The notes under the pieces were generated by a model. That model ran no database searches and had not been told where the DNA came from. It saw only the letters and a list, made by a program, of their open reading frames with translations. From Betaproteobacteria bacterium (GTDB lineage: Bacteria; Pseudomonadota; Gammaproteobacteria; Burkholderiales; Burkholderiaceae_C), in assembly GCA_947453725.1 (NCBI GenBank), contig CANGHH010000008.1:124001-188000 (forward strand): a DNA stretch of 64,000 nt. The letters run 5' to 3'. Of the stretch, positions 1-64,000 are shown piece after piece. The position numbers were made by a program, and so were the translations under genes. Each line of letters begins with the position of its first letter. Position 1 is the stretch's first letter.

Positions 1-52
1 CGGGCAGGGAGGTGGGGTGCAGCAGCACGCCGCTGGCGCGGGGGAATCGCAT
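1..52 (-). CDS. malQ: 4-alpha-glucanotransferase, N-terminal fragment cut by window edge
   Basis: Only the first 17 codons are present. They read MRFPRASGVLLHPTSLP, which matches the conserved start of amylomaltase (RSSGxLLHPTSLPGP in many MalQ proteins). The start at 52 has an AAGGA ribosome-binding site about 8 bases upstream. It lies 43 bases after the glgX stop on the same strand, so it continues the glgP-glgB-glgX operon. Amylomaltase moves maltooligosaccharide units between glucans and would handle the short chains released by GlgX. The identification rests on a short stretch; the rest of the gene is outside the window. Confidence 0.8.
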   Translation of the reverse strand, partial: MRFPRASGVLLHPTSLP

Positions 53-95
53 GGTTGGGGTCCTTGGCGGGATCGGTGTCGGTTGGCGTCGCGGC

Positions 96-2210
96 TCAGG
101 CGGGGCTGTCGTCGCGCAGCAGCACGACGGAACGGGCCGGCAAGTCGTATTCGCTGCGGGATTGGCGAACCCAGCGGCTGCGGCCGTCAGGGGCGCTGCT
201 GTCGAGTTCGGCCACCCAGTTGCCGGGCGGCAGTTGGAAGCGGGCGTCCAGGTCGCGGGCGTTGACCAGCAGCAGCAGGGCCTTGCCACCGCGGCCGGGC
301 TGGCCGATCCAGGCGCCGACGATGCGCGACATGCGGTTGTCCCAGTCCTCGGCGGCCATCGCCACACCGGTGCGCCGCAGCCAGGACAGGTCGTGCAGGC
401 CGCGCAGACCCTGCAGGCCGGTGTACCAGCGCCCGGCCAGCGGCAGCAGGCGGCGGCGCAGCGCCAACAGATGGGCCGTGTAGTCGATCAGGCTCTGGTC
501 AGCGCTGTCCCAGTCGATCCAGGTGATGGCGTTGTCCTGGCAGTAGGGGTTGTTGTTGCCGCCTTGCGTGTGGCCGAGTTCGTCGCCGGCCGCCAGCATC
601 GGCGTGCCCTGCGCCAGCACCACGGTGGCCAGCAGCGCGCGCTGCAGGCGGGCCCGTCGGCCCAGCACCTCGGGGTCCAGCGTCGGGCCTTCCCAGCCGC
701 AGTTCCAGCTCAGGTTGTGGCCGTGGCCGTCGCGGTTGTCCTCGCCGTTGGCTTCGTTGTGCCGCATGTCGTAGCTGACCAGGTCCGCCAGCGTGAAGCC
801 ATCGTGGCTGACGATGTAGTTCACGCTGTCCAGCGGCGATCGGCGGCGGGCCTGGAACAGGTCGCTGCTGCCGGCCAGGCGCAGTGCGAATTCGCCGCGC
901 GTGCAGTCGCCGCCCAACCAGAAGGCGCGCGCGGTGTCGCGGAATCGGTCGTTCCATTCCAGCCAACCGCGCGGGAACTGGCCGACCTGGTAGCCGCCGG
1001 GACCGAGGTCCCAGGGCTCGGCGATCAGCTTCACGCGCTGTAGCACCGGGTCCTGCAACACGGTCTTGAAGAAAGGGCCGTCGCGCTCGAAGCCGCTGTC
1101 ACCGCGGCCCAGGATGGGCGCCAGGTCGAAACGGAAGCCGTCGACATGCATGTCCTCGACCCAATACCGCAGGCTGTCGAGCACCATCTGCAGTACGCGC
1201 GGGTGGCGGATGTCGATGGTGTTGCCGCAACCGCTCCAGTTCTCGTGGTGCTGCAGCCGGCCGTCGGGCAGGCGGTACCAGCTGCGGTTGTCCAAGCCGC
1301 GCCAGCTCAGCGTGGGGCCGCGCTCGTCGCCTTCGGGCGTGTGGTTGTAGACCACGTCGAGCAGCACCTCGATGCCCGCGGCATGCAGGCGGCGCACCAT
1401 CTCGCGGAACTCGGTGCGCGGTGCGGCCGTCGAGGCGTAGCGCGGGTCGGGGCAGAAGAAGCCCAGGGTGTTGTAGCCCCAGTAGTTGGTCAAGCCCATC
1501 TCGGACAGGCGCGGTTCGTCCTGGATCTGCTGCACCGGCAACAGGCTGATGGCGGTGATGCCCAGGCGCTGGAGGTGCGCGATGGCGGCGTCGCTGCCCA
1601 GGCCGGCGTAGCTGCCGCGCTGCGCCTCGGGCACGCCGGGCATCCGCTTCGTCAAGCCGCGCACATGGGCTTCGTAGATCACGCTGTCGGCCAGCGGCGT
1701 GGCCGGCGGGCGGTCGCCCTGCCAGTCGTGCTGGTCGGCCACCACGCGGGCCTTCAGCGCGTCGCGGCCGTTGTCGCGCGGGTCCATGTGCTGCGGGTGT
1801 TCGCGGTCGGCGCCGTAGTGCGGGCTGTGCGCGCCGCGCAGGTCGATCTGGCCTGCGATCTCGCGCGCCCAGGGGTCGAGCAGCAGCTTGTGCGGGTTGA
1901 AGCGGTGCCCGCGGTCGGGCCGCCACGGGCCGTGCGCGCGCAGGCCGTAGAGCAGCCCGGGCTCGGCCCCGGGCAGGCGGCCGTGCCAGACCTCACCGGT
2001 CTGCGCCGGCAGTGGCAGGCGGGCCACTTCGATGCGCCCGGTCTCGTCGTACAGGCACAGGTCGATCTGGGTGGCATGCACCGAGAAGACCGCGAAGTTG
2101 ACACCCGTGCCGTCGTGCGTGGCGCCCATCGGCCAGGGCTGGCCGGCTTCCAGCGCCCGCCCGCCTGCAGCCGTCGTCGTCGCCGCCGCCGCCACGCTCA
2201 GGCGGTCCAT
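96..2210 (-). CDS. glgX: glycogen debranching enzyme GlgX (isoamylase type)
   Basis: A cytoplasmic GH13 enzyme that hydrolyses alpha-1,6 branches of glycogen after phosphorylase has shortened the outer chains. The 704-residue product has an N-terminal carbohydrate-binding domain (about 25-130) and then the alpha-amylase barrel. Visible motifs are [15 protein letters not shown] (nucleophile Asp near 362), AEPWDLG (acid/base Glu near 398) and SHDGFT (near 470), all expected for the isoamylase/GlgX group. The start at 2210 overlaps the end of glgB by 13 bases; a later start at 2129 (MGATHDG) is possible. Length fits the family (about 660-720). The open frame continues upstream into glgB but the sequence there is not GlgX-like. 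Confidence 0.95.
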
Positions 2211-4423
2211 TCGAAGAACACGGTGGCCAGCGGGGGCACCGTGATGACGATCGATTGCGGGCGCCCGTGGCTGGTGGTGGCTTCGCTGCGGGCTTCGCCC
2301 AGCGCGGTGCCGACGTTGCCGCCGCCGTAGAAGGCCGAGTCGCTGTTCAGGCATTCGCGCCAGCGGCCCGCCGCCGGCACGCCCAGGCGCAGGCCGTGGT
2401 GAACGGTGGGCGCGAAGTTGCACACCACCAGCATCAGGGCGCCGTCGCGCGATCGGCGCACGAAGCTGAGCAGGCTGCGGCGCGCGTCGTCGTGGTCTAT
2501 CCACTCGAAGCCGTCGCCGCTGAAGTCGACGCTGTACAGCGCCGGGCTGGCCTTGTAGAGCTGGTTCAGGTCGCGAACCCAGCGCTGCAGACCGGCGTGG
2601 TCGGACTGCTGCAGCAGGTGCCAGTCCAGGCTGTGCTCGTGGTTCCACTCGCGGTCCTGGCCGAATTCGCAGCCCATGAAGAGCAGCTTCTTGCCCGGGT
2701 GGCCCCACATGAAACCGTAGTAGGCGCGCAGGTTGGCGAACTGTTGCCAGCGGTCACCGGGCATCTTGCCCAGCATGCTGCCCTTGCCGTGCACGACCTC
2801 GTCGTGGCTGATCGGCAGCACGAAGTTCTCGGTGTAGGCATAGACCAGCCCGAAGGTCATTTCACCGTGGTGGTGAGGGCGATGGATCGGGTCGCGGGCG
2901 ATGTACTGCAGCGTGTCGTGCATCCAGCCCATGTTCCACTTGTAATGGAAACCCAGGCCGCCGGCGTAGGTCGGGCGGCTGACCCCCGGGAAGGCGGTGC
3001 TTTCCTCGGCCAGCGTGACGGCCTGCGGGCGCTCGCCGCCGATGACCTCGTTGGTGCGCTTCAGGAAGGCGATGGCTTCCAGGTTCTCGCGCCCACCATG
3101 GACATTGGGTATCCATTCGCCGGCCTTGCGGCTGTAGTCGCGGTAGAGCATCGACGCGACGGCGTCGACACGCAGGCCGTCGATGCCGTAACGCTCCAGC
3201 CAGTACAGCGCATTGCCGACCAGGAAGTTGCGCACTTCGGTGCGGCCGAAGTTGTAGATCAGCGTGTTCCAGTCGTTGTGGAAGCCCTCGCGCGGGTCGG
3301 CGTATTCGTACAGGTGGGTGCCGTCGAAGCGCGCCAGGCCGTGGGCGTCGGTGGGGAAATGGGCCGGCACCCAGTCCAGCAGCACGCCGATGCCGGCGGC
3401 GTGGGCGCGGGCGATGAAGCGGCTGAAGCCCGCTCCGCTGCCGAACGGGGACGCCGCGTCACCGGGCACCTGGTGGCGCGCGGTGGGTGCGTACAGGCCC
3501 AGCGTCTGGTAGCCCCAGGAACCGTCGAAAGGGTGCTCGCTGATCGGCATCAGTTCGAGGTGGGTGAAGCCCATGTCCTGGGCGTAGGGCAACAACTCGT
3601 CGGCCAGTTCGTCCCAGTTCAGCCAGCGGTTGCCGTCTTTGCGCCGCCAGCTGGCCAGGTGGACCTCGTAGATGCTGACCGGCGCGTCCAGCGCGTTGGC
3701 CTGGTGGCGGGCGGGTGAGGGCGCGACCACCGGCGGCATCGCGGCCACGACGCTGGCCGTGGCCGGACGCAGTTCGGCCTGCCGCGCGTACGGGTCAGCC
3801 TTCTGCGGCAGCAGCCGGCCGGCGCTGTCGAGCAGTTCGAACTTGTAGTGCGCGCCCGCGGCCACCTCGGGCAGGAAGAGTTCCCACACGCCGCACTCAC
3901 GGCGCAGCCGCATCGGGTGGCGGCGGCCGTCCCAGACATTGAAGTCGCCGACCACACTGACCCGGCTGGCGTTCGGTGCCCAGACCGCGAAAGCCGTGCC
4001 GGCCACGCCTTCCAATTCACGCGGCGTGGCACCCAGGATGTCGGAGGGCCGCAGGTGCGAGCCTTCGCCCAGCAGCCAGACGTCCATCTCGCCCAGCACA
4101 CCACCGAAACGGTAGGGGTCTTCCAGCAGCGCCTCGCTGCCGTCGTGCCAGCGCACGCGCAACTGGTACAGGCCGGTGGCGCCGACGGGCCCTTCGAAGA
4201 AGCCGTCGGTGTGGCGCAGGTTCAGCGGCCAGGCGAGGGCGCCGGCCACCACCTGAACCACCTGCGCGCCGGGCAGCAGCGCCCGCACCCAGCGCGATCC
4301 ATCGGCTGCGGTGTGCGGCCCCAGCACGGCGAAGGGGTCGTCGTGGCGGGCCTGCAGCAGCGCGGTCAGCGCCGCGTCGTCCAGGACGCCGGCCGGCGCC
4401 ATCGGGGCAGCTGGCGACGGCAT
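2198..4423 (-). CDS. glgB: 1,4-alpha-glucan branching enzyme
   Basis: This enzyme introduces alpha-1,6 branches during glycogen synthesis. The 741-residue protein has the usual bacterial layout: an N1 domain ([16 protein letters not shown]), a CBM48 domain ([15 protein letters not shown]), and a GH13 barrel with [11 protein letters not shown] (nucleophile Asp near 420), [10 protein letters not shown] (Glu near 473) and [11 protein letters not shown]. The ATG at 4423 shares its A with the glgP stop (TGATG). That supports this start over one 8 codons upstream and suggests translational coupling. It lies between glgP and glgX in one minus-strand operon. No key residue is missing. Confidence 0.97.
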
Positions 4424-6879
4424 CAGCCCTTGGCCTTCACGCCCCACACATCGCGCGCGTACTCGGCGATCGTGCGGTCTGCCGAGAAGAAGCCCATGCC
4501 GGCGACGTTGGCGATGGCCTTGCGGGCCCAGGCTGCCGGGTCGCGGTAGAGCGCGTCGACACGGGTCTGCGCCGCGCAGTAGCTGTCGAAGTCGGCCAGC
4601 AGCATGTAGTGGTCGCCACCCCAGAGCAGCGAATCGACCAGGGCCCGGTAGCGGCCCGGCTCGTCCTCGCAGAACTGCCCGCTGCCGATCGCGTCGAGCA
4701 CGGCCTTGATGCGCGGGTTGGCTTCGTACAGACGCAGCGGCTGGTAGCCGGCGGCGCGGCTGGCGACGACTTCGGCGGTCGACAGACCGAAGATGAAGAT
4801 GTTGTCGTCACCGACCTGTTCGCGGATCTCGATGTTGGCGCCGTCGTCGGTGCCGATGGTCAGCGCGCCGTTCAGCGCCAGTTTCATGTTGCCGGTGCCC
4901 GAAGCCTCGGTGCCGGCGGTGGAGATCTGCTCGGACAAGTCGGCGCCCGGCATGATGACTTCGGCCACCGACACGCCGTAGTTCGGGATGAACACCAGCT
5001 TCAACTTGCCGGCGATGCGCGCGTCGTTGTTGATCACGGCGCCGACGTCGTGCACCAGGCGGATGACGTTCTTGGCCGCGGTGTAGCTGCTGGCCGCCTT
5101 GCCGGCGAAGATCACGGTGCGCGGCACCCAATCCGCACCCGGGTCGGCCAGCATCGCCTGGTAGCGGGCGACGACCTGCAGCAGGTTGAGCAGTTGGCGC
5201 TTGTATTCGTGGATGCGCTTGACTTGCACGTCGAACAGGCTGGCCGGGTCGACCGTGATGCCCGTGCTGGCCTGGATGTGGGCCGCCAGCCTGGCCTTGT
5301 TGGCGTGCTTCACGGCCATGAAGGCGCTGCGGAAGTCCTCGCGATCGGCATGCGGCCCCAGGCGCTTGAGCTGGTCCAGGTCGAGCCGCCAGCCACTGCC
5401 GATGGTGCTGTCGATCAGGGAACTGAGGCTCGAGTTGGCCTGGGCCAGCCAGCGGCGCGGGGTCACGCCATTGGTCATGTTGGTGAAGCGCTCGGGCCAC
5501 AGGCTGGCAAAGTCGGCAAAGATGGTCTGCACCAGCAGTTCGGAGTGCAGCGCCGACACCCCGTTGATCTTGTGGCTCCCGACGATCGACAGGTGGGCCA
5601 TGCGCACGCGGCGCTCGCCCGATTCGTCGATCAGCGACAGGTGGCGCAGGAAGTCGTGGTCGCCCGGGCGGTGGGCGGCGGCCTCGGCCAGGAATTCGGC
5701 GTTGATGCGGAAGATGATTTCCAGGTGCCGCGGCAACACCTGCTGCATCAGCGCCACCGGCCAGGTTTCCAGCGCCTCGGGCATCAGCGTGTGGTTGGTG
5801 TAGCTGAAGACTTTCTTCGTCACGGCCCAGGCGGCCAGCCAGCCGAAGCCGTGCTCATCGACCAGCAGGCGCATCAGTTCGGCCACGCCGATGGCCGGGT
5901 GGGTGTCGTTCAGGTGGATCGCCACCTTGTCCGCCAGGTTGGTCAGGCGGCCGTGCTCGCCCAGGTGGCGGGCCAGGATGTCCTGGATGCTGGCGCTGGT
6001 GAAGAAGTACTCCTGGCGCAGGCGCAGCTCACGGCCGGCGGGCGTGCTGTCGTTGGGGTAGAGCACCCAGCTGATGTTCTCGTACTGGTTCTTGAACTCG
6101 GCGGCGCGGGCGTAGTCGCCCGTGTTGAAGGCGTGCAGGTCGATCTGGCTGGGCGCGACCGCTTTCCACAGCCGCAAGGTGCTGACGCGCTCGGTACCGT
6201 GGCCGGGGATGACCATGTCGTAGGCCTTGGCGTTGACCTCGCCGGCGTGGCGCCAGGTCGGCACCAGGCTGGGGTCGGTCGCGGGTTCGACCCAGCCGCC
6301 GAAGCGCACCGGGTAGTGAACGCCGGTGCGCGGAAATTCCCAGGGCGTGCCGTCCTCGACCCAGGGGTCGGGCGACTCGATCTGCCGGCCGCCGTGGATG
6401 CTCTGCTTGAACATGCCGAATTCGTAGCGGATGCCGTAGCCGAAGGACGGCAGCTCCAGCGTGGCCATGCTGTCGAGGAAGCAGGCCGCAAGACGGCCGA
6501 GGCCGCCGTTGCCCAGGGCTGCGTCGGGCTCGGTGGCCGCCAGGTCTTCCAGGCTGTTGGCGTGTTCGCGCGCCGCGACGCCCATCTCGGCCCTCAGATC
6601 CAGCGCGGCCAGCGCGTTGGACAGGGTGCGACCGATGAGAAACTCCATCGACAGGTAGTTGACGCGGCGGGCCTTGGCGTCGCGATCGGCGCTGTCGCCA
6701 GCCACCCAGCGTCGGGACAACTGCTCACGCGCCACCTGGGAGACTGCCAGCATCATCTCGGTGGGCGTGGCGGTGGCCGGCGCGGCGCCGACAGTGGCCA
6801 GCAGATGGCGGTTCACCGCGGCGGCGGTGGGGGCGGTGCTGGCGACGCGGTCGTCAGCGAGGCGGGTGTTGTGTGGCAT
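4423..6879 (-). CDS. glgP: glycogen/maltodextrin phosphorylase
   Basis: Releases glucose-1-phosphate from the non-reducing ends of glycogen, using pyridoxal phosphate. The 818-residue product carries [10 protein letters not shown] and [15 protein letters not shown] in the N-terminal half, [13 protein letters not shown], and the PLP site [17 protein letters not shown] with the Schiff-base lysine near 666. The following segment reads GTDDGAN, where E. coli and muscle enzymes have GTLDGAN or GTMDGAN, a small variation. ATG at 6879 is preferred over an upstream ATG at 6918 because recognisable phosphorylase sequence begins after it. First gene of the glgP-glgB-glgX-malQ operon, divergent from glgC. 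Confidence 0.96.
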
Positions 6880-7201
6880 CGTCTTGAGGCAGTGGTGGGG
6901 CCTGCGGGGCGCACGCAAGAATTGTGCGTGATGGCCGGAGTGTCTCTGAAGGGCGGGGCCAGCGTCAATGGTTCTGCTGGCGAAGAAAAAGTAGTTTCAC
7001 TACATATACGCGTGGAGCGTGGTGGTTGATCCGCTCGACGGGATTCAATGAAAGATGAAAATAATAATTTGAATCAATGTCTTGTGGCTGGTATCGAATG
7101 TAGATTGTCATCTTTGAATTTCGTCACAATCGGGTCTGCCCCGAGGCTTGGATGGCAGTTGGTCTGTAATTTTGTTGCTTGACTCTCAACAGGAAACGCA
7201 T
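6880..7201. promoter_or_regulatory. divergent control region between glgP and glgC
   Basis: A 322-base gap between two oppositely oriented glycogen operons. It contains the most AT-rich stretch nearby (about 7040-7130) in an otherwise GC-rich window, as expected for promoters in both directions. I see no open frame worth calling. A dyad operator candidate is listed separately at 6991-7003. On the glgC side there is a good ribosome-binding site (AGGAAA, about 7191-7196), but I cannot pick a confident -35/-10 pair. Confidence 0.6.
6991..7003. promoter_or_regulatory. operator-like dyad GTAGT-TTC-ACTAC
   Basis: A perfect 5+5 base inverted repeat with a 3-base centre, 112 bases upstream of glgP and next to a TATATG sequence when read toward glgP. 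Odd-centred dyads of this size are typical of dimeric repressors, and sugar-responsive LacI-type regulators are common at glycogen/maltodextrin loci. No regulator gene lies nearby and only one copy was seen, so the role is inferred. Confidence 0.35.
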
Positions 7202-8497
7202 ATGAACTCTATCGATGTGGCCCAGGGCCTGGACTTGCCGCGCCGTGCCGTGGCGCTGGTGCTGGCCGGCGGACGTGGCAGCCGGCTGAAGAACCTGACC
7301 GACACGCGGGCCAAGCCGGCGGTCTACTTCGGCGGCAAGTTCCGCATCGTCGATTTCGCGCTGTCGAACTGCATGAACTCGGGCATCCGCCGCATTGGCG
7401 TGATCACCCAGTACAAGAGCCACAGCCTGCTGCGTCACCTGCAGCGCGGCTGGGCCTTCCTGAAGACCGAGATGAACGAGTTCGTCGACCTGCTGCCCGC
7501 GCAGCAGCGGGTCGACGAGGAAAGCTGGTACCGCGGCACGGCCGACGCGGTCTACCAGAACCAGGACATCCTGGCCGCTTACCGCGCGGACTACGTGGTG
7601 GTGCTGGCGGGTGATCACATCTACAAGCAGAACTACGCGCTGATGCTGGCCGACCACGTTGCCCTGCACCGCAAGCTCGGCAGCGAATGCACGGTCGGCT
7701 GCATCGAGGTCGACAGCGAAGAGGCCAAGGCCTTCGGCGTGATGGCCATCAACGCCGATCGGCGCATCGTCGACTTCGTCGAGAAGCCGGCGGATCCGCC
7801 GACCATCCCGGGCAAGCCCGGGCGCACGCTGGCCAGCATGGGCATCTACATCTTCAACGCGCGTTTCCTGTACCGGGAACTCGAACGCGACATGCTCGAC
7901 CCGAATTCGAGCCACGACTTCGGCAAGGACATCATTCCCCGGATCGTCAGGGCCGGCCTGGCCGTGGCCCACCCCTTCGAGCTCAGCTGCGTCGGCGGCA
8001 AGGCCGGCCTGCCGCCTTACTGGCGCGATGTCGGCACCATCGACGCCTACTGGGACGCCAACATCGACCTCACGGCCACCGATCCGCTGCTCAACCTGTA
8101 CGACACCAACTGGCCGATCTGGACCTACCAGCAGCAGCTGCCGCCGGCCAAGTTCGTGCACAACCAACCCGACCGGCGCGGCGCGGCCATCGAGTCACTG
8201 GTCTCGGGGGGCTGCATCGTCGGTGGCGCGGTGTTTCGCTCGGTGCTGTTTTCCGAGGTCCGTGTGCACTCGTACTCGTCGGTCAACTGGAGCGTGCTGC
8301 TGCCCGGTGTGCAGGTCGGTCGGCATGCGCGGCTGACGCGCGTGATCGTCGACCGCGACTGCCAGATTCCCGACCACCTGGTGATCGGCGAAGACGCCGT
8401 CGCCGATGCCGAACGCTTCTACCGCACCGAATCGGGCATCACACTGGTGACGCGTGACATGTTGCGCCGGATGCAGCAGACGGAGCGCGGCGGATGA
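7202..8497 (+). CDS. glgC: glucose-1-phosphate adenylyltransferase
   Basis: Makes ADP-glucose from ATP and glucose-1-phosphate, the committed and allosterically controlled step of bacterial glycogen synthesis. At 431 residues it equals the E. coli enzyme in length. The N-terminal nucleotidyltransferase domain has [20 protein letters not shown] and the [20 protein letters not shown] segment. The substrate loop has VEKPA, and the C-terminal part forms the left-handed beta-helix seen in the family. ATG at 7202 follows an AGGAAA ribosome-binding site; an upstream ATG at 7148 would add 18 residues without family similarity. The last codons overlap glgA. Confidence 0.97.
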
Positions 8498-9975
8498 AGG
8501 TTCTGCACGTTGCCGCAGAGATCTTTCCGCTGGTCAAGACCGGCGGCCTGGCCGACGTGCTGGCCGCCTTGCCGGTGGCGCAGGCTGAAGCGGGCGCCGA
8601 CGTGCGCCTGCTGCTGCCCGGCCTGCCGGCCATGATGGATGCCGTGCAGGGCGCGCGCACGGTCATCGACATCGGCGCCTGCTTCGGCGCGCTGCGGGTG
8701 CGGCTGCTGCTGGGGCGCATGCCGGGCAGCAAGCTGCCGGTCTACCTGATCGACGCGCCCTACCTGTACCGCCGCGGCGGCAGCCCTTACCAGGACGATC
8801 TGGGCGAGGAATGGCCTGACAACCTGCAGCGCTTCGCGCTGCTGGGCTGGGTGGCGGCTCACCTCGCCGCTGCAGACGCCGATCCGCAATGGGTGCCCGA
8901 CATCGTCCATGCCCACGACTGGCATGCGGCCATGGCTTGCGCCTACATCGCCGAGCACACGCCGACCCGGGCGGCCACGGTCTTCACCGTGCACAACCTG
9001 GCCTTCCAGGGCCTGTTCTCGATGCACGACTGGCCGATGCTGGGCACGGCCTCACGGCTGATGTCGCCAGCCGGTCTGGAATTCCACGGCCAGCTCAGCT
9101 TCATGAAGGCCGGGCTGCAATTCGCACACCATGTCACCACGGTCAGCCCGACCTATGCCCGCGAGATCGCGACGCACGAGTTCGGCTGTGGCCTGGACGG
9201 CGCGATCCGCAGCCGCAGCGGCGCCGTCAGCGGCATCCTGAACGGCATCGACGTGGCCGTCTGGAACCCGGCCACCGACGCCGCCATCGCCAGCTGCTAC
9301 GACGCCGAACGGCTGACCGGCAAGCGGGCCTGCCGGCGCGCCCTGCAGGCCGAACTGGGTCTGGACATCGACGACCGCGCGCTCTTGATGACGCTGGTCA
9401 GCCGCTTGACCTCGCAAAAGGGACTCGACCTGCTGCTGGCCTGCCTGGGCGACCTGTTGCACGCCGGCCTGCAACTGGCCCTGCAAGGCACCGGCGACCC
9501 GGCGCTCGAGGCCGCTTTCCGCATGGCCCAGCAGGCGCACCCCGGCCGGGTGCACGTGTTCATCGGCTACGACGAAGCCCGTGCCCACCGGCTGGTCGCC
9601 GGTGCGGATGCGATCGCCGTGCCTTCGCGCTTCGAGCCCTGCGGCCTGACCCAGATGTACGGCCTGCGCTACGGCACCTTGCCCATCGTGCGCCGTGTCG
9701 GCGGGCTGGCCGACACCGTGGTCGACGCCACCCCCGAGGCGCTGGCCTGCGGCACCGCCACCGGTTTCAGCTTCGACGCCGCCACACCGTCGGCGCTGGA
9801 GCGCTGCGTGCGTCACGCGATGGCAGTGCGGGCCCAGCCCGCAGCCTGGGCCGGCATGGTGCAGACCGCCATGACTCAGCAGCTGTCCTGGCGGGGACCG
9901 GCGCGCCAGTACGCGCAACTGTACGAGCGCTTGCTGGCCGACCGCGCGGGCACTGCCAGCAGCATCGACGGCTGA
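8494..9975 (+). CDS. glgA: glycogen synthase (ADP-glucose)
   Basis: Elongates glycogen by alpha-1,4 transfer from ADP-glucose. The 493-residue GT5 protein begins [22 protein letters not shown], containing the KTGGL substrate-binding motif. Later motifs include [16 protein letters not shown], a mid-protein [14 protein letters not shown] and the C-terminal [33 protein letters not shown] nucleotide-sugar site. The start overlaps the glgC stop by 4 bases (ATGA), so the two genes form a coupled pair. Length is normal for the family (about 475-500). Confidence 0.97.
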
Positions 9976-9987
9976 CGGCTGGGGCGA

Positions 9988-10007
9988 CCGGCGGTCCCGG
10001 CCGCCGG
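9988..10007. terminator. stem-loop between convergent glgA and DUF3297 genes
   Basis: CCGGCGG and CCGCCGG arms (7 bp) around a 6-base loop lie in the 35-base gap between two convergent genes. There is no T-run after either arm, so if it ends transcription it is not a textbook intrinsic terminator. Confidence 0.4.
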
Positions 10008-10010
10008 CCT

Positions 10011-10259
10011 TCAGAGGTAGAAGGCCTCGACCTTGCCCTTGAGCTTGACGGTCAGCGGCCGGCCGCGGCGGTCGACGGCCTTGCCGGCCGCTACCTTGAC
10101 CCAGCCTTCGCTGAGGCAGTACTCGTCGACATCGAAGCGCTGCTTGTCGTTGAAGCGGATGCCGATTTCGTGCTCGAAAACGGCCGCCACGTGGTGCGGG
10201 CTGCGCGGGTCGGCAGCCAAGTGGTCGGGCAGGGGCGGGCGCTCGGTGGCTTCGGTCAT
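10011..10259 (-). CDS. DUF3297 family small protein
   Basis: An 82-residue protein of a small, highly conserved proteobacterial family of unknown function. The family signature is clear in DPRSPHHVAAVFEH, GIRFNDKQRFDVDEYC, SEGWVKV and the C-terminal LKGKVEAFY. There is no signal peptide or membrane segment, so it is probably cytoplasmic. It lies 42 bases downstream of the YebC-family gene on the same strand and may be co-transcribed with it. Family assignment is from memory of the signature; no function is claimed. Confidence 0.85.
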   Translation of the reverse strand: MTEATERPPLPDHLAADPRSPHHVAAVFEHEIGIRFNDKQRFDVDEYCLSEGWVKVAAGKAVDRRGRPLTVKLKGKVEAFYL

Positions 10260-10301
10260 GGTCGGGGACTGGCGTTGTTGGGTGGGGGCTTGGCGCAGGC
10301 T

Positions 10302-11015
10302 TCAGCCCTGCAGTCCGGCGTAGACGTGCTGCACGTCCTCGTTGGCGTCGAGCGCGGCCAGGAAGGTTTCGACCTCGTCGAGCTGCTCGGCGCTGAGGCT
10401 CTCCGGCTTGACCGGGTTCTTGGGCTTGTAGCCGAGTTGGGCCGACAGCACCGTGTAGCCCTGGGCCGGCAGGGCCCGGCTGACCAGGTCGAGGTCGCTC
10501 GGGTCGGTCAGGAAGACGGTCACGCCCGCCTCGTCGGCGGCTTCGAAGTCCTGGGCGCCGGCTTCGATGGCCGCCAGTTCGGCGTCAGCGCCGGCAGCCG
10601 CGGGCTCGGCCTCGACCAGGCCCAGGTGCGCGAAGTCCCAGGACACCGAACCCGAGGTGCCGAGCTGGCCCTTGCGGAACAGCACGCGCATTTCCGATGC
10701 GGCGCGGTTCAGGTTGTCGGTCAGGACTTCGACCAACACCGGCACGCGGTGCGGTGCGTAGCCCTCGTACAGCGCGTGTTCGAAGTGCACCGTTTCGCCC
10801 GTCAGCCCGGCGCCCTTCTTGATCGCCCGGTCCAGCGTTTCCTTGGGCATCGACACCTTGCGCGCCTGCTCGATGACCAGCCGCAACTTGGCGTTGGCGG
10901 CCGGGTCGGCGCCGTGTCGTGCGGCGATCATGATGTCCTTGGCCAGCTTGCCGAAGAGTCGACCCCTGGCGTTGGCCGCGAGGTCCTTGTGCTTGGCCTT
11001 CCATTGGGCGCCCAT
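10302..11015 (-). CDS. YebC/PmpR (TACO1) family protein
   Basis: A 237-residue member of the YebC/TACO1 family. Members have been described as DNA-binding regulators (PmpR) and, more recently, as factors that help ribosomes through difficult peptide sequences. The N-terminus [24 protein letters not shown] is the divergent, YeeN-like form of the usual MAGHSKWANIKH start. Typical features follow: [65 protein letters not shown] and the [13 protein letters not shown] segment. The C-terminal acidic domain is normal. Probably co-transcribed with the DUF3297 gene. Confidence 0.9.
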
Positions 11016-11149
11016 GTCCGGTGTTCCTGGTTTGGCCCGGGTCAGCGGCTCGCAGCGCGACCCAGGCCGGTGAGGGGGGTTCGCGGGTCCACGTGGTGCG
11101 GGTGAAACGGCGCGAGCGTGAGGTCTGCAGGGCAGACGCGGCGGAATCA

Positions 11150-11177
11150 GCGCCTGTGCAGGCGCGTCGGGATTCTA
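11150..11177 (-). promoter_or_regulatory. possible promoter and dyad upstream of the YebC gene
   Basis: Reading leftward, a TAGAAT -10-like hexamer (11177-11172) is followed at about the expected transcription start by a 16-base dyad, GCGCCTG-TG-CAGGCGC (11150-11165). No -35 match lies at 16-18 bases, so the promoter call is weak. The dyad could be an operator or simply a leader hairpin. The gap 11016-11210 holds nothing else that I recognise. Confidence 0.3.
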
Positions 11178-11210
11178 AGGGCGGTCGCGTCCAAGGCCCC
11201 CCGCCGCCGG

Positions 11211-12554
11211 CTAGCGGCCGCCAGGTCGCGGTCGCGCGGCCATCCAGCGTTCGATCTCTTCCGGCCGCCGCGGCAGCCCGTCGGTGAGGTAGCGCGCGCC
11301 CGTCGGGGTGACGACGACCTGGTCCTCGATGCGCACGCCGAGACCCTTCTCGGGGATGTAGATGCCGGGTTCCAGCGTCAGCACCATGCCGACCTCGAGC
11401 GGCTCGTGCTGGGCGCCGGCGTCATGCACGTCCAGCCCGACGAAGTGGCCCAGGCCGTGGATGAAGTAGTCGCCGTAACCGGCCTCGTCGATGACCTTGC
11501 GTGCGGCCCTGTCGAGGTCCTCGTAGTGGACGCCCGGCCTGACCAGCGCGAAGGCCGCTTCCTGCGCCTTCAGCACAATGTCGTAGACCTTGCGCTGCTC
11601 GGCCGTGTAGCGGCCGTTGACCGGCAGCGTGCGCGTGATGTCGGTCGCGTAGTGGGCGTACTCGGCCGCCATGTCCATCAGCACCAGTTCGCCGTCCTGC
11701 ATCACGCGTTCGCTGCGCGGGTAGTGCAGGACGGTCGAGTTGAACCCCGAGCCGACGATGCTCTCGTACGCCGGCCGGCGGCTGCCGCGGACGCGCCAGA
11801 CGCGCTCGGCTTCGGCGCGCACCTCGCCTTCGGACACCCCGGCGCGCACCGCGGCCCAGGCGGCCAGATGGCCGGCCTCGGTGATGCGGATGCCGCGCTG
11901 CATCAGCGCCAGTTCTTCGCTGTCGTGGCGCGCGCGCAGCTGGGCCAGCGTCCAGCCCAGCGACTTGGTGCTGACGCCCGGCACGCGTTCCTGAACCTTG
12001 GCGTAGAGCTGCAGATCGCGCGGGCGGGCCTCGCCGGCGCCGGGCCGGGTGACCTGCCACAGCGTGGGCGAGCGGCTGGCGAGATCGACCACGCTGCGAA
12101 GCAGCCCGCCGCTGCGCAGGATGCGTTCGAAGCCGTACTTCGTTCGCAGCGCCGCCGCGATCGGCTCGCGCTCGCCGGTCCAGCGCTCGGCCTCGGGGTC
12201 GCGGCTGGGCAGGAACAGGAACTCGCGGTGGCTGCGTTCCTGCGGCGCGAGCACCAGCACCGCGCCCGCCTCCAGCACGCCCGTCAGGTAGAAGAAGTCG
12301 GCCGACTGCCGGTAGCCTGCAGCGTCCTCGCTGCCCTCCGCGTAGACCACCGCGACGCCGCTGCCCATGGCCTTCATCAGGGCCTCGCGGCGCGCGGCAT
12401 AGACGGCCGGGGACTGGGTCTGTGCCGGCTCCCGCAGCGCGGGCAGCGGCGGGTCTTCAGCGGCGACGGCCTGGTGGGCTGTGGCCAGGCCGAAGGCCAG
12501 TGCGAATGTGAGGGCGAGTGCGGGCAGGCAGGCTGCGGGTCGTGGTGTGTGCAT
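11211..12554 (-). CDS. secreted Xaa-Pro aminopeptidase (M24B)
   Basis: A 447-residue dinuclear-metal peptidase predicted to remove N-terminal residues preceding proline. A signal peptide with cleavage near residues 31-32 (AVA-AE) places it in the periplasm or outside the cell, unlike cytoplasmic PepP. The N-terminal creatinase-like domain is followed by the pita-bread domain with LMDMAAEYAHYATDITRT (two Asp ligands), HGLGHFVGLDVHD (His), TLEPGIYIPE (Glu) and RIEDQVVVT (Glu). All five metal ligands are present. It starts 26 bases after the S9 peptidase stop, so the two form an operon; proline-directed peptidases of these classes could act in sequence on peptides. Confidence 0.92.
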   Translation of the reverse strand: MHTPRPAACLPALALTFALAFGLATAHQAVAAEDPPLPALREPAQTQSPAVYAARREALMKAMGSGVAVVYAEGSEDAAGYRQSADFFYLTGVLEAGAVLVLAPQERSHREFLFLPSRDPEAERWTGEREPIAAALRTKYGFERILRSGGLLRSVVDLASRSPTLWQVTRPGAGEARPRDLQLYAKVQERVPGVSTKSLGWTLAQLRARHDSEELALMQRGIRITEAGHLAAWAAVRAGVSEGEVRAEAERVWRVRGSRRPAYESIVGSGFNSTVLHYPRSERVMQDGELVLMDMAAEYAHYATDITRTLPVNGRYTAEQRKVYDIVLKAQEAAFALVRPGVHYEDLDRAARKVIDEAGYGDYFIHGLGHFVGLDVHDAGAQHEPLEVGMVLTLEPGIYIPEKGLGVRIEDQVVVTPTGARYLTDGLPRRPEEIERWMAARPRPGGR

Positions 12555-12580
12555 GGGCAGTTTCCGGGGCGGGCGGCGCT

Positions 12581-14605
12581 TCAGTGCGGCGCGAAGTAAC
12601 GGTCGAACCAGGCCAGCGTCCGGCGTTCGACATCCGCCAGCGTGGACGGCTGGCGGAAGCCATGGCCTTCGCCCGGGTAGATCAGCGTCGAGGCGGGCAC
12701 GCCCAGTATCTGCAGGGCGCGGCCGAATTCCTGGGTCTGGGCGGGCGGGCATTCGAGGTCGGCGGCGCCGACGTAGCTGAGCGTCGGTGTCTTCACCTGA
12801 CGGATGAAGTTGATCGGCGACGACTTCGCGTAGACCGCCGGGTCGGCGTAGACCGTGGCGCCGAAGTAGGGCGGCATCCATTCGTTGATGCCGTTCTGGC
12901 CGTAGTAGGACTGCCAGTTGGCGATGCCGGCACCGGCCACCGCGGCCTTGAAGCGCTGGGTCTGCGTCACCGCCCACATGGTCATGAAGCCGCCGTAGCT
13001 GTGACCGGTGATCCCCAGGCGATCGGGGTCTATGGCCTGCGAGGCGATGGCCGCGTCGACGCCGGCCAGGATGTCGCGCAGGTCGCCGCCGCCGAAGTCC
13101 TGGGCATTCATCTGGGTGAAGGCTTCGCCCTGGCCGAAGCTGCCGCGCGGGTTGGGCAGCAGCATCGCGTAGCCCTTGTTCAGCAGCGCGTGCCAGGCGC
13201 CGCTGCCGATGAAGCGAGGCCGGTGCGCGGAGGCCGGGCCGCCGTGGACGGCGACGATCAGCGGCAGCTTGCCCGCGCCCGCACCTTGTGCGCCGCTGGC
13301 GGCCTGCTTCGGCAGCAGCAGCCAGCCCTGGATGGTCAGTCCGTCGCTCTGCCAGCTCAGGCTTTGCGCGCTGAAGGTCTGGTTGACCAGGGTCGCGTTG
13401 CGTCGCGTCAAGTCGCGCCAGTTGCCGGCCTGGCCGAGCTGGATCTCGGGCGCCCGGGTGTAGGACTCGTGCAGGCTGATTTCGGTGCCTGCCGGGCAGC
13501 CGCTGCAGGCCGCCAGCTCGCGCAGCGATTCGGCCGAACTCCACAAGGTGGTCGGTGTCGCCGGTGCGCGGCCTTCGCCCAGGTCGAGGCGCTGCGTCAG
13601 GTCGCCGGCCAGGGCGGTGGCCAGCAGGTGGCCATCGCTGCCGCGCCAGTCGATCGCCGACACCGAGGCCTTGATCCCGGGTGTCAGGTTGCGGGCCGCG
13701 CCGCCGCCGGTGGGCACGACGAAGACGTCGCCGCCAGTGGCGCCGAAATCGCTCATCAGGCCGACGATCAGCGCGGTGCGCTGGCCGTCCGGCGAGACCC
13801 TGGGGTGGGCCAGCTGCTCGCGCGCATTCGCCGGCGCGTAGAGCAGACGCTCCGCGGCCGGGTTGCGCGCGTTGTCGAAAGCATAGAGACGGGCGACCCA
13901 CCACAGGCGGTCGCCGTCACCGGGAGCTGCGGTGGCGACGAAGCCCTTCGCTGCCGGCATCCAGTCGTATTCGTAGACGTAGAGCCCGGGCCGCGAGATC
14001 CAGCGAAGTTGGGTCTGCCCCGGATCGAGCACCGCCAGCCGCTGCAGCGGCGGCAGCGCATCGATATCGCCAGTGACCGGTGCGCCGGCCTCGGTGGCAC
14101 CGACCTCTTTGGTCGCGCCCGCCGTGGCCAGCATCGCCAGTGCGCCGTCGGCGGCATAGCGCATGGACTTGATGGTGCCGTCGAAATCGAGCAGCTTGTT
14201 CGGCTGGGCGCCGGCGTTCGGTGCCACCCGGTAGACCGAGCGCGCGTGGCTGCCCGGCGTGCGCAGCGCAAAGCTCAGCTGCTGGGCGTCAGGCGCCCAG
14301 GCCGGCGAACTGGGCCAACATTCGGGCACCGCGCCGCAGGGCAGGGGCACCGCCAACTCGCGGCTGCCGTCGGCGCTGCGGATGAGCAGCTCGCGCACCA
14401 CCGGCGATCCGCCCTGCGCCGACAGGTCGCCCTCGACCGAGGCCACCCAGCGTCCGTCGGGCGAGATCGCCAGCTCCAGGTAGGCGCGTTGCGCCGGGCT
14501 GGCCGCCCCGGCGTTGCCGCAGGCCAGCAGCAGCGCGCCGAAGGCCGTCCAGCCCCAGCGGCTGGCAGCGTCTCGCCGGGTTGGGTACTCGCCGTGAGCG
14601 CGCAT
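12581..14605 (-). CDS. S9 family serine peptidase (acylaminoacyl/prolyl oligopeptidase-like)
   Basis: A 674-residue peptidase with an N-terminal export signal (WTAFGALLLACGNAGA, ending near 35), a beta-propeller-like middle region with ISPDGRW and VSPDGQRTAL repeats, and a C-terminal alpha/beta-hydrolase domain. The catalytic triad is visible: GHSYGG (Ser), YVGAADLECPP (Asp) and GEGHGF (His). GxxG context HGGPASAH fits the oxyanion region of S9C-type enzymes. It is the first recognisable enzyme after the LexA-controlled promoter at 14.8 kb. The 80-base gap lacks an obvious terminator, so SOS-linked read-through is possible. Substrate is unknown beyond oligopeptides. Confidence 0.92.
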   Translation of the reverse strand: MRAHGEYPTRRDAASRWGWTAFGALLLACGNAGAASPAQRAYLELAISPDGRWVASVEGDLSAQGGSPVVRELLIRSADGSRELAVPLPCGAVPECWPSSPAWAPDAQQLSFALRTPGSHARSVYRVAPNAGAQPNKLLDFDGTIKSMRYAADGALAMLATAGATKEVGATEAGAPVTGDIDALPPLQRLAVLDPGQTQLRWISRPGLYVYEYDWMPAAKGFVATAAPGDGDRLWWVARLYAFDNARNPAAERLLYAPANAREQLAHPRVSPDGQRTALIVGLMSDFGATGGDVFVVPTGGGAARNLTPGIKASVSAIDWRGSDGHLLATALAGDLTQRLDLGEGRAPATPTTLWSSAESLRELAACSGCPAGTEISLHESYTRAPEIQLGQAGNWRDLTRRNATLVNQTFSAQSLSWQSDGLTIQGWLLLPKQAASGAQGAGAGKLPLIVAVHGGPASAHRPRFIGSGAWHALLNKGYAMLLPNPRGSFGQGEAFTQMNAQDFGGGDLRDILAGVDAAIASQAIDPDRLGITGHSYGGFMTMWAVTQTQRFKAAVAGAGIANWQSYYGQNGINEWMPPYFGATVYADPAVYAKSSPINFIRQVKTPTLSYVGAADLECPPAQTQEFGRALQILGVPASTLIYPGEGHGFRQPSTLADVERRTLAWFDRYFAPH

Positions 14606-14685
14606 GGTTCAAGTCTCTCGCTGAGGTGGATGAAGCCGCGGACTCTAGCGCAGGCTTGCTCGGCGGCGCTGTCGGGCCTGGCGCC

Positions 14686-14781
14686 TCAGAACCAGGCCCA
14701 GACCCGGTGCAGCCAGGGCGGCAGGCGATCGGTTTTCGGGCTGTAGTGTTGGCGGTAGTGTTGGCGGTGGGTGCTGTTCAT
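14686..14781 (-). CDS. putative SOS-controlled 31-residue small protein
   Basis: A short open frame beginning MNSTHRQHYRQHY and ending PPWLHRVWAWF. I recognise no family. Support for translation is the AGGAGA ribosome-binding site (14792-14787) with a 5-base spacer to ATG, sitting directly behind a complete promoter with a near-perfect LexA box. The peptide is basic and His/Arg/Tyr-rich at the start and aromatic (three Trp) at the end. It has no full transmembrane helix but could form a membrane-surface helix. A 12-base perfect tandem repeat (14743-14766) encodes the RQHYRQHY duplication. By position it resembles other SOS-induced micro-proteins (SidA, TisB), but no sequence relationship is claimed. 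Confidence 0.6.
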   Translation of the reverse strand: MNSTHRQHYRQHYSPKTDRLPPWLHRVWAWF

Positions 14782-14800
14782 CGGGGTCTCCTGTTTGCCA

Positions 14801-14820
14801 TACTGTACAAAACAACAGTA
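14801..14820 (-). promoter_or_regulatory. LexA (SOS) box
   Basis: The 20 bases read TACTGT-N8-ACAGTA with fully symmetric half-sites. Symmetry extends one further dinucleotide on each side (CATACTGT...ACAGTATG, 14799-14822). This matches the CTGT-N8-ACAG LexA consensus used by E. coli and many beta/gammaproteobacteria. It overlaps the -10 and fills most of the spacer of the promoter driving the 31-codon frame, the classic arrangement for repression. LexA itself is not encoded in this window. Confidence 0.85.
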
Positions 14821-14830
14821 TGGCTGACAA
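14802..14830 (-). promoter_or_regulatory. sigma-70 promoter under LexA control
   Basis: Reading leftward: -35 TTGTCA (14830-14825, 5 of 6 match), an exactly 17-base spacer, then -10 TACAGT (14807-14802, 4 of 6). The predicted start is near 14795, giving a leader of about 14 bases that carries the AGGAGA ribosome-binding site. The downstream S9 and M24 peptidase genes could be served by the same transcript. Confidence 0.7.
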
Positions 14831-14875
14831 GCCCGATTTCAGGTCCCGCCCAGCGACCCTCACTGGGCCCAGCGC

Positions 14876-16927
14876 TCAGGGCTGTCCGTAGCGCTGCGCC
14901 AGCGCGCCGATCAGCCGCACCAGCCCGTCGAGGTCGCGCTGGTCCAGCACTTCGACCGGCGAATGCGAGTAGCGACCGGGCCACGACAGGCCGACGTCGA
15001 TGGCGCCGCGCGCGGCGAAGGCCGAGGCGTCGGTGCCGCCCTGCGTCACGTTGACCTGCAGCGGAATGCGCTCGGCCTCGGCCAGCGCCGTGATACGGCT
15101 GATGACCGCAGCCGGCACCACGGTGCGGCTGTCCAGGCCGCGCAGCACCGGGCCGTTGCCGAGCGGCGCGTGGGCCAGGTAGGGCAGGTCCAGCGGCGCC
15201 GCGGTCGAGACGAAGGTGTCGATCGCGAAGGCCACCTGCGGCCGCAGGCGTTCGGCCAGCGCGCGGGCCCCGCCCAGGCCGACTTCCTCGTCCACGCTGA
15301 AGGCGAAAGTCACGCGGTTGGCCACCTTCGCGGGGTCGATCTGGCGCAAGGCCAGCAGCAGCGCAGCCACGCCGGCGCGGTCGTCCATCGAACGGCCGCT
15401 GGCCCGCGGCGGCGCCAGACCGACCAGGGCCTTGCGCACGGTCAGTGTCTGCCCGACCTGGACCCCCAGGGCGCGCGTCTCGGCGGCCGTCCGGGTGCCG
15501 AAATAAAGGCCCAGGCTGGCCAGTTCGGGCTGGCCCCGGGTGGCGCTGCCGTAAGCCGTGCGCGGCGAGATGACCGCTGCCACCGCACCGCCGGGCGTCA
15601 TCACGCGCACCGGATGGGCCTCGTACAGCGACAGGTAGACGCCGCCGGCGACCTGGATGGCGGCGCTGCCGTCGTCGCGGATGGCGGTGACCTCGAAGCC
15701 GACCTCGTCCATGTGGGCGATGAACAGCAGATCCTGGCCGCCCTGGCCGAAACTGACCGTGATGTTGCCCTTGGCGTCGACCTCGGGTCGGGCCCAGGCC
15801 GGCAGCAGGCCGAGGACCACCTGGCGCACGGGCGCTTCGGCACCCGAAACGCCGTAGGACTCGATCAGCGGCTGCAGCACCGTGTAGCTGCCGGTCAGCG
15901 GGGCCGGCCGGTTGCCGATTGCGGGCCCTGCGGCGGCATTGGCAGTGGCGCCATCGGCCGCGCCAGCCCGCCAGGCGGCCAAGCCGGCGCCAGCGGCCAG
16001 TTCGCCGGCCAGCCGCGTGATGTCGGCCGTGGCCACGACCTCGACCGGCGTGTCGGCGAACAAGACCGGCACCGCCGCGGTCGACAGGACCACGCCGGCC
16101 CAGCCGGCCGGCGCTTCGGGCAACGCGCCGCCGCGGCCGATCAGCACCGCGCTTTGCGGCCGGATCGCTTGCGCCAGGCGCGCCAGACCGCGGCCGCCGA
16201 ACTGCGTTTGCGTGACCCAGGCCAGTGTCAGTGTGCCCGGCACCGCCGTATCGCCAGGCAGGCCGCGCAAGACCTCGACCAGGGCCTGCGCGCCGGCGCG
16301 CAGCTGGCTGGCGACGCCGGCCACGTGGCCCTGGGCCAGCAACTGGCTGCGTTCGCGCAGGCTGACGGCGTCCAGCATGCGGATGCCCAGCGCAGCGACG
16401 CCGGCGGCGTTGCTGGCGCCGACGTCGACCCACAGGTCCTGCAGGTCCTTGATGCGCGCCACCTCGGCGGCTGCGGTCAGTCGGCTGAGGTGGGTCGACG
16501 GCGTGGCGGTGACCCCGTCGACCAGCCGGCCCGAGGCCGTGCTGACCTGCACCGGCTGGCCGACCATGAACTGGTCGCGCAGCGGCTGCGCCACGGCGGC
16601 CGGGCCGGTGGTGTGCCGGTGCAGGCGCAGGAAGCCGTCGTCGGTGATGCGCGAGACGACGTAGCCCGGCTCGTCCAGCGCCGCCACCAGGGCCAGGTGG
16701 GGCTCGCCGCGGCCCAGGGTGAGGCGCAGATTGCCGGCCTCGTCGACCGTCGCGCGGGCCTGCGCCCAGGCCGGCAACTGGCCGCGCACGGCCTCGCGAA
16801 CCGCGTCTTCGTGCCCGGCGACGCCGGCGGTCTGCAGCAGTGGCAGGAAGCGCTGTGCCAGGTCCTGCGCCCAGGCCCCCTGATTGGCGAGCAACAGGAT
16901 GACGGTGGCGAGCAGACGGGTGCGCAT
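14876..16927 (-). CDS. secreted double-length M42-type aminopeptidase with a degenerate first copy
   Basis: A 683-residue exported protein (signal peptide MRTRLLATVILLLANQGAWA) built from two tandem M42 glutamyl-aminopeptidase-like units. The second unit (about 344-683) keeps the active-site set: AHMDEVGFEV (His/Asp near 405), SMDDRAG (Asp near 513), VDEEVGLGGA (Glu pair near 545), IDTFVS (Asp) and YSHSPVE (His near 655). In the first unit the matching places read AALDEPGYV without the His, VTQTQFGGRG instead of the Glu pair, and no DDRAG, so it cannot bind the metals normally. Family members are usually about 350 residues. ATG at 16927 gives the signal peptide. Peptide substrate inferred. 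Confidence 0.85.
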   Translation of the reverse strand: MRTRLLATVILLLANQGAWAQDLAQRFLPLLQTAGVAGHEDAVREAVRGQLPAWAQARATVDEAGNLRLTLGRGEPHLALVAALDEPGYVVSRITDDGFLRLHRHTTGPAAVAQPLRDQFMVGQPVQVSTASGRLVDGVTATPSTHLSRLTAAAEVARIKDLQDLWVDVGASNAAGVAALGIRMLDAVSLRERSQLLAQGHVAGVASQLRAGAQALVEVLRGLPGDTAVPGTLTLAWVTQTQFGGRGLARLAQAIRPQSAVLIGRGGALPEAPAGWAGVVLSTAAVPVLFADTPVEVVATADITRLAGELAAGAGLAAWRAGAADGATANAAAGPAIGNRPAPLTGSYTVLQPLIESYGVSGAEAPVRQVVLGLLPAWARPEVDAKGNITVSFGQGGQDLLFIAHMDEVGFEVTAIRDDGSAAIQVAGGVYLSLYEAHPVRVMTPGGAVAAVISPRTAYGSATRGQPELASLGLYFGTRTAAETRALGVQVGQTLTVRKALVGLAPPRASGRSMDDRAGVAALLLALRQIDPAKVANRVTFAFSVDEEVGLGGARALAERLRPQVAFAIDTFVSTAAPLDLPYLAHAPLGNGPVLRGLDSRTVVPAAVISRITALAEAERIPLQVNVTQGGTDASAFAARGAIDVGLSWPGRYSHSPVEVLDQRDLDGLVRLIGALAQRYGQP

Positions 16928-17049
16928 GTCGAGAGCCGGACAACAAGGGGCGCCGACGATAACGCAGCCCCCTTCGCCGTCCGCGCGCGGCCCCGGCGCA
17001 GCCACGCTATCGTTGCGGCCTCTGCCGCGCTGGCCGTCGAAAGCTGTTG

Positions 17050-18201
<1,152 letters not shown>

Positions 18202-18213
18202 AACAGGCGTCCG

Positions 18214-21144
18214 ATGCACCACGGCCCGATGTCCCTGGCCAGGCGCACGCTGTGCGCCTCCGCCGCCGCCTTGGCGGCCAGCGCGCTGCTGGCCTTGCCC
18301 GCCCGCGCCCTGGAGGCGCCGGCGGCACCGTCCGTCCTGCTGCCGTCGGGGCTGTCCACGTCGCCGATGGCCTTGAACGGGGCCGTGCTGCAGGAGCTGA
18401 ATCCGGGGCTGGCGGCGTATCCGCGCTTCGTCGCCGGCCAGGCCGTCAAGTCCCAGCTCAGCCCCGACGGCCGCACGCTGGCGGTGCTGTGCGCCGGGCA
18501 GAACTCGCTGTTCAAGCCCGACGGCACGGTGGATGTGGCCAGCTCGACACAGTTCATCTTCCTCTACGACGTGGCCGGCGGCCACCAGGCCCGGCCGGTC
18601 CTGCGCCAGGTCATCCCGCAGACCAATGCCCATGTCGGCCTGGCCTTCGCGCCCGACGGTGCCACCCTCTACGCGGCCGGCGGCAGCGACGATGCGGTGT
18701 ATGCCTATGCCCAGACCGACGGCCGCTGGGCCCCCGCGGCCCGCATCGAGCTGGGCCATGGGCTGCCGGCCGCGCGCCAGGGCCTGGGTCCGAAGGTGCA
18801 GCCCAACGCCAGCGGGCTGGCGGTGTCGGCCGATGGCAGGACCCTGGTGGTGGCCAACAACTACAACGACTCGATCAGCGTGATCGACACCGCCACGCGC
18901 ACGGTCCGCTACGAGCACGACCTGCGGCCTTTCGCGGCCGGCAATGAGGGCCGCGAGGGCGCCGCCGGCGGCAGCTACCCCTTTGCGGTCCTCATCCAGG
19001 GCAATGCCACCGCCTATGTCTCGTCGGCGCGCGACCGCGAGGTGGTCGTGCTGGACATCGGCGCGCCCGACGCCGCCCGCCTGCTGGCCCGCGTGCGGCT
19101 GGACGGCAATGCGCTGGGCATGGCGCTGGACGCCGCCGGTGCCCGGCTGTATGTCGCCCAGGACAATGCCGACCAGGTCGCGGTGATCGACACCCGCAGC
19201 CGGGCGGTGGTGGCCCGGATCGACGCCCGCGCGCCGGCCGGCCTGCTGGCCGGCCATCCGCAGACTGGCGCCGCGACCTTCGCGGTGACGCTGTCGCGCG
19301 ACGGCAAGACGCTGTATGCGGTCAACAGCGGCGCCAACGCGCTGGCCGTGATTCCGCTCGAAGGCCCGCAGGCGCTGGCGGTGACGGGCCTGATCCCGAC
19401 GGCCTACGAACCCCACGACCTCAGCTTCAGCGCCGATGGCCGCTGGCTGTACATCCTCAGCGGCAAGAGCTCCACCGGCCCCAACCCCGGCCACCTGAGC
19501 GGGCAGACGGCCAGCCTGCGCGAGACCCAGTACCCCGGCGGCAACGCGGCGGCGGCGGCCCAGGCGCGGGCCAGCAACGACTACCAGTTCCAGCTGGAGC
19601 GGGCCTCGCTGCTCAGCGCGCCGGTGCCGACGGCGGCCGAGTTGCCGGCCCTGACCGCCCGCGTCGCGCTGAACAACCACTACGGGGCGCGACCCTCGGC
19701 CAGCGACGCCCGGGTGATGGACTTCCTGCGCCAGCGCATCCGGCACATCATCTACGTGATCAAGGAAAACCGCACCTTCGACCAGATCCTGGGTGACCTG
19801 AAGAATGGGGCGCGTGCCGACCCCCGCCTGGTGCAGTTCGGTGAACGCATCACGCCCAATTTCCACCGCCTGGCGACGCAGTTCGTCACGCTGGACAACT
19901 TCATGGACCCCGGCGACGGCAGCATGGACGGCTGGTCGTGGGCGCTGCAGGGGCGGGTCACCAACACCGAGGCCCTCACCCAGCAGATCAACTACGCGGC
20001 GGTCAACCGCGGCCTGTCCTACGAGTCGGAAGGCACCAACCGCAACGTGCCGGTGAACCTGGCCACCACCGCCCAGCGCGACGCCGTGGCCGGGCCGGCG
20101 GGCACCGCCAACTACAGCCAGGCAACCGCCGGGCTGCCCGGCGGCACGGCCAACCTGCTGGCCGGCACCGGCAACCACGCTTCGGCCGACGCACCTTTCG
20201 GCATCCAGCAGGGCAGCATCTTCAGCGCCGTGCTGCAGGCCGGCAAGACGGTGCGCAACTACGGCTTCCTGGTCAACAACATCGGCAGCGCCGGCGCCCG
20301 CGCCCGGCCCGTCAGCGACCCGCACGCCGCCGGGCTGGTGCAGGTCGGGCCGCTGGACGCCCAGCTGGCGCCGCTGACCGACCTGTACTACCGCGGCTAC
20401 GACCTGAATGTCCCGGACCTGTGGCGCTACCACGAGTGGCGGCGCGAGTTCGACCAGTTCGTGGCCCAGGGCACGCTGCCCCATCTGTCGCTGGTGCGCA
20501 TGGGCAACGACCACATGGGCGCCTTCGCCACGGCAATGGCCGGCGTGAACACACCGGAAACCCAGCAGGCCGACAACGACCTGGCCGTCGGTCGTCTGGT
20601 GGAAGCCGTCGCGAACAGCCCTTACGCCGCCAGCACGCTGATCCTGGTCACCGAGGACGACTGCCAGGACGGCCCCGACCATGTCGACTCGCACCGCGCC
20701 ACCACCTACGTCGCGGGTCCCTACGTCAAGCAGGGGCAGGTGGTCGGCACGCGCTACAGCCAGGTCAATCTGCTGCGCACCATCGAGGACCTCCTGGGCA
20801 CCCAGCACATCAACCTGAACACCGCCTTCCAGCGGCCGATGGCCGACCTGTTCGACATCGACGGCCCGGGCCTGTGGACCTACGAGGCTGTCGCGTCGAC
20901 GGTGCTGAAGACCACCCAGCTTGACCTGGCCAAGGGCACGGCGCAGCTGAAGTTCGCCGCAGGCCGTGATGTCAAGCCGCGGCACAGCGCCGCCTACTGG
21001 GCCAGGGCCACCGCTGGCATGGACTTCAGCGAGGCCGATGAGGTGCCGGTGGCTCGCTTCAACCGGGTGTTGTGGCAGGGCTTGCGCCCCGGCCAGCGTT
21101 ACCCGGCACTGGTCGGCAGCCCGGCCCCTCCGACACCGCACTGA
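18214..21144 (+). CDS. YVTN beta-propeller / phosphoesterase fusion protein
   Basis: A 976-residue exported protein (ARRTLCASAAALAASALLALPARA signal, twin-arginine-like). Residues about 75-470 are a beta-propeller with repeats such as LSPDGRTLAVL, FAPDGATLYAAG, VSADGRTLVVANNYNDSISVID and LSRDGKTLYAVNSGAN. Residues about 505-940 are a phosphoesterase domain of the phospholipase C/AcpA type with IYVIKENRTFDQILGD, DPGDGSMDGWSW and LVTEDDCQDGPDHVDSHR. This fusion architecture is known in Burkholderiales and is annotated as bifunctional propeller/alkaline phosphatase; the substrate is not established. It is followed after 6 bases by the M20 peptidase gene. A later start at 18229 is equally possible. 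Confidence 0.88.
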   Translation: MHHGPMSLARRTLCASAAALAASALLALPARALEAPAAPSVLLPSGLSTSPMALNGAVLQELNPGLAAYPRFVAGQAVKSQLSPDGRTLAVLCAGQNSLFKPDGTVDVASSTQFIFLYDVAGGHQARPVLRQVIPQTNAHVGLAFAPDGATLYAAGGSDDAVYAYAQTDGRWAPAARIELGHGLPAARQGLGPKVQPNASGLAVSADGRTLVVANNYNDSISVIDTATRTVRYEHDLRPFAAGNEGREGAAGGSYPFAVLIQGNATAYVSSARDREVVVLDIGAPDAARLLARVRLDGNALGMALDAAGARLYVAQDNADQVAVIDTRSRAVVARIDARAPAGLLAGHPQTGAATFAVTLSRDGKTLYAVNSGANALAVIPLEGPQALAVTGLIPTAYEPHDLSFSADGRWLYILSGKSSTGPNPGHLSGQTASLRETQYPGGNAAAAAQARASNDYQFQLERASLLSAPVPTAAELPALTARVALNNHYGARPSASDARVMDFLRQRIRHIIYVIKENRTFDQILGDLKNGARADPRLVQFGERITPNFHRLATQFVTLDNFMDPGDGSMDGWSWALQGRVTNTEALTQQINYAAVNRGLSYESEGTNRNVPVNLATTAQRDAVAGPAGTANYSQATAGLPGGTANLLAGTGNHASADAPFGIQQGSIFSAVLQAGKTVRNYGFLVNNIGSAGARARPVSDPHAAGLVQVGPLDAQLAPLTDLYYRGYDLNVPDLWRYHEWRREFDQFVAQGTLPHLSLVRMGNDHMGAFATAMAGVNTPETQQADNDLAVGRLVEAVANSPYAASTLILVTEDDCQDGPDHVDSHRATTYVAGPYVKQGQVVGTRYSQVNLLRTIEDLLGTQHINLNTAFQRPMADLFDIDGPGLWTYEAVASTVLKTTQLDLAKGTAQLKFAAGRDVKPRHSAAYWARATAGMDFSEADEVPVARFNRVLWQGLRPGQRYPALVGSPAPPTPH

Positions 21145-21150
21145 CACCGC

Positions 21151-22494
21151 ATGGACACCAAACCGAAAGCCCCGCTGATGCAAGCCACCCGCCACCTCCT
21201 GGCCGCTGCCAGCCTGTCGCTGGCGGCCTGCGCCGCGCCGGCGGCTGCCGCTGAACTGTCGTCCATCGAGCAGCGCATCGTCGCCGCCGTGCAGGAACGT
21301 TCGCCCGCCGCGCTGCAGTTCCTGGAACGGACCGTCAACGTCAACAGCGGCACGATGAACTTCGCCGGGGTGCGCGAAACCGGGCGGCTGTTCGGCGCCG
21401 AACTGACCGAACTGGGCTTCACGACGCGCTGGGCCGAGATGCCGCCGGCGATGCAGCGCGCCGGCCACCTGGTGGCGACGCGCGGCAGCGCCAGCGCCCC
21501 GCAAGGCAAGCGCCTGCTGCTGATCGGTCACCTCGACACGGTCTTCGAAGCCGACAGCCCGGTACAGCGCTGGAACCGCCAGGGCGACCGAGTTCGCGGC
21601 CAGGGCGTGTCGGACATGAAGGGCGGCAATGTCATCGTGCTGGAAGCGCTGCGCGCGCTGCAGCGCGTCGGCGCGCTGGACAACACGCGCATCGCGGTGG
21701 TCTTCAGCGGTGACGAGGAAAAGGTCGGCGAACCGATCGCCGCGGCGCGCGCCGACATGGTCGAGCTGGCCCGGCAGAGCGACGTCGCGCTGGCCTTCGA
21801 AGGCGCGGTGACCGAAGCCGGCCGCGCCACCGCGACCGTCGGCCGCCGGGCCTCGGGCGGCTGGCGTCTGCAGGTCACCGGCAAGCAGGGCCACTCGGCC
21901 GGTGTCTTCAGCGCCGGGGCCGGCTACGGCGCGATCTACGAGGCGGCGCGCATCCTGAACACCTTCCGCGACCAGCTGATCGAGCCCGACCTGACCTTCA
22001 ACGTCGGCCTGGTGGTTGGCGGCACCGAGACCACGGTGGACGAGCTGCTGTCCAAGGGCACGGCCTTCGGCAAGAGCAACGTCATCGCCAACACCGCCAC
22101 CGTGAAGGGCGACCTGCGCTACCTGACGGTCGAGCAGCGCGAGCGGGTCCAGGCGCGGATGCGGGCCATCGTCGCGGCCAGCCTGCCCGGCACCAGCGCG
22201 AAGATCAGCTTCAGCGAGTCCTACCCGCCGATGTCGCCGACCGCCGGCAACCTGGCGGTCCTGCAGCAGTATTCGCAGGCCAGCAGCGACGCTGGACTGG
22301 GCAGCATCGACCCGCTGCCACCCGGCCAGCGCGGCGCCGGCGACGTGCAGTTCGTCGCGCCCCTCGTCGACAGCCTCGACGGCCTCGGCGCCGCCGGCCG
22401 CGGCTCGCATTCGCCCGATGAAGACCTGGAACTGGCTTCGATCGAACGCGGCGCGATCCGCGCGGCGCTGCTGATCTACCGACTGACGCGTTGA
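21151..22494 (+). CDS. secreted M20 family metallopeptidase (carboxypeptidase G2-like)
   Basis: A 447-residue zinc peptidase. The N-terminal segment LLAAASLSLAACAAPAAAA contains a lipobox-like LAAC, so it may be a lipoprotein; otherwise a plain signal peptide would end near 35. The metal ligands are visible as GHLDTVF (His), GVSDMKGG (Asp), SGDEEKVG (Glu-Glu) and RGSHSPDED (His), with the dimerisation lid between. It likely cleaves C-terminal residues from peptides or folate-like conjugates. A start at 21178 would give a tighter signal sequence. Six bases separate it from the phosphoesterase gene, suggesting one transcript from 17050. Confidence 0.9.
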   Translation: MDTKPKAPLMQATRHLLAAASLSLAACAAPAAAAELSSIEQRIVAAVQERSPAALQFLERTVNVNSGTMNFAGVRETGRLFGAELTELGFTTRWAEMPPAMQRAGHLVATRGSASAPQGKRLLLIGHLDTVFEADSPVQRWNRQGDRVRGQGVSDMKGGNVIVLEALRALQRVGALDNTRIAVVFSGDEEKVGEPIAAARADMVELARQSDVALAFEGAVTEAGRATATVGRRASGGWRLQVTGKQGHSAGVFSAGAGYGAIYEAARILNTFRDQLIEPDLTFNVGLVVGGTETTVDELLSKGTAFGKSNVIANTATVKGDLRYLTVEQRERVQARMRAIVAASLPGTSAKISFSESYPPMSPTAGNLAVLQQYSQASSDAGLGSIDPLPPGQRGAGDVQFVAPLVDSLDGLGAAGRGSHSPDEDLELASIERGAIRAALLIYRLTR

Positions 22495-22686
22495 AGGGAG
22501 CCTGACGTCAGGCCCGATGGCTGTCGTCCACAGTCCTGGGGCGCGGCCGCGCGAAACGCGTGTCGGACTTCGCACAACGCTTGCATCTGCTGACCGGGAC
22601 GGCGGGATTTTCCGATCAACATCGGCGACGGGCCGCGTCGCGTTGGCGGGCCTTCTTCTGGTCATCCAAGCGGGCAGACAGCATCC

Positions 22687-24369
22687 ATGCGCGAAGTCGT
22701 CGTCGAAGCACCCACCCCCACGGCGTCCGGTGTCCCGGGTCTTGAAGCCGGGACGGTCGGCCCGCTCTCGGCAGCGGCCCTGGCCAGCGCGGCCCTGCTG
22801 GCGTCCTGCGGTGGCGGCGGCGGCAACGAGGTGCCGGCTTCGCCGCCGGTGGACCGCATCAGTCCGGCCGAAGCCTCGCGCTTCCTGGGCCAGGCCGGTT
22901 TCGGCGGCAGCGACGCGGCCATTGCGCGCGTGCAGAGCCTGGGCTACAGCGGCTGGCTGGACGAGCAATTCGCCACCCCGCGCACCCAGAGCCACTTCGA
23001 CTGGATGGTGGCCAACGGTTATGCCGTCGACACCAACCTCTTCAACTTCAACGGCACCGACAACACGCTGTGGCGAAAGCTGATCGGATCGCCCGATGTG
23101 CTGCGCCAGCGCCTGACGCTGGCGCTGTCGGAGATCTTCGTCGTCTCGATGGCCGGCCTGTCGGTCAACTGGCGCGGCTTCATCGCCGCGGCCTACGCCG
23201 ATGTGCTGGAAGCCGGCGCCTTCGGCAGCTACCGCGCGCTGCTCGAGGCAGTGACGCTGTCGCCCGGCATGGGCGCCTACCTGAACCTGCGCGGCAACCT
23301 GAAGGAGGACCCCGCCAGCGGCCGCGTGCCCGACGAGAACTACGCCCGTGAAGTGCTGCAGCTGTTCAGCCTGGGCCTGGTCGAACTGGCCGCCGACGGC
23401 ACGCCGAAGAACGGCGTGGCCACCGACAGCTACGGCCAGGACACCATCACCGGCCTGGCCAAGGTCTTCACCGGCTGGGACAACAACGCCGCCTCGCGCA
23501 CCGATCCCGCTTATGTGCAAAGCCCGATGGTGCTGAACGCGGCCAACCATTCGCCCAGCGCCAAGCAGTTCCTGGGCGTGACCATCGCCGCGGGCACCGG
23601 CGGCGTGGCGGCGATGCAGAAGGCGCTGGACACGATCGCAGGTCACGCCAACGTCGGCCCCTTCATCGGCCGCCAGCTGATCCAGCACCTGGTGGCCAGC
23701 AACCCGAGCCCCGCCTATGTCGGCCGGGTGGCCGCCGTCTTCGCGAACAACGGCAGCGGCCTGCGCGGCGACCTCCGGGCCGTGGTCAGGGCTGTCTTGC
23801 TCGACGACGAGGCGCGGCGGGCGCCAGCGGCCAGCGACACCGCGCGCGGCAAGCTGCGCGAGCCCATCGTGCGCTTCGTGCAATGGGCGCGCACCTTCAA
23901 GCTCGACTCGCCGACCGGGCTGTGGAACGTCGGCAACCTGTCGGATCCGGCCACGCGCCTGGGCCAGAGCCCTTTGCGTTCGCCGTCGGTCTTCAATTTC
24001 TTCCGACCGGGCTATGTGCCACCGAATTCGGCACTCGGCATGCAGAACCTGGCGGCGCCGGAATTCCAGATCACCAACGAATCCACCGTGGTCGGCTGGG
24101 CCAACTGGGCGCAGACTTTCGTGCAGAGCGGCGTCGGCGAAACGCGGCCTGACTACAGCGCCGAGCTGGCCATCGCGGCCGATGCGGCGGCGCTGGTCCA
24201 GCGGGTGTCGCTGCTGCTGTCGGGCGATGCGCTGTCGGCGGCCACGCTGGCCACCGTCACGGTCGCCGTCGGCAGCATCAGCGCCAGCACCGACGCCGGC
24301 AAGCTGAACCGCGTGCGGGCGGCCATCCACCTGGTGCTGTGCGCGCCGGAATACCTGGTCCAGGTCTGA
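22687..24369 (+). CDS. DUF1800 family exported protein
   Basis: A 560-residue protein of the DUF1800 family, whose function is unknown. The family pattern appears in AEASRFLGQAGFGGSDAAIARVQSLGYSGWLDEQF, ENYAREVLQLFSLGL, YGQDTITGLAKVFTGWD and RSPSVFNFFRPGYVPP. The segment AAALASAALLASCGGGGGN is a lipoprotein-type signal (LASC, then a glycine linker), preceded by about 27 residues that may mean the true start is later. The 192-base gap upstream shows no gene. It is directly followed by a DUF1501 gene, a standing pair in many bacteria. Confidence 0.9.
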   Translation: MREVVVEAPTPTASGVPGLEAGTVGPLSAAALASAALLASCGGGGGNEVPASPPVDRISPAEASRFLGQAGFGGSDAAIARVQSLGYSGWLDEQFATPRTQSHFDWMVANGYAVDTNLFNFNGTDNTLWRKLIGSPDVLRQRLTLALSEIFVVSMAGLSVNWRGFIAAAYADVLEAGAFGSYRALLEAVTLSPGMGAYLNLRGNLKEDPASGRVPDENYAREVLQLFSLGLVELAADGTPKNGVATDSYGQDTITGLAKVFTGWDNNAASRTDPAYVQSPMVLNAANHSPSAKQFLGVTIAAGTGGVAAMQKALDTIAGHANVGPFIGRQLIQHLVASNPSPAYVGRVAAVFANNGSGLRGDLRAVVRAVLLDDEARRAPAASDTARGKLREPIVRFVQWARTFKLDSPTGLWNVGNLSDPATRLGQSPLRSPSVFNFFRPGYVPPNSALGMQNLAAPEFQITNESTVVGWANWAQTFVQSGVGETRPDYSAELAIAADAAALVQRVSLLLSGDALSAATLATVTVAVGSISASTDAGKLNRVRAAIHLVLCAPEYLVQV

Positions 24370-24381
24370 AGGAAAGCGACG

Positions 24382-25770
24382 ATGAAGCCCTTGCCGACCG
24401 CCCGCGCCAGCCGGCGCGCCTTCCTGCAGCGCGCCGGGCAGCTCTCGCTGGCCGGCGTGGCCGCGCCCTGGGCCCTGAACCTGGCCGCGATGGCCGAAGC
24501 CGCGGCGCAGACGGCGCCCGACTACAAGGCCCTGGTCTGCGTCTTCCTGTACGGCGCCAACGACCACGGCAACACCCTGCCGCCCTACGACGCCGCCAGC
24601 CACGCCAGTTACCTGGCCACCCGCGGCAGCCTGGCGACCGCGCGGGCCAGCCTGGCGGCGACGGCGCTGACACCCGGCGTGGCCTTGCCGGGCGGCCGGC
24701 AGATGGCGCTGGCGCCCGAACTGGCGCCACTGAAGTCGCTGTTCGACGCTGGCAGCATGGGCGTGCTGCTGAACGTCGGCACGCTGATCCAGCCGACCAC
24801 GCTGGCCCAGTACAACGCCAGGAGCGTGCCGCTGCCACCCAAGCTCTTCTCGCACAACGACCAGCAGTCGGTCTGGCAGAGCTCGCTGCCCGAAGGCGCC
24901 ACCTCGGGCTGGGGCGGGCGCGTCGGCGACCTGTTCCAGGCCGGCAATGGCAAGTCCACCTTCACCTGCGTCAACGTCAGTGGCAACGCGGTCTTCATGA
25001 GCGGCCGCGAAGCCGTTCAATACCAGGTGTCGAGCAGCGGCTCGGTGGCGCTGCGTGGCATCCAGTCGCCGTTGTTCGGCTCGCAGGCCTGCAGCGACGC
25101 CTTGCGCGCGCTGACCACCGCCAGCCGCCCCCACCTGATGCAGGCCGAACACACGCGGGTGATGGCGCGCGCCATCGACGCCAACGCCAGCCTGAGCACG
25201 GCGCTGGCCGGCGTGCCGGCGCTCGCCACGCCCTTCGACGCCGCCAACCCGCTGGCCACGCAGCTGCAACTCGTGGCGCGGATGATCGCTGCCCGCTCGG
25301 CGCTGGGCGCCAAGCGCCAGGTCTTCTTCGTGTCGCTGGGCGGCTTCGACCTGCACGATTTCCTGGTCGCCCAGCACCCGGGGCTGCTGGCCCATGTCGG
25401 CGGCGCGATCAGGAGCTTCTACGACGCCACCGTCGAACTGGGGGTGGCCCAGCAGGTCACCACCTTCACCGGCAGCGACTTCGGCCGCACGCTGACCAGC
25501 AACGGCGACGGCAGCGACCACGGCTGGGGCAGCCACCACTTCCTGGTCGGCGGCGCGGTGCAGGGTCAGCGCTTCTACGGCCAGCTGCCGGCCATCGCGG
25601 TGAACGGCACCGACGACGTCGGCCAGGGCCGCCTGCTGCCGACCATGGCGGTCGACCAGCTGGCGGCCACGCTGGCCAGGTGGATGGGCGTCAGCGACAC
25701 CGACCTGCCGCTGGTGGTGCCCAACATCGGCAACTACACGCTGCGCGACCTGGGGCTGTTCAAGGCCTGA
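24382..25770 (+). CDS. DUF1501 family protein with Tat signal
   Basis: A 462-residue protein 12 bases after the DUF1800 gene. The N-terminus ASRRAFLQRAGQLSLAGVAAPWAL is a twin-arginine signal, so it is exported folded. DUF1501 proteins resemble the alkaline-phosphatase/sulfatase fold; the family segments VCVFLYGANDHGNTLPPYD, LPEGATSGWGGRVGD, VFFVSLGGFDLHD, FTGSDFGRTLTSNGDGSDHGWGSHHFLVGGAVQG are present. The function of the DUF1800/DUF1501 pair is not established. The pair ends the plus-strand block, 33 bases before the convergent transporter operon. Confidence 0.9.
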   Translation: MKPLPTARASRRAFLQRAGQLSLAGVAAPWALNLAAMAEAAAQTAPDYKALVCVFLYGANDHGNTLPPYDAASHASYLATRGSLATARASLAATALTPGVALPGGRQMALAPELAPLKSLFDAGSMGVLLNVGTLIQPTTLAQYNARSVPLPPKLFSHNDQQSVWQSSLPEGATSGWGGRVGDLFQAGNGKSTFTCVNVSGNAVFMSGREAVQYQVSSSGSVALRGIQSPLFGSQACSDALRALTTASRPHLMQAEHTRVMARAIDANASLSTALAGVPALATPFDAANPLATQLQLVARMIAARSALGAKRQVFFVSLGGFDLHDFLVAQHPGLLAHVGGAIRSFYDATVELGVAQQVTTFTGSDFGRTLTSNGDGSDHGWGSHHFLVGGAVQGQRFYGQLPAIAVNGTDDVGQGRLLPTMAVDQLAATLARWMGVSDTDLPLVVPNIGNYTLRDLGLFKA

Positions 25771-25803
25771 TGGCCGGGGCCGGGGCCGGGGCTGGTCGCG
25801 GTT

Positions 25804-26849
<1,046 letters not shown>

Positions 26850-26853
<4 letters not shown>

Positions 26854-27653
26854 GGCGGGCGGCTTTCGGACAGGCGCTGCACGGCGACGGCCAGCAGGCC
26901 GACGAGGGCAAAGCTGAGCACGATCAGGGCGGCCGAGCGGTGACCGCTGGTGGCGCGCAGGCTGTTCATCATCGGTTGCAGCAGTTCGTTGTCGCCGCCG
27001 AGCAGCAGGTTGGCGACGGCGAATTCGAGCGCCGCCGTCAGCAGGCACAGCAGCGCGGCGGCGGCGATGGCCGGCGCCAGCAGCGGCAGCACGACGCGGC
27101 GTACCGTCAGGGCGTCACGGGCGCCCAGCGTGCGGCCGGCTTCGAGCAAGGTGTTCAGGTCCATGCGCAGCAGCGCCGCCGACAGCGTGCGGTGGACCAG
27201 CGGGAAGAGCAGCGGCGTCAGCAGCAGCACGTACAGCAGGCGCACATCGACGGCGCCACCGAGGCCGCCGACAAAGACCTCCAGCGCACTGATCGCCACC
27301 ACCACCGGCGGCACGGCGTAGGGCAATTGCGCCAGCAGGTCGAGCACGGCCTTCAGGCGCGGGGCGTAGAGGTGGGCCGCCAGCGTGGCCGCGCAGCCGG
27401 TTGCGCCGGCCAGCGTCGCGCTGAGCAGTGCGAAGACGGCGGTGCGCAGCGACGCGGCGCCGACGCGCGGGTCCTGGAACAGTTCGACGAACCAGGCCAG
27501 CGTCGGGCCCTCGGGCCACAAGCTGCGGTCCCAGCGTTCGGAAAACGCATACAGCACGACGAAGCCCGGCGGCGCGACCACCGCGATCAGCAGCAAGGCC
27601 AGCGCGAGATGGCCCGCGACGCCGGTCGACTGCAGGCGGGCGCGCGGCTTCAT
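26850..27653 (-). CDS. ABC transporter permease 2
   Basis: A 267-residue inner-membrane permease with about six hydrophobic segments and the cytoplasmic coupling (EAA) loop LEAGRTLGARDALTVRRVVLPLL. Its start and stop both overlap neighbours by 4 bases (ATGA), so it is translationally coupled to permease 1 and the ATPase. It pairs with permease 1 as the usual heterodimer of type I importers of the spermidine/ferric-iron/2-aminoethylphosphonate group. Open sequence continues upstream of the chosen ATG at 27653 but overlaps permease 1 and does not look like a permease in that frame. Confidence 0.88.
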
Positions 27654-28495
27654 GCCCGCCCCGTGCGGCGGCCCAGCGCCTGGGTCACTGCACGGCCCAG
27701 CAGCATCACGGCGCTGAGCAAGGCGAACAGCAGCAAGGCCAGCAGCGGCGGCAGCCGCGGGTCGGCGAAGAGGTCGCCGCTGACCAGGGCGGTCAGCCGC
27801 ACGGCCAGCATGTTGGCGTTGCTCCCGGCCATCGCGAAGGGCGTGGCGTAGGCCGCTGCGGCGTTGGCGAAGAGCAGCACGCCGACCTCGATCAGGCTGG
27901 GCGCCAGCAGCGGCAGCGCCACCCGCCGCCAGTACACGCCGCGCGCCGCACCCAGCGTGGCGGCGGCCTCTTCGAGGGCGCCGTCCAGCATCTGCACCGG
28001 CGCCAGCAACAGCAGCACCGCCAGCGGCAGCTGGAAGCAGAGGTAGGCCGCGAGCAGGCCCGAAAAGCCGTCCAGGCGCAGCGCGGTGCCGCCGCCCAGC
28101 AGCTGCGTGATGACGCCCTGCACGCCGAACATCAGCGTGAAGGACAGGGCCAGCGGCACACCGGCAAAGTTCGCACCCAGGCTGCCCAGCCAGCGCAAAG
28201 GCGCCGCCCAGGCCGGCTGCCGCACCGCCGCGGCGCAGGCGGCCAGCGCGACCGGCAGGACCAGCAGGCTGGACAGCGTCGCGATCAGCAGCGTGTTGAC
28301 GACGGCCTGCAGGTAGTAGGGCGTCAGCAGCGCCTCGCAGCCGGCCTCGCGCGCGCACGCCAGCGAGGCGCTGGCGCTGCGCCAGGCGAAGGGCCCCAGC
28401 ACCGCCGCTGCCGTCAGCGCCAGCAGCGGTGCGGCGCACAGCCAGGCCGTCCGCGCCGCGCGGGCCGTCTGGGCATCGGGCCGCGGCCCCGTCAC
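27650..28495 (-). CDS. ABC transporter permease 1
   Basis: A 281-residue inner-membrane permease with six or seven hydrophobic segments and the EAA loop LEEAAATLGAARGVYWRRVALPLL. The best start is a GTG at 28495 that overlaps the preceding phosphatase stop (GTGA), keeping the overlap pattern of the whole operon; no ATG gives a suitable N-terminus. Works with permease 2 and the ATPase in solute import. Confidence 0.88.
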   Translation of the reverse strand: MTGPRPDAQTARAARTAWLCAAPLLALTAAAVLGPFAWRSASASLACAREAGCEALLTPYYLQAVVNTLLIATLSSLLVLPVALAACAAAVRQPAWAAPLRWLGSLGANFAGVPLALSFTLMFGVQGVITQLLGGGTALRLDGFSGLLAAYLCFQLPLAVLLLLAPVQMLDGALEEAAATLGAARGVYWRRVALPLLAPSLIEVGVLLFANAAAAYATPFAMAGSNANMLAVRLTALVSGDLFADPRLPPLLALLLFALLSAVMLLGRAVTQALGRRTGRA

Positions 28496-29331
28496 GCGGC
28501 GACCAGCGCGCGGTGCGCGGCCACGAAGCCGCGCAGCTCGGTCGACGCCGCAGGCAGCCGCAGGCCCAGCATCGCCGCCGCGGCCGCCGCCGGTCGCTGC
28601 GGCTGCGGCAGCCAGACGAAAGGCACCGCGCGCTCGGTCGGCTCGTCGCCGCCGTGCATGCGGTCGCGGTTCATGCCGTGGTCGCTGGTCAGCAGGACGT
28701 CGTAGCCCGCTGCGTGCCAGGTCGGCACGGTGTGGGCCAGCAGACCGTCCAGCCGCCGGGCGCACAGGCGGTAGGCGTCGGAATCGCCGCCATGGTGGTG
28801 GCCGGTGTCGTCGGGGCCCATCGGATGGACCAGCAGCAGGTCCGGGTCGGCGCGCAGCCGCAGGTCTTCGGCGTCGGCGAAGGTGTGGCTGTCGGGGTAG
28901 GCATCGTCGAAGTACCAGGTGGCATCGACCACGCCGGCCCCAGCCGGTAGCGCTCGGCGGTGCCGCAGCGGGTCGAAGGGCTGACCGCTGAGCAGTTCGT
29001 AGAACCAGTGGTAGGCCACCACCGCACTGCGCAGGCCGGCGGCGTGGGCGTCGTGCAGCAGCGTCGGGCCGGCGTGCTGCACGGCGTCGTTGGTGACGAT
29101 GCCGTGCTGCACCGGCAAACGCCCGGTCAGCAGCGTGGCGTAGAGCGGCCGCGAGATGCTGGGCAGCGCGCAGCGGTAGCGGCCGGCCGTCGCCAGGCCG
29201 GCTTCGACCAGCGCCCACAGGTAGCCCATGGCCTGCTCGGCGACGTCGGCCCGCAGGCCGTCGGCGATGACCAGCACCAGGCGCTGCCGGGCCGGGCCTG
29301 TGGCGGGTGACGAAGCGGGTGCGGCGCTCAT
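28492..29331 (-). CDS. alkaline phosphatase family enzyme (nucleotide pyrophosphatase/phosphodiesterase type)
   Basis: A 279-residue, apparently cytoplasmic member of the type I phosphodiesterase/nucleotide pyrophosphatase superfamily. Visible metal-site features are VIADGLRADV (Asp), SRPLYATLLTG (Thr/Ser nucleophile region), DDTGHHHGGD (Asp/His) and LTSDHGMN (Asp-His). It lacks a signal peptide and sits between the binding protein and permeases with ATGA overlaps on both sides. The simplest reading is that it hydrolyses the imported compound, such as a phosphodiester or phosphonate. The exact substrate is not known. Confidence 0.85.
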   Translation of the reverse strand: MSAAPASSPATGPARQRLVLVIADGLRADVAEQAMGYLWALVEAGLATAGRYRCALPSISRPLYATLLTGRLPVQHGIVTNDAVQHAGPTLLHDAHAAGLRSAVVAYHWFYELLSGQPFDPLRHRRALPAGAGVVDATWYFDDAYPDSHTFADAEDLRLRADPDLLLVHPMGPDDTGHHHGGDSDAYRLCARRLDGLLAHTVPTWHAAGYDVLLTSDHGMNRDRMHGGDEPTERAVPFVWLPQPQRPAAAAAAMLGLRLPAASTELRGFVAAHRALVAA

Positions 29332-30416
29332 TTCGAGTTGGCCAGCACGGTCGACTGCCAGCGGCTGCCCAGCGTCTTGGTGGCGGCGGTCCAGTCGAGG
29401 TTGCGGATGGGCCGCGCCGCCTGGTACTGGCTGGCGGGCAGCAGGCGGGCCTGCAGGTCGGCCGGCAGGGTCAGGTGGTCGACGCGGATCGGCCGCGCAT
29501 AGCCGCGTGCCAGGTTCAGCTGGCCGGCGTCGCTGAAGATGAGCTCGCGGGCCAGTCGGGCGGCGTTGGGGTGCGGGGCGTGGGCGTTGATGATCGTCGT
29601 GTAGCCGCTGGTCACCGAGCCGTCGCCGGGGATCAGCACCGCATAGTCGGCCTTGTTGGGCAACTGGTCGCGGAAGGCCAGGGCGTTGAAGTCCCACATC
29701 ACGAAGACATCGGCTTCGCTGCGCTCCATCAACGCTGGCGTGGGGTTCACCGACAGCAGGCGGCCCTGCTGCGCCATCTGCGCAAAGGCCTGCAGCGCGG
29801 CGTCGAGCCGGCTTTCGTCGCCACCCAGGGCCAGCGCGGCGGCCAGCACCGCGGCGTTGGCCTGGGCGGCCCGGCCGACTTCGCCGATGTCGACCCGGGC
29901 CTTGCTGGCGATCAGCGTCTTCCACGAGCTCACCGGGCTGGCGACGCGTCGGGTGTTGACCGCGAAGGCCACCGTGCCCGTGTAGGCCAGCGCCCAGTGG
30001 CCATCGGCGTCCTTGGCCCAGGCCGGAATCTGTGCCCAGGTGCTGGGCTTGAAGGCCGCTGTGACGCCGCGCTGGCGGGCGATGGCGCCGAACTCGAAGC
30101 CCACGTCGCCGATGTCCACCGTGCCGTTGCGGCCCTCGGCCAGCATCTTGGCGATTTCCTCGGCGCTGTTCATGTCGCTGTCGACATGCGCCAGCCCGTA
30201 ACGCCGGCCCAGCTCGGCCCAGGTGTCCTTCCAGTTGGCCCAGCCGTCGGGCATGCCCAGGCTGCTGATCTTGCCCTCGCTGCGGGCGGCCTTCTCCAGG
30301 GCGGCCAGTTCGCTGGCCGTGGCTTGCGCGCGGGCTGGCGAGCCCGCTGTGGTCGCCACCAGGGCGGCGGCGGCGCTGGCGAATTGGCGGCGGTTCAGGT
30401 GCAGGTGCAGGTTCAT
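29328..30416 (-). CDS. ABC transporter periplasmic solute-binding protein
   Basis: A 362-residue extracellular solute-binding protein of the family 1 type (iron/spermidine/2-aminoethylphosphonate-like). The N-terminus NRRQFASAAAALVATTAGSPARA is a twin-arginine signal. Segments typical of the fold include SEGKISSLGMPDGWANWKDTW, DIGDVGFEFGAIA, YTGTVAFAVN and SGYTTIINAHAPHPNAA. It starts by TGATG overlap with the PhoD-like gene stop and overlaps the phosphatase gene downstream. The ligand cannot be read from sequence; two phosphatases in the operon favour a phosphorus compound. Confidence 0.86.
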   Translation of the reverse strand: MNLHLHLNRRQFASAAAALVATTAGSPARAQATASELAALEKAARSEGKISSLGMPDGWANWKDTWAELGRRYGLAHVDSDMNSAEEIAKMLAEGRNGTVDIGDVGFEFGAIARQRGVTAAFKPSTWAQIPAWAKDADGHWALAYTGTVAFAVNTRRVASPVSSWKTLIASKARVDIGEVGRAAQANAAVLAAALALGGDESRLDAALQAFAQMAQQGRLLSVNPTPALMERSEADVFVMWDFNALAFRDQLPNKADYAVLIPGDGSVTSGYTTIINAHAPHPNAARLARELIFSDAGQLNLARGYARPIRVDHLTLPADLQARLLPASQYQAARPIRNLDWTAATKTLGSRWQSTVLANSK

Positions 30417-31621
30417 CAAAGGGTCCGTTGGCTGGCGTTCGGGGCGCTGTCGGGGCCGGAGGTTAACCGCAGGCTGTCCAGGGCCACGCGCTGGCTGATG
30501 CGCGGCCGGCCAGCCCCGTCGCGCACCGACAGGGTCAGCGCGCGCGCGGCCCAATCGATCTCGATCAGGCCGAAGTTGACTTCGGCCACGACGCCCTGCT
30601 GCCGGCGGCTGTTCGGCGTGGGCACGGCCCAGACCTCGGTCAGGCCGCTGGAGGTCAGGTCCCAGATCGGGTACAAGCCGGGCGCGTCCAGTCGCGACAG
30701 CTCGCCGTAGTGCATGTCGCCGCTGATCACCACCAGGTTCTCGGCGCGCTGGCGGCGCAGCGTCTGCAGCAGGCGTTCGCGGTCGGCGCTGAAGTTGGCC
30801 CAGCATTCCCAGCCCGTGCCTTCGGCGGCGAGTTGCACCGACGAGCACAGGATGCGCAGGTCAGCGGGCTGCGCCAGTTGCGCGTCGAGCCATTGCCATT
30901 GCGCTTCGCCCAGCAGCGTCGCAGCGGGGTCGGGGTTGGGGACGTACCAGCCCGGTATCGGGTCCTGGTTGCCCCGCTGCGCGGCAGCCATCATCCGTTC
31001 ATAACCGGTGCGCCGGCCCGGGTCCGACAGCAGCGGCGTGCGGTTGAAGCGCAGGTCGGGCAGGATCAATTGCACCGTCCTGCCCTGGGCCTGGATGCGG
31101 TAGGCCTGGAACACGCCCGAACGGCTGCGCCGCGGCGAATCGGCGGCCTCGCCCCAGCTGTCGCAGAACAGCTGCTGCGACAGCGCCTTGTGCGGGTACT
31201 CGCCGCCGGCGTCGTCGACGCCGTAGTCGTGGTCGTCCCAGATGGCGACATGGGCGTGCTGGCGGCGAAAGGCCTGCAAGGCTTCGACAGCGGCGAACTC
31301 GGCGTGGCGGGCTCGCAGTTCGTCGGCGGTGGTGGCGTCGCCGTAGAAGTTGTCGCCCAGGAAGGCGAAGAGATGCGGCTGTGCGGCGGCGATCGCCGAC
31401 CAGATCGGCTGCGGCTTGGACTGCCGGGCGCAAGAGCCGAAGGCCAGGCGCCAGGGACCGGCTTCGGTCTGCAGCGCGTGCAGTTGCAGGTCCACGGGGG
31501 CCTGTCCGTCGGGTCCCGCTGCGGCTTGCACGGCGGGCGCGACCAGGCCCATCGGCAGCAGGCTGGCGGCGCGCAACCACTGGCGGCGGGCGGCTCGGAA
31601 GTCTTCGTCGGACAAAGGCAT
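30416..31621 (-). CDS. PhoD-like alkaline phosphatase/phosphodiesterase
   Basis: A 401-residue metallophosphoesterase of the PhoD family. The twin-arginine N-terminus RRQWLRAASLLPMGLVAPAVQA predicts Tat export. Metal-binding features are FGSCARQSKPQPIW, FLGDNFYGDATT, IWDDHDYGVDD and VISGDMHYGEL. PhoD enzymes release phosphate from phosphomono- or diesters under phosphate limitation. It is the first gene of the six-gene operon, 42-75 bases after a Pho-box-like sequence, which supports phosphate control. Confidence 0.9.
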   Translation of the reverse strand: MPLSDEDFRAARRQWLRAASLLPMGLVAPAVQAAAGPDGQAPVDLQLHALQTEAGPWRLAFGSCARQSKPQPIWSAIAAAQPHLFAFLGDNFYGDATTADELRARHAEFAAVEALQAFRRQHAHVAIWDDHDYGVDDAGGEYPHKALSQQLFCDSWGEAADSPRRSRSGVFQAYRIQAQGRTVQLILPDLRFNRTPLLSDPGRRTGYERMMAAAQRGNQDPIPGWYVPNPDPAATLLGEAQWQWLDAQLAQPADLRILCSSVQLAAEGTGWECWANFSADRERLLQTLRRQRAENLVVISGDMHYGELSRLDAPGLYPIWDLTSSGLTEVWAVPTPNSRRQQGVVAEVNFGLIEIDWAARALTLSVRDGAGRPRISQRVALDSLRLTSGPDSAPNASQRTL

Positions 31622-31660
31622 GGGTGCAGGTTCGTCAGGGTAACCCGCCAGCTTGGGGGC

Positions 31661-31694
31661 TGGATATGTAGCGCCTGTGACAGTTCTGTTTCAA
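31661..31694. promoter_or_regulatory. PhoB-box-like sequence between phosphatase operon and TonB receptor
   Basis: On the minus strand: TTGAAAC-AGAA-CTGTCAC (31694-31677), then 10 bases and TATCCA (31666-31661). This is the spacing of a PhoB-activated promoter pointing at the PhoD-like gene. On the plus strand the same bases read CTGTGAC-AGTT-CTGTTTC (31675-31692), again two CTGT heptamers spaced by 4, pointing at the TonB receptor. However, no good -10 follows at 10-11 bases on that side. CTGTGAC is identical to heptamers at the pst locus (53144, 53166). Confidence 0.6.
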
Positions 31695-31807
31695 CGGCGC
31701 CACGTCACGCGGCCTTCACACACGCCGCTTAGGGTACTCCCTGATCACCCCACGGTTTCGGCCGGCGGGGGTGTTCGATTCCGATCCACCTGCTGAGAGT
31801 AGTCCCC

Positions 31808-34066
31808 ATGAAAACACAACACGCACCCCGCCGCCAGCTGACCGCTGTGCTGATCGCCAGCCTGTTTGCGCCGGCCTTGGCCCAGGCTCAACAAGCCCAG
31901 GCTGCCGATGCGCAACAGGTCACCATCACCGGCAACGGCCGTGGCCAGTCGCGCCAGGTCGAAGCCGTGACCGCCGCTGAACTGAAGCAGCTGCCCCCGG
32001 GCAGCAGCCCGATGCAGGCCGTGGCCCGCCTGCCCTCGGTGAACTTCCAGTCGGCCGATGCCTTCGGGGCTTACGAATGGTCGACCCGCATCACGGTGCG
32101 CGGCTTCAACCAGAACCAGCTGGGTTTCACGCTGGACGACGTGCCGCTCGGCGACATGTCCTACGCCAATTTCAACGGCCTGCACATCAGCCGCGCCGTC
32201 GCCACCGAGAACATCGCCCGCGCGGTGCTGTCGGCCGGCACCGGCTCGCTGAGCACGGCCTCGTCGAGCAACCTGGGCGGTACGCTGCAGTTCTACTCCG
32301 TGGATCCGGCCAAGACCTTCGGCGGCGAAGGCAACGTGGGCTTCGGCAGCCACAAGGACAGCCACGTCTTCGCCAAGCTGGAGACCGGCGAGATGGGCTT
32401 CGGCCGCGCCTACATCAGCGTCAGCGACCAACGCTCTGAAAAGTGGAAGGGCAGCGGCGACCAGAAGCAGCAGCAGTTCAGCGCCAAGGTCCTGGCGGAC
32501 CTGGGCAGCGGCCAGCTGCGGGCTACCGCCAACGTGTCGCGCCGCGCCGAGATCGACTACCAGGACATGTCGCTGGAGATGATCAACCGCCTGGGCCAGA
32601 ACTTCGACAACACCTACCCCGACTTCAAGGGCGCGGTGAAGATCGCCACCACGCAGTGCGGCAACACCGTTGGCGGCGTGCCCAGCAGCTACAGCGCGAC
32701 TTGCGACGATGCCTATTACGCTGGCTCGGGCCTGCGCAATGACGAGCTCTACACCCTGGGCTATGAAGGTGCCGTGGGCGGCGGCGTGACTGCCAAGGTC
32801 ACCGGCTACCACCACCACAACAAGGGCATGGGCCTTTGGTACACGCCGTACACGGCTTCGCCGGACGGCACGCCGGTGGCGCTGCGCACGACCGAATACG
32901 GCATCAACCGCGACGGTCTGGTGGCCAGCGCCGACCTGGCGCTCGGCGCGCACAACCTGCGCGCCGGCCTGTGGCTCGAGAACAACCAGTTCGACCAGGC
33001 CCGCCGCTTCTACGCCACCTCGCCGGTGTTGCCGTCGCCTTACGACTTCCCGGCCAATCCCTTCTTCACCCAGTGGCAGTTCGGCTTCAAGACGACCACC
33101 ACGCAGTTCTCGCTGGAAGACGCCTTCCAGATCAGCCGCGGTGTGGCCCTGAACTACGGCTTCAAGTCGCTGAACGTCAAGACCACCGCCTCGCGTCAAG
33201 TCGGCGACCCGGCCAGCAACCCGCAAGGCGACATCAGCGCGAAGAAGGCCTTCCTGCCGCAGCTCGGCGTCAGCTTCGCGCTGGACAAGAACAGCGAAGT
33301 GTTCGCCGGCTACGCGCAGAACATGCGCGCCTTCCAGTCGTCGCACACCGGCCTGTCGCCCTTCAACACCACGCAGGTCGGCTTCAACGCCATTGCCAAC
33401 GGCCTGAAGCCCGAGACCTCGCAGACGCTCGAAGGCGGCTGGCGCCTGAACACCCGCGAAGTCGAAGCCGTGGTGGCCGCCTACGCGGTGCAGTTCAAGG
33501 ACCGCCTGCTGGCCATCCAGCAAGGCCCCGGCATCGTCGGCAACCCGGCCGTGCTGGCCAACGTCGGCAATGCGCAGTTGCTGGGTCTGGAAGCCTCGGC
33601 CTCGTGGCGCCTGGGTCAGGGCTTCAGCTGGTACAACGGCCTGAGCCTGAACAAGAGCCAGTACAAGAGCGACTACAGCAGCAATGGCGTGACCTACGCC
33701 ACCAACGGCAAGACCATCGTCGACACGCCGGCCACGATGCTGAAGTCGGTGCTGAGCTTCGACAGCCGCACGCTGTTCGCCAACGTCGGCGTGGACTACA
33801 TGGCCAAGCGCTACTACACCTACCTGAACCAGGGTGACGTGGCCGGCCGCACGCTGCTGAACACCTCGGTGGGCTACCGGCTGGGCGGCATGGCCGGCCT
33901 GAAGGACCTGACGGTGCAACTGACGGTCAACAACCTGACCGACCAGAAGTACATCTCCACGGTGGGCAGCAACGGCTTCGTCAACAGCGACCCCAAGGGC
34001 ACCGAGCAGACCATCCTGCCGGGTGCGCCGCGTTCGATGTTCCTGAGCCTGTCGGCCAAGCTCTGA
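31808..34066 (+). CDS. TonB-dependent outer-membrane receptor
   Basis: A 752-residue outer-membrane importer. After a signal peptide (LIASLFAPALAQA, cleaved near 27) come a short TonB-box-like start (QQVTITG), a plug domain (TAAELKQLPPGSSPMQAVARLPSVNF, TRITVRGFNQNQLGFTLDDVPLGD, SSSNLGGTLQFYS) and a 22-strand barrel with the C-terminal VQLTVNNLTDQKY segment typical of the family. It lies divergent to the phosphatase/ABC operon across a shared Pho-box-like site, so it may supply that transporter with substrate. The ligand is unknown; siderophore uptake is the main alternative. Confidence 0.92.
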   Translation: MKTQHAPRRQLTAVLIASLFAPALAQAQQAQAADAQQVTITGNGRGQSRQVEAVTAAELKQLPPGSSPMQAVARLPSVNFQSADAFGAYEWSTRITVRGFNQNQLGFTLDDVPLGDMSYANFNGLHISRAVATENIARAVLSAGTGSLSTASSSNLGGTLQFYSVDPAKTFGGEGNVGFGSHKDSHVFAKLETGEMGFGRAYISVSDQRSEKWKGSGDQKQQQFSAKVLADLGSGQLRATANVSRRAEIDYQDMSLEMINRLGQNFDNTYPDFKGAVKIATTQCGNTVGGVPSSYSATCDDAYYAGSGLRNDELYTLGYEGAVGGGVTAKVTGYHHHNKGMGLWYTPYTASPDGTPVALRTTEYGINRDGLVASADLALGAHNLRAGLWLENNQFDQARRFYATSPVLPSPYDFPANPFFTQWQFGFKTTTTQFSLEDAFQISRGVALNYGFKSLNVKTTASRQVGDPASNPQGDISAKKAFLPQLGVSFALDKNSEVFAGYAQNMRAFQSSHTGLSPFNTTQVGFNAIANGLKPETSQTLEGGWRLNTREVEAVVAAYAVQFKDRLLAIQQGPGIVGNPAVLANVGNAQLLGLEASASWRLGQGFSWYNGLSLNKSQYKSDYSSNGVTYATNGKTIVDTPATMLKSVLSFDSRTLFANVGVDYMAKRYYTYLNQGDVAGRTLLNTSVGYRLGGMAGLKDLTVQLTVNNLTDQKYISTVGSNGFVNSDPKGTEQTILPGAPRSMFLSLSAKL

Positions 34067-34079
34067 TGACAATCGGGCG

Positions 34080-34910
34080 GTGTCCCTGAACACCGCCCAT
34101 TGCATCATCGCCGCCGACCGGCACCGCGTGCCGATGCCCTTCCGGGCCTTTGCGGTTCGCAGCGACGAGCCGCAGCATGCCCACGCTGCCCGCGCGCCTT
34201 ACGGCCGCGTGCACCGCTTGCGGACCGACCTGCTCGATGCGGACGCGCTGGCAGCCTGGGCCGCCGAGGGTTACCGGCGGGTCTGCATCGAGGCGTTTTC
34301 CGACATCGACTACGCGCCGACCACGCTGCAGGAACTGGCTGCCGCGGCGCCCCGCGTGGCCGACCTGGCTGGCGTGATCGCCGGCGCCTTGCAGCGGACC
34401 GGGGTGCTGGGCGACGAGCCCGGCCGCTACAGCCGCAGCGTCGAAGCCCGCATCGACTACCTGGCCGCCTGCGGGGCCGGCTTCCACAACGACGTCAGCC
34501 GCCACTGGTCGCGCTGCCTGTTCTGGCTGCTGGCGCTGGACCTGGCCGATGTCGAATTCGTGATGCCCCATGCGGGCGTGCGTCTGGCGCTGGCACCGGG
34601 CGACCTGCTGGTCTTCGACCAGACCATGGCCCACGGCCTGTGCCGGCCGCGCGACCAGGGGCAGGCGCTGGCGGCGTCGTTCGACCAGGGCTCGCAGCGC
34701 CGCCAGATCTTCCTGACCGGTGAGCTGCTGCTGGACGACGCGCAGTGGGCCGCCGTCGGCGCGCCGTGGCTGCCGGTCGAGGCGCACAGCGGCGCGCTCG
34801 ACCTGCTGGTCGCGACTTTCGACGACCGCACCGGCGCCGTGCAGCGCCTGGGCTCGTTGCGTGACAGCCTGCAGCGCAGCACCTGCCACGTCGACAAGAG
34901 CACGGATTAG
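34080..34910 (+). CDS. 2OG-Fe(II) oxygenase-like protein of unknown substrate
   Basis: A 276-residue protein from a GTG at 34080; an ATG at 34134 (MPFRAFAV) is an alternative. I do not recognise a named family, but the centre shows an HxD...H...R arrangement, FHNDVSRHW, then DQTMAHGL about 70 residues later, then GSQRRQIFLTG. That is the iron and 2-oxoglutarate binding pattern of the cupin-type dioxygenases. No signal peptide. It starts 13 bases after the TonB receptor stop, so it is probably co-transcribed; such oxygenases often sit beside TonB receptors. Function inferred with low certainty. Confidence 0.6.
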   Translation: MSLNTAHCIIAADRHRVPMPFRAFAVRSDEPQHAHAARAPYGRVHRLRTDLLDADALAAWAAEGYRRVCIEAFSDIDYAPTTLQELAAAAPRVADLAGVIAGALQRTGVLGDEPGRYSRSVEARIDYLAACGAGFHNDVSRHWSRCLFWLLALDLADVEFVMPHAGVRLALAPGDLLVFDQTMAHGLCRPRDQGQALAASFDQGSQRRQIFLTGELLLDDAQWAAVGAPWLPVEAHSGALDLLVATFDDRTGAVQRLGSLRDSLQRSTCHVDKSTD

Positions 34911-34941
34911 CGCCACCGGTCGCCGGCGCTGTGGCCCGCCT

Positions 34942-35373
34942 TCAGCCGCGTGGCGACAGCTGCCCCTGCACCCAACTCACCAGATCGGCCGCCGGCATCG
35001 CCCCCGACTGCCGCGCCACTTCACGCCCGCCGCGGTAGAGGATCAGCGTGGGGATGCTGCGCACACCAAAGGCCGCGCTGGTCTGCGGGCTGGCCTCGGT
35101 GTCGAGCTTGGCGAAGCGCACCGTCGGCAGCTGGCCGGCGGCCTTGGCGAAGTGCGGCGCCATCATCTTGCAGGGGCCGCACCAGTCGGCCCAGAAGTCG
35201 ACCAGCACCGGCAATTCGGTGTTGGCGATGAAGGCCGGGAAGGTGGCGTCGGTCAGGGCCACGGGCGCCGGCGCCATCAGGTCGGCGCCGCAGCGGCCGC
35301 ACAGCGGGTGCTCGTTCAGGCGCTCTTCGGGCACGCGGTTGGTGGCGCCGCAGGCGGGGCAATGGAGGTGCAT
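34942..35373 (-). CDS. trxC: thioredoxin 2 (zinc-containing)
   Basis: A 143-residue thioredoxin with an N-terminal zinc-binding extension (HCPAC and LCGRCG, two CxxC pairs) followed by a thioredoxin domain with DFWADWCGPCKMM active site and the cis-proline SIPTLIL. It reduces disulfides in the cytoplasm, and in E. coli TrxC belongs to the oxidative-stress response. Convergent with the oxygenase-like gene (31-base gap). The 182 bases upstream to the VanZ gene hold no other recognisable gene. Confidence 0.95.
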   Translation of the reverse strand: MHLHCPACGATNRVPEERLNEHPLCGRCGADLMAPAPVALTDATFPAFIANTELPVLVDFWADWCGPCKMMAPHFAKAAGQLPTVRFAKLDTEASPQTSAAFGVRSIPTLILYRGGREVARQSGAMPAADLVSWVQGQLSPRG

Positions 35374-35555
35374 GGTCAGTCTCCTGGCGGGGTCGTCATC
35401 TCGAACAGGCGGCCCACCGGCCCCCGGAGGCCGCTGCCGACCCCAGATACGCCGTATGGTCGGGGGTTCGGGCTGGTGCGGTCGCCGCTGTTCATCGGAT
35501 GCGCAGTGTGCCTGCCCGCCGCCGTCTTTCCGTCGGCTTCTGCCCTCGACCTGCC

Positions 35556-35939
35556 ATGCTGAAAACCCTGCTGTCCATCCTGATCGACCACCCCCGCAGC
35601 GCAGTCGGCTGGCGTGTGCTGCTGTGCGCGCTGCTCGGCGTCATCAGCTGGCTGGCGCTGACGCCCGCGCCGCCGCCGCGGGCCGATCTGGGCTGGGACA
35701 AGCTCAACCACCTGGCGGCTTTCGCTGCGCTGGCCGTCGTGGCGGTGCTGGGCCGTACCGGCTCGTCCGTGCGGGTCGGCGCGGCCTTGCTGGCCTACGG
35801 CGGTCTGATCGAGGTGCTGCAGTCGTTCATGCCGCCGCGCGTCGGCGAGTGGCCCGACCTGATCGCCGACGGCGTGGGCATCGCGCTGGGTTTGCTGCTG
35901 GTCGCCGCCGCGCGCCGGCTGGGCGCGTCGGCACCCTGA
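35556..35939 (+). CDS. VanZ-like family membrane protein
   Basis: A 127-residue membrane protein with about four hydrophobic segments (WRVLLCALLGVISWLAL, LAAFAALAVVAVLG, VGAALLAYGGLIEVLQSF, GVGIALGLLLVAAAR). The pattern WDKLNHLAAFAALA and GGLIEVLQSFMPPRVGEWPDLIADGVG matches the VanZ-like domain; the role of these proteins outside teicoplanin resistance is unclear. ATG at 35556 is chosen; an ATG at 35499 would add a non-conserved basic stretch. It precedes surE by 51 bases. Confidence 0.82.
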   Translation: MLKTLLSILIDHPRSAVGWRVLLCALLGVISWLALTPAPPPRADLGWDKLNHLAAFAALAVVAVLGRTGSSVRVGAALLAYGGLIEVLQSFMPPRVGEWPDLIADGVGIALGLLLVAAARRLGASAP

Positions 35940-35990
35940 GGGCGGTGTCGGCCCGTCGCCGCCCGGGCGGCGCTCCCTACAATGGGCGGT

Positions 35991-36785
35991 ATGCGTATCC
36001 TCATTGCCAACGACGACGGTTATCTCGCCCCCGGTCTGGCGGCGCTGGTGCGGGCCTGCCAGGGCCTGGGCCAGATCGACGTGATCGCGCCCGAGCAGAA
36101 CGCCAGCGGCACGTCCAATGCGCTGACCTTGACCCGTCCGCTGTCGGTTTTCGAAGCCCGCGGTGAACACGTGCAGGGCTTCCGCGTCGTCAACGGCACG
36201 CCGTCGGACTGCGTTCACGTCGCGCTGACCGGCCTGCTCGGCTACAAGCCCGACCTGGTGCTGTCGGGCATCAACAACGGCGCCAACATGGGCGACGACA
36301 CGCTGTACTCGGGCACCGTCGCCGCGGCGATGGAAGGCTATCTGTTCGGCGTGCCGGCGATCGCCTTTTCGCAGGCCCACAAGGGCTGGGGCGAACTGGA
36401 AGCCGCGGCGGCGGCCGCCCGTTCGGTCATCGAGCAGGTGCTGGTGCAAACCCCGCTGGCGGCCGGCCAGGCGCCCTGGCTGCTGAACGTCAACATCCCG
36501 AACCGCGCCGATGCGGCCAGCCTGCCGCGCGTCGTCACGCGGCTGGGCCGGCGTCACGCCAGCGAACCGGTGATCCGCCAGACCAGCCCGCGCGGCGAGG
36601 CCATCTACTGGATCGGTCCGGCCGGCGACGCCCGCGAATGCGGCGAGGGCACCGACTTCCACGCGGTGGCCAGCGACTGCATCTCGATCACGCCGCTGCA
36701 GGTCGACTTGACCGATCACGCCCGCAGCGCGGTCTGGGCCGACCGCTTTGCCGCGGGATTGCAACCGAGCGGCCGCGCCGGATGA
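35991..36785 (+). CDS. surE: 5'/3'-nucleotidase (stationary-phase survival protein)
   Basis: A 264-residue metal-dependent nucleotidase. N-terminal [15 protein letters not shown] carries the paired Asp metal ligands; [54 protein letters not shown] and the later [20 protein letters not shown] are family signatures. It dephosphorylates nucleoside monophosphates and short polyphosphate. ATG at 35991 matches the conserved MRILxxNDDG start. The stop overlaps pcm by ATGA, the usual surE-pcm arrangement. Confidence 0.97.
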
Positions 36786-37615
36786 CGCGTCCGCCGCCGC
36801 GTTTTCCGCTCGACCTGGGCCGCGTGCAGGGCACCGCCCGCGCCACCAGCGCCGCGAGCCCCGAGCTGCTGCGGCCGCAGCGCCACCTGCACCACGCCGC
36901 GCAGGACGCCCAGCAACAGCAGCAGGCCAGCGCTCGCCACGCGCCCCAGGGCCTGGGCCTGGACAGCGCCGCGGTGCGCTCGCGCATGGTGCAGCGCCTG
37001 CGCGCCGATGGCGTGCGTTGCGAGCCGGTGCTGCAGGCTTTCGCGCAGGTCGAACGCCACCGTTTTGTCGACACCGCACTGGCCAACCAGGCCTACGAAG
37101 ACACCAGCCTGCCGATCGGTCTGCAGCAGACGATCTCCAAGCCTTCGGTGGTGGCGCGCATGCTGGCGCTGTTGTTCGAAGGCGAGCACGCGCGCCAGCA
37201 AGGCCACCTGGGCCGGGTGCTGGAAATCGGCACCGGCTGCGGCTACCAGGCTGCGCTGCTGGCCCTGCTGTCGCGCAGCGTGGTCTCGATCGAGCGCCTC
37301 AAAGGCCTGCACGACAAGGCCCGCGACAACCTGGCCGGGCAGCAGGCTGGCGATCTGCGCCTGGTCTACGGCGACGGCCGTCTGGGCCACGCGCCGCGCG
37401 CGCCCTACACCAGCATCGTGGCTGCCGCTGGTGGCGACGACGTGCCCGTCGCCTGGCTCGACCAGTTGGCCGTCGGTGGCCGTCTGATCGCCCCCACCCA
37501 CGACGCCGAACGCGGCGGCCAGGTGCTGCTGGTCATCGACAAGCAAGCCGAAGGCGTGGTGCGCCAGTGGCACGACGCCGTGCATTTCGTCCCCCTCCAA
37601 TCGGGCGCCGCATGA
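36782..37615 (+). CDS. pcm: protein-L-isoaspartate O-methyltransferase
   Basis: Repairs isoaspartyl damage in ageing proteins using SAM. The 277-residue product has the PCMT core from about residue 65: [36 protein letters not shown], and the SAM site [17 protein letters not shown]. The first about 60 residues form a Gln/Ala/His-rich extension not found in the 208-residue E. coli enzyme but common in Burkholderiales. The start overlaps surE (ATGA) and the stop overlaps nlpD (ATGA). Confidence 0.94.
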
Positions 37616-38505
37616 AGCAGCAAGACCGCATTTCCAGCCGCCTGGCCCTGGCCTTCGTGGCGGCGCTGGCCGGCTGCGCATCGCCGGCGAACCGGGCCCC
37701 GGTTGAGGACCGGCGCAACGCGCCCGCGCAGCGGGCGCCGGCCATGCCGACGCCGGTGGCCGCGAGCGCCACGCCGGCCGCCGAGGCGGCGCCGGTCAAG
37801 CCGCTGCCCGGCATCGAGAACGCCGGCAAGCCGGGCTACTACACCGTCAAGGCCGGCGACACGCTGATCCGCATCGCGCTGGACAACGGCCAGCCCTGGC
37901 GCGACGTGGCGCGCTGGAACGGCCTGGACAAGCCCAATCTGATCGAAGTCGGCCAAGTCCTGCGCGTCGTGCCGCCCAATTTCGACCCGACCGTCGCCAG
38001 CACCAAGCCGGTGACGGCCGCCGGCCGCGTCGAAAGTCGCCCGCTGGACGGCAAGCCGGCTGTGCCGCCCGCGGCCACCCCAGCGACATCGGCGGCTGCC
38101 GCTGCGGCCGTGCCGGCGCTGCCGCGCGAATCCGACGAAGGCCTGGACTGGCTGTGGCCGGCCAACGGCCCGGTGGCGATGGGCTTCGACGACGCCAAGA
38201 GCAAGGGCCTGGCGATCACCGGCAAGGCTGGCGACCCGGTGTTCGCCGCCGCTGACGGCCGCGTCGTCTACGCCGGTGCCGGCCTGCGCGGCTACGGCAA
38301 CCTCGTCATCGTCAAGCACAACGCGACCTACCTGACGGCCTACGCCCACAACCAGACGCTGCTGGTCAAGGAAGAGCAGGCCGTGCGCCGCGGCCAGAAG
38401 ATCGCCGAGATGGGCGCCAGCGACGCCGAACGGGTGCAACTGCACTTCGAGATCCGCCGCCTGGGCAAGCCGATCGACCCCGCGAAACTGCTGCCCGCGC
38501 GCTGA
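37612..38505 (+). CDS. nlpD: NlpD-type lipoprotein with LysM and degenerate M23 domain
   Basis: A 297-residue outer-membrane lipoprotein. The lipobox is LAGC near residue 20; a Pro/Ala-rich linker, a LysM domain (YYTVKAGDTLIRIALDNGQPW, about 80-125) and a second Ala-rich linker lead to a LytM/M23 domain (about 185-295). In the M23 domain the first zinc-ligand position is absent (GLAITGKAGDPV in place of the HxxxD motif) while AYAHN and LHFEIR remain. NlpD proteins are therefore amidase activators rather than enzymes. In most relatives rpoS follows nlpD; here the next gene is rlmD. Confidence 0.92.
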   Translation: MKQQDRISSRLALAFVAALAGCASPANRAPVEDRRNAPAQRAPAMPTPVAASATPAAEAAPVKPLPGIENAGKPGYYTVKAGDTLIRIALDNGQPWRDVARWNGLDKPNLIEVGQVLRVVPPNFDPTVASTKPVTAAGRVESRPLDGKPAVPPAATPATSAAAAAAVPALPRESDEGLDWLWPANGPVAMGFDDAKSKGLAITGKAGDPVFAAADGRVVYAGAGLRGYGNLVIVKHNATYLTAYAHNQTLLVKEEQAVRRGQKIAEMGASDAERVQLHFEIRRLGKPIDPAKLLPAR

Positions 38506-38546
38506 GCGCACAGGCGGCGGCCGCGGCCTGGGGATAATCCGTCGCC

Positions 38547-39920
38547 ATGACATCAGGTTTCGATTGGTTGGAGGTCGAGTCACTCGACCTGGAAGCGCAG
38601 GGCGTGGCCCACCGTCCGCTCGAAGAGGGGCAGACCGAGGGGCAGGGCAAGGTGGTCTTCATCGAAGGTGCCTTGCCGGGCGAGCGCGTGCGGGTCAACG
38701 TCTCGCGCAAGAAGAACAACTGGGAAGCCGGGCAGGTGGGCCAGATCGCCCGCGAGAGTTCGCAGCGCGTGCGCCCTGGCTGCCCCAACTTCGGCTTGCA
38801 TGCCGGTTCCTGCGGCGGCTGCAAGATGCAGCACCTGCACCCGGCCGCGCAGGTGGCCGTCAAGCAGCGCGTGATGGAAGACAACCTGTGGCACCTGGCC
38901 AAGGTCAAGGCCGACACGCTGCTGCGACCGATCGAGGGCCCGGCCTGGGGCTACCGCGACCGCGCGCGCTTTTCGATGCGCTGGGTGGCCAAGAAGGGCC
39001 AGGTGCTGATCGGCTTCCACGAACGCAAGTCGCGTTACGTCGCCGACATGACCGTCTGCCCCGTGCTGCCGGCCAAAGTGAGCGCCATGCTGCTGCCGCT
39101 GCGCGCGCTGATCGGCGCGATGGACCAGCGCGAACGGCTGCCGCAGATCGAGCTGGCTGCCGGCGACAGCGTGACCGCGCTGGTGCTGCGCCATCTGGAG
39201 CCGCTGAGCGGCCGCGACCTGCAGTTGCTGCGCGACTTCGGCGCCGTGCACGGCGTGCAGTGGTGGCTGCAGCCCAAGGGGCCGGACACCGCGCACCTGC
39301 TCGACGAAGGCGGCCCGGTGCTGGGCTACCGACTGCCCGAATTCGGCATCCACATGCCGTTCAAACCAACGGACTTCACGCAGGTCAACCCGCACATCAA
39401 TCGCGTGCTGGTCGACCGCGCCCTGCGCCTGCTCGACCCGCAGGCTGACGAGCGCGTGATCGACTGGTTCTGCGGACTGGGCAACTTCACGCTGCCGCTG
39501 GCCACCCGGGCGCGCGAGGTATTGGGCATCGAAGGCAGCGAGGCGCTGGTGGCGAGGGCCCGCGCGAACGCCGCGCTGAACGGGCTGGCGGCCAGGACCT
39601 CGTTCGCGGCGCGCAACCTGTTCGACCTGACGCCCGATGACCTGAAGGCGCTGGGCAGCGCGCAGCGCTGGCTGATCGACCCGCCGCGCGAAGGCGCGTT
39701 CGCGCTGGCCAAGGCGGTGGCGGACCTGCGCGGCAGCCCCAGCTGGACGCCGCCGAAGCGCATCGTCTACGTCAGCTGCAACCCGGCCACGCTGGCGCGC
39801 GACGCCGGCCTGCTGGTGCACCAGGCCGGTTACCGCTGCAGCCTGGCCGGTGTGGTGAACATGTTCCCGCACACGGCGCACGTCGAGAGCATGGCGGTGT
39901 TCGATCTCGTCGGGACATAA
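38547..39920 (+). CDS. rlmD: 23S rRNA m5U1939 methyltransferase
   Basis: A 457-residue enzyme with an N-terminal TRAM domain (about 1-70), iron-sulfur cysteines in [17 protein letters not shown] and MTVCPVLP, and a C-terminal SAM domain with [14 protein letters not shown] and the catalytic [12 protein letters not shown]. It methylates uridine 1939 of 23S rRNA. It lies 41 bases after nlpD and ends in a strong bidirectional terminator. Confidence 0.95.
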
Positions 39921-39952
39921 AAAAAACGGGGCCTGCAGGCCCCGTTCGTTTT
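39919..39952. terminator. bidirectional intrinsic terminator rlmD / BI-1 gene
   Basis: Stem ACGGGGCC / GGCCCCGT (8 bp) around a TGCA loop, with an A-run on the left (39919-39926) and TCGTTTT on the right (39946-39952). It can therefore end transcription from both rlmD and the convergent Bax-inhibitor gene. Confidence 0.9.
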
Positions 39953-39969
39953 CAAGCCTGGCGGCTCGA

Positions 39970-40674
39970 TCAGTCTCGCTCACCGCCGAAAATACCCAGC
40001 AGCGCCAGCAGGTTGCTGAACACGTTGTACAGGCTGAGATAGACACCCAGCGTGGCGGTGATGTAGTTGGTTTCTTCGCCGTTCTGCACCCGCTTCAGGT
40101 CGTGCAGGATGAAGGCGGAGAAGATGCCGATGGCCAGCACCGACAGCGTGATCATCAGCGCGCTGCTCTGGATGAAGAGGTTGGCGATGCCCGCCACCAG
40201 CAGCATGATCATGCCGATGAAGAGGAACTTGCCCATCGAGCCGAGGTCGCGCTTGATGATCGTCGACAGCGAAGCCATGCCGAAGAAGATGGCGCCAGTG
40301 CCGGCAAAGGCCATCATGATCAGGCTGCCGCCGTTTTTCAGGCCGAGCACGCTGCCCACCAGTCGAGCCAGCATCAGGCCCATGAAAAAGGTGAAGCCCA
40401 GCAGCACCGGCACGCCAGCGGCCGAATCCTTGGTCTTCTCGATCGCGAACATGAAGCCGAAGGCACCGACCATGAAGACGATCAGGCCCATGCCCGAGCC
40501 CATGGCCTTGGCCATGCCCATTTCCACGCCCAGCCAGGCGCCCAGCACGGTGGGCACCATCGACAGGGCCAGCAGCCAATAGGTGTTGCGCAGCACGCGG
40601 TTGCGCTGGGCCGTCAAGTCTGACCCGCCGATCAAGCCCGGCTGGCCCGCGTATTGCTGAACGATCTGGTCCAT
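39970..40674 (-). CDS. Bax inhibitor-1/YccA family membrane protein
   Basis: A 234-residue integral membrane protein with about seven hydrophobic segments. BI-1 family features are the N-terminal RNTYWLLALSMVPTVLGA, the central GVPVLLGFTFFMGLML segment, and the C-terminal DLKRVQNGEETNYITATLGVYLSLYNVFSNLLALLGIFGG with its conserved acidic residues. In E. coli the relative YccA modulates FtsH proteolysis; ftsH is 8 kb away here, which may be coincidental. Ends at a shared terminator. Confidence 0.92.
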   Translation of the reverse strand: MDQIVQQYAGQPGLIGGSDLTAQRNRVLRNTYWLLALSMVPTVLGAWLGVEMGMAKAMGSGMGLIVFMVGAFGFMFAIEKTKDSAAGVPVLLGFTFFMGLMLARLVGSVLGLKNGGSLIMMAFAGTGAIFFGMASLSTIIKRDLGSMGKFLFIGMIMLLVAGIANLFIQSSALMITLSVLAIGIFSAFILHDLKRVQNGEETNYITATLGVYLSLYNVFSNLLALLGIFGGERD

Positions 40675-40827
40675 GAAACCTCCACAAATGCGATGACGCT
40701 CGGACAGCGAGCCCCCGCATTCTAGGTGCGGTCACCGGGTCTCGAATCAAGGCCTTACCCGGTGCACCGGCATGCTGTTTCGGCCCGCGGCGAGGTCCTG
40801 GCGGGGCGCCAGCGTTATCGTTGGGGG

Positions 40828-41235
40828 ATGAACAGCAAACCCACCCTCGCCCTTTCCGACCTTCGCGCCATGGCCGCCGCCGCCGAAGCCGAAGCCACCC
40901 AGCACGGCTGGGCCGTCACCATCGCCATCGTCGACGACGGCGGCCACCTGCTGTGGCTGCAGCGGCTCGACGGCGCCGCGCCGATATCGGCCGAAATCGC
41001 CCCGGCCAAGGCCCGCACCGCCGCCGTCGGCCGCCGCGAGAGCAAGGTCTACGAGGACATGATCAACCAGGGCCGCGTGTCCTTCCTGAGCGCACCGACG
41101 CTGAGCGGCCTGCTCGAAGGCGGCGTGCCCATCCTGGCCGACGGCCACTGCGTGGGCGCCATCGGCGTCAGCGGCGTCAAGTCGGCCGAAGATGCGCAGA
41201 TCGCGCGCGCCGGCATTGCGGCGCTGAAGGCCTGA
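40828..41235 (+). CDS. GlcG/HbpS family (heme-binding-like) protein
   Basis: A 135-residue protein of the GlcG/HbpS (DUF336) family. Typical segments are [46 protein letters not shown] and the C-terminal [24 protein letters not shown]. HbpS binds haem in Streptomyces and GlcG is linked to glycolate use, but most members have no known role. ATG at 40828 follows a GGGGG ribosome-binding site. No signal peptide. The 153 bases upstream are shared with the divergent BI-1 gene. Confidence 0.88.
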
Positions 41236-41253
41236 ACCAGGGGTTAGCCCCAG

Positions 41254-41274
41254 CCGCCGGCTATACTCCGGCGG
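41254..41274 (+). promoter_or_regulatory. possible carA promoter with hairpin around the -10
   Basis: A TATACT -10-like hexamer (41262-41267) is embedded between perfect CCGCCGG and CCGGCGG arms. The predicted start near 41274 would give a 158-base leader before carA (41275-41431). No -35 match is seen at the expected distance. The leader itself contains short GC hairpins but nothing I recognise as a known riboswitch. Confidence 0.4.
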
Positions 41275-41431
41275 TTTACCCGCTAACTGCGCAGCGCTCA
41301 AGAAACTCCGTCGTTGGATCCCCTCGCGGGCCTTTGAACCCGCTCTGAACCCCCTGCGGCGACCGTCCCGGTCGCCGGATCGCAACAGGGCGGCCGGAGT
41401 CGATGAGCGCGCGAACCCCGGAGCCTTACCT

Positions 41432-45855
<4,424 letters not shown>

Positions 45856-45917
45856 AGCGCTTCGGGCTGATGCTGATGCACGGCCCGGCCGCAGCGCTAA
45901 ACTTCGTCACACGCCGT

Positions 45918-45952
45918 CCGCCGCAGGTCGCCCCCACGGGTTCCTGCGGCGG
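45918..45952 (+). terminator. strong stem-loop between carB and greA
   Basis: A 10-bp perfect stem (CCGCCGCAGG / CCTGCGGCGG) with a 15-base loop, followed by TCTCACTTT. The weak T-run makes it a possible partial terminator or a processing hairpin separating carAB from greA expression. Confidence 0.5.
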
Positions 45953-45987
45953 TCTCACTTTGCACCCGCCCCATCCAAGCCCCTGCC

Positions 45988-46464
45988 ATGCTCACCATTC
46001 CCCTGACCCAACGCGGCGCCGAGTTGTTGAAGAAAGAGTTGCACCAGCTCAAGTCCGTCGAACGCCATGCGGTGATCCAGGCGATCTCCGAGGCGCGCGC
46101 CCAGGGCGACCTTTCCGAGAACGCCGAGTACGAGGCGGCCAAGGACAAGCAGGGCTTCATCGAAGGCCGCATCAAGGAACTGGAAAGCAAGCTGGCGGCG
46201 GCCCAGGTCATCGAGCCTTCCAGCCTGGACGCCGACGGCAAGATCGTGTTCGGCTCGACGGTGGACCTGGAAGACGAGGACAGCGGCGCCAAGGTCACCT
46301 ACCAGATCGTCGGTGACGACGAGGCCGACCTGAAGCTCGGCCTGGTCTCGATCAGCAGCCCGATCGCCCGCGCGCTGATCGGCAAGGAAGCTGGTGACGT
46401 GGCCGAGGTGCAGGCCCCGGGCGGTCTGCGCCGCTGGGAAGTCATGGGCGTGCGTTACGCCTGA
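45988..46464 (+). CDS. greA: transcription elongation factor GreA
   Basis: A 158-residue factor that rescues backtracked RNA polymerase by stimulating transcript cleavage. The N-terminal coiled coil carries LTQRGAELLKKELHQLKSVERHAVIQAISEARAQGDLSENAEYEAAKDKQGFIEGRI, including the acidic tip residues (GDLSENAEY). The C-terminal FKBP-like domain has IGKEAGDVAEVQAPGG. Length equals E. coli GreA. It lies directly after carAB, as in other Burkholderiales. Confidence 0.97.
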   Translation: MLTIPLTQRGAELLKKELHQLKSVERHAVIQAISEARAQGDLSENAEYEAAKDKQGFIEGRIKELESKLAAAQVIEPSSLDADGKIVFGSTVDLEDEDSGAKVTYQIVGDDEADLKLGLVSISSPIARALIGKEAGDVAEVQAPGGLRRWEVMGVRYA

Positions 46465-46477
46465 TGGCCGCGCTGTG

Positions 46478-46933
46478 ATGGCGCCGTTGTTCGAAGGCGC
46501 GCGGCGCCTGCTGCCGGGCCTGTGGGCCGGCTTTCTGCTGTGCGTGGCGGCGGTGGCTACGCCGGCGGCCTTTGCGGTGCTGCTGCCGGCCGACGCGGGG
46601 CGTGTCGCCGCGCGCATCCTGGCGCAGGAAGCCAGCGTCAGTCTGGTCGTCGGGGCGCTGCTGCTGGCGCTGGAACGGGCCCGGGCACGGCGTGCGGCCG
46701 CAGTGGGGCAGGGCAGTCAGTTCTCGACCGGCATGGTGCTGGCGCTGGGCGCCGTCTTTTGCACCGTGCTGGGCTACCACGGCGTGCAGACGCAACTCCC
46801 GGCCGCGCGGCTGGGCCAGGGGACTTTGAGCTTTGGCCAGTTGCACGCCGTCAGCGCATTGTTCTTCGGCGTCAAGGGGCTCCTGGTGCTGGCGCTGGCA
46901 TGGCGGGCTGGTGCCGCGCGTGCTCAGCCCTGA
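46478..46933 (+). CDS. DUF4149 family membrane protein
   Basis: A 151-residue protein with four hydrophobic helices (LPGLWAGFLLCVAAVATPAAFAVLL, EASVSLVVGALLLAL, FSTGMVLALGAVFCTVLGYH, ALFFGVKGLLVLALAW), matching the DUF4149 family of unknown function found between greA and yhbY in many betaproteobacteria. ATG at 46478 begins 13 bases after greA, so co-transcription is likely. Confidence 0.85.
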   Translation: MAPLFEGARRLLPGLWAGFLLCVAAVATPAAFAVLLPADAGRVAARILAQEASVSLVVGALLLALERARARRAAAVGQGSQFSTGMVLALGAVFCTVLGYHGVQTQLPAARLGQGTLSFGQLHAVSALFFGVKGLLVLALAWRAGAARAQP

Positions 46934-46997
46934 CGGGTGAACCCGCGTCTGGGCCTTCGGCAGGCGTTCGCGTCCTTCCTGGCGCTCACGTCCAGCC

Positions 46998-47471
46998 TCA
47001 GTCCTGCTGCTTCTTCTTGACGCTGGTCACGCGCTGGCGCACGCGCTTGATCTGGCCGCCCGGGGTGACGCGTTCGTTGCCGAAGACCTTGATCTTCTTC
47101 ACCGTGGCGCGGTGGTTGCCGCTCTTGGAAAAGCTCACCACCTTGACCGTGCGCGGGCCGGGCTGGCGGTCGTCGCGATCAGCCTTCTCCTTCGGCGGAA
47201 TCGGCCGCCACAGCACCAGCAGCTTGCCGATGTGCTGGATCGGCGCGGCGCCCAACTGGTCGGCCAGCGTGGCCAGCATCGCTTCGCGGGCCGGCCGATC
47301 GTCGGAAAAAACGCGGATCTTGATCAGTCCGTGGGCGTTCAGCGCGTGATCGACTTCCTTCTCGACGCCAGGCGTCAGGCCCTCGCCACCGATCATCACG
47401 ACGGGGTCCAGGTGGTGGGCTTCGGAGCGGTGCTCCTTGCGTTGGGCGGGGGAGAGCTGTATGGCGGTCAT
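46998..47471 (-). CDS. yhbY: YhbY family RNA-binding (CRM domain) protein
   Basis: A 157-residue protein. Residues 1-95 form the CRM domain ([50 protein letters not shown], then [13 protein letters not shown]) associated with 50S ribosome assembly. The remaining about 60 residues are a Lys/Arg-rich tail absent from the 97-residue E. coli protein. It is divergent from rlmE with only 20 bases between the start codons. No ribosome-binding site precedes its ATG, so its message may be nearly leaderless. Confidence 0.93.
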
Positions 47472-47491
47472 CGCCGTATTATCGGTCGATC
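47472..47491. promoter_or_regulatory. 20-base divergent promoter gap yhbY/rlmE
   Basis: The gap contains TATTAT (47477-47482) facing rlmE and GATAAT (47484-47479) facing yhbY, two overlapping -10-like hexamers in opposite directions. Starts 6-7 bases downstream of each would fall within a few bases of the respective ATG, consistent with leaderless messages and with the lack of ribosome-binding sites. No convincing -35 hexamers were found. Confidence 0.4.
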
Positions 47492-48151
47492 ATGAAAGTT
47501 ATCAGTCAAAGCAAGAAAATCAACAAGGCGTGGGTTCACGAACACGCCAGCGACCCCTACGTGAAGATGGCCAAGCGCGATGGCTATCGAGCCCGCGCCG
47601 CCTACAAGCTGAAGGAGATCGACGAGACCTTCAAGCTGCTCAAGCCGGGTCAGGTGGTGGTTGACCTGGGAGCCACGCCGGGCGCCTGGTGCCAGTACCT
47701 GCGGCGTAAGTTCGCCCAGGGCGGGGCGGCGGTGGGGCAACTCAACGGCAGCATCCTCGCGCTCGACGTGCTGGATTTCGAGCCCATCGAGGGTGTCACC
47801 TTCATCCAGGGCGACTTCCGAGAGGACGAGGTGTTGCAGGCGCTGGTCAAGGAACTCGATGGCCGGGCTGTGGACGTGGTGGTGTCGGACATGGCGCCCA
47901 ATCTGTCGGGCATCGCTGCCACCGACGCCGCGCGCATCTCGCACCTGATCGAGCTGGCGGTCGATTTCTCGACCAAGCACCTGCGCCCCGACGGCGCACT
48001 GGTCTGCAAGATCTTCCATGGCGGCGCCTACGCACCGATGGTGGCGCTGTTCAAGGAGACCTTCCGCGTCGTCAAGCCGATCAAGCCCAAGGCCTCGCGC
48101 GACAAGTCCTCAGAGACCTTTCTGGTCGGCGTGGGTCTCAAGTCGCGCTAA
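47492..48151 (+). CDS. rlmE: 23S rRNA (uridine-2'-O-)methyltransferase
   Basis: A 219-residue RrmJ/FtsJ enzyme that methylates the ribose of U2552 in the 50S A-site loop. SAM motif [16 protein letters not shown]; the catalytic K-D-K-E set is represented by [12 protein letters not shown] (Lys), SDMAPNLSG (Asp), LVCKIFHGG (Lys) and SSETFLVG (Glu). Followed by ftsH after 184 bases, a conserved pair. Confidence 0.96.
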
Positions 48152-48335
48152 GGTCAGCGTGCCTGTTCGACTGGGCGAGCGACAAGGCCAAGGGCATCGT
48201 GGCGTCATCGGGGTGGATTCCCCCGTTGATGCGGGCTTGCAGCGCCTTGACTAATCTAGAATCGAACGCACATACCGTGGAACGCAGTGCGTCGGGCCCG
48301 CCGCGCTGTACCGCTGAAATGAAGAAGGAGCCGCG

Positions 48336-50243
<1,908 letters not shown>

Positions 50244-50271
50244 CCTTCAAACTCCGGATCCGTCCGGTTGC

Positions 50272-50300
50272 GAGCGGGGCTGCGGCCCCGCTCGGTGTTT
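50272..50300 (+). terminator. hairpin terminator after ftsH
   Basis: A 9-bp perfect stem (GAGCGGGGC / GCCCCGCTC, 50272-50293) with a TGCG loop, followed by GGTGTTT. It lies 29 bases after the ftsH stop and 14 bases before folP. The short T-run suggests partial termination. Confidence 0.65.
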
Positions 50301-50313
50301 CCGAGGCACCTGG

Positions 50314-51171
50314 ATGGACAGCCCCAGCCACTGGCAAACCGCGCGCTTCCGCCTAGCGCTGAACCGTCCGCGCGTGATGGGCATCGTCAATGCCACGCCC
50401 GATTCCTTTTCCGATGGCGGTCGGCACGCCAGTGCCGGCGCGGCCATCGCGCATTGCGAGCAGCTGCTGCGCGAAGGCGCCGATCTGCTGGACATCGGTG
50501 GGGAATCGACGCGGCCCGGTTCGCAGGCGCCCGGCGACGAGGAGGAATTGCAGCGCGTGCTGCCGGTCCTGCGGGCGGCGGTCACGATGGGCGTGCCGGT
50601 CTCGGTCGACACCAGTTCGCCGCGCGTGATGGCCGAGGCGCTGGCACTGGGGGTGGACATCGTCAACGATGTGCGCGCTTTGCGCCGGCCGGGTGCGCTG
50701 GCCTGCGTCGCGGCGCATCCGCAGGCTGGCGTCTGCCTGATGCACCTGCGTGGCGAACCCGACACGATGCTGGGCTTCGCCGATTACGGCGACGTGCTGG
50801 CCGAGGTGCGCGACTTCCTGTGCGAGCGTGCGCTGGCCGTCGAAGCGGCCGGTGTGGCGCGCGAACGCATCGCCATCGACCCGGGCATCGGCTTTGCCAA
50901 GCAGCCCGGGCACAACCTGGCCTTGCTGAAGCGCCAGAGCGAGTTGTGCGGCTTGGGCTGGCCGCTGCTGGTTGGGTGGTCGCGCAAGGGCACGCTGGGC
51001 CTGTTGACGGGCCGTCCTGTCGCCCAGCGCAGTGCCGCCAGCGTCGCTGCGGCGCTGCTGGCGGCCCAGCGTGGCGCGTCGATCCTGCGCGTGCACGACG
51101 TGGCGGCCACCGTGGACGCCCTGAAGGTCTGGCAGGCGGTCGAAACCGGCATCATCGGCGCTGCCCTCTGA
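50314..51171 (+). CDS. folP: dihydropteroate synthase
   Basis: Condenses p-aminobenzoate with dihydropterin pyrophosphate in folate synthesis; the sulfonamide target. The 285-residue TIM-barrel protein has [53 protein letters not shown] and the C-terminal [17 protein letters not shown]. It lies between ftsH and glmM, the same order as in E. coli. Confidence 0.97.
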
Positions 51172-51256
51172 GTCCACACCGATCAGCACGGGCCAGCTGC
51201 AGCCCGGCGTCGGGCCGCCGGCGCAGCAGTCAGAATTGGCAGCGAGGAACAAGCAC

Positions 51257-52591
51257 ATGAGCAGAAGCTATTTCGGTACCGACGGCATCCGAGGCACGGT
51301 GGGCCAGCCGCCCATCACGCCTGACTTCATGCTGCGCCTGGGCCATGCGGTGGGCCAGGTGTTGCGCCGCCATGTGCCGCGGCCGACGGTGCTGATCGGC
51401 AAGGACACGCGCATCTCCGGCTACATGCTCGAGTCGTCGCTGGAGGCCGGCTTCGCATCGGCCGGTGTCGATGTGCTGCTCAGCGGCCCGCTGCCGACGC
51501 CTGGCGTGGCTTACCTGACGCGAGCGCTGAGGCTGGACCTGGGGGTGGTGATCAGCGCCTCGCACAACGCCTACATGGACAACGGCGTCAAGTTCTTCTC
51601 GGCGCGCGGCGAGAAGCTGCCCGACGATTGGGAAGTCGATGTCGAGGCCGAGATCCTCAAGGATCCGTCCTGGGTGGACTCGGCCAGCCTGGGCAAGGCT
51701 CGTCGCCTGGAAGATGCCCGCGGGCGCTACATCGAGTTCTGCAAGGGGACCGTCCCGCACACGCTGTCCCTTCGGGGCATGAAGATCGTCATCGACGCAG
51801 CGAATGGTGCGGCCTACCACGTCGCGCCGGACGTCTTCCACGAGTTGGGCGCCACCGTCGTCACCATCGGCTGCAGCCCGAATGGCTTGAACATCAACGC
51901 GGGCGTGGGTGCCACCTCGCCGCAGGCCCTGGTGGCGGCGGTGGCCGAGCACCGCGCCGACTATGGCGTGGCGCTGGACGGCGACGCCGACCGCCTGCAA
52001 CTGGTCGACGCGCAGGGCCGGCTCTACAACGGCGATGAACTGCTCTACGTGATGGCCGCCGACCGGCTGGCCAAGGGCCAGTCCGTTCCCGGGGTGGTCG
52101 GGACGCTGATGACCAATATCGCCGTCGAGCAGGCGCTGAACCGGCTCGACGTGAAACTGGTTCGCGCCAAGGTCGGTGACCGCTATGTGCTGGAAGAGCT
52201 GGTGGCGCGCGGCTGGCAGCTGGGTGGCGAAGGTTCGGGCCATCTGCTGGCGCTGGACCGCCACACCACCGGTGACGGCATCGTCAGCGCGTTGCAGATC
52301 CTGCAGGCCGTGTGCAGCAAGGGCAGGCCGCTGGCTGACCTGCTGGATGGCGTGACCCTGTACCCGCAGACCCTGATCAATGTCCGCCTGCCCGACGGCA
52401 GCGACTGGCGGCGCAACGAGGCGCTGGCCGATAGCCAGCGCGCTGCCGAGCGCGATCTCGGTGAGCACGGCCGGGTACTGATCCGCGCCTCGGGTACCGA
52501 GCCCGTGTTGCGGGTGATGGTCGAGGCCCGTGACGCCGAGCTGGGGCGCCGCTGCGCCCAGCGTATGGCGGCGGCCGCAGCCGCCGGCTGA
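51257..52591 (+). CDS. glmM: phosphoglucosamine mutase
   Basis: Converts glucosamine-6-phosphate to glucosamine-1-phosphate for peptidoglycan and LPS. The 444-residue product starts [13 protein letters not shown]. The phosphoserine loop [13 protein letters not shown] places the catalytic Ser at residue 102, the same number as in E. coli. The metal loop is [11 protein letters not shown], the sugar loop GEGSGHLL, and the phosphate-binding end [18 protein letters not shown] at 51257 follows a GAGGAAC ribosome-binding site. Confidence 0.97.
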
Positions 52592-52602
52592 TCAGCGGGT
52601 TC

Positions 52603-53088
52603 TCAGCGCTTGGGCGGCAGCAGCACGCTGTCGACCACGTGAACCACGCCGTTGCTGGCGACGAGGTCGGGTGTCTGCACCAGGGCTTCTTCGACGGTGA
52701 CGAAAGTGCCGGCCTTGGACAGCGCCAGGGTCGCGCCGTTGACGGTCTTGGCGTTGCCGGTCGTGACTTCGGCTGCCAGCACCTTGGCCGGCAACACGTG
52801 GTAAGTCAGCACCGCGCGCAGGGCCTCCTTGTCGGCGGCCAGCTTGGCCAGGGCCCCGGCGGGCAGTGCTTTGAAAGCGGCGTCGCTGGGCGCAAACACG
52901 GTGTAGGGGCCAGCGCCGCGCAAGGTATCGGCCAGTCCCGCGTCGCTGATCAGCTTCGAGAGCGTGCCCAGCTCTGGTGTGCGGGCGATGGTGTCGGTCA
53001 CCGGCACCGGCTGCGGCAGGCTCGCGCAGCCGGTCAGGGCGATCAGGGCGGCGGCACAGGCCGCGCGCAGGGTGTTTCTTTTCAGCAT
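52603..53088 (-). CDS. fasciclin-domain lipoprotein
   Basis: A 161-residue exported protein. The N-terminus MLKRNTLRAACAAALIALTGC is a lipoprotein signal with lipobox LTGC. The rest is one fasciclin (FAS1/beta-Ig-H3) domain with LSKLISDAGLADTLRGAGPYTVFAPSDAAFKALP, LTYHVLPAKV and the C-terminal NGVVHVVDSVLLPP. Such domains mediate adhesion in eukaryotes; in bacteria their role is mostly unknown. It shares the 205-base intergenic region with pstS. The open frame extends upstream to 53196 but would disrupt the signal sequence. Confidence 0.9.
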   Translation of the reverse strand: MLKRNTLRAACAAALIALTGCASLPQPVPVTDTIARTPELGTLSKLISDAGLADTLRGAGPYTVFAPSDAAFKALPAGALAKLAADKEALRAVLTYHVLPAKVLAAEVTTGNAKTVNGATLALSKAGTFVTVEEALVQTPDLVASNGVVHVVDSVLLPPKR

Positions 53089-53143
53089 GGTGGAGCACTC
53101 CGGTTCGATGACGTTCGATGGCAGCCGGCACGGTATGCGCGCT

Positions 53144-53172
53144 CTGTGACATTTGCGTGAACAGTCTGTGAC
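53144..53172 (+). promoter_or_regulatory. distal Pho-box cluster upstream of pstS
   Basis: Three heptamers at an 11-base period: CTGTGAC (53144-53150), GCGTGAA (53155-53161), CTGTGAC (53166-53172), each separated by 4 bases. This is the direct-repeat format recognised by PhoB. It lies about 80 bases upstream of the proximal box and close to the fasciclin gene start on the other strand. Confidence 0.75.
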
Positions 53173-53178
53173 AGACTT

Positions 53179-53205
53179 CAGCGCAATCCAGCGCAATCCA
53201 GCGCA
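53179..53205. repeat. 10-base tandem repeat between the two Pho-box clusters
   Basis: CAGCGCAATC is repeated twice exactly and then partially (CAGCGCA), with a 10-base period close to one helical turn. It lies between the distal and proximal Pho boxes, so it could be spacing DNA or a protein-binding array. Confidence 0.8.
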
Positions 53206-53224
53206 CGCCGCCGCCCCCTGCCGA

Positions 53225-53258
53225 GCGTCACAAACCTGTAATCTGCCACGCTTAGAGT
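53225..53258 (+). promoter_or_regulatory. proximal Pho box and promoter of the pst operon
   Basis: GCGTCAC-AAAC-CTGTAAT (53225-53242) matches the two-heptamer PhoB box. Ten bases later is a TAGAGT -10 hexamer (53253-53258), the spacing used by PhoB-activated promoters in which the box replaces the -35. The start would be near 53265, about 29 bases before pstS. The pst genes are thus expected to be induced when phosphate is scarce. Confidence 0.8.
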
Positions 53259-53293
53259 CGCCTCACCGCAAACACTGTCGCCGAGGCAAGTCC

Positions 53294-54331
53294 ATGACCC
53301 TGCTGAATCTCCGCTCCGCTGTCACCGTTGTCACGCTGGCCGCCTGCTCTTTCGCCGCCTTGGCCCAGGACGTCACGGGCGCTGGCGCCACCTTCCCGGC
53401 GCCGCTGTACGCCAAGTGGGCCGACGCGTACAACAAGGCGACGGGCGCCAAGATCAATTACCAGTCGGTGGGTTCGGGTGCCGGCCTGCGCCAGATCCGC
53501 GGCAAGACCGTGGATTTCGGCGCTTCCGACATGCCGCTGACCGATGCCGAATTGGTGAAGGACGGCCTGCTGCAGTTTCCCACCGTCATCGGCGGCGTGG
53601 TTCCGGTGATCAACGTCAAGGGTATCGCCCCGGGCCAGCTGAAGCTGACTGGCGCCGTGCTCGGCGACATCTTCCTGGGCAAGGTCACCAAGTGGAACGA
53701 CCCGGCCATCGCCAGCCTGAACCCGGGCGTGCCGCTGCCCGACGCCACCATCGCGCCGGTGCGCCGCGCCGACGGATCGGGTACCACCTTCATCTTCACC
53801 AACTACCTGTCGAAGGTGAACGCCGAGTGGAAGGCCAAGGTCGGCGAGAACACGGCCGTCAATTGGCCCACTGGCGCGGGTGGCAAGGGCAACGAGGGCG
53901 TGGCCTCGTACGTGCAGCGTCTGCCGAATTCGATCGGCTACGTCGAGTACTCCTATGCCAAGACCAACAAGATGGCTCACGTGGTGATGAAGAACGCCGC
54001 CGGCAATTACGTTGCTCCCGATGACCTGACCTTCAAGGCCGCCGCTGCGGGCGCCAACTGGGACAAGTCCTTCTACCAGATCCTGACCGAGCAACCGGGC
54101 AAGGACGCCTGGCCGATCACCGGCGCCACCTTCATCCTGCTGTTCAAGGCGCAGGACAAGCCGGCGCAGGGTGCTTCCACCTTGAAGTTCTTCGACTGGG
54201 CCTACGTCAACGGCGACAAGATGGCGCAGGACCTGGAATACGTGGCCCTGCCGGACGCCGTGAAGGCGCTCGTGCGCAAGACCTGGGCGGAAGTCAAGGA
54301 CGGCGCCGGCAAGCCGGTCTCGTTCAAGTAA
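53294..54331 (+). CDS. pstS: phosphate ABC transporter periplasmic binding protein
   Basis: A 345-residue high-affinity phosphate receptor. Signal peptide to about residue 24 (ACSFAALA-QD), then the phosphate-binding loops TGAGATFPAPLYAKW, SVGSGAGLRQI, DFGASDMPL and RRADGSGTTFIFTNYL. ATG at 53294 gives the proper signal; the frame is open further upstream through the promoter, which argues against the earlier start. First gene of pstSCAB-phoU-phoB-phoR. Confidence 0.97.
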   Translation: MTLLNLRSAVTVVTLAACSFAALAQDVTGAGATFPAPLYAKWADAYNKATGAKINYQSVGSGAGLRQIRGKTVDFGASDMPLTDAELVKDGLLQFPTVIGGVVPVINVKGIAPGQLKLTGAVLGDIFLGKVTKWNDPAIASLNPGVPLPDATIAPVRRADGSGTTFIFTNYLSKVNAEWKAKVGENTAVNWPTGAGGKGNEGVASYVQRLPNSIGYVEYSYAKTNKMAHVVMKNAAGNYVAPDDLTFKAAAAGANWDKSFYQILTEQPGKDAWPITGATFILLFKAQDKPAQGASTLKFFDWAYVNGDKMAQDLEYVALPDAVKALVRKTWAEVKDGAGKPVSFK

Positions 54332-54427
54332 GCCGGCAGCGCCGCGACGCTTCTCGAAAAGAAAGGCATGCTGGTGGCCGCTACACTGCCCGCAACTCCC
54401 TACCAGCCGGAAAAGAAGGGGCTCAGC

Positions 54428-55399
54428 ATGGCCAGTTCGGGGGGCAAGCCGCCGGCACGCAAGCGGCGCATGCCGTGGGGTGATCGGGCCTTTTCCATCG
54501 CCGCCCACGGTGCAGCCGGGCTCACGCTGGCGCTGCTGGTCGGCATCATCCTGTCGCTGCTGGTGGGTGCCTGGCCGGCCATTCGCGAGTACGGGCTGAG
54601 CTTCCTGTGGCGCACGGAATGGGATCCGGTCAACGACCGCTATGGCGGTCTGGTGATGATCTATGGCACCTTGGCCACATCCTTCATCGCACTGCTGATT
54701 GCGGTGCCGGTCAGTTTCGGCATCGCGCTCTTCCTGACCGAGCTGTCGCCGAACTGGCTGCGCCGTCCTCTGGGCGTGGCCATCGAATTGTTGGCCGCCG
54801 TGCCGTCGATCGTCTACGGCATGTGGGGCTTGCTGGTGTTTGGTCCGATCCTGGCCGAATACGTGCAACAACCGCTGCAGGCGGCCTTCAAGGGTGTTCC
54901 GCTGCTCGGTACCCTGGTCTCGGGCCCGCCGGTCGGCATCGGCATCCTGTCAGCCGGCATCATCCTGGCGATCATGGTGATTCCCTTCATCGCCTCGGTC
55001 ACGCGCGATGTTTTCCAGACCACGCCGGCGATGTTGAAGGAATCAGCCTACGGCCTGGGTTCGACGACCTGGGAAGTGGTCTGGCGCGTGGTGCTGCCTT
55101 ACACCAAGACCGGCGTGGTCGGCGCTGTGATGCTGGGTCTGGGTCGTGCGCTGGGTGAAACCATGGCGGTGACCTTTGTCATCGGCAACTTCAACCAGTT
55201 GAATTCTCTGTCGGTGTTCGAAGCTGCCAACAGCATCACCTCGGCCCTCGCCAATGAGTTCGCCGAGGCCAACCCCGGACTGCACCAGGCATCGCTGATT
55301 TACCTCGGCCTGATCCTGTTCTTCATCACCTTCGTCGTTTTGGCGCTGTCCAAGTGGCTGCTGTCGAGACTGCAACGCAACGAGGGCAAACGCACATGA
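54428..55399 (+). CDS. pstC: phosphate ABC transporter permease PstC
   Basis: A 323-residue inner-membrane permease with six hydrophobic segments after a basic N-terminus ([15 protein letters not shown]). The family segment [21 protein letters not shown] and the coupling loop [21 protein letters not shown] are present. ATG at 54428 is chosen over 54368 because hydrophobic family sequence starts after it. The 96-base gap after pstS carries no clear terminator. Overlaps pstA by ATGA. Confidence 0.96.
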
Positions 55400-56262
55400 A
55401 CATCGCCACCCTCGAACCCGGTCGCATGCGTTTGCACCGGCGCCGCAAGGTTGTCAATGCGATCGCGCTGACGTTGTCGCTGGCGGCCATGGCTTTCGGC
55501 CTGTTCTGGCTGGCATGGATCCTGTTCGAAACCATTCGCCAGGGCCTGGGCGGCCTGAACATCGCGGTCTTCACGCAGATGACGCCGCCGCCGCAGGCCG
55601 ATACCGGCGGCTTGGCCAACGCCATCGCCGGTTCGGTGTTGATGGGCCTGTCGGCGACGCTGCTGGGCACCCCCATTGGCGTGCTGGCCGGCGTCTACCT
55701 GGCCGAGTACGGCCAGCGCACCTGGCTGGGCCGCATCACGCAGTTCATCAACGACATCCTGCTGTCCGCGCCATCCATCGTCATCGGCCTGTTCGTCTAC
55801 ACGGCGGTGGTCGCGCGCTTCAAGACCTTTTCGGGCCTGGCCGGCGTGTTGGCCCTGTCGCTGATCGTCATTCCGGTGGTCGTGCGCACCACCGAAGGCA
55901 TGTTGGTGCTGATCCCGAATTCGCTGCGCGAAGCGGCCTACGCGCTGGGCACGCCGAAATGGAAAGTCATCTTGTCGGTGACGCTCAAATCGGCACGTGC
56001 GGGCGTCGTCACCGGCATCCTGCTGGCGGTCGCGCGCATCGCCGGCGAGACGGCGCCGCTGCTATTCACCGCCTTGTCCAATCAGTTCTGGACATTGAAT
56101 CTGGGCGAGCCGATGGCCAGCCTGCCCGTGACCATCTTCAAGTTCGCGATGAGCCCCTACGAAAACTGGCGCAGTCTGGCCTGGGCGGGCGTGTTCATCA
56201 TCACCATGGGCGTGTTGGTCCTCAACATCGCCGCCCGCCTGCTGTTCCGCGACAAGCAATAA
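55396..56262 (+). CDS. pstA: phosphate ABC transporter permease PstA
   Basis: A 288-residue membrane permease partner of PstC. It shows six hydrophobic segments, the periplasmic [21 protein letters not shown] segment, [17 protein letters not shown], and the coupling loop [24 protein letters not shown] at 55396 overlaps the pstC stop by 4 bases, fixing the start. Followed after 20 bases by pstB. Confidence 0.96.
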
Positions 56263-56282
56263 GCTCTAAAGAGACGCACGCC

Positions 56283-57068
56283 ATGGATGCCAAGGTCAAC
56301 ACCGCCAGTGCCGAGAAGATCAAGATCTCGGTGCGCGATCTGAATTTCTATTACGGCAGCTTTCACGCGCTCAAGCACATCAATCTCGATATCCCGGCCG
56401 GGAAGGTCACGGCCTTCATCGGGCCTTCGGGTTGTGGCAAGAGCACGTTGTTGCGCACCTTCAACCGCATGTTCGAGCTTTACCCCGAACAGCGCGCCGA
56501 AGGCAGCCTGCTGCTCGACGGCGAAGACATCCTGAGTTCCAAGCTGGATGTCTCGCTGGTGCGCGCCAAGATCGGCATGGTCTTCCAGAAGCCGACGCCG
56601 TTTCCGATGTCGATCTACGACAACATCGCCTTTGGCGTGAAGCTCTTCGAAACCCTGCCGCGCGTGGAAATGGACGAGCGGGTCGAATGGGCGCTGAAGA
56701 AGGCGGCCTTGTGGAACGAGGTCAAGGACAAGCTCGATCAGAGCGGCGCCGGCCTGTCGGGCGGCCAGCAGCAGCGTTTGTGCATTGCCCGCGGCATCGC
56801 CATCAAGCCCGAGGTGCTGTTGCTGGACGAACCCTGTTCGGCGCTGGACCCGATATCCACCGGCAAGATCGAGGAATTGATCCACGAGCTGAAGGCCGAT
56901 TACACGGTCGTCATCGTCACCCACAACATGCAGCAGGCTGCGCGCTGCAGCGACTACACCGCCTACATGTACCTGGGCGACCTCGTCGAATTCGGGCCCA
57001 CTTCCGAGCTTTTCATGAAGCCCAAGAAGAAGGACACCGAGGACTACATCACCGGCCGTTTCGGTTGA
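56283..57068 (+). CDS. pstB: phosphate ABC transporter ATPase PstB
   Basis: A 261-residue ATPase powering PstSCA. N-terminal [20 protein letters not shown], Walker [18 protein letters not shown], the PstB-specific Q-loop [20 protein letters not shown], signature [16 protein letters not shown], Walker [13 protein letters not shown] and switch [11 protein letters not shown] are intact. The end GRFG is typical. With PhoU it also conveys phosphate status to PhoR. Confidence 0.97.
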
Positions 57069-57086
57069 TCGCCGCAGGAGTGCAAC

Positions 57087-57794
57087 ATGGCTGACAAACA
57101 CCTCTCCACCCAATTCGATGCCGAACTCAGTGAAATTTCCAGCCGGGTGCTGGAAATGGGCGGGCTGGTCGAATCTCAAGTTGTCCAGGCGCTGCTCGCG
57201 CTGACTCAATTCGACGACGGCATCGCCAGCCAGGTGGTGCGCGAGGAAGAGCGTGTCAACCAGATGGAAGTCGAGATCGACCGCGACCTCTCGGCCATCA
57301 TCGCGCGCCGCCAGCCGACGGCGCGCGACCTGCGCCTGCTGATCGCGATCAGCAAGGCCATCGCGAATCTCGAACGAGTCGGCGACGAGGCGGCGCGCAT
57401 TGCGCGAACCGTGCAGCGCCTGATCAACACCGGCGTGTCGTCGCGCCTGCGTCTGCCGGTGGCCGACTTGGGCTTCGAAGCCGAATTGGCCGTCGCGCAG
57501 TTGCGCAAGGCGCTCGACGCCTTTGCCCGCCTCGATACCGCGCGCGCGCTGGAGGTGCTGAAGCAGGACGACCAGATCGACCAGGAATTCGACGGCCTGC
57601 TGCGCAAACTGATCACCTACATGATGGAAGATCCGCGCACCATCTCTTCGAGCATCGACTTGATCTTCGTGGCCAAGGCCATCGAGCGCGTCGGCGACCA
57701 CGCCAAGAATCTGGCCGAGGCCATCATCTACGTCGTCAAGGGCACCGATGTGCGGCACACGCCGATGCAGGATGTCGAAAATGCCGTCCGCTGA
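57087..57794 (+). CDS. phoU: phosphate signalling regulator PhoU
   Basis: A 235-residue all-helical protein made of two PhoU repeats, each with a metal-binding E/DxxxD pattern: VNQMEVEIDRD and IANLERVGDEAARIA in the first, IDQEFDGLLRKLI and AIERVGDHAKNLAEAI in the second. It links the Pst transporter to PhoR and prevents toxic phosphate uptake. It starts 18 bases after pstB. Standard length. Confidence 0.96.
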   Translation: MADKHLSTQFDAELSEISSRVLEMGGLVESQVVQALLALTQFDDGIASQVVREEERVNQMEVEIDRDLSAIIARRQPTARDLRLLIAISKAIANLERVGDEAARIARTVQRLINTGVSSRLRLPVADLGFEAELAVAQLRKALDAFARLDTARALEVLKQDDQIDQEFDGLLRKLITYMMEDPRTISSSIDLIFVAKAIERVGDHAKNLAEAIIYVVKGTDVRHTPMQDVENAVR

Positions 57795-57809
57795 TTCGGG
57801 AGCCTCTGC

Positions 57810-58523
57810 GTGAGTAGCGTGCTGGTTGTCGAAGACGAATCGGCCATTGCCGAATTGATCGCCATCAACCTGCGCCATGCCGGTTTCGAGGTCACGGTGG
57901 TGGCCGATGCCGACGAGGCGCAGCGCGCGGTGGATCGCGTGCTGCCCGACCTGATCCTGCTCGACTGGATGTTGCCCGGCCAGTCTGGCGTGCAACTGGC
58001 CCGGCGCTGGCGCAGCGAGGCACGCACGCGTGAATTGCCGCTGATCATGCTGACTGCACGCGCCGAAGAGGCCGACAAGATCACGGGCCTCGATGCCGGT
58101 GCCGACGATTACCTGACCAAGCCATTTTCGACCAAGGAACTGCTGGCGCGAATCCGCGCCGTGCTGCGCCGCAAGGCCCCTGAGTCGCTGGACACGGCGG
58201 TCGAGGTGAACGGTCTGCGCCTTGACCCGGCGACACGGCGCGTCTCGCGTCGCGTCGGTGACGAGCAGCGCGAAGTCAAGGTCGGTCCGACCGAATTCCG
58301 CCTGCTGCATTTCTTCATGACCCACCCCGAACGCGTTCACAGCAGGGCTCAATTGCTGGACCGCGTCTGGGGCGACCACGTCTTCATCGAGGAGCGCACG
58401 GTGGACGTGCACGTCAAGCGCCTCCGCGAGGCGCTGGCGCCAGCCGAATGTTCGGGCTTGATCGAGACCGTGCGCGGCGCCGGCTACCGCCTGACGCAGC
58501 AGACGCGCAGCGTCGCTGCCTGA
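57810..58523 (+). CDS. phoB: phosphate regulon response regulator PhoB
   Basis: A 237-residue OmpR-type regulator with a receiver domain (VVEDESAIAELIAINLRHAGFEV, phospho-acceptor in LILLDWMLPGQSG near Asp54, Lys in YLTKPFSTKEL) and a winged-helix DNA-binding domain (GPTEFRLLHFFMTHPERVHSRAQLLDRVWG, ERTVDVHVKRLREAL). It binds Pho boxes such as those at 53.1-53.25 kb and probably 31.68 kb. GTG start at 57810, 15 bases after phoU. Confidence 0.97.
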   Translation: MSSVLVVEDESAIAELIAINLRHAGFEVTVVADADEAQRAVDRVLPDLILLDWMLPGQSGVQLARRWRSEARTRELPLIMLTARAEEADKITGLDAGADDYLTKPFSTKELLARIRAVLRRKAPESLDTAVEVNGLRLDPATRRVSRRVGDEQREVKVGPTEFRLLHFFMTHPERVHSRAQLLDRVWGDHVFIEERTVDVHVKRLREALAPAECSGLIETVRGAGYRLTQQTRSVAA

Positions 58524-58538
58524 GCGACGGACACCCGC

Positions 58539-59879
58539 ATGGGCTGGTGGCTTTCGAGGACCATGACGGCCTTGGTGGTCGTCGTCCTGGTAGCCGGGAT
58601 CGCGGCGCTGTTCGGTGTGTTGATGCAAGAGGCCGTACCGGCCATGGCACTGGGCGGCCTGCTGGCGATGGGCGCGCTGGTGCTGCGCGACTCGCTGCGC
58701 GGACAGGGTCTGATGAACTGGCTGCGTGGTCCGCTGCAGACAGCGGCGCCGCGCGACACCGGCTTCTGGGGCGAACTGGCCTACCGCACCGAAAAGGCAC
58801 TGCGTTCACGCGAGCAGGCGCTTCGCCAGGAGCAGGAACAGCTTTCGCAGTTCCTCTCGGCCATCGAGGCCTCGCCCAATGGTGTGATGATGCTCGATGG
58901 CAACGACCAGATCGAATGGTGCAATTCGGTGGGGGCCGAACACTTCGGGCTCGACCCTCAGCGTGACCGCCGCCAGCGCGTCACCAACCTGGTCCGCATG
59001 CCGGCCTTCGTGGCGCACCTGCAAGGCAATCGCTACGACGAGGCGGTGGTCTTCCCGGGGCCGCTGGGCCGCACGACCTTGTCCGTGCTGGTCCGGCCCT
59101 ACGGCAACGGCATGAAACTGGTGCTGAGCCAGGACATCACCGAACGCGAGCGTACCGAAGCGATGCGGCGCGACTTCGTGGCCAACGTGTCGCACGAGAT
59201 CCGCACGCCGCTGACGGTGCTGGCCGGCTTCGTCGAAACCATGGCCGGTCTGGCCTTGACCGAGGTCGAGCGACAGCGCGTGCTCAGCCTGATGCAGCAA
59301 CAGACCGATCGCATGCAGGCCCTGGTGGGCGACTTGCTGACGCTGGCCAAGCTGGAAGGCAGCCCGCGTCCGGGGGCCGACCGTTGGCTGCCGGTGGCCA
59401 CGGTGATGCGCAAGGCGCACGCTGACGCGCTGGCGTTGTCGGCGGGCCGCCACCGCATCGAGATCGAAGGTGGTGACGATGCGGAAGTCGCTGGCAGCGA
59501 GCCGGAACTGTACAGCGCGGTCGGCAACCTGCTGAACAACGCCGTTCGCTACACGCCCGATGGCGGTCTGATCCAGTTGCGCTGGATTTGGCGTACCGAT
59601 GGCGGCGCGGCGCTGGAAGTGAAGGATGGCGGCATCGGCATCGCGCGCGAGCACCTGCCCAGGCTGACCGAGCGCTTCTACCGCGTCGATGGCAGCCGTT
59701 CGCGCGACACTGGAGGGACGGGCCTGGGCTTGTCCATCGTCAAGCATGTGGCCCAGCGTCACGGCGGCGAGATCGACATCCAGAGCGAACTGGGCCATGG
59801 TTCGAGCTTCAGGCTCGTTCTACCGGCGCTGCGCGTGCGGCCGAGCCACATGGCGGCTGCTGCGACGGCCATGGCTTGA
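58539..59879 (+). CDS. phoR: phosphate regulon sensor histidine kinase PhoR
   Basis: A 446-residue membrane kinase. Hydrophobic segments within residues 8-50 anchor it; it has no large periplasmic sensor, as usual for PhoR. A PAS domain (about 100-200; FLSAIEASPNGVMMLDGNDQIEWCN) precedes the HisKA box FVANVSHEIRTPLTVLAGF (phospho-His near 213) and the ATPase boxes NLLNNAVRYTPDG, DGGIGIA and GGTGLGLSIVKH. It pairs with PhoB 15 bases upstream and is the last gene of the pst-pho block. Confidence 0.96.
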   Translation: MGWWLSRTMTALVVVVLVAGIAALFGVLMQEAVPAMALGGLLAMGALVLRDSLRGQGLMNWLRGPLQTAAPRDTGFWGELAYRTEKALRSREQALRQEQEQLSQFLSAIEASPNGVMMLDGNDQIEWCNSVGAEHFGLDPQRDRRQRVTNLVRMPAFVAHLQGNRYDEAVVFPGPLGRTTLSVLVRPYGNGMKLVLSQDITERERTEAMRRDFVANVSHEIRTPLTVLAGFVETMAGLALTEVERQRVLSLMQQQTDRMQALVGDLLTLAKLEGSPRPGADRWLPVATVMRKAHADALALSAGRHRIEIEGGDDAEVAGSEPELYSAVGNLLNNAVRYTPDGGLIQLRWIWRTDGGAALEVKDGGIGIAREHLPRLTERFYRVDGSRSRDTGGTGLGLSIVKHVAQRHGGEIDIQSELGHGSSFRLVLPALRVRPSHMAAAATAMA

Positions 59880-59895
59880 GCGCGGTCAGCGGCGT

Positions 59896-61566
59896 TCAGC
59901 GCGCGACCTGCCGCTTGTAGATCGCGGTGAACTCTTCGCTGTCGGTTGGGCGTTGTGCCTGGCCGACGAGGTCCCAGCCCGGCGGCGGTGCCGGCGTCGG
60001 GCCCAGGCGCGTGGCGCGCAACAGGTAGTCGCAAGAACCGGGTGTCAGCGACGCGGCCTGCGGGCGGGCGTCGACGCGCCAGTGCCCGAAAACCTCCAAC
60101 GCCGCCACCGCCGCCGGCGCCAGGCCGGGCGCGGCCACGCAGGCGTCGGCCGGCAGCAAGGTGGCCAGCCGCGCGACCAGCGCGCGCGGGCTGCGGGCGT
60201 AGTCCAGCGGCGCCAGCCACAGCGTCATCGCCAGCATCCAGCACAGCGCCACGCCGCCAGCGGGCAGGACCAGGCTTTTCCACAGGGCTTCCCGGTGGCG
60301 GCCCGTGCGCCAGCGCACCACCGCGATCCAGGCTGCGCTGCCGGCCACGGCCACGGCCAAGGCGAGGGCCGAAAACCGCGGGCTGTAGCCCGGCAGCAGC
60401 CGGCTCAGATTGGCGGCCTGCCAAGCCGGCACGCCGGTCTGCATCGCCGCATAGACGAACCAGATCCACAACGCGAACAGCGTGAAGAAGCACATCGAGA
60501 ACCAGTCCATCGCGGCCGCCGCACTGCGCTTCAAGGTCGGCAAGGCGAAAGCAGCCAGCACGGCCAGGCCCGGCACGCCCAGCATCAAGGCCCGGTCCGA
60601 GCCGGCCATGCTCAGGCTGGCCACCAGTGCCACGCCCACGGCCACCAGCGGCACCGACAAGTGGCGGTGCGCCAACTGGCGGCGCCAGCGCCAGCCCGTC
60701 AACAAGGCCAGCGGCCAGGCGGGCCACAGGAACCACAGCCACTGTCGCGCCAAATCGGCCAGGTCGCCGGCCGTCATCGACACCGCCCGCCAGCGCCAGG
60801 CGCCCAGCCAGCCGGCCAGCAGGGCGGCACCGGCCATCGCCAGGGCCAGCCAGACCACCAGTGCACGCACCCGCGCATAGCGCGACAGCGCGCACACGCC
60901 CAGGCCGGCCACGCCGGCGGCCACCGCCATGCTGGGCGCGCCGCTGCCGGCCAGCAAGGGCAGGGCGACGAGCACCGCCAGGCGCGACTGCACCTGCCGA
61001 AAGGGCGCTGCCGCCAGCGCGTACAGGTACAGGCTGATGGCGAACAGCTGCGCCAGTTCCGGCGTCGTTTCGTGGCCCAGGACCAGCAGGCCCAGCGTCG
61101 CGATGAAGGCCAGCACGGCGCCGTCGGCGATGGCCCGTGCGTAGTCCACTGGCTCGGCCTCGCCGCCGAAGGCGAAGGGCACGGGCTGCGCCGATTCGGT
61201 CCGCGCGAGGTGGAAGGTGGTGTACCAGACCAGGGCCAGCGTCAGCGTCAGCAGCAGGGCAAAGGGCAGCCGGGCCGCCAGAGCCGGGTCGACTCCGCCC
61301 GACAGGGCCTTGATGAAGGCCGCGCCCAGCCAGTGCGGCAGCAGCGCGGTGTCGGCCTGCACGCCGCCCAGCATCGGCGCCCACCAACTGGTGCGCCCTT
61401 CGGCAATGGCCATCATCTGGCCAAAGGCGGTGACGTCAGCATTGCGCCAGGGGTCGCGGCCGACCAGGCCGGGCAGCACGTAGGCCGCGCACAGCAACAA
61501 CAGCGCGGCGCGCGGCAGACGGCGCGCGCCGCGCTGCGTCACCAGGGCCGGCTTGGGGCTGTTCAC
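59896..61566 (-). CDS. GT39/ArnT-like membrane glycosyltransferase family protein
   Basis: A 556-residue polytopic membrane protein with roughly 10-12 hydrophobic segments. The N-terminal loop GLVGRDPWRNADVTAFGQMMAIAEG contains the acidic residues seen in ArnT/protein-mannosyltransferase-type enzymes, followed by LLPHWLGAAFIKAL. These enzymes move sugars from polyprenyl-phosphate donors to lipid A or proteins; the actual acceptor is unknown here. The C-terminal about 110 residues are soluble. Convergent with phoR (16-base gap), and 91 bases downstream of rpmE across a terminator. Confidence 0.75.
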   Translation of the reverse strand: MNSPKPALVTQRGARRLPRAALLLLCAAYVLPGLVGRDPWRNADVTAFGQMMAIAEGRTSWWAPMLGGVQADTALLPHWLGAAFIKALSGGVDPALAARLPFALLLTLTLALVWYTTFHLARTESAQPVPFAFGGEAEPVDYARAIADGAVLAFIATLGLLVLGHETTPELAQLFAISLYLYALAAAPFRQVQSRLAVLVALPLLAGSGAPSMAVAAGVAGLGVCALSRYARVRALVVWLALAMAGAALLAGWLGAWRWRAVSMTAGDLADLARQWLWFLWPAWPLALLTGWRWRRQLAHRHLSVPLVAVGVALVASLSMAGSDRALMLGVPGLAVLAAFALPTLKRSAAAAMDWFSMCFFTLFALWIWFVYAAMQTGVPAWQAANLSRLLPGYSPRFSALALAVAVAGSAAWIAVVRWRTGRHREALWKSLVLPAGGVALCWMLAMTLWLAPLDYARSPRALVARLATLLPADACVAAPGLAPAAVAALEVFGHWRVDARPQAASLTPGSCDYLLRATRLGPTPAPPPGWDLVGQAQRPTDSEEFTAIYKRQVAR

Positions 61567-61605
61567 GGGCGGGTCAACTCAGGGTCGCGCCTGCGGCACG
61601 CAAAG

Positions 61606-61631
61606 AAAAAGGCAGCCAAGGCTGCCTTTTT
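61606..61631. terminator. intrinsic terminator after rpmE
   Basis: A 12-bp perfect stem (AAAAAGGCAGCC / GGCTGCCTTTTT) with a tiny loop (effectively CAAG). The A and T runs at each end make it functional on either strand; it terminates the trxA-rho-rpmE block. Confidence 0.92.
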
Positions 61632-61657
61632 GGTGCGCCATGCGCGAGCCCTCAGGC

Positions 61658-61966
61658 TCAGTCCGCAGCGCCTTCGGCAGCTGCCGGTGCCGCCGCCGGG
61701 GCCGACGGCTTCTTCAGACCGACGTGCGCGAACTTGTTGCGGAACTTCTCGACGCGACCACCCAGGTTATCGATGCTCTTCTGCGTACCCGTGAAGAAGG
61801 GGTGCGTCTCGCTGGTGCTTTCCAGCTTCATCAACGGCAGTTGACGGCCGTCTTCCATCGTGATCATTTCCTTGGTGGTCAAGCACGAACGCGTGACGAA
61901 CTTGAAACCGTTGGACAGGTCCTGGAAGCAGACCTCGCGGTAGTTGGGGTGTATGCCGTCTTTCAT
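61658..61966 (-). CDS. rpmE2: 50S ribosomal protein L31, type B
   Basis: A 102-residue L31. [29 protein letters not shown] and [25 protein letters not shown] identify the type B form, which lacks the four-cysteine zinc site of type A. An Ala/Pro-rich tail of about 15 residues follows the domain. In other bacteria type B L31 can replace the zinc form under zinc limitation; in Burkholderiales it is often the only copy. ATG at 61966; 119 bases separate it from rho. Confidence 0.95.
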
Positions 61967-62085
61967 GGGTAGCCTTCTGAGTTGAGTTGGGAGCCACGCG
62001 GCTGGTGCCCGGTGTTGCCCGGTGCGAACAGCTGGCGCACTTTCCGTTGCGCGGGTAACCGCGAAGTATAGCTGCAGACGGCCGA

Positions 62086-63348
62086 TCAACCGCCCCGGCG
62101 CATCATGTCGAAGAAGTCGTGGTTGTTCTTGCTGGCCTTCATCTTTTCCAGGATGAACTCCATCGCCTCGATCTCGTCCATGGGATACAGCAGTTTGCGC
62201 AGGATCCAGCTCTTCTGCAGGATCTCGGGCTTGAGCAGGAGTTCTTCGCGCCGCGTGCCGCTCTTGTTGATCAGGATCGACGGGTAGACCCGCTTCTCGG
62301 CCATCCGGCGGTCGAGGTGGATTTCGCAGTTGCCCGTGCCCTTGAATTCCTCGTAGATCACCTCGTCCATCTTGGAACCAGTGTCGACCAGCGCCGTGCC
62401 GATGATGGTCAGGGTGCCGCCTTCTTCGGTGTTGCGCGCGGCGCCGAAGAAGCGCTTGGGGCGCTGCAGCGCGTTGGCGTCGACGCCGCCGCTCAGCACC
62501 TTGCCGGAGGACGGCAGCACGTTGTTGTAGGCCCGGGCCAGCCGCGTGATGCTGTCGAGCAGGATGACCACGTCCTTCTTCAGCTCGACCAGGCGCTTGG
62601 CGCGCTCGATGACCATTTCGGCCACCTGCACGTGGCGCGCGGCGGGTTCGTCGAAGGTGGACGAGATGACCTCGCCGCGCACGGTGCGCAGCATTTCGGT
62701 CACTTCTTCCGGCCGCTCGTCGACCAGCAGCACGATCAGGTGGATCTCGGGGTGGTTGGCGACCAGCGCATGCGCGATGTGCTGCATCATGACCGTCTTG
62801 CCGGTCTTGGGCTGGGCCACGAGCAGGGCGCGCTGGCCTTTGCCGATCGGCGCGATCAGGTCGATGATGCGGCTGGTGATGTTCTCTTCGGCCTTGACAT
62901 CGCGCTCGAGCCTGAACTGCTGCGTCGGGAACAGCGCAGTCAGGTTCTCGAACATGATCTTGTGCTTGCTCTCCTCGGGTGTCACACCGTTCACACGGTC
63001 GACCTTCACGAGCGCGAAGTAACGCTCGCCGTCCTTGGGCACCCGAACTTCGCCTTCGACGTTGTCGCCGGTGTGCAGGTTGAAGCGGCGAATCTGACTC
63101 GGCGACAGGTAGATGTCGTCGGTGCTGGCCATGTAGCTGGCCTCGATCGAGCGCAGGAAGCCGAAGCCGTCGGGCAGCACTTCCAGCACGCCGTCGCCGA
63201 AGACCTGTTCGCCGCCCTTGGCGCGCTTCTTCATGATCGCGAACATCAGTTCCTGCTTGCGCAGGCGGGCGACGTTTTCAATTTCCAGCGCCTCGCCCAT
63301 GACGATCAAGTCGGCGATGGGTTGGGCCTTCAGTTCGGACAGATGCAT
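62086..63348 (-). CDS. rho: transcription termination factor Rho
   Basis: A 420-residue hexameric RNA helicase. N-terminal [14 protein letters not shown] helical domain, cold-shock RNA-binding domain ([17 protein letters not shown], about 50-115), Walker [14 protein letters not shown], the P-loop region [14 protein letters not shown]-loop and R-loop [20 protein letters not shown] are all typical, and the length matches E. coli Rho (419). ATG at 63348 gives the conserved start; an ATG six codons earlier adds MPEGAS. Confidence 0.98.
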
Positions 63349-63552
63349 GGAGGCACCCTCAGGCAATTGCGGGGCGGCTCACGCACCAGGAGTGGCGCGG
63401 GCGGCCTAACGCGGAAAAGTTCATGCGGGAGATGGTCGCCGAACCCACGCTCGGGGCCTGCATCGCGCCCGTGCGGGACGGGCGGAGGGGCGTTGCGTGG
63501 TGGCGGATCAGCCGGTCAGCCTGTTCAAGGCCGCCCGGTGACATTGATTATA
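63349..63552 (-). promoter_or_regulatory. rho leader and promoter candidate
   Basis: A perfect TATAAT -10 hexamer (63552-63547, minus strand) overlaps the trxA stop codon. The predicted start near 63540 would give a leader of about 190 bases before rho. Long rho leaders are used for autoregulated attenuation in other bacteria. No good -35 is visible. Nothing else is encoded in this stretch. Confidence 0.45.
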
Positions 63553-63877
63553 GATGACCGTCGATGAAGGCCGTCAGCTGGGCCTTCGACAGTGCGCCGA
63601 CCTTGGTCGCGGCGAGTTCGCCGCCCTTGAACAGCATCAGCGTCGGGATGCCGCGGATACCGTACTTGCCGGGCACTTCGCGGTTTTCGTCGACGTTCAT
63701 CTTGGCAATCTGCAGCCGGCCTTCATAGGCCTTGGACACTTCGTCCAGGATCGGCGCGATCATCTTGCAGGGGCCGCACCATTCGGCCCAGTAATCGACC
63801 AGCACCGGCTGCTCGGCCTGCAGGACATCGGTGCCGAAGGAATCGTCGGTGACGTGTTTGATCAGTTCGCTGCTCAT
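63548..63877 (-). CDS. trxA: thioredoxin 1
   Basis: A 109-residue cytoplasmic thioredoxin with active site [15 protein letters not shown] and cis-proline [15 protein letters not shown]. It supplies electrons to ribonucleotide reductase, methionine sulfoxide reductase and others. ATG at 63877 is preceded by GGAGCGGAGAA, a good ribosome-binding region; an earlier ATG at 63958 would add 27 non-thioredoxin residues. The trxA-rho order is conserved in proteobacteria. The last 123 bases of the window lie upstream of it and show only a weak promoter-like TTGTGT. Confidence 0.96.
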
Positions 63878-64000
63878 GGGGTTCTCCGCTCCTTGGTACG
63901 CGGCACCCGCCGGGCACCTAACAGGGCAAAATGATTCTGACACAAGGGTTCTGGCCAACCGGCCGGGGCCGGGCTGATTCTCTGCATCGTGCCGATAGAA

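Follow-up and report, generated by a model that had tools for sequence, protein, structure and literature searches.

A conserved tryptophan-rich micro-protein gene behind a LexA box in a family of Burkholderiales

In the window, by which we mean the whole stretch of 64,000 nucleotides that was analysed, a short reading frame lies in a gap of 270 bases between the genes for an M42 peptidase-like and an S9 prolyl oligopeptidase-like protein, and it is preceded by a promoter, a LexA (SOS) box and a Shine-Dalgarno sequence, as given below in the direction of reading.

14876..17005, minus strand: gene for the M42 peptidase-like protein, upstream, ending 45 bases before the -35 hexamer (open reading frame list; Pfam PF05343, E 1.1e-80)
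14825..14830, minus strand: -35 hexamer TTGTCA (sequence and promoter scan)
14801..14820, minus strand: LexA (SOS) box TACTGTTGTTTTGTACAGTA (exact pattern match)
14802..14807, minus strand: -10 hexamer TACAGT, within the right half of the LexA box (sequence and promoter scan)
14787..14792, minus strand: Shine-Dalgarno sequence AGGAGA, 5 bases 5' of the ATG (sequence)
14686..14781, minus strand: micro-protein gene, 31 codons plus stop, peptide MNSTHRQHYRQHYSPKTDRLPPWLHRVWAWF (sequence, homologues, selection test, predicted helix at residues 22-30)
12581..14605, minus strand: gene for the S9 prolyl oligopeptidase-like protein, downstream, starting 80 bases past the stop of the micro-ORF (open reading frame list; Pfam PF00326, E 2e-48)

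The micro-ORF opens with an ATG at 14781 on the minus strand and closes with a TGA that ends at 14686, so that the product has 31 residues, and the -35 and -10 hexamers stand 17 bases apart. The LexA box reads TACTGT-TGTTTTGT-ACAGTA, where the two arms are exactly inverted and the eight central bases are not. All of these elements had been named by the sequence-only reading, from the -35 hexamer and its spacer down to the 31-codon frame, and each is correct base for base. A promoter scan of 14500-15000 returned a single site, namely the promoter at the LexA box (shuffled sequences gave a mean of 0.0, sd 0.1), and no promoter-like site on the opposite strand of this region. The box overlaps the sigma-70 promoter at the -10 element, as fits a gene of the LexA (SOS) regulon. 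Across the genome of 4.4 Mb the pattern TACTGT-N8-ACAG occurs at 2 sites, the box of the micro-ORF and one other, where the two rows on C8 are counted as one site read on both strands. A looser scan with three mismatches allowed found 2 boxes against 3.32 expected, which is no better than chance, and the strength of the box thus lies in its exact match and its promoter geometry.

As a comparison with relatives, the 31 residues were searched by tblastn against 150 genomes of the same bacterial family, and 80 of the 150 gave a match at E <= 1; by eye these are mostly chance matches, among which a set of C-terminally anchored relatives stands out. At least six of the matches contain an internal stop; their upstream regions resemble each other, and they seem to represent one conserved gene in another reading frame. 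A profile was then built from 20 of the C-terminally anchored relatives and applied with a cut-off of E 0.001. It matches in 66 of 399 sampled genomes of the family, a figure that includes at least one doubtful genome (G049, with L136 at E 8e-4, below the score of 22 bits used later), and these fall in 31 of 141 genera; the other 333 genomes have no match at this threshold. In the genus of the window's own genome the micro-protein is present in five of the six sampled genomes, the window's included, and G094 is the one without it. When the sample was widened to the order (399 genomes), 50 genomes matched at E <= 0.05, but just two of these matches are convincing, the own genome and G091, both from the same family, and in the class sample the single match among 274 genomes is the own genome. 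The micro-protein family therefore looks restricted to this bacterial family, with the reservation that the profile derives from this same family and that scoring was limited, in most genomes, to 20 to 30 candidates. As for the records named Rhizobacter, Piscinibacter and Aquincola, the micro-ORF DNA in them is identical to copies in genomes of the family, which places the order as Burkholderiales; Aquincola tertiaricarbonis (L098) is one culturable carrier of the gene.

For the analyses that follow, the 138 loci were reduced to 120 at 14 bits or more, to 91 distinct ones, and to 71 that reach 22 bits and do not exceed 45 residues; L037 was dropped since it is without the C-terminal motif, leaving 70 non-redundant homologues with start codons picked by a simple Shine-Dalgarno rule. 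L006, whose start is unclear, was omitted from profile A1, yet its place is counted in the 70. Two further candidates were set aside: L036 (L036:77-187, from another family of the order) has a RQHYTPKPAPIPRW start followed by a hydrophobic stretch and no box scoring 17 or more, and is probably a chance match, and L052, also with no box at that score, was treated as chance.

The frame bears the mark of purifying selection. Over 21 independent pairs of related copies, pS is 0.374 against a pN of 0.114 (Fisher P about 1e-29, with sites treated as counts), and the differences at the first, second and third codon positions number 80, 56 and 165, of 567 each. Members of the family range from 26 to 40 residues with a net charge from +1 to +7, and carry two conserved motifs, RQxYxP in the N-terminal arm and PxWLxR(V/I/L)WxW(L/F) at the C-terminus. 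Counted from the end, P(-11) is found in 70 of 70 homologues, W(-9) in 67, W(-4) in 66, W(-2) in 69 and a final L or F in 68, numbers that are partly built in, as the homologues were found by a profile of that very motif. Such a tight motif with a fixed C-terminus suggests, as far as sequence can tell, one defined docking surface or target.

It could be supposed that the peptide is a leader or attenuator for the S9 peptidase gene, which begins 80 bases downstream on the same strand. The amino-acid sequence and the C-terminus are conserved, however, which a leader would not need, and the downstream genes vary from locus to locus apart from a protein that we call B and, at three of them, a gene for a DNA polymerase IV-like protein; the S9 gene is not seen as a shared neighbour among the 25 largest groups of the neighbour comparison. 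A leader was rejected on the ground that the downstream genes are not common to the loci, and is in our estimate very improbable.

Almost all of these copies keep the control switch as well. We scored 20-mers against an E. coli-type consensus, and called a box at 17 or more of 26. A LexA-like box lies within 150 bp upstream of the start in 61 of the 70 homologues (61 of 71 before L037 was dropped) against 8 of 1217 control windows, and within 500 bp in 69 of 70 against 10 of 685, where the control windows were drawn at random from the same loci and so are mostly coding DNA, not matched intergenic DNA. Among the 50 homologues outside the profile seed the corresponding counts are 44 and 49. Of the 61 homologues with a close box, 29 have at least two windows that score 17 or higher. 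As for the best -10-like hexamer in these 61, it overlaps the right half of the start-proximal box in 29 and the left edge of that box in 24, a geometry for which no control was run. Nine homologues have no box that close: the one in L086 (the same place as L019) is about 180 bases and that in L103 about 170 bases upstream of the micro-ORF, and in L074, L116, L120, L122, L124 and L129 the box precedes gene B, at a distance of some 215 to 485 bases from the micro-ORF. In L105, where the micro-ORF comes after B, the 500 bp upstream contain no box scoring 17 or higher. The window's own genome encodes a LexA (LexA DNA-binding domain, E 7.2e-25), and just upstream of this lexA there are two sites, a CTG-N10-CAG site scoring 17.5 and an imperfect one scoring 18.5, which would be compatible with the same type of box. 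In PMC6595937, CTGT-N8-ACAG is given as the usual LexA box of Betaproteobacteria, with credit to a 2015 paper.

The comparison across relatives, which the sequence-only reading had proposed as its check, thus finds frame and LexA box both conserved across genera. Many spurious frames are present in the region, as is usual for GC-rich DNA, and one might regard the micro-ORF as one more of them beside a chance box; but this joint conservation, together with the purifying selection, makes chance untenable, as the earlier argument from the textbook layout had held, and leaves such an explanation a practically negligible probability. The same conservation over many genera and the same selection strongly support the earlier proposal of a LexA-controlled, SOS-induced small protein. 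Judging from these comparisons, the micro-ORF is almost certainly a gene, translated and under the control of LexA, and the conserved micro-protein probably does a real job upon DNA breakage.

The product had been called unrecognised, and so it proved in the protein-family libraries searched: the peptide has no match in Pfam up to E 1 and none in NCBIfam, PHROGs and PADLOC return 0 families for it and two homologues, and no sequence of the PDB matches. A conserved gene of about 30 codons is thus without an entry in the four protein-family libraries searched. As far as titles and the beginnings of abstracts can tell, the papers found in the literature searches give no recognisable description of the family, and the micro-protein represents a conserved, apparently undescribed family in these relatives. 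PMC3323433 reports LexA-regulated hypothetical genes, hypA and hypB, predicted in Betaproteobacteria with multiple chromosomes; like the micro-protein they are predicted LexA targets of the same class with no function assigned, while hypA is confined there to multi-chromosome species and hypB to Burkholderia, and they can be set beside the micro-protein and B by description only. A phage origin was also considered and rejected, given no PHROGs family, no relative in viral contigs (alignment A2) and one irrelevant phage match at E 8.

Concerning the shape of the peptide, an AlphaFold prediction made with nine sequences gives an arm of low confidence with a short helix at 9-12, followed by a helix at 22-30; the mean pLDDT is 86 for residues 21-30, and overall the pLDDT is 68 and the pTM 0.22. 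In 24 of 70 homologues the hydrophobic moment over the last 10 residues ranks among the top 5% of shuffles (mean z 1.3), and that of the own peptide, 0.49, is below the mean of 0.62, so the amphipathicity is modest. No membrane-spanning stretch is seen in the 70 homologues, whose best 19-residue Kyte-Doolittle means run from -1.42 to 0.42, with -0.71 for the own peptide.

This hydropathy sets the micro-protein apart from several known small SOS proteins, to which no homology is claimed. SidA of Caulobacter, YneA of Bacillus and SosA of Staphylococcus have a transmembrane segment, and SidA is similar in size to the micro-protein; TisB of E. coli has about 30 residues, sits across the membrane and is controlled by an antisense RNA. 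The first three resemble the micro-protein in being small and SOS-induced, whereas they are membrane division inhibitors with a transmembrane helix, which is not detectable in the micro-protein. TisB and DinQ, toxic membrane peptides of E. coli, share with it LexA control and small size; DinQ too is membrane-spanning and under antisense-RNA control, in contrast to the short predicted 5' leader and the missing spanning stretch of the micro-protein. Without a hydrophobic 19-residue stretch in any of the 70 homologues, a spanning membrane peptide of the TisB, SidA or YneA type is disfavoured.

A peripheral counterpart of TisB would be another matter, that is, a cationic peptide rich in Trp and Arg that, once induced, inserts sideways into the inner leaflet and causes membrane depolarisation and slower growth. 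The cationic, Trp-rich C-terminal helix with its modest amphipathicity would suit such a damaging peptide, but none of the 70 peptides can span a membrane by hydropathy, and RQxYxP and the invariant proline appear to be conserved beyond what a lytic peptide would need; we consider this explanation unlikely. That the micro-protein acts by binding another protein, as a micro-effector, is on balance the side to which we lean.

In the neighbour comparison, among its 25 largest groups, gene content next to the micro-ORF varies between loci, and the most widely shared neighbour is protein B, found at 11 loci, where it precedes the micro-ORF 7 times and follows it 4 times. B has 65-70 amino acids with the pattern V/MNAPLLPEIL...RYVWEGRFGSMLIEVxDGxAYVNGQxVEP. 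By tblastn in selected loci, so that more loci adjoining B may exist, B also follows the micro-ORF in L088, L092 (at 4143-4349), L095 and L096, and L097 has a match that is weaker and incomplete. Its sequences have no Pfam match above the cut-off and none in NCBIfam, one of them has none in PHROGs or PADLOC, and no match to B is found in plasmids; the predicted fold is a helix with a small beta-meander, for which the PDB offers nothing better than E 0.5. From these sequences B appears to be a second undescribed small SOS protein family, which may stand alone behind its own box or beside the micro-ORF in either order.

Such a recurrent neighbourhood might mean that the two form one SOS module, in which the micro-protein acts with B as a partner, or as effector and antagonist. 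Copies of B away from the micro-ORF do have a LexA box in L143, L144, L146 and L147, which favours it; but within 400 bp no box scoring at least 17.5 is seen for L148, L152 and L153, which are weaker matches, B turned up in just 9 of the 150 family genomes, it is not found in the window's own genome, and some genomes carry it with no micro-ORF adjoining. We consider a two-part module rather unlikely.

Another neighbour might point to DNA synthesis. In L076, L077 and L083, from two genera, an SOS box precedes the micro-ORF, and directly after it comes a DNA polymerase IV-like gene of the same orientation; the scan covered the first 230 residues of the L076 copy, which match DNA polymerase IV models at E 1.1e-42, below the whole-protein cut-offs. 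A second polymerase was met on a plasmid. The mobilizable plasmid pACDW039_1 of Acidovorax sp. DW039 carries an unannotated homologue (L139:3957-4078; a weak match, E 7) with a LexA box just upstream that scores 22.5 of 26, and this homologue adjoins a divergent gene annotated as DNA polymerase II. It is the one real-looking match of the plasmid searches, beside seven weak ones in another search and none in two more. One of these two was made with the plasmid's own peptide, and given its empty result the BLAST low-complexity filter probably hides some homologues. Both polymerase neighbours would fit a modulator that acts on the polymerases of the SOS response or on the machinery of recombination, with a polymerase, the sliding clamp or RecA as its docking site. 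The loci concerned are few, however, no such gene appears in the other large neighbour groups listed, and the micro-protein is not known to have a recognised clamp-binding motif, which also counts against this alternative; we hold it to be improbable, at about the same level as membrane damage.

There remains the comparison with SulA, a LexA-repressed, DNA-damage-induced inhibitor of FtsZ that has no transmembrane segment. SulA and the micro-protein thus share LexA-type control and the lack of a transmembrane segment, and differ in that SulA is far larger; the peptide has no match to the SulA family PF03846 (Pfam, up to E 1). In the 399 genomes of the family the SulA model matches in 63, in frames of at least 220 amino acids except for two short ones that hold stops, these lengths being those of open frames and not proven protein lengths. 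What is presumably the start of an ImuB-like protein, called by its motif, follows in 6 of 8 fetched loci, and for this reason the matches, including L154-L159, look like ImuA. No clear stand-alone SulA is then found by this model in the 399 genomes.

Several SOS-induced small proteins halt division, and since they do so and no clear stand-alone SulA is seen in the family, to hold back division is the most plausible single job for the micro-protein and the first choice among its possible roles, while such a division checkpoint is still to be taken as tentative. The 333 genomes without a match to the peptide are also without a clear stand-alone SulA, and hence the peptide does not simply fill a gap left by SulA.

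To explain all of the above, we favour, with a probability of about 0.35, a stand-alone gene of the SOS regulon, whose LexA-repressed micro-protein docks by a Trp-rich helix and perhaps halts division. LexA bound at the box over the -10 element would block transcription, and after cleavage of LexA the strong Shine-Dalgarno sequence would drive translation. The product is predicted to consist of a basic N-terminal arm with RQxYxP, mostly of low confidence, and a short helix that runs to the very C-terminus. The Trp-rich helix may dock on the inner membrane, at its cytoplasmic face, or into a hydrophobic groove, the RQxYxP arm may grip a protein partner, and the outcome would be that cell division is held back during DNA repair. 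How betaproteobacteria with no recognisable SulA pause division after DNA damage is a question to which the papers found in the literature searches gave no answer, and this micro-protein family provides genes, under a clear control switch, that can be put to the test. In a broader and doubtful form, the micro-protein could be an undescribed, lineage-specific SOS effector, peripheral and non-spanning, that blocks division or some other process of the envelope in Burkholderiales without SulA, sometimes together with B as a mobile two-gene module. In one genome, G066, the pair of B and the micro-ORF is present in three copies (L116, L120 and L124).
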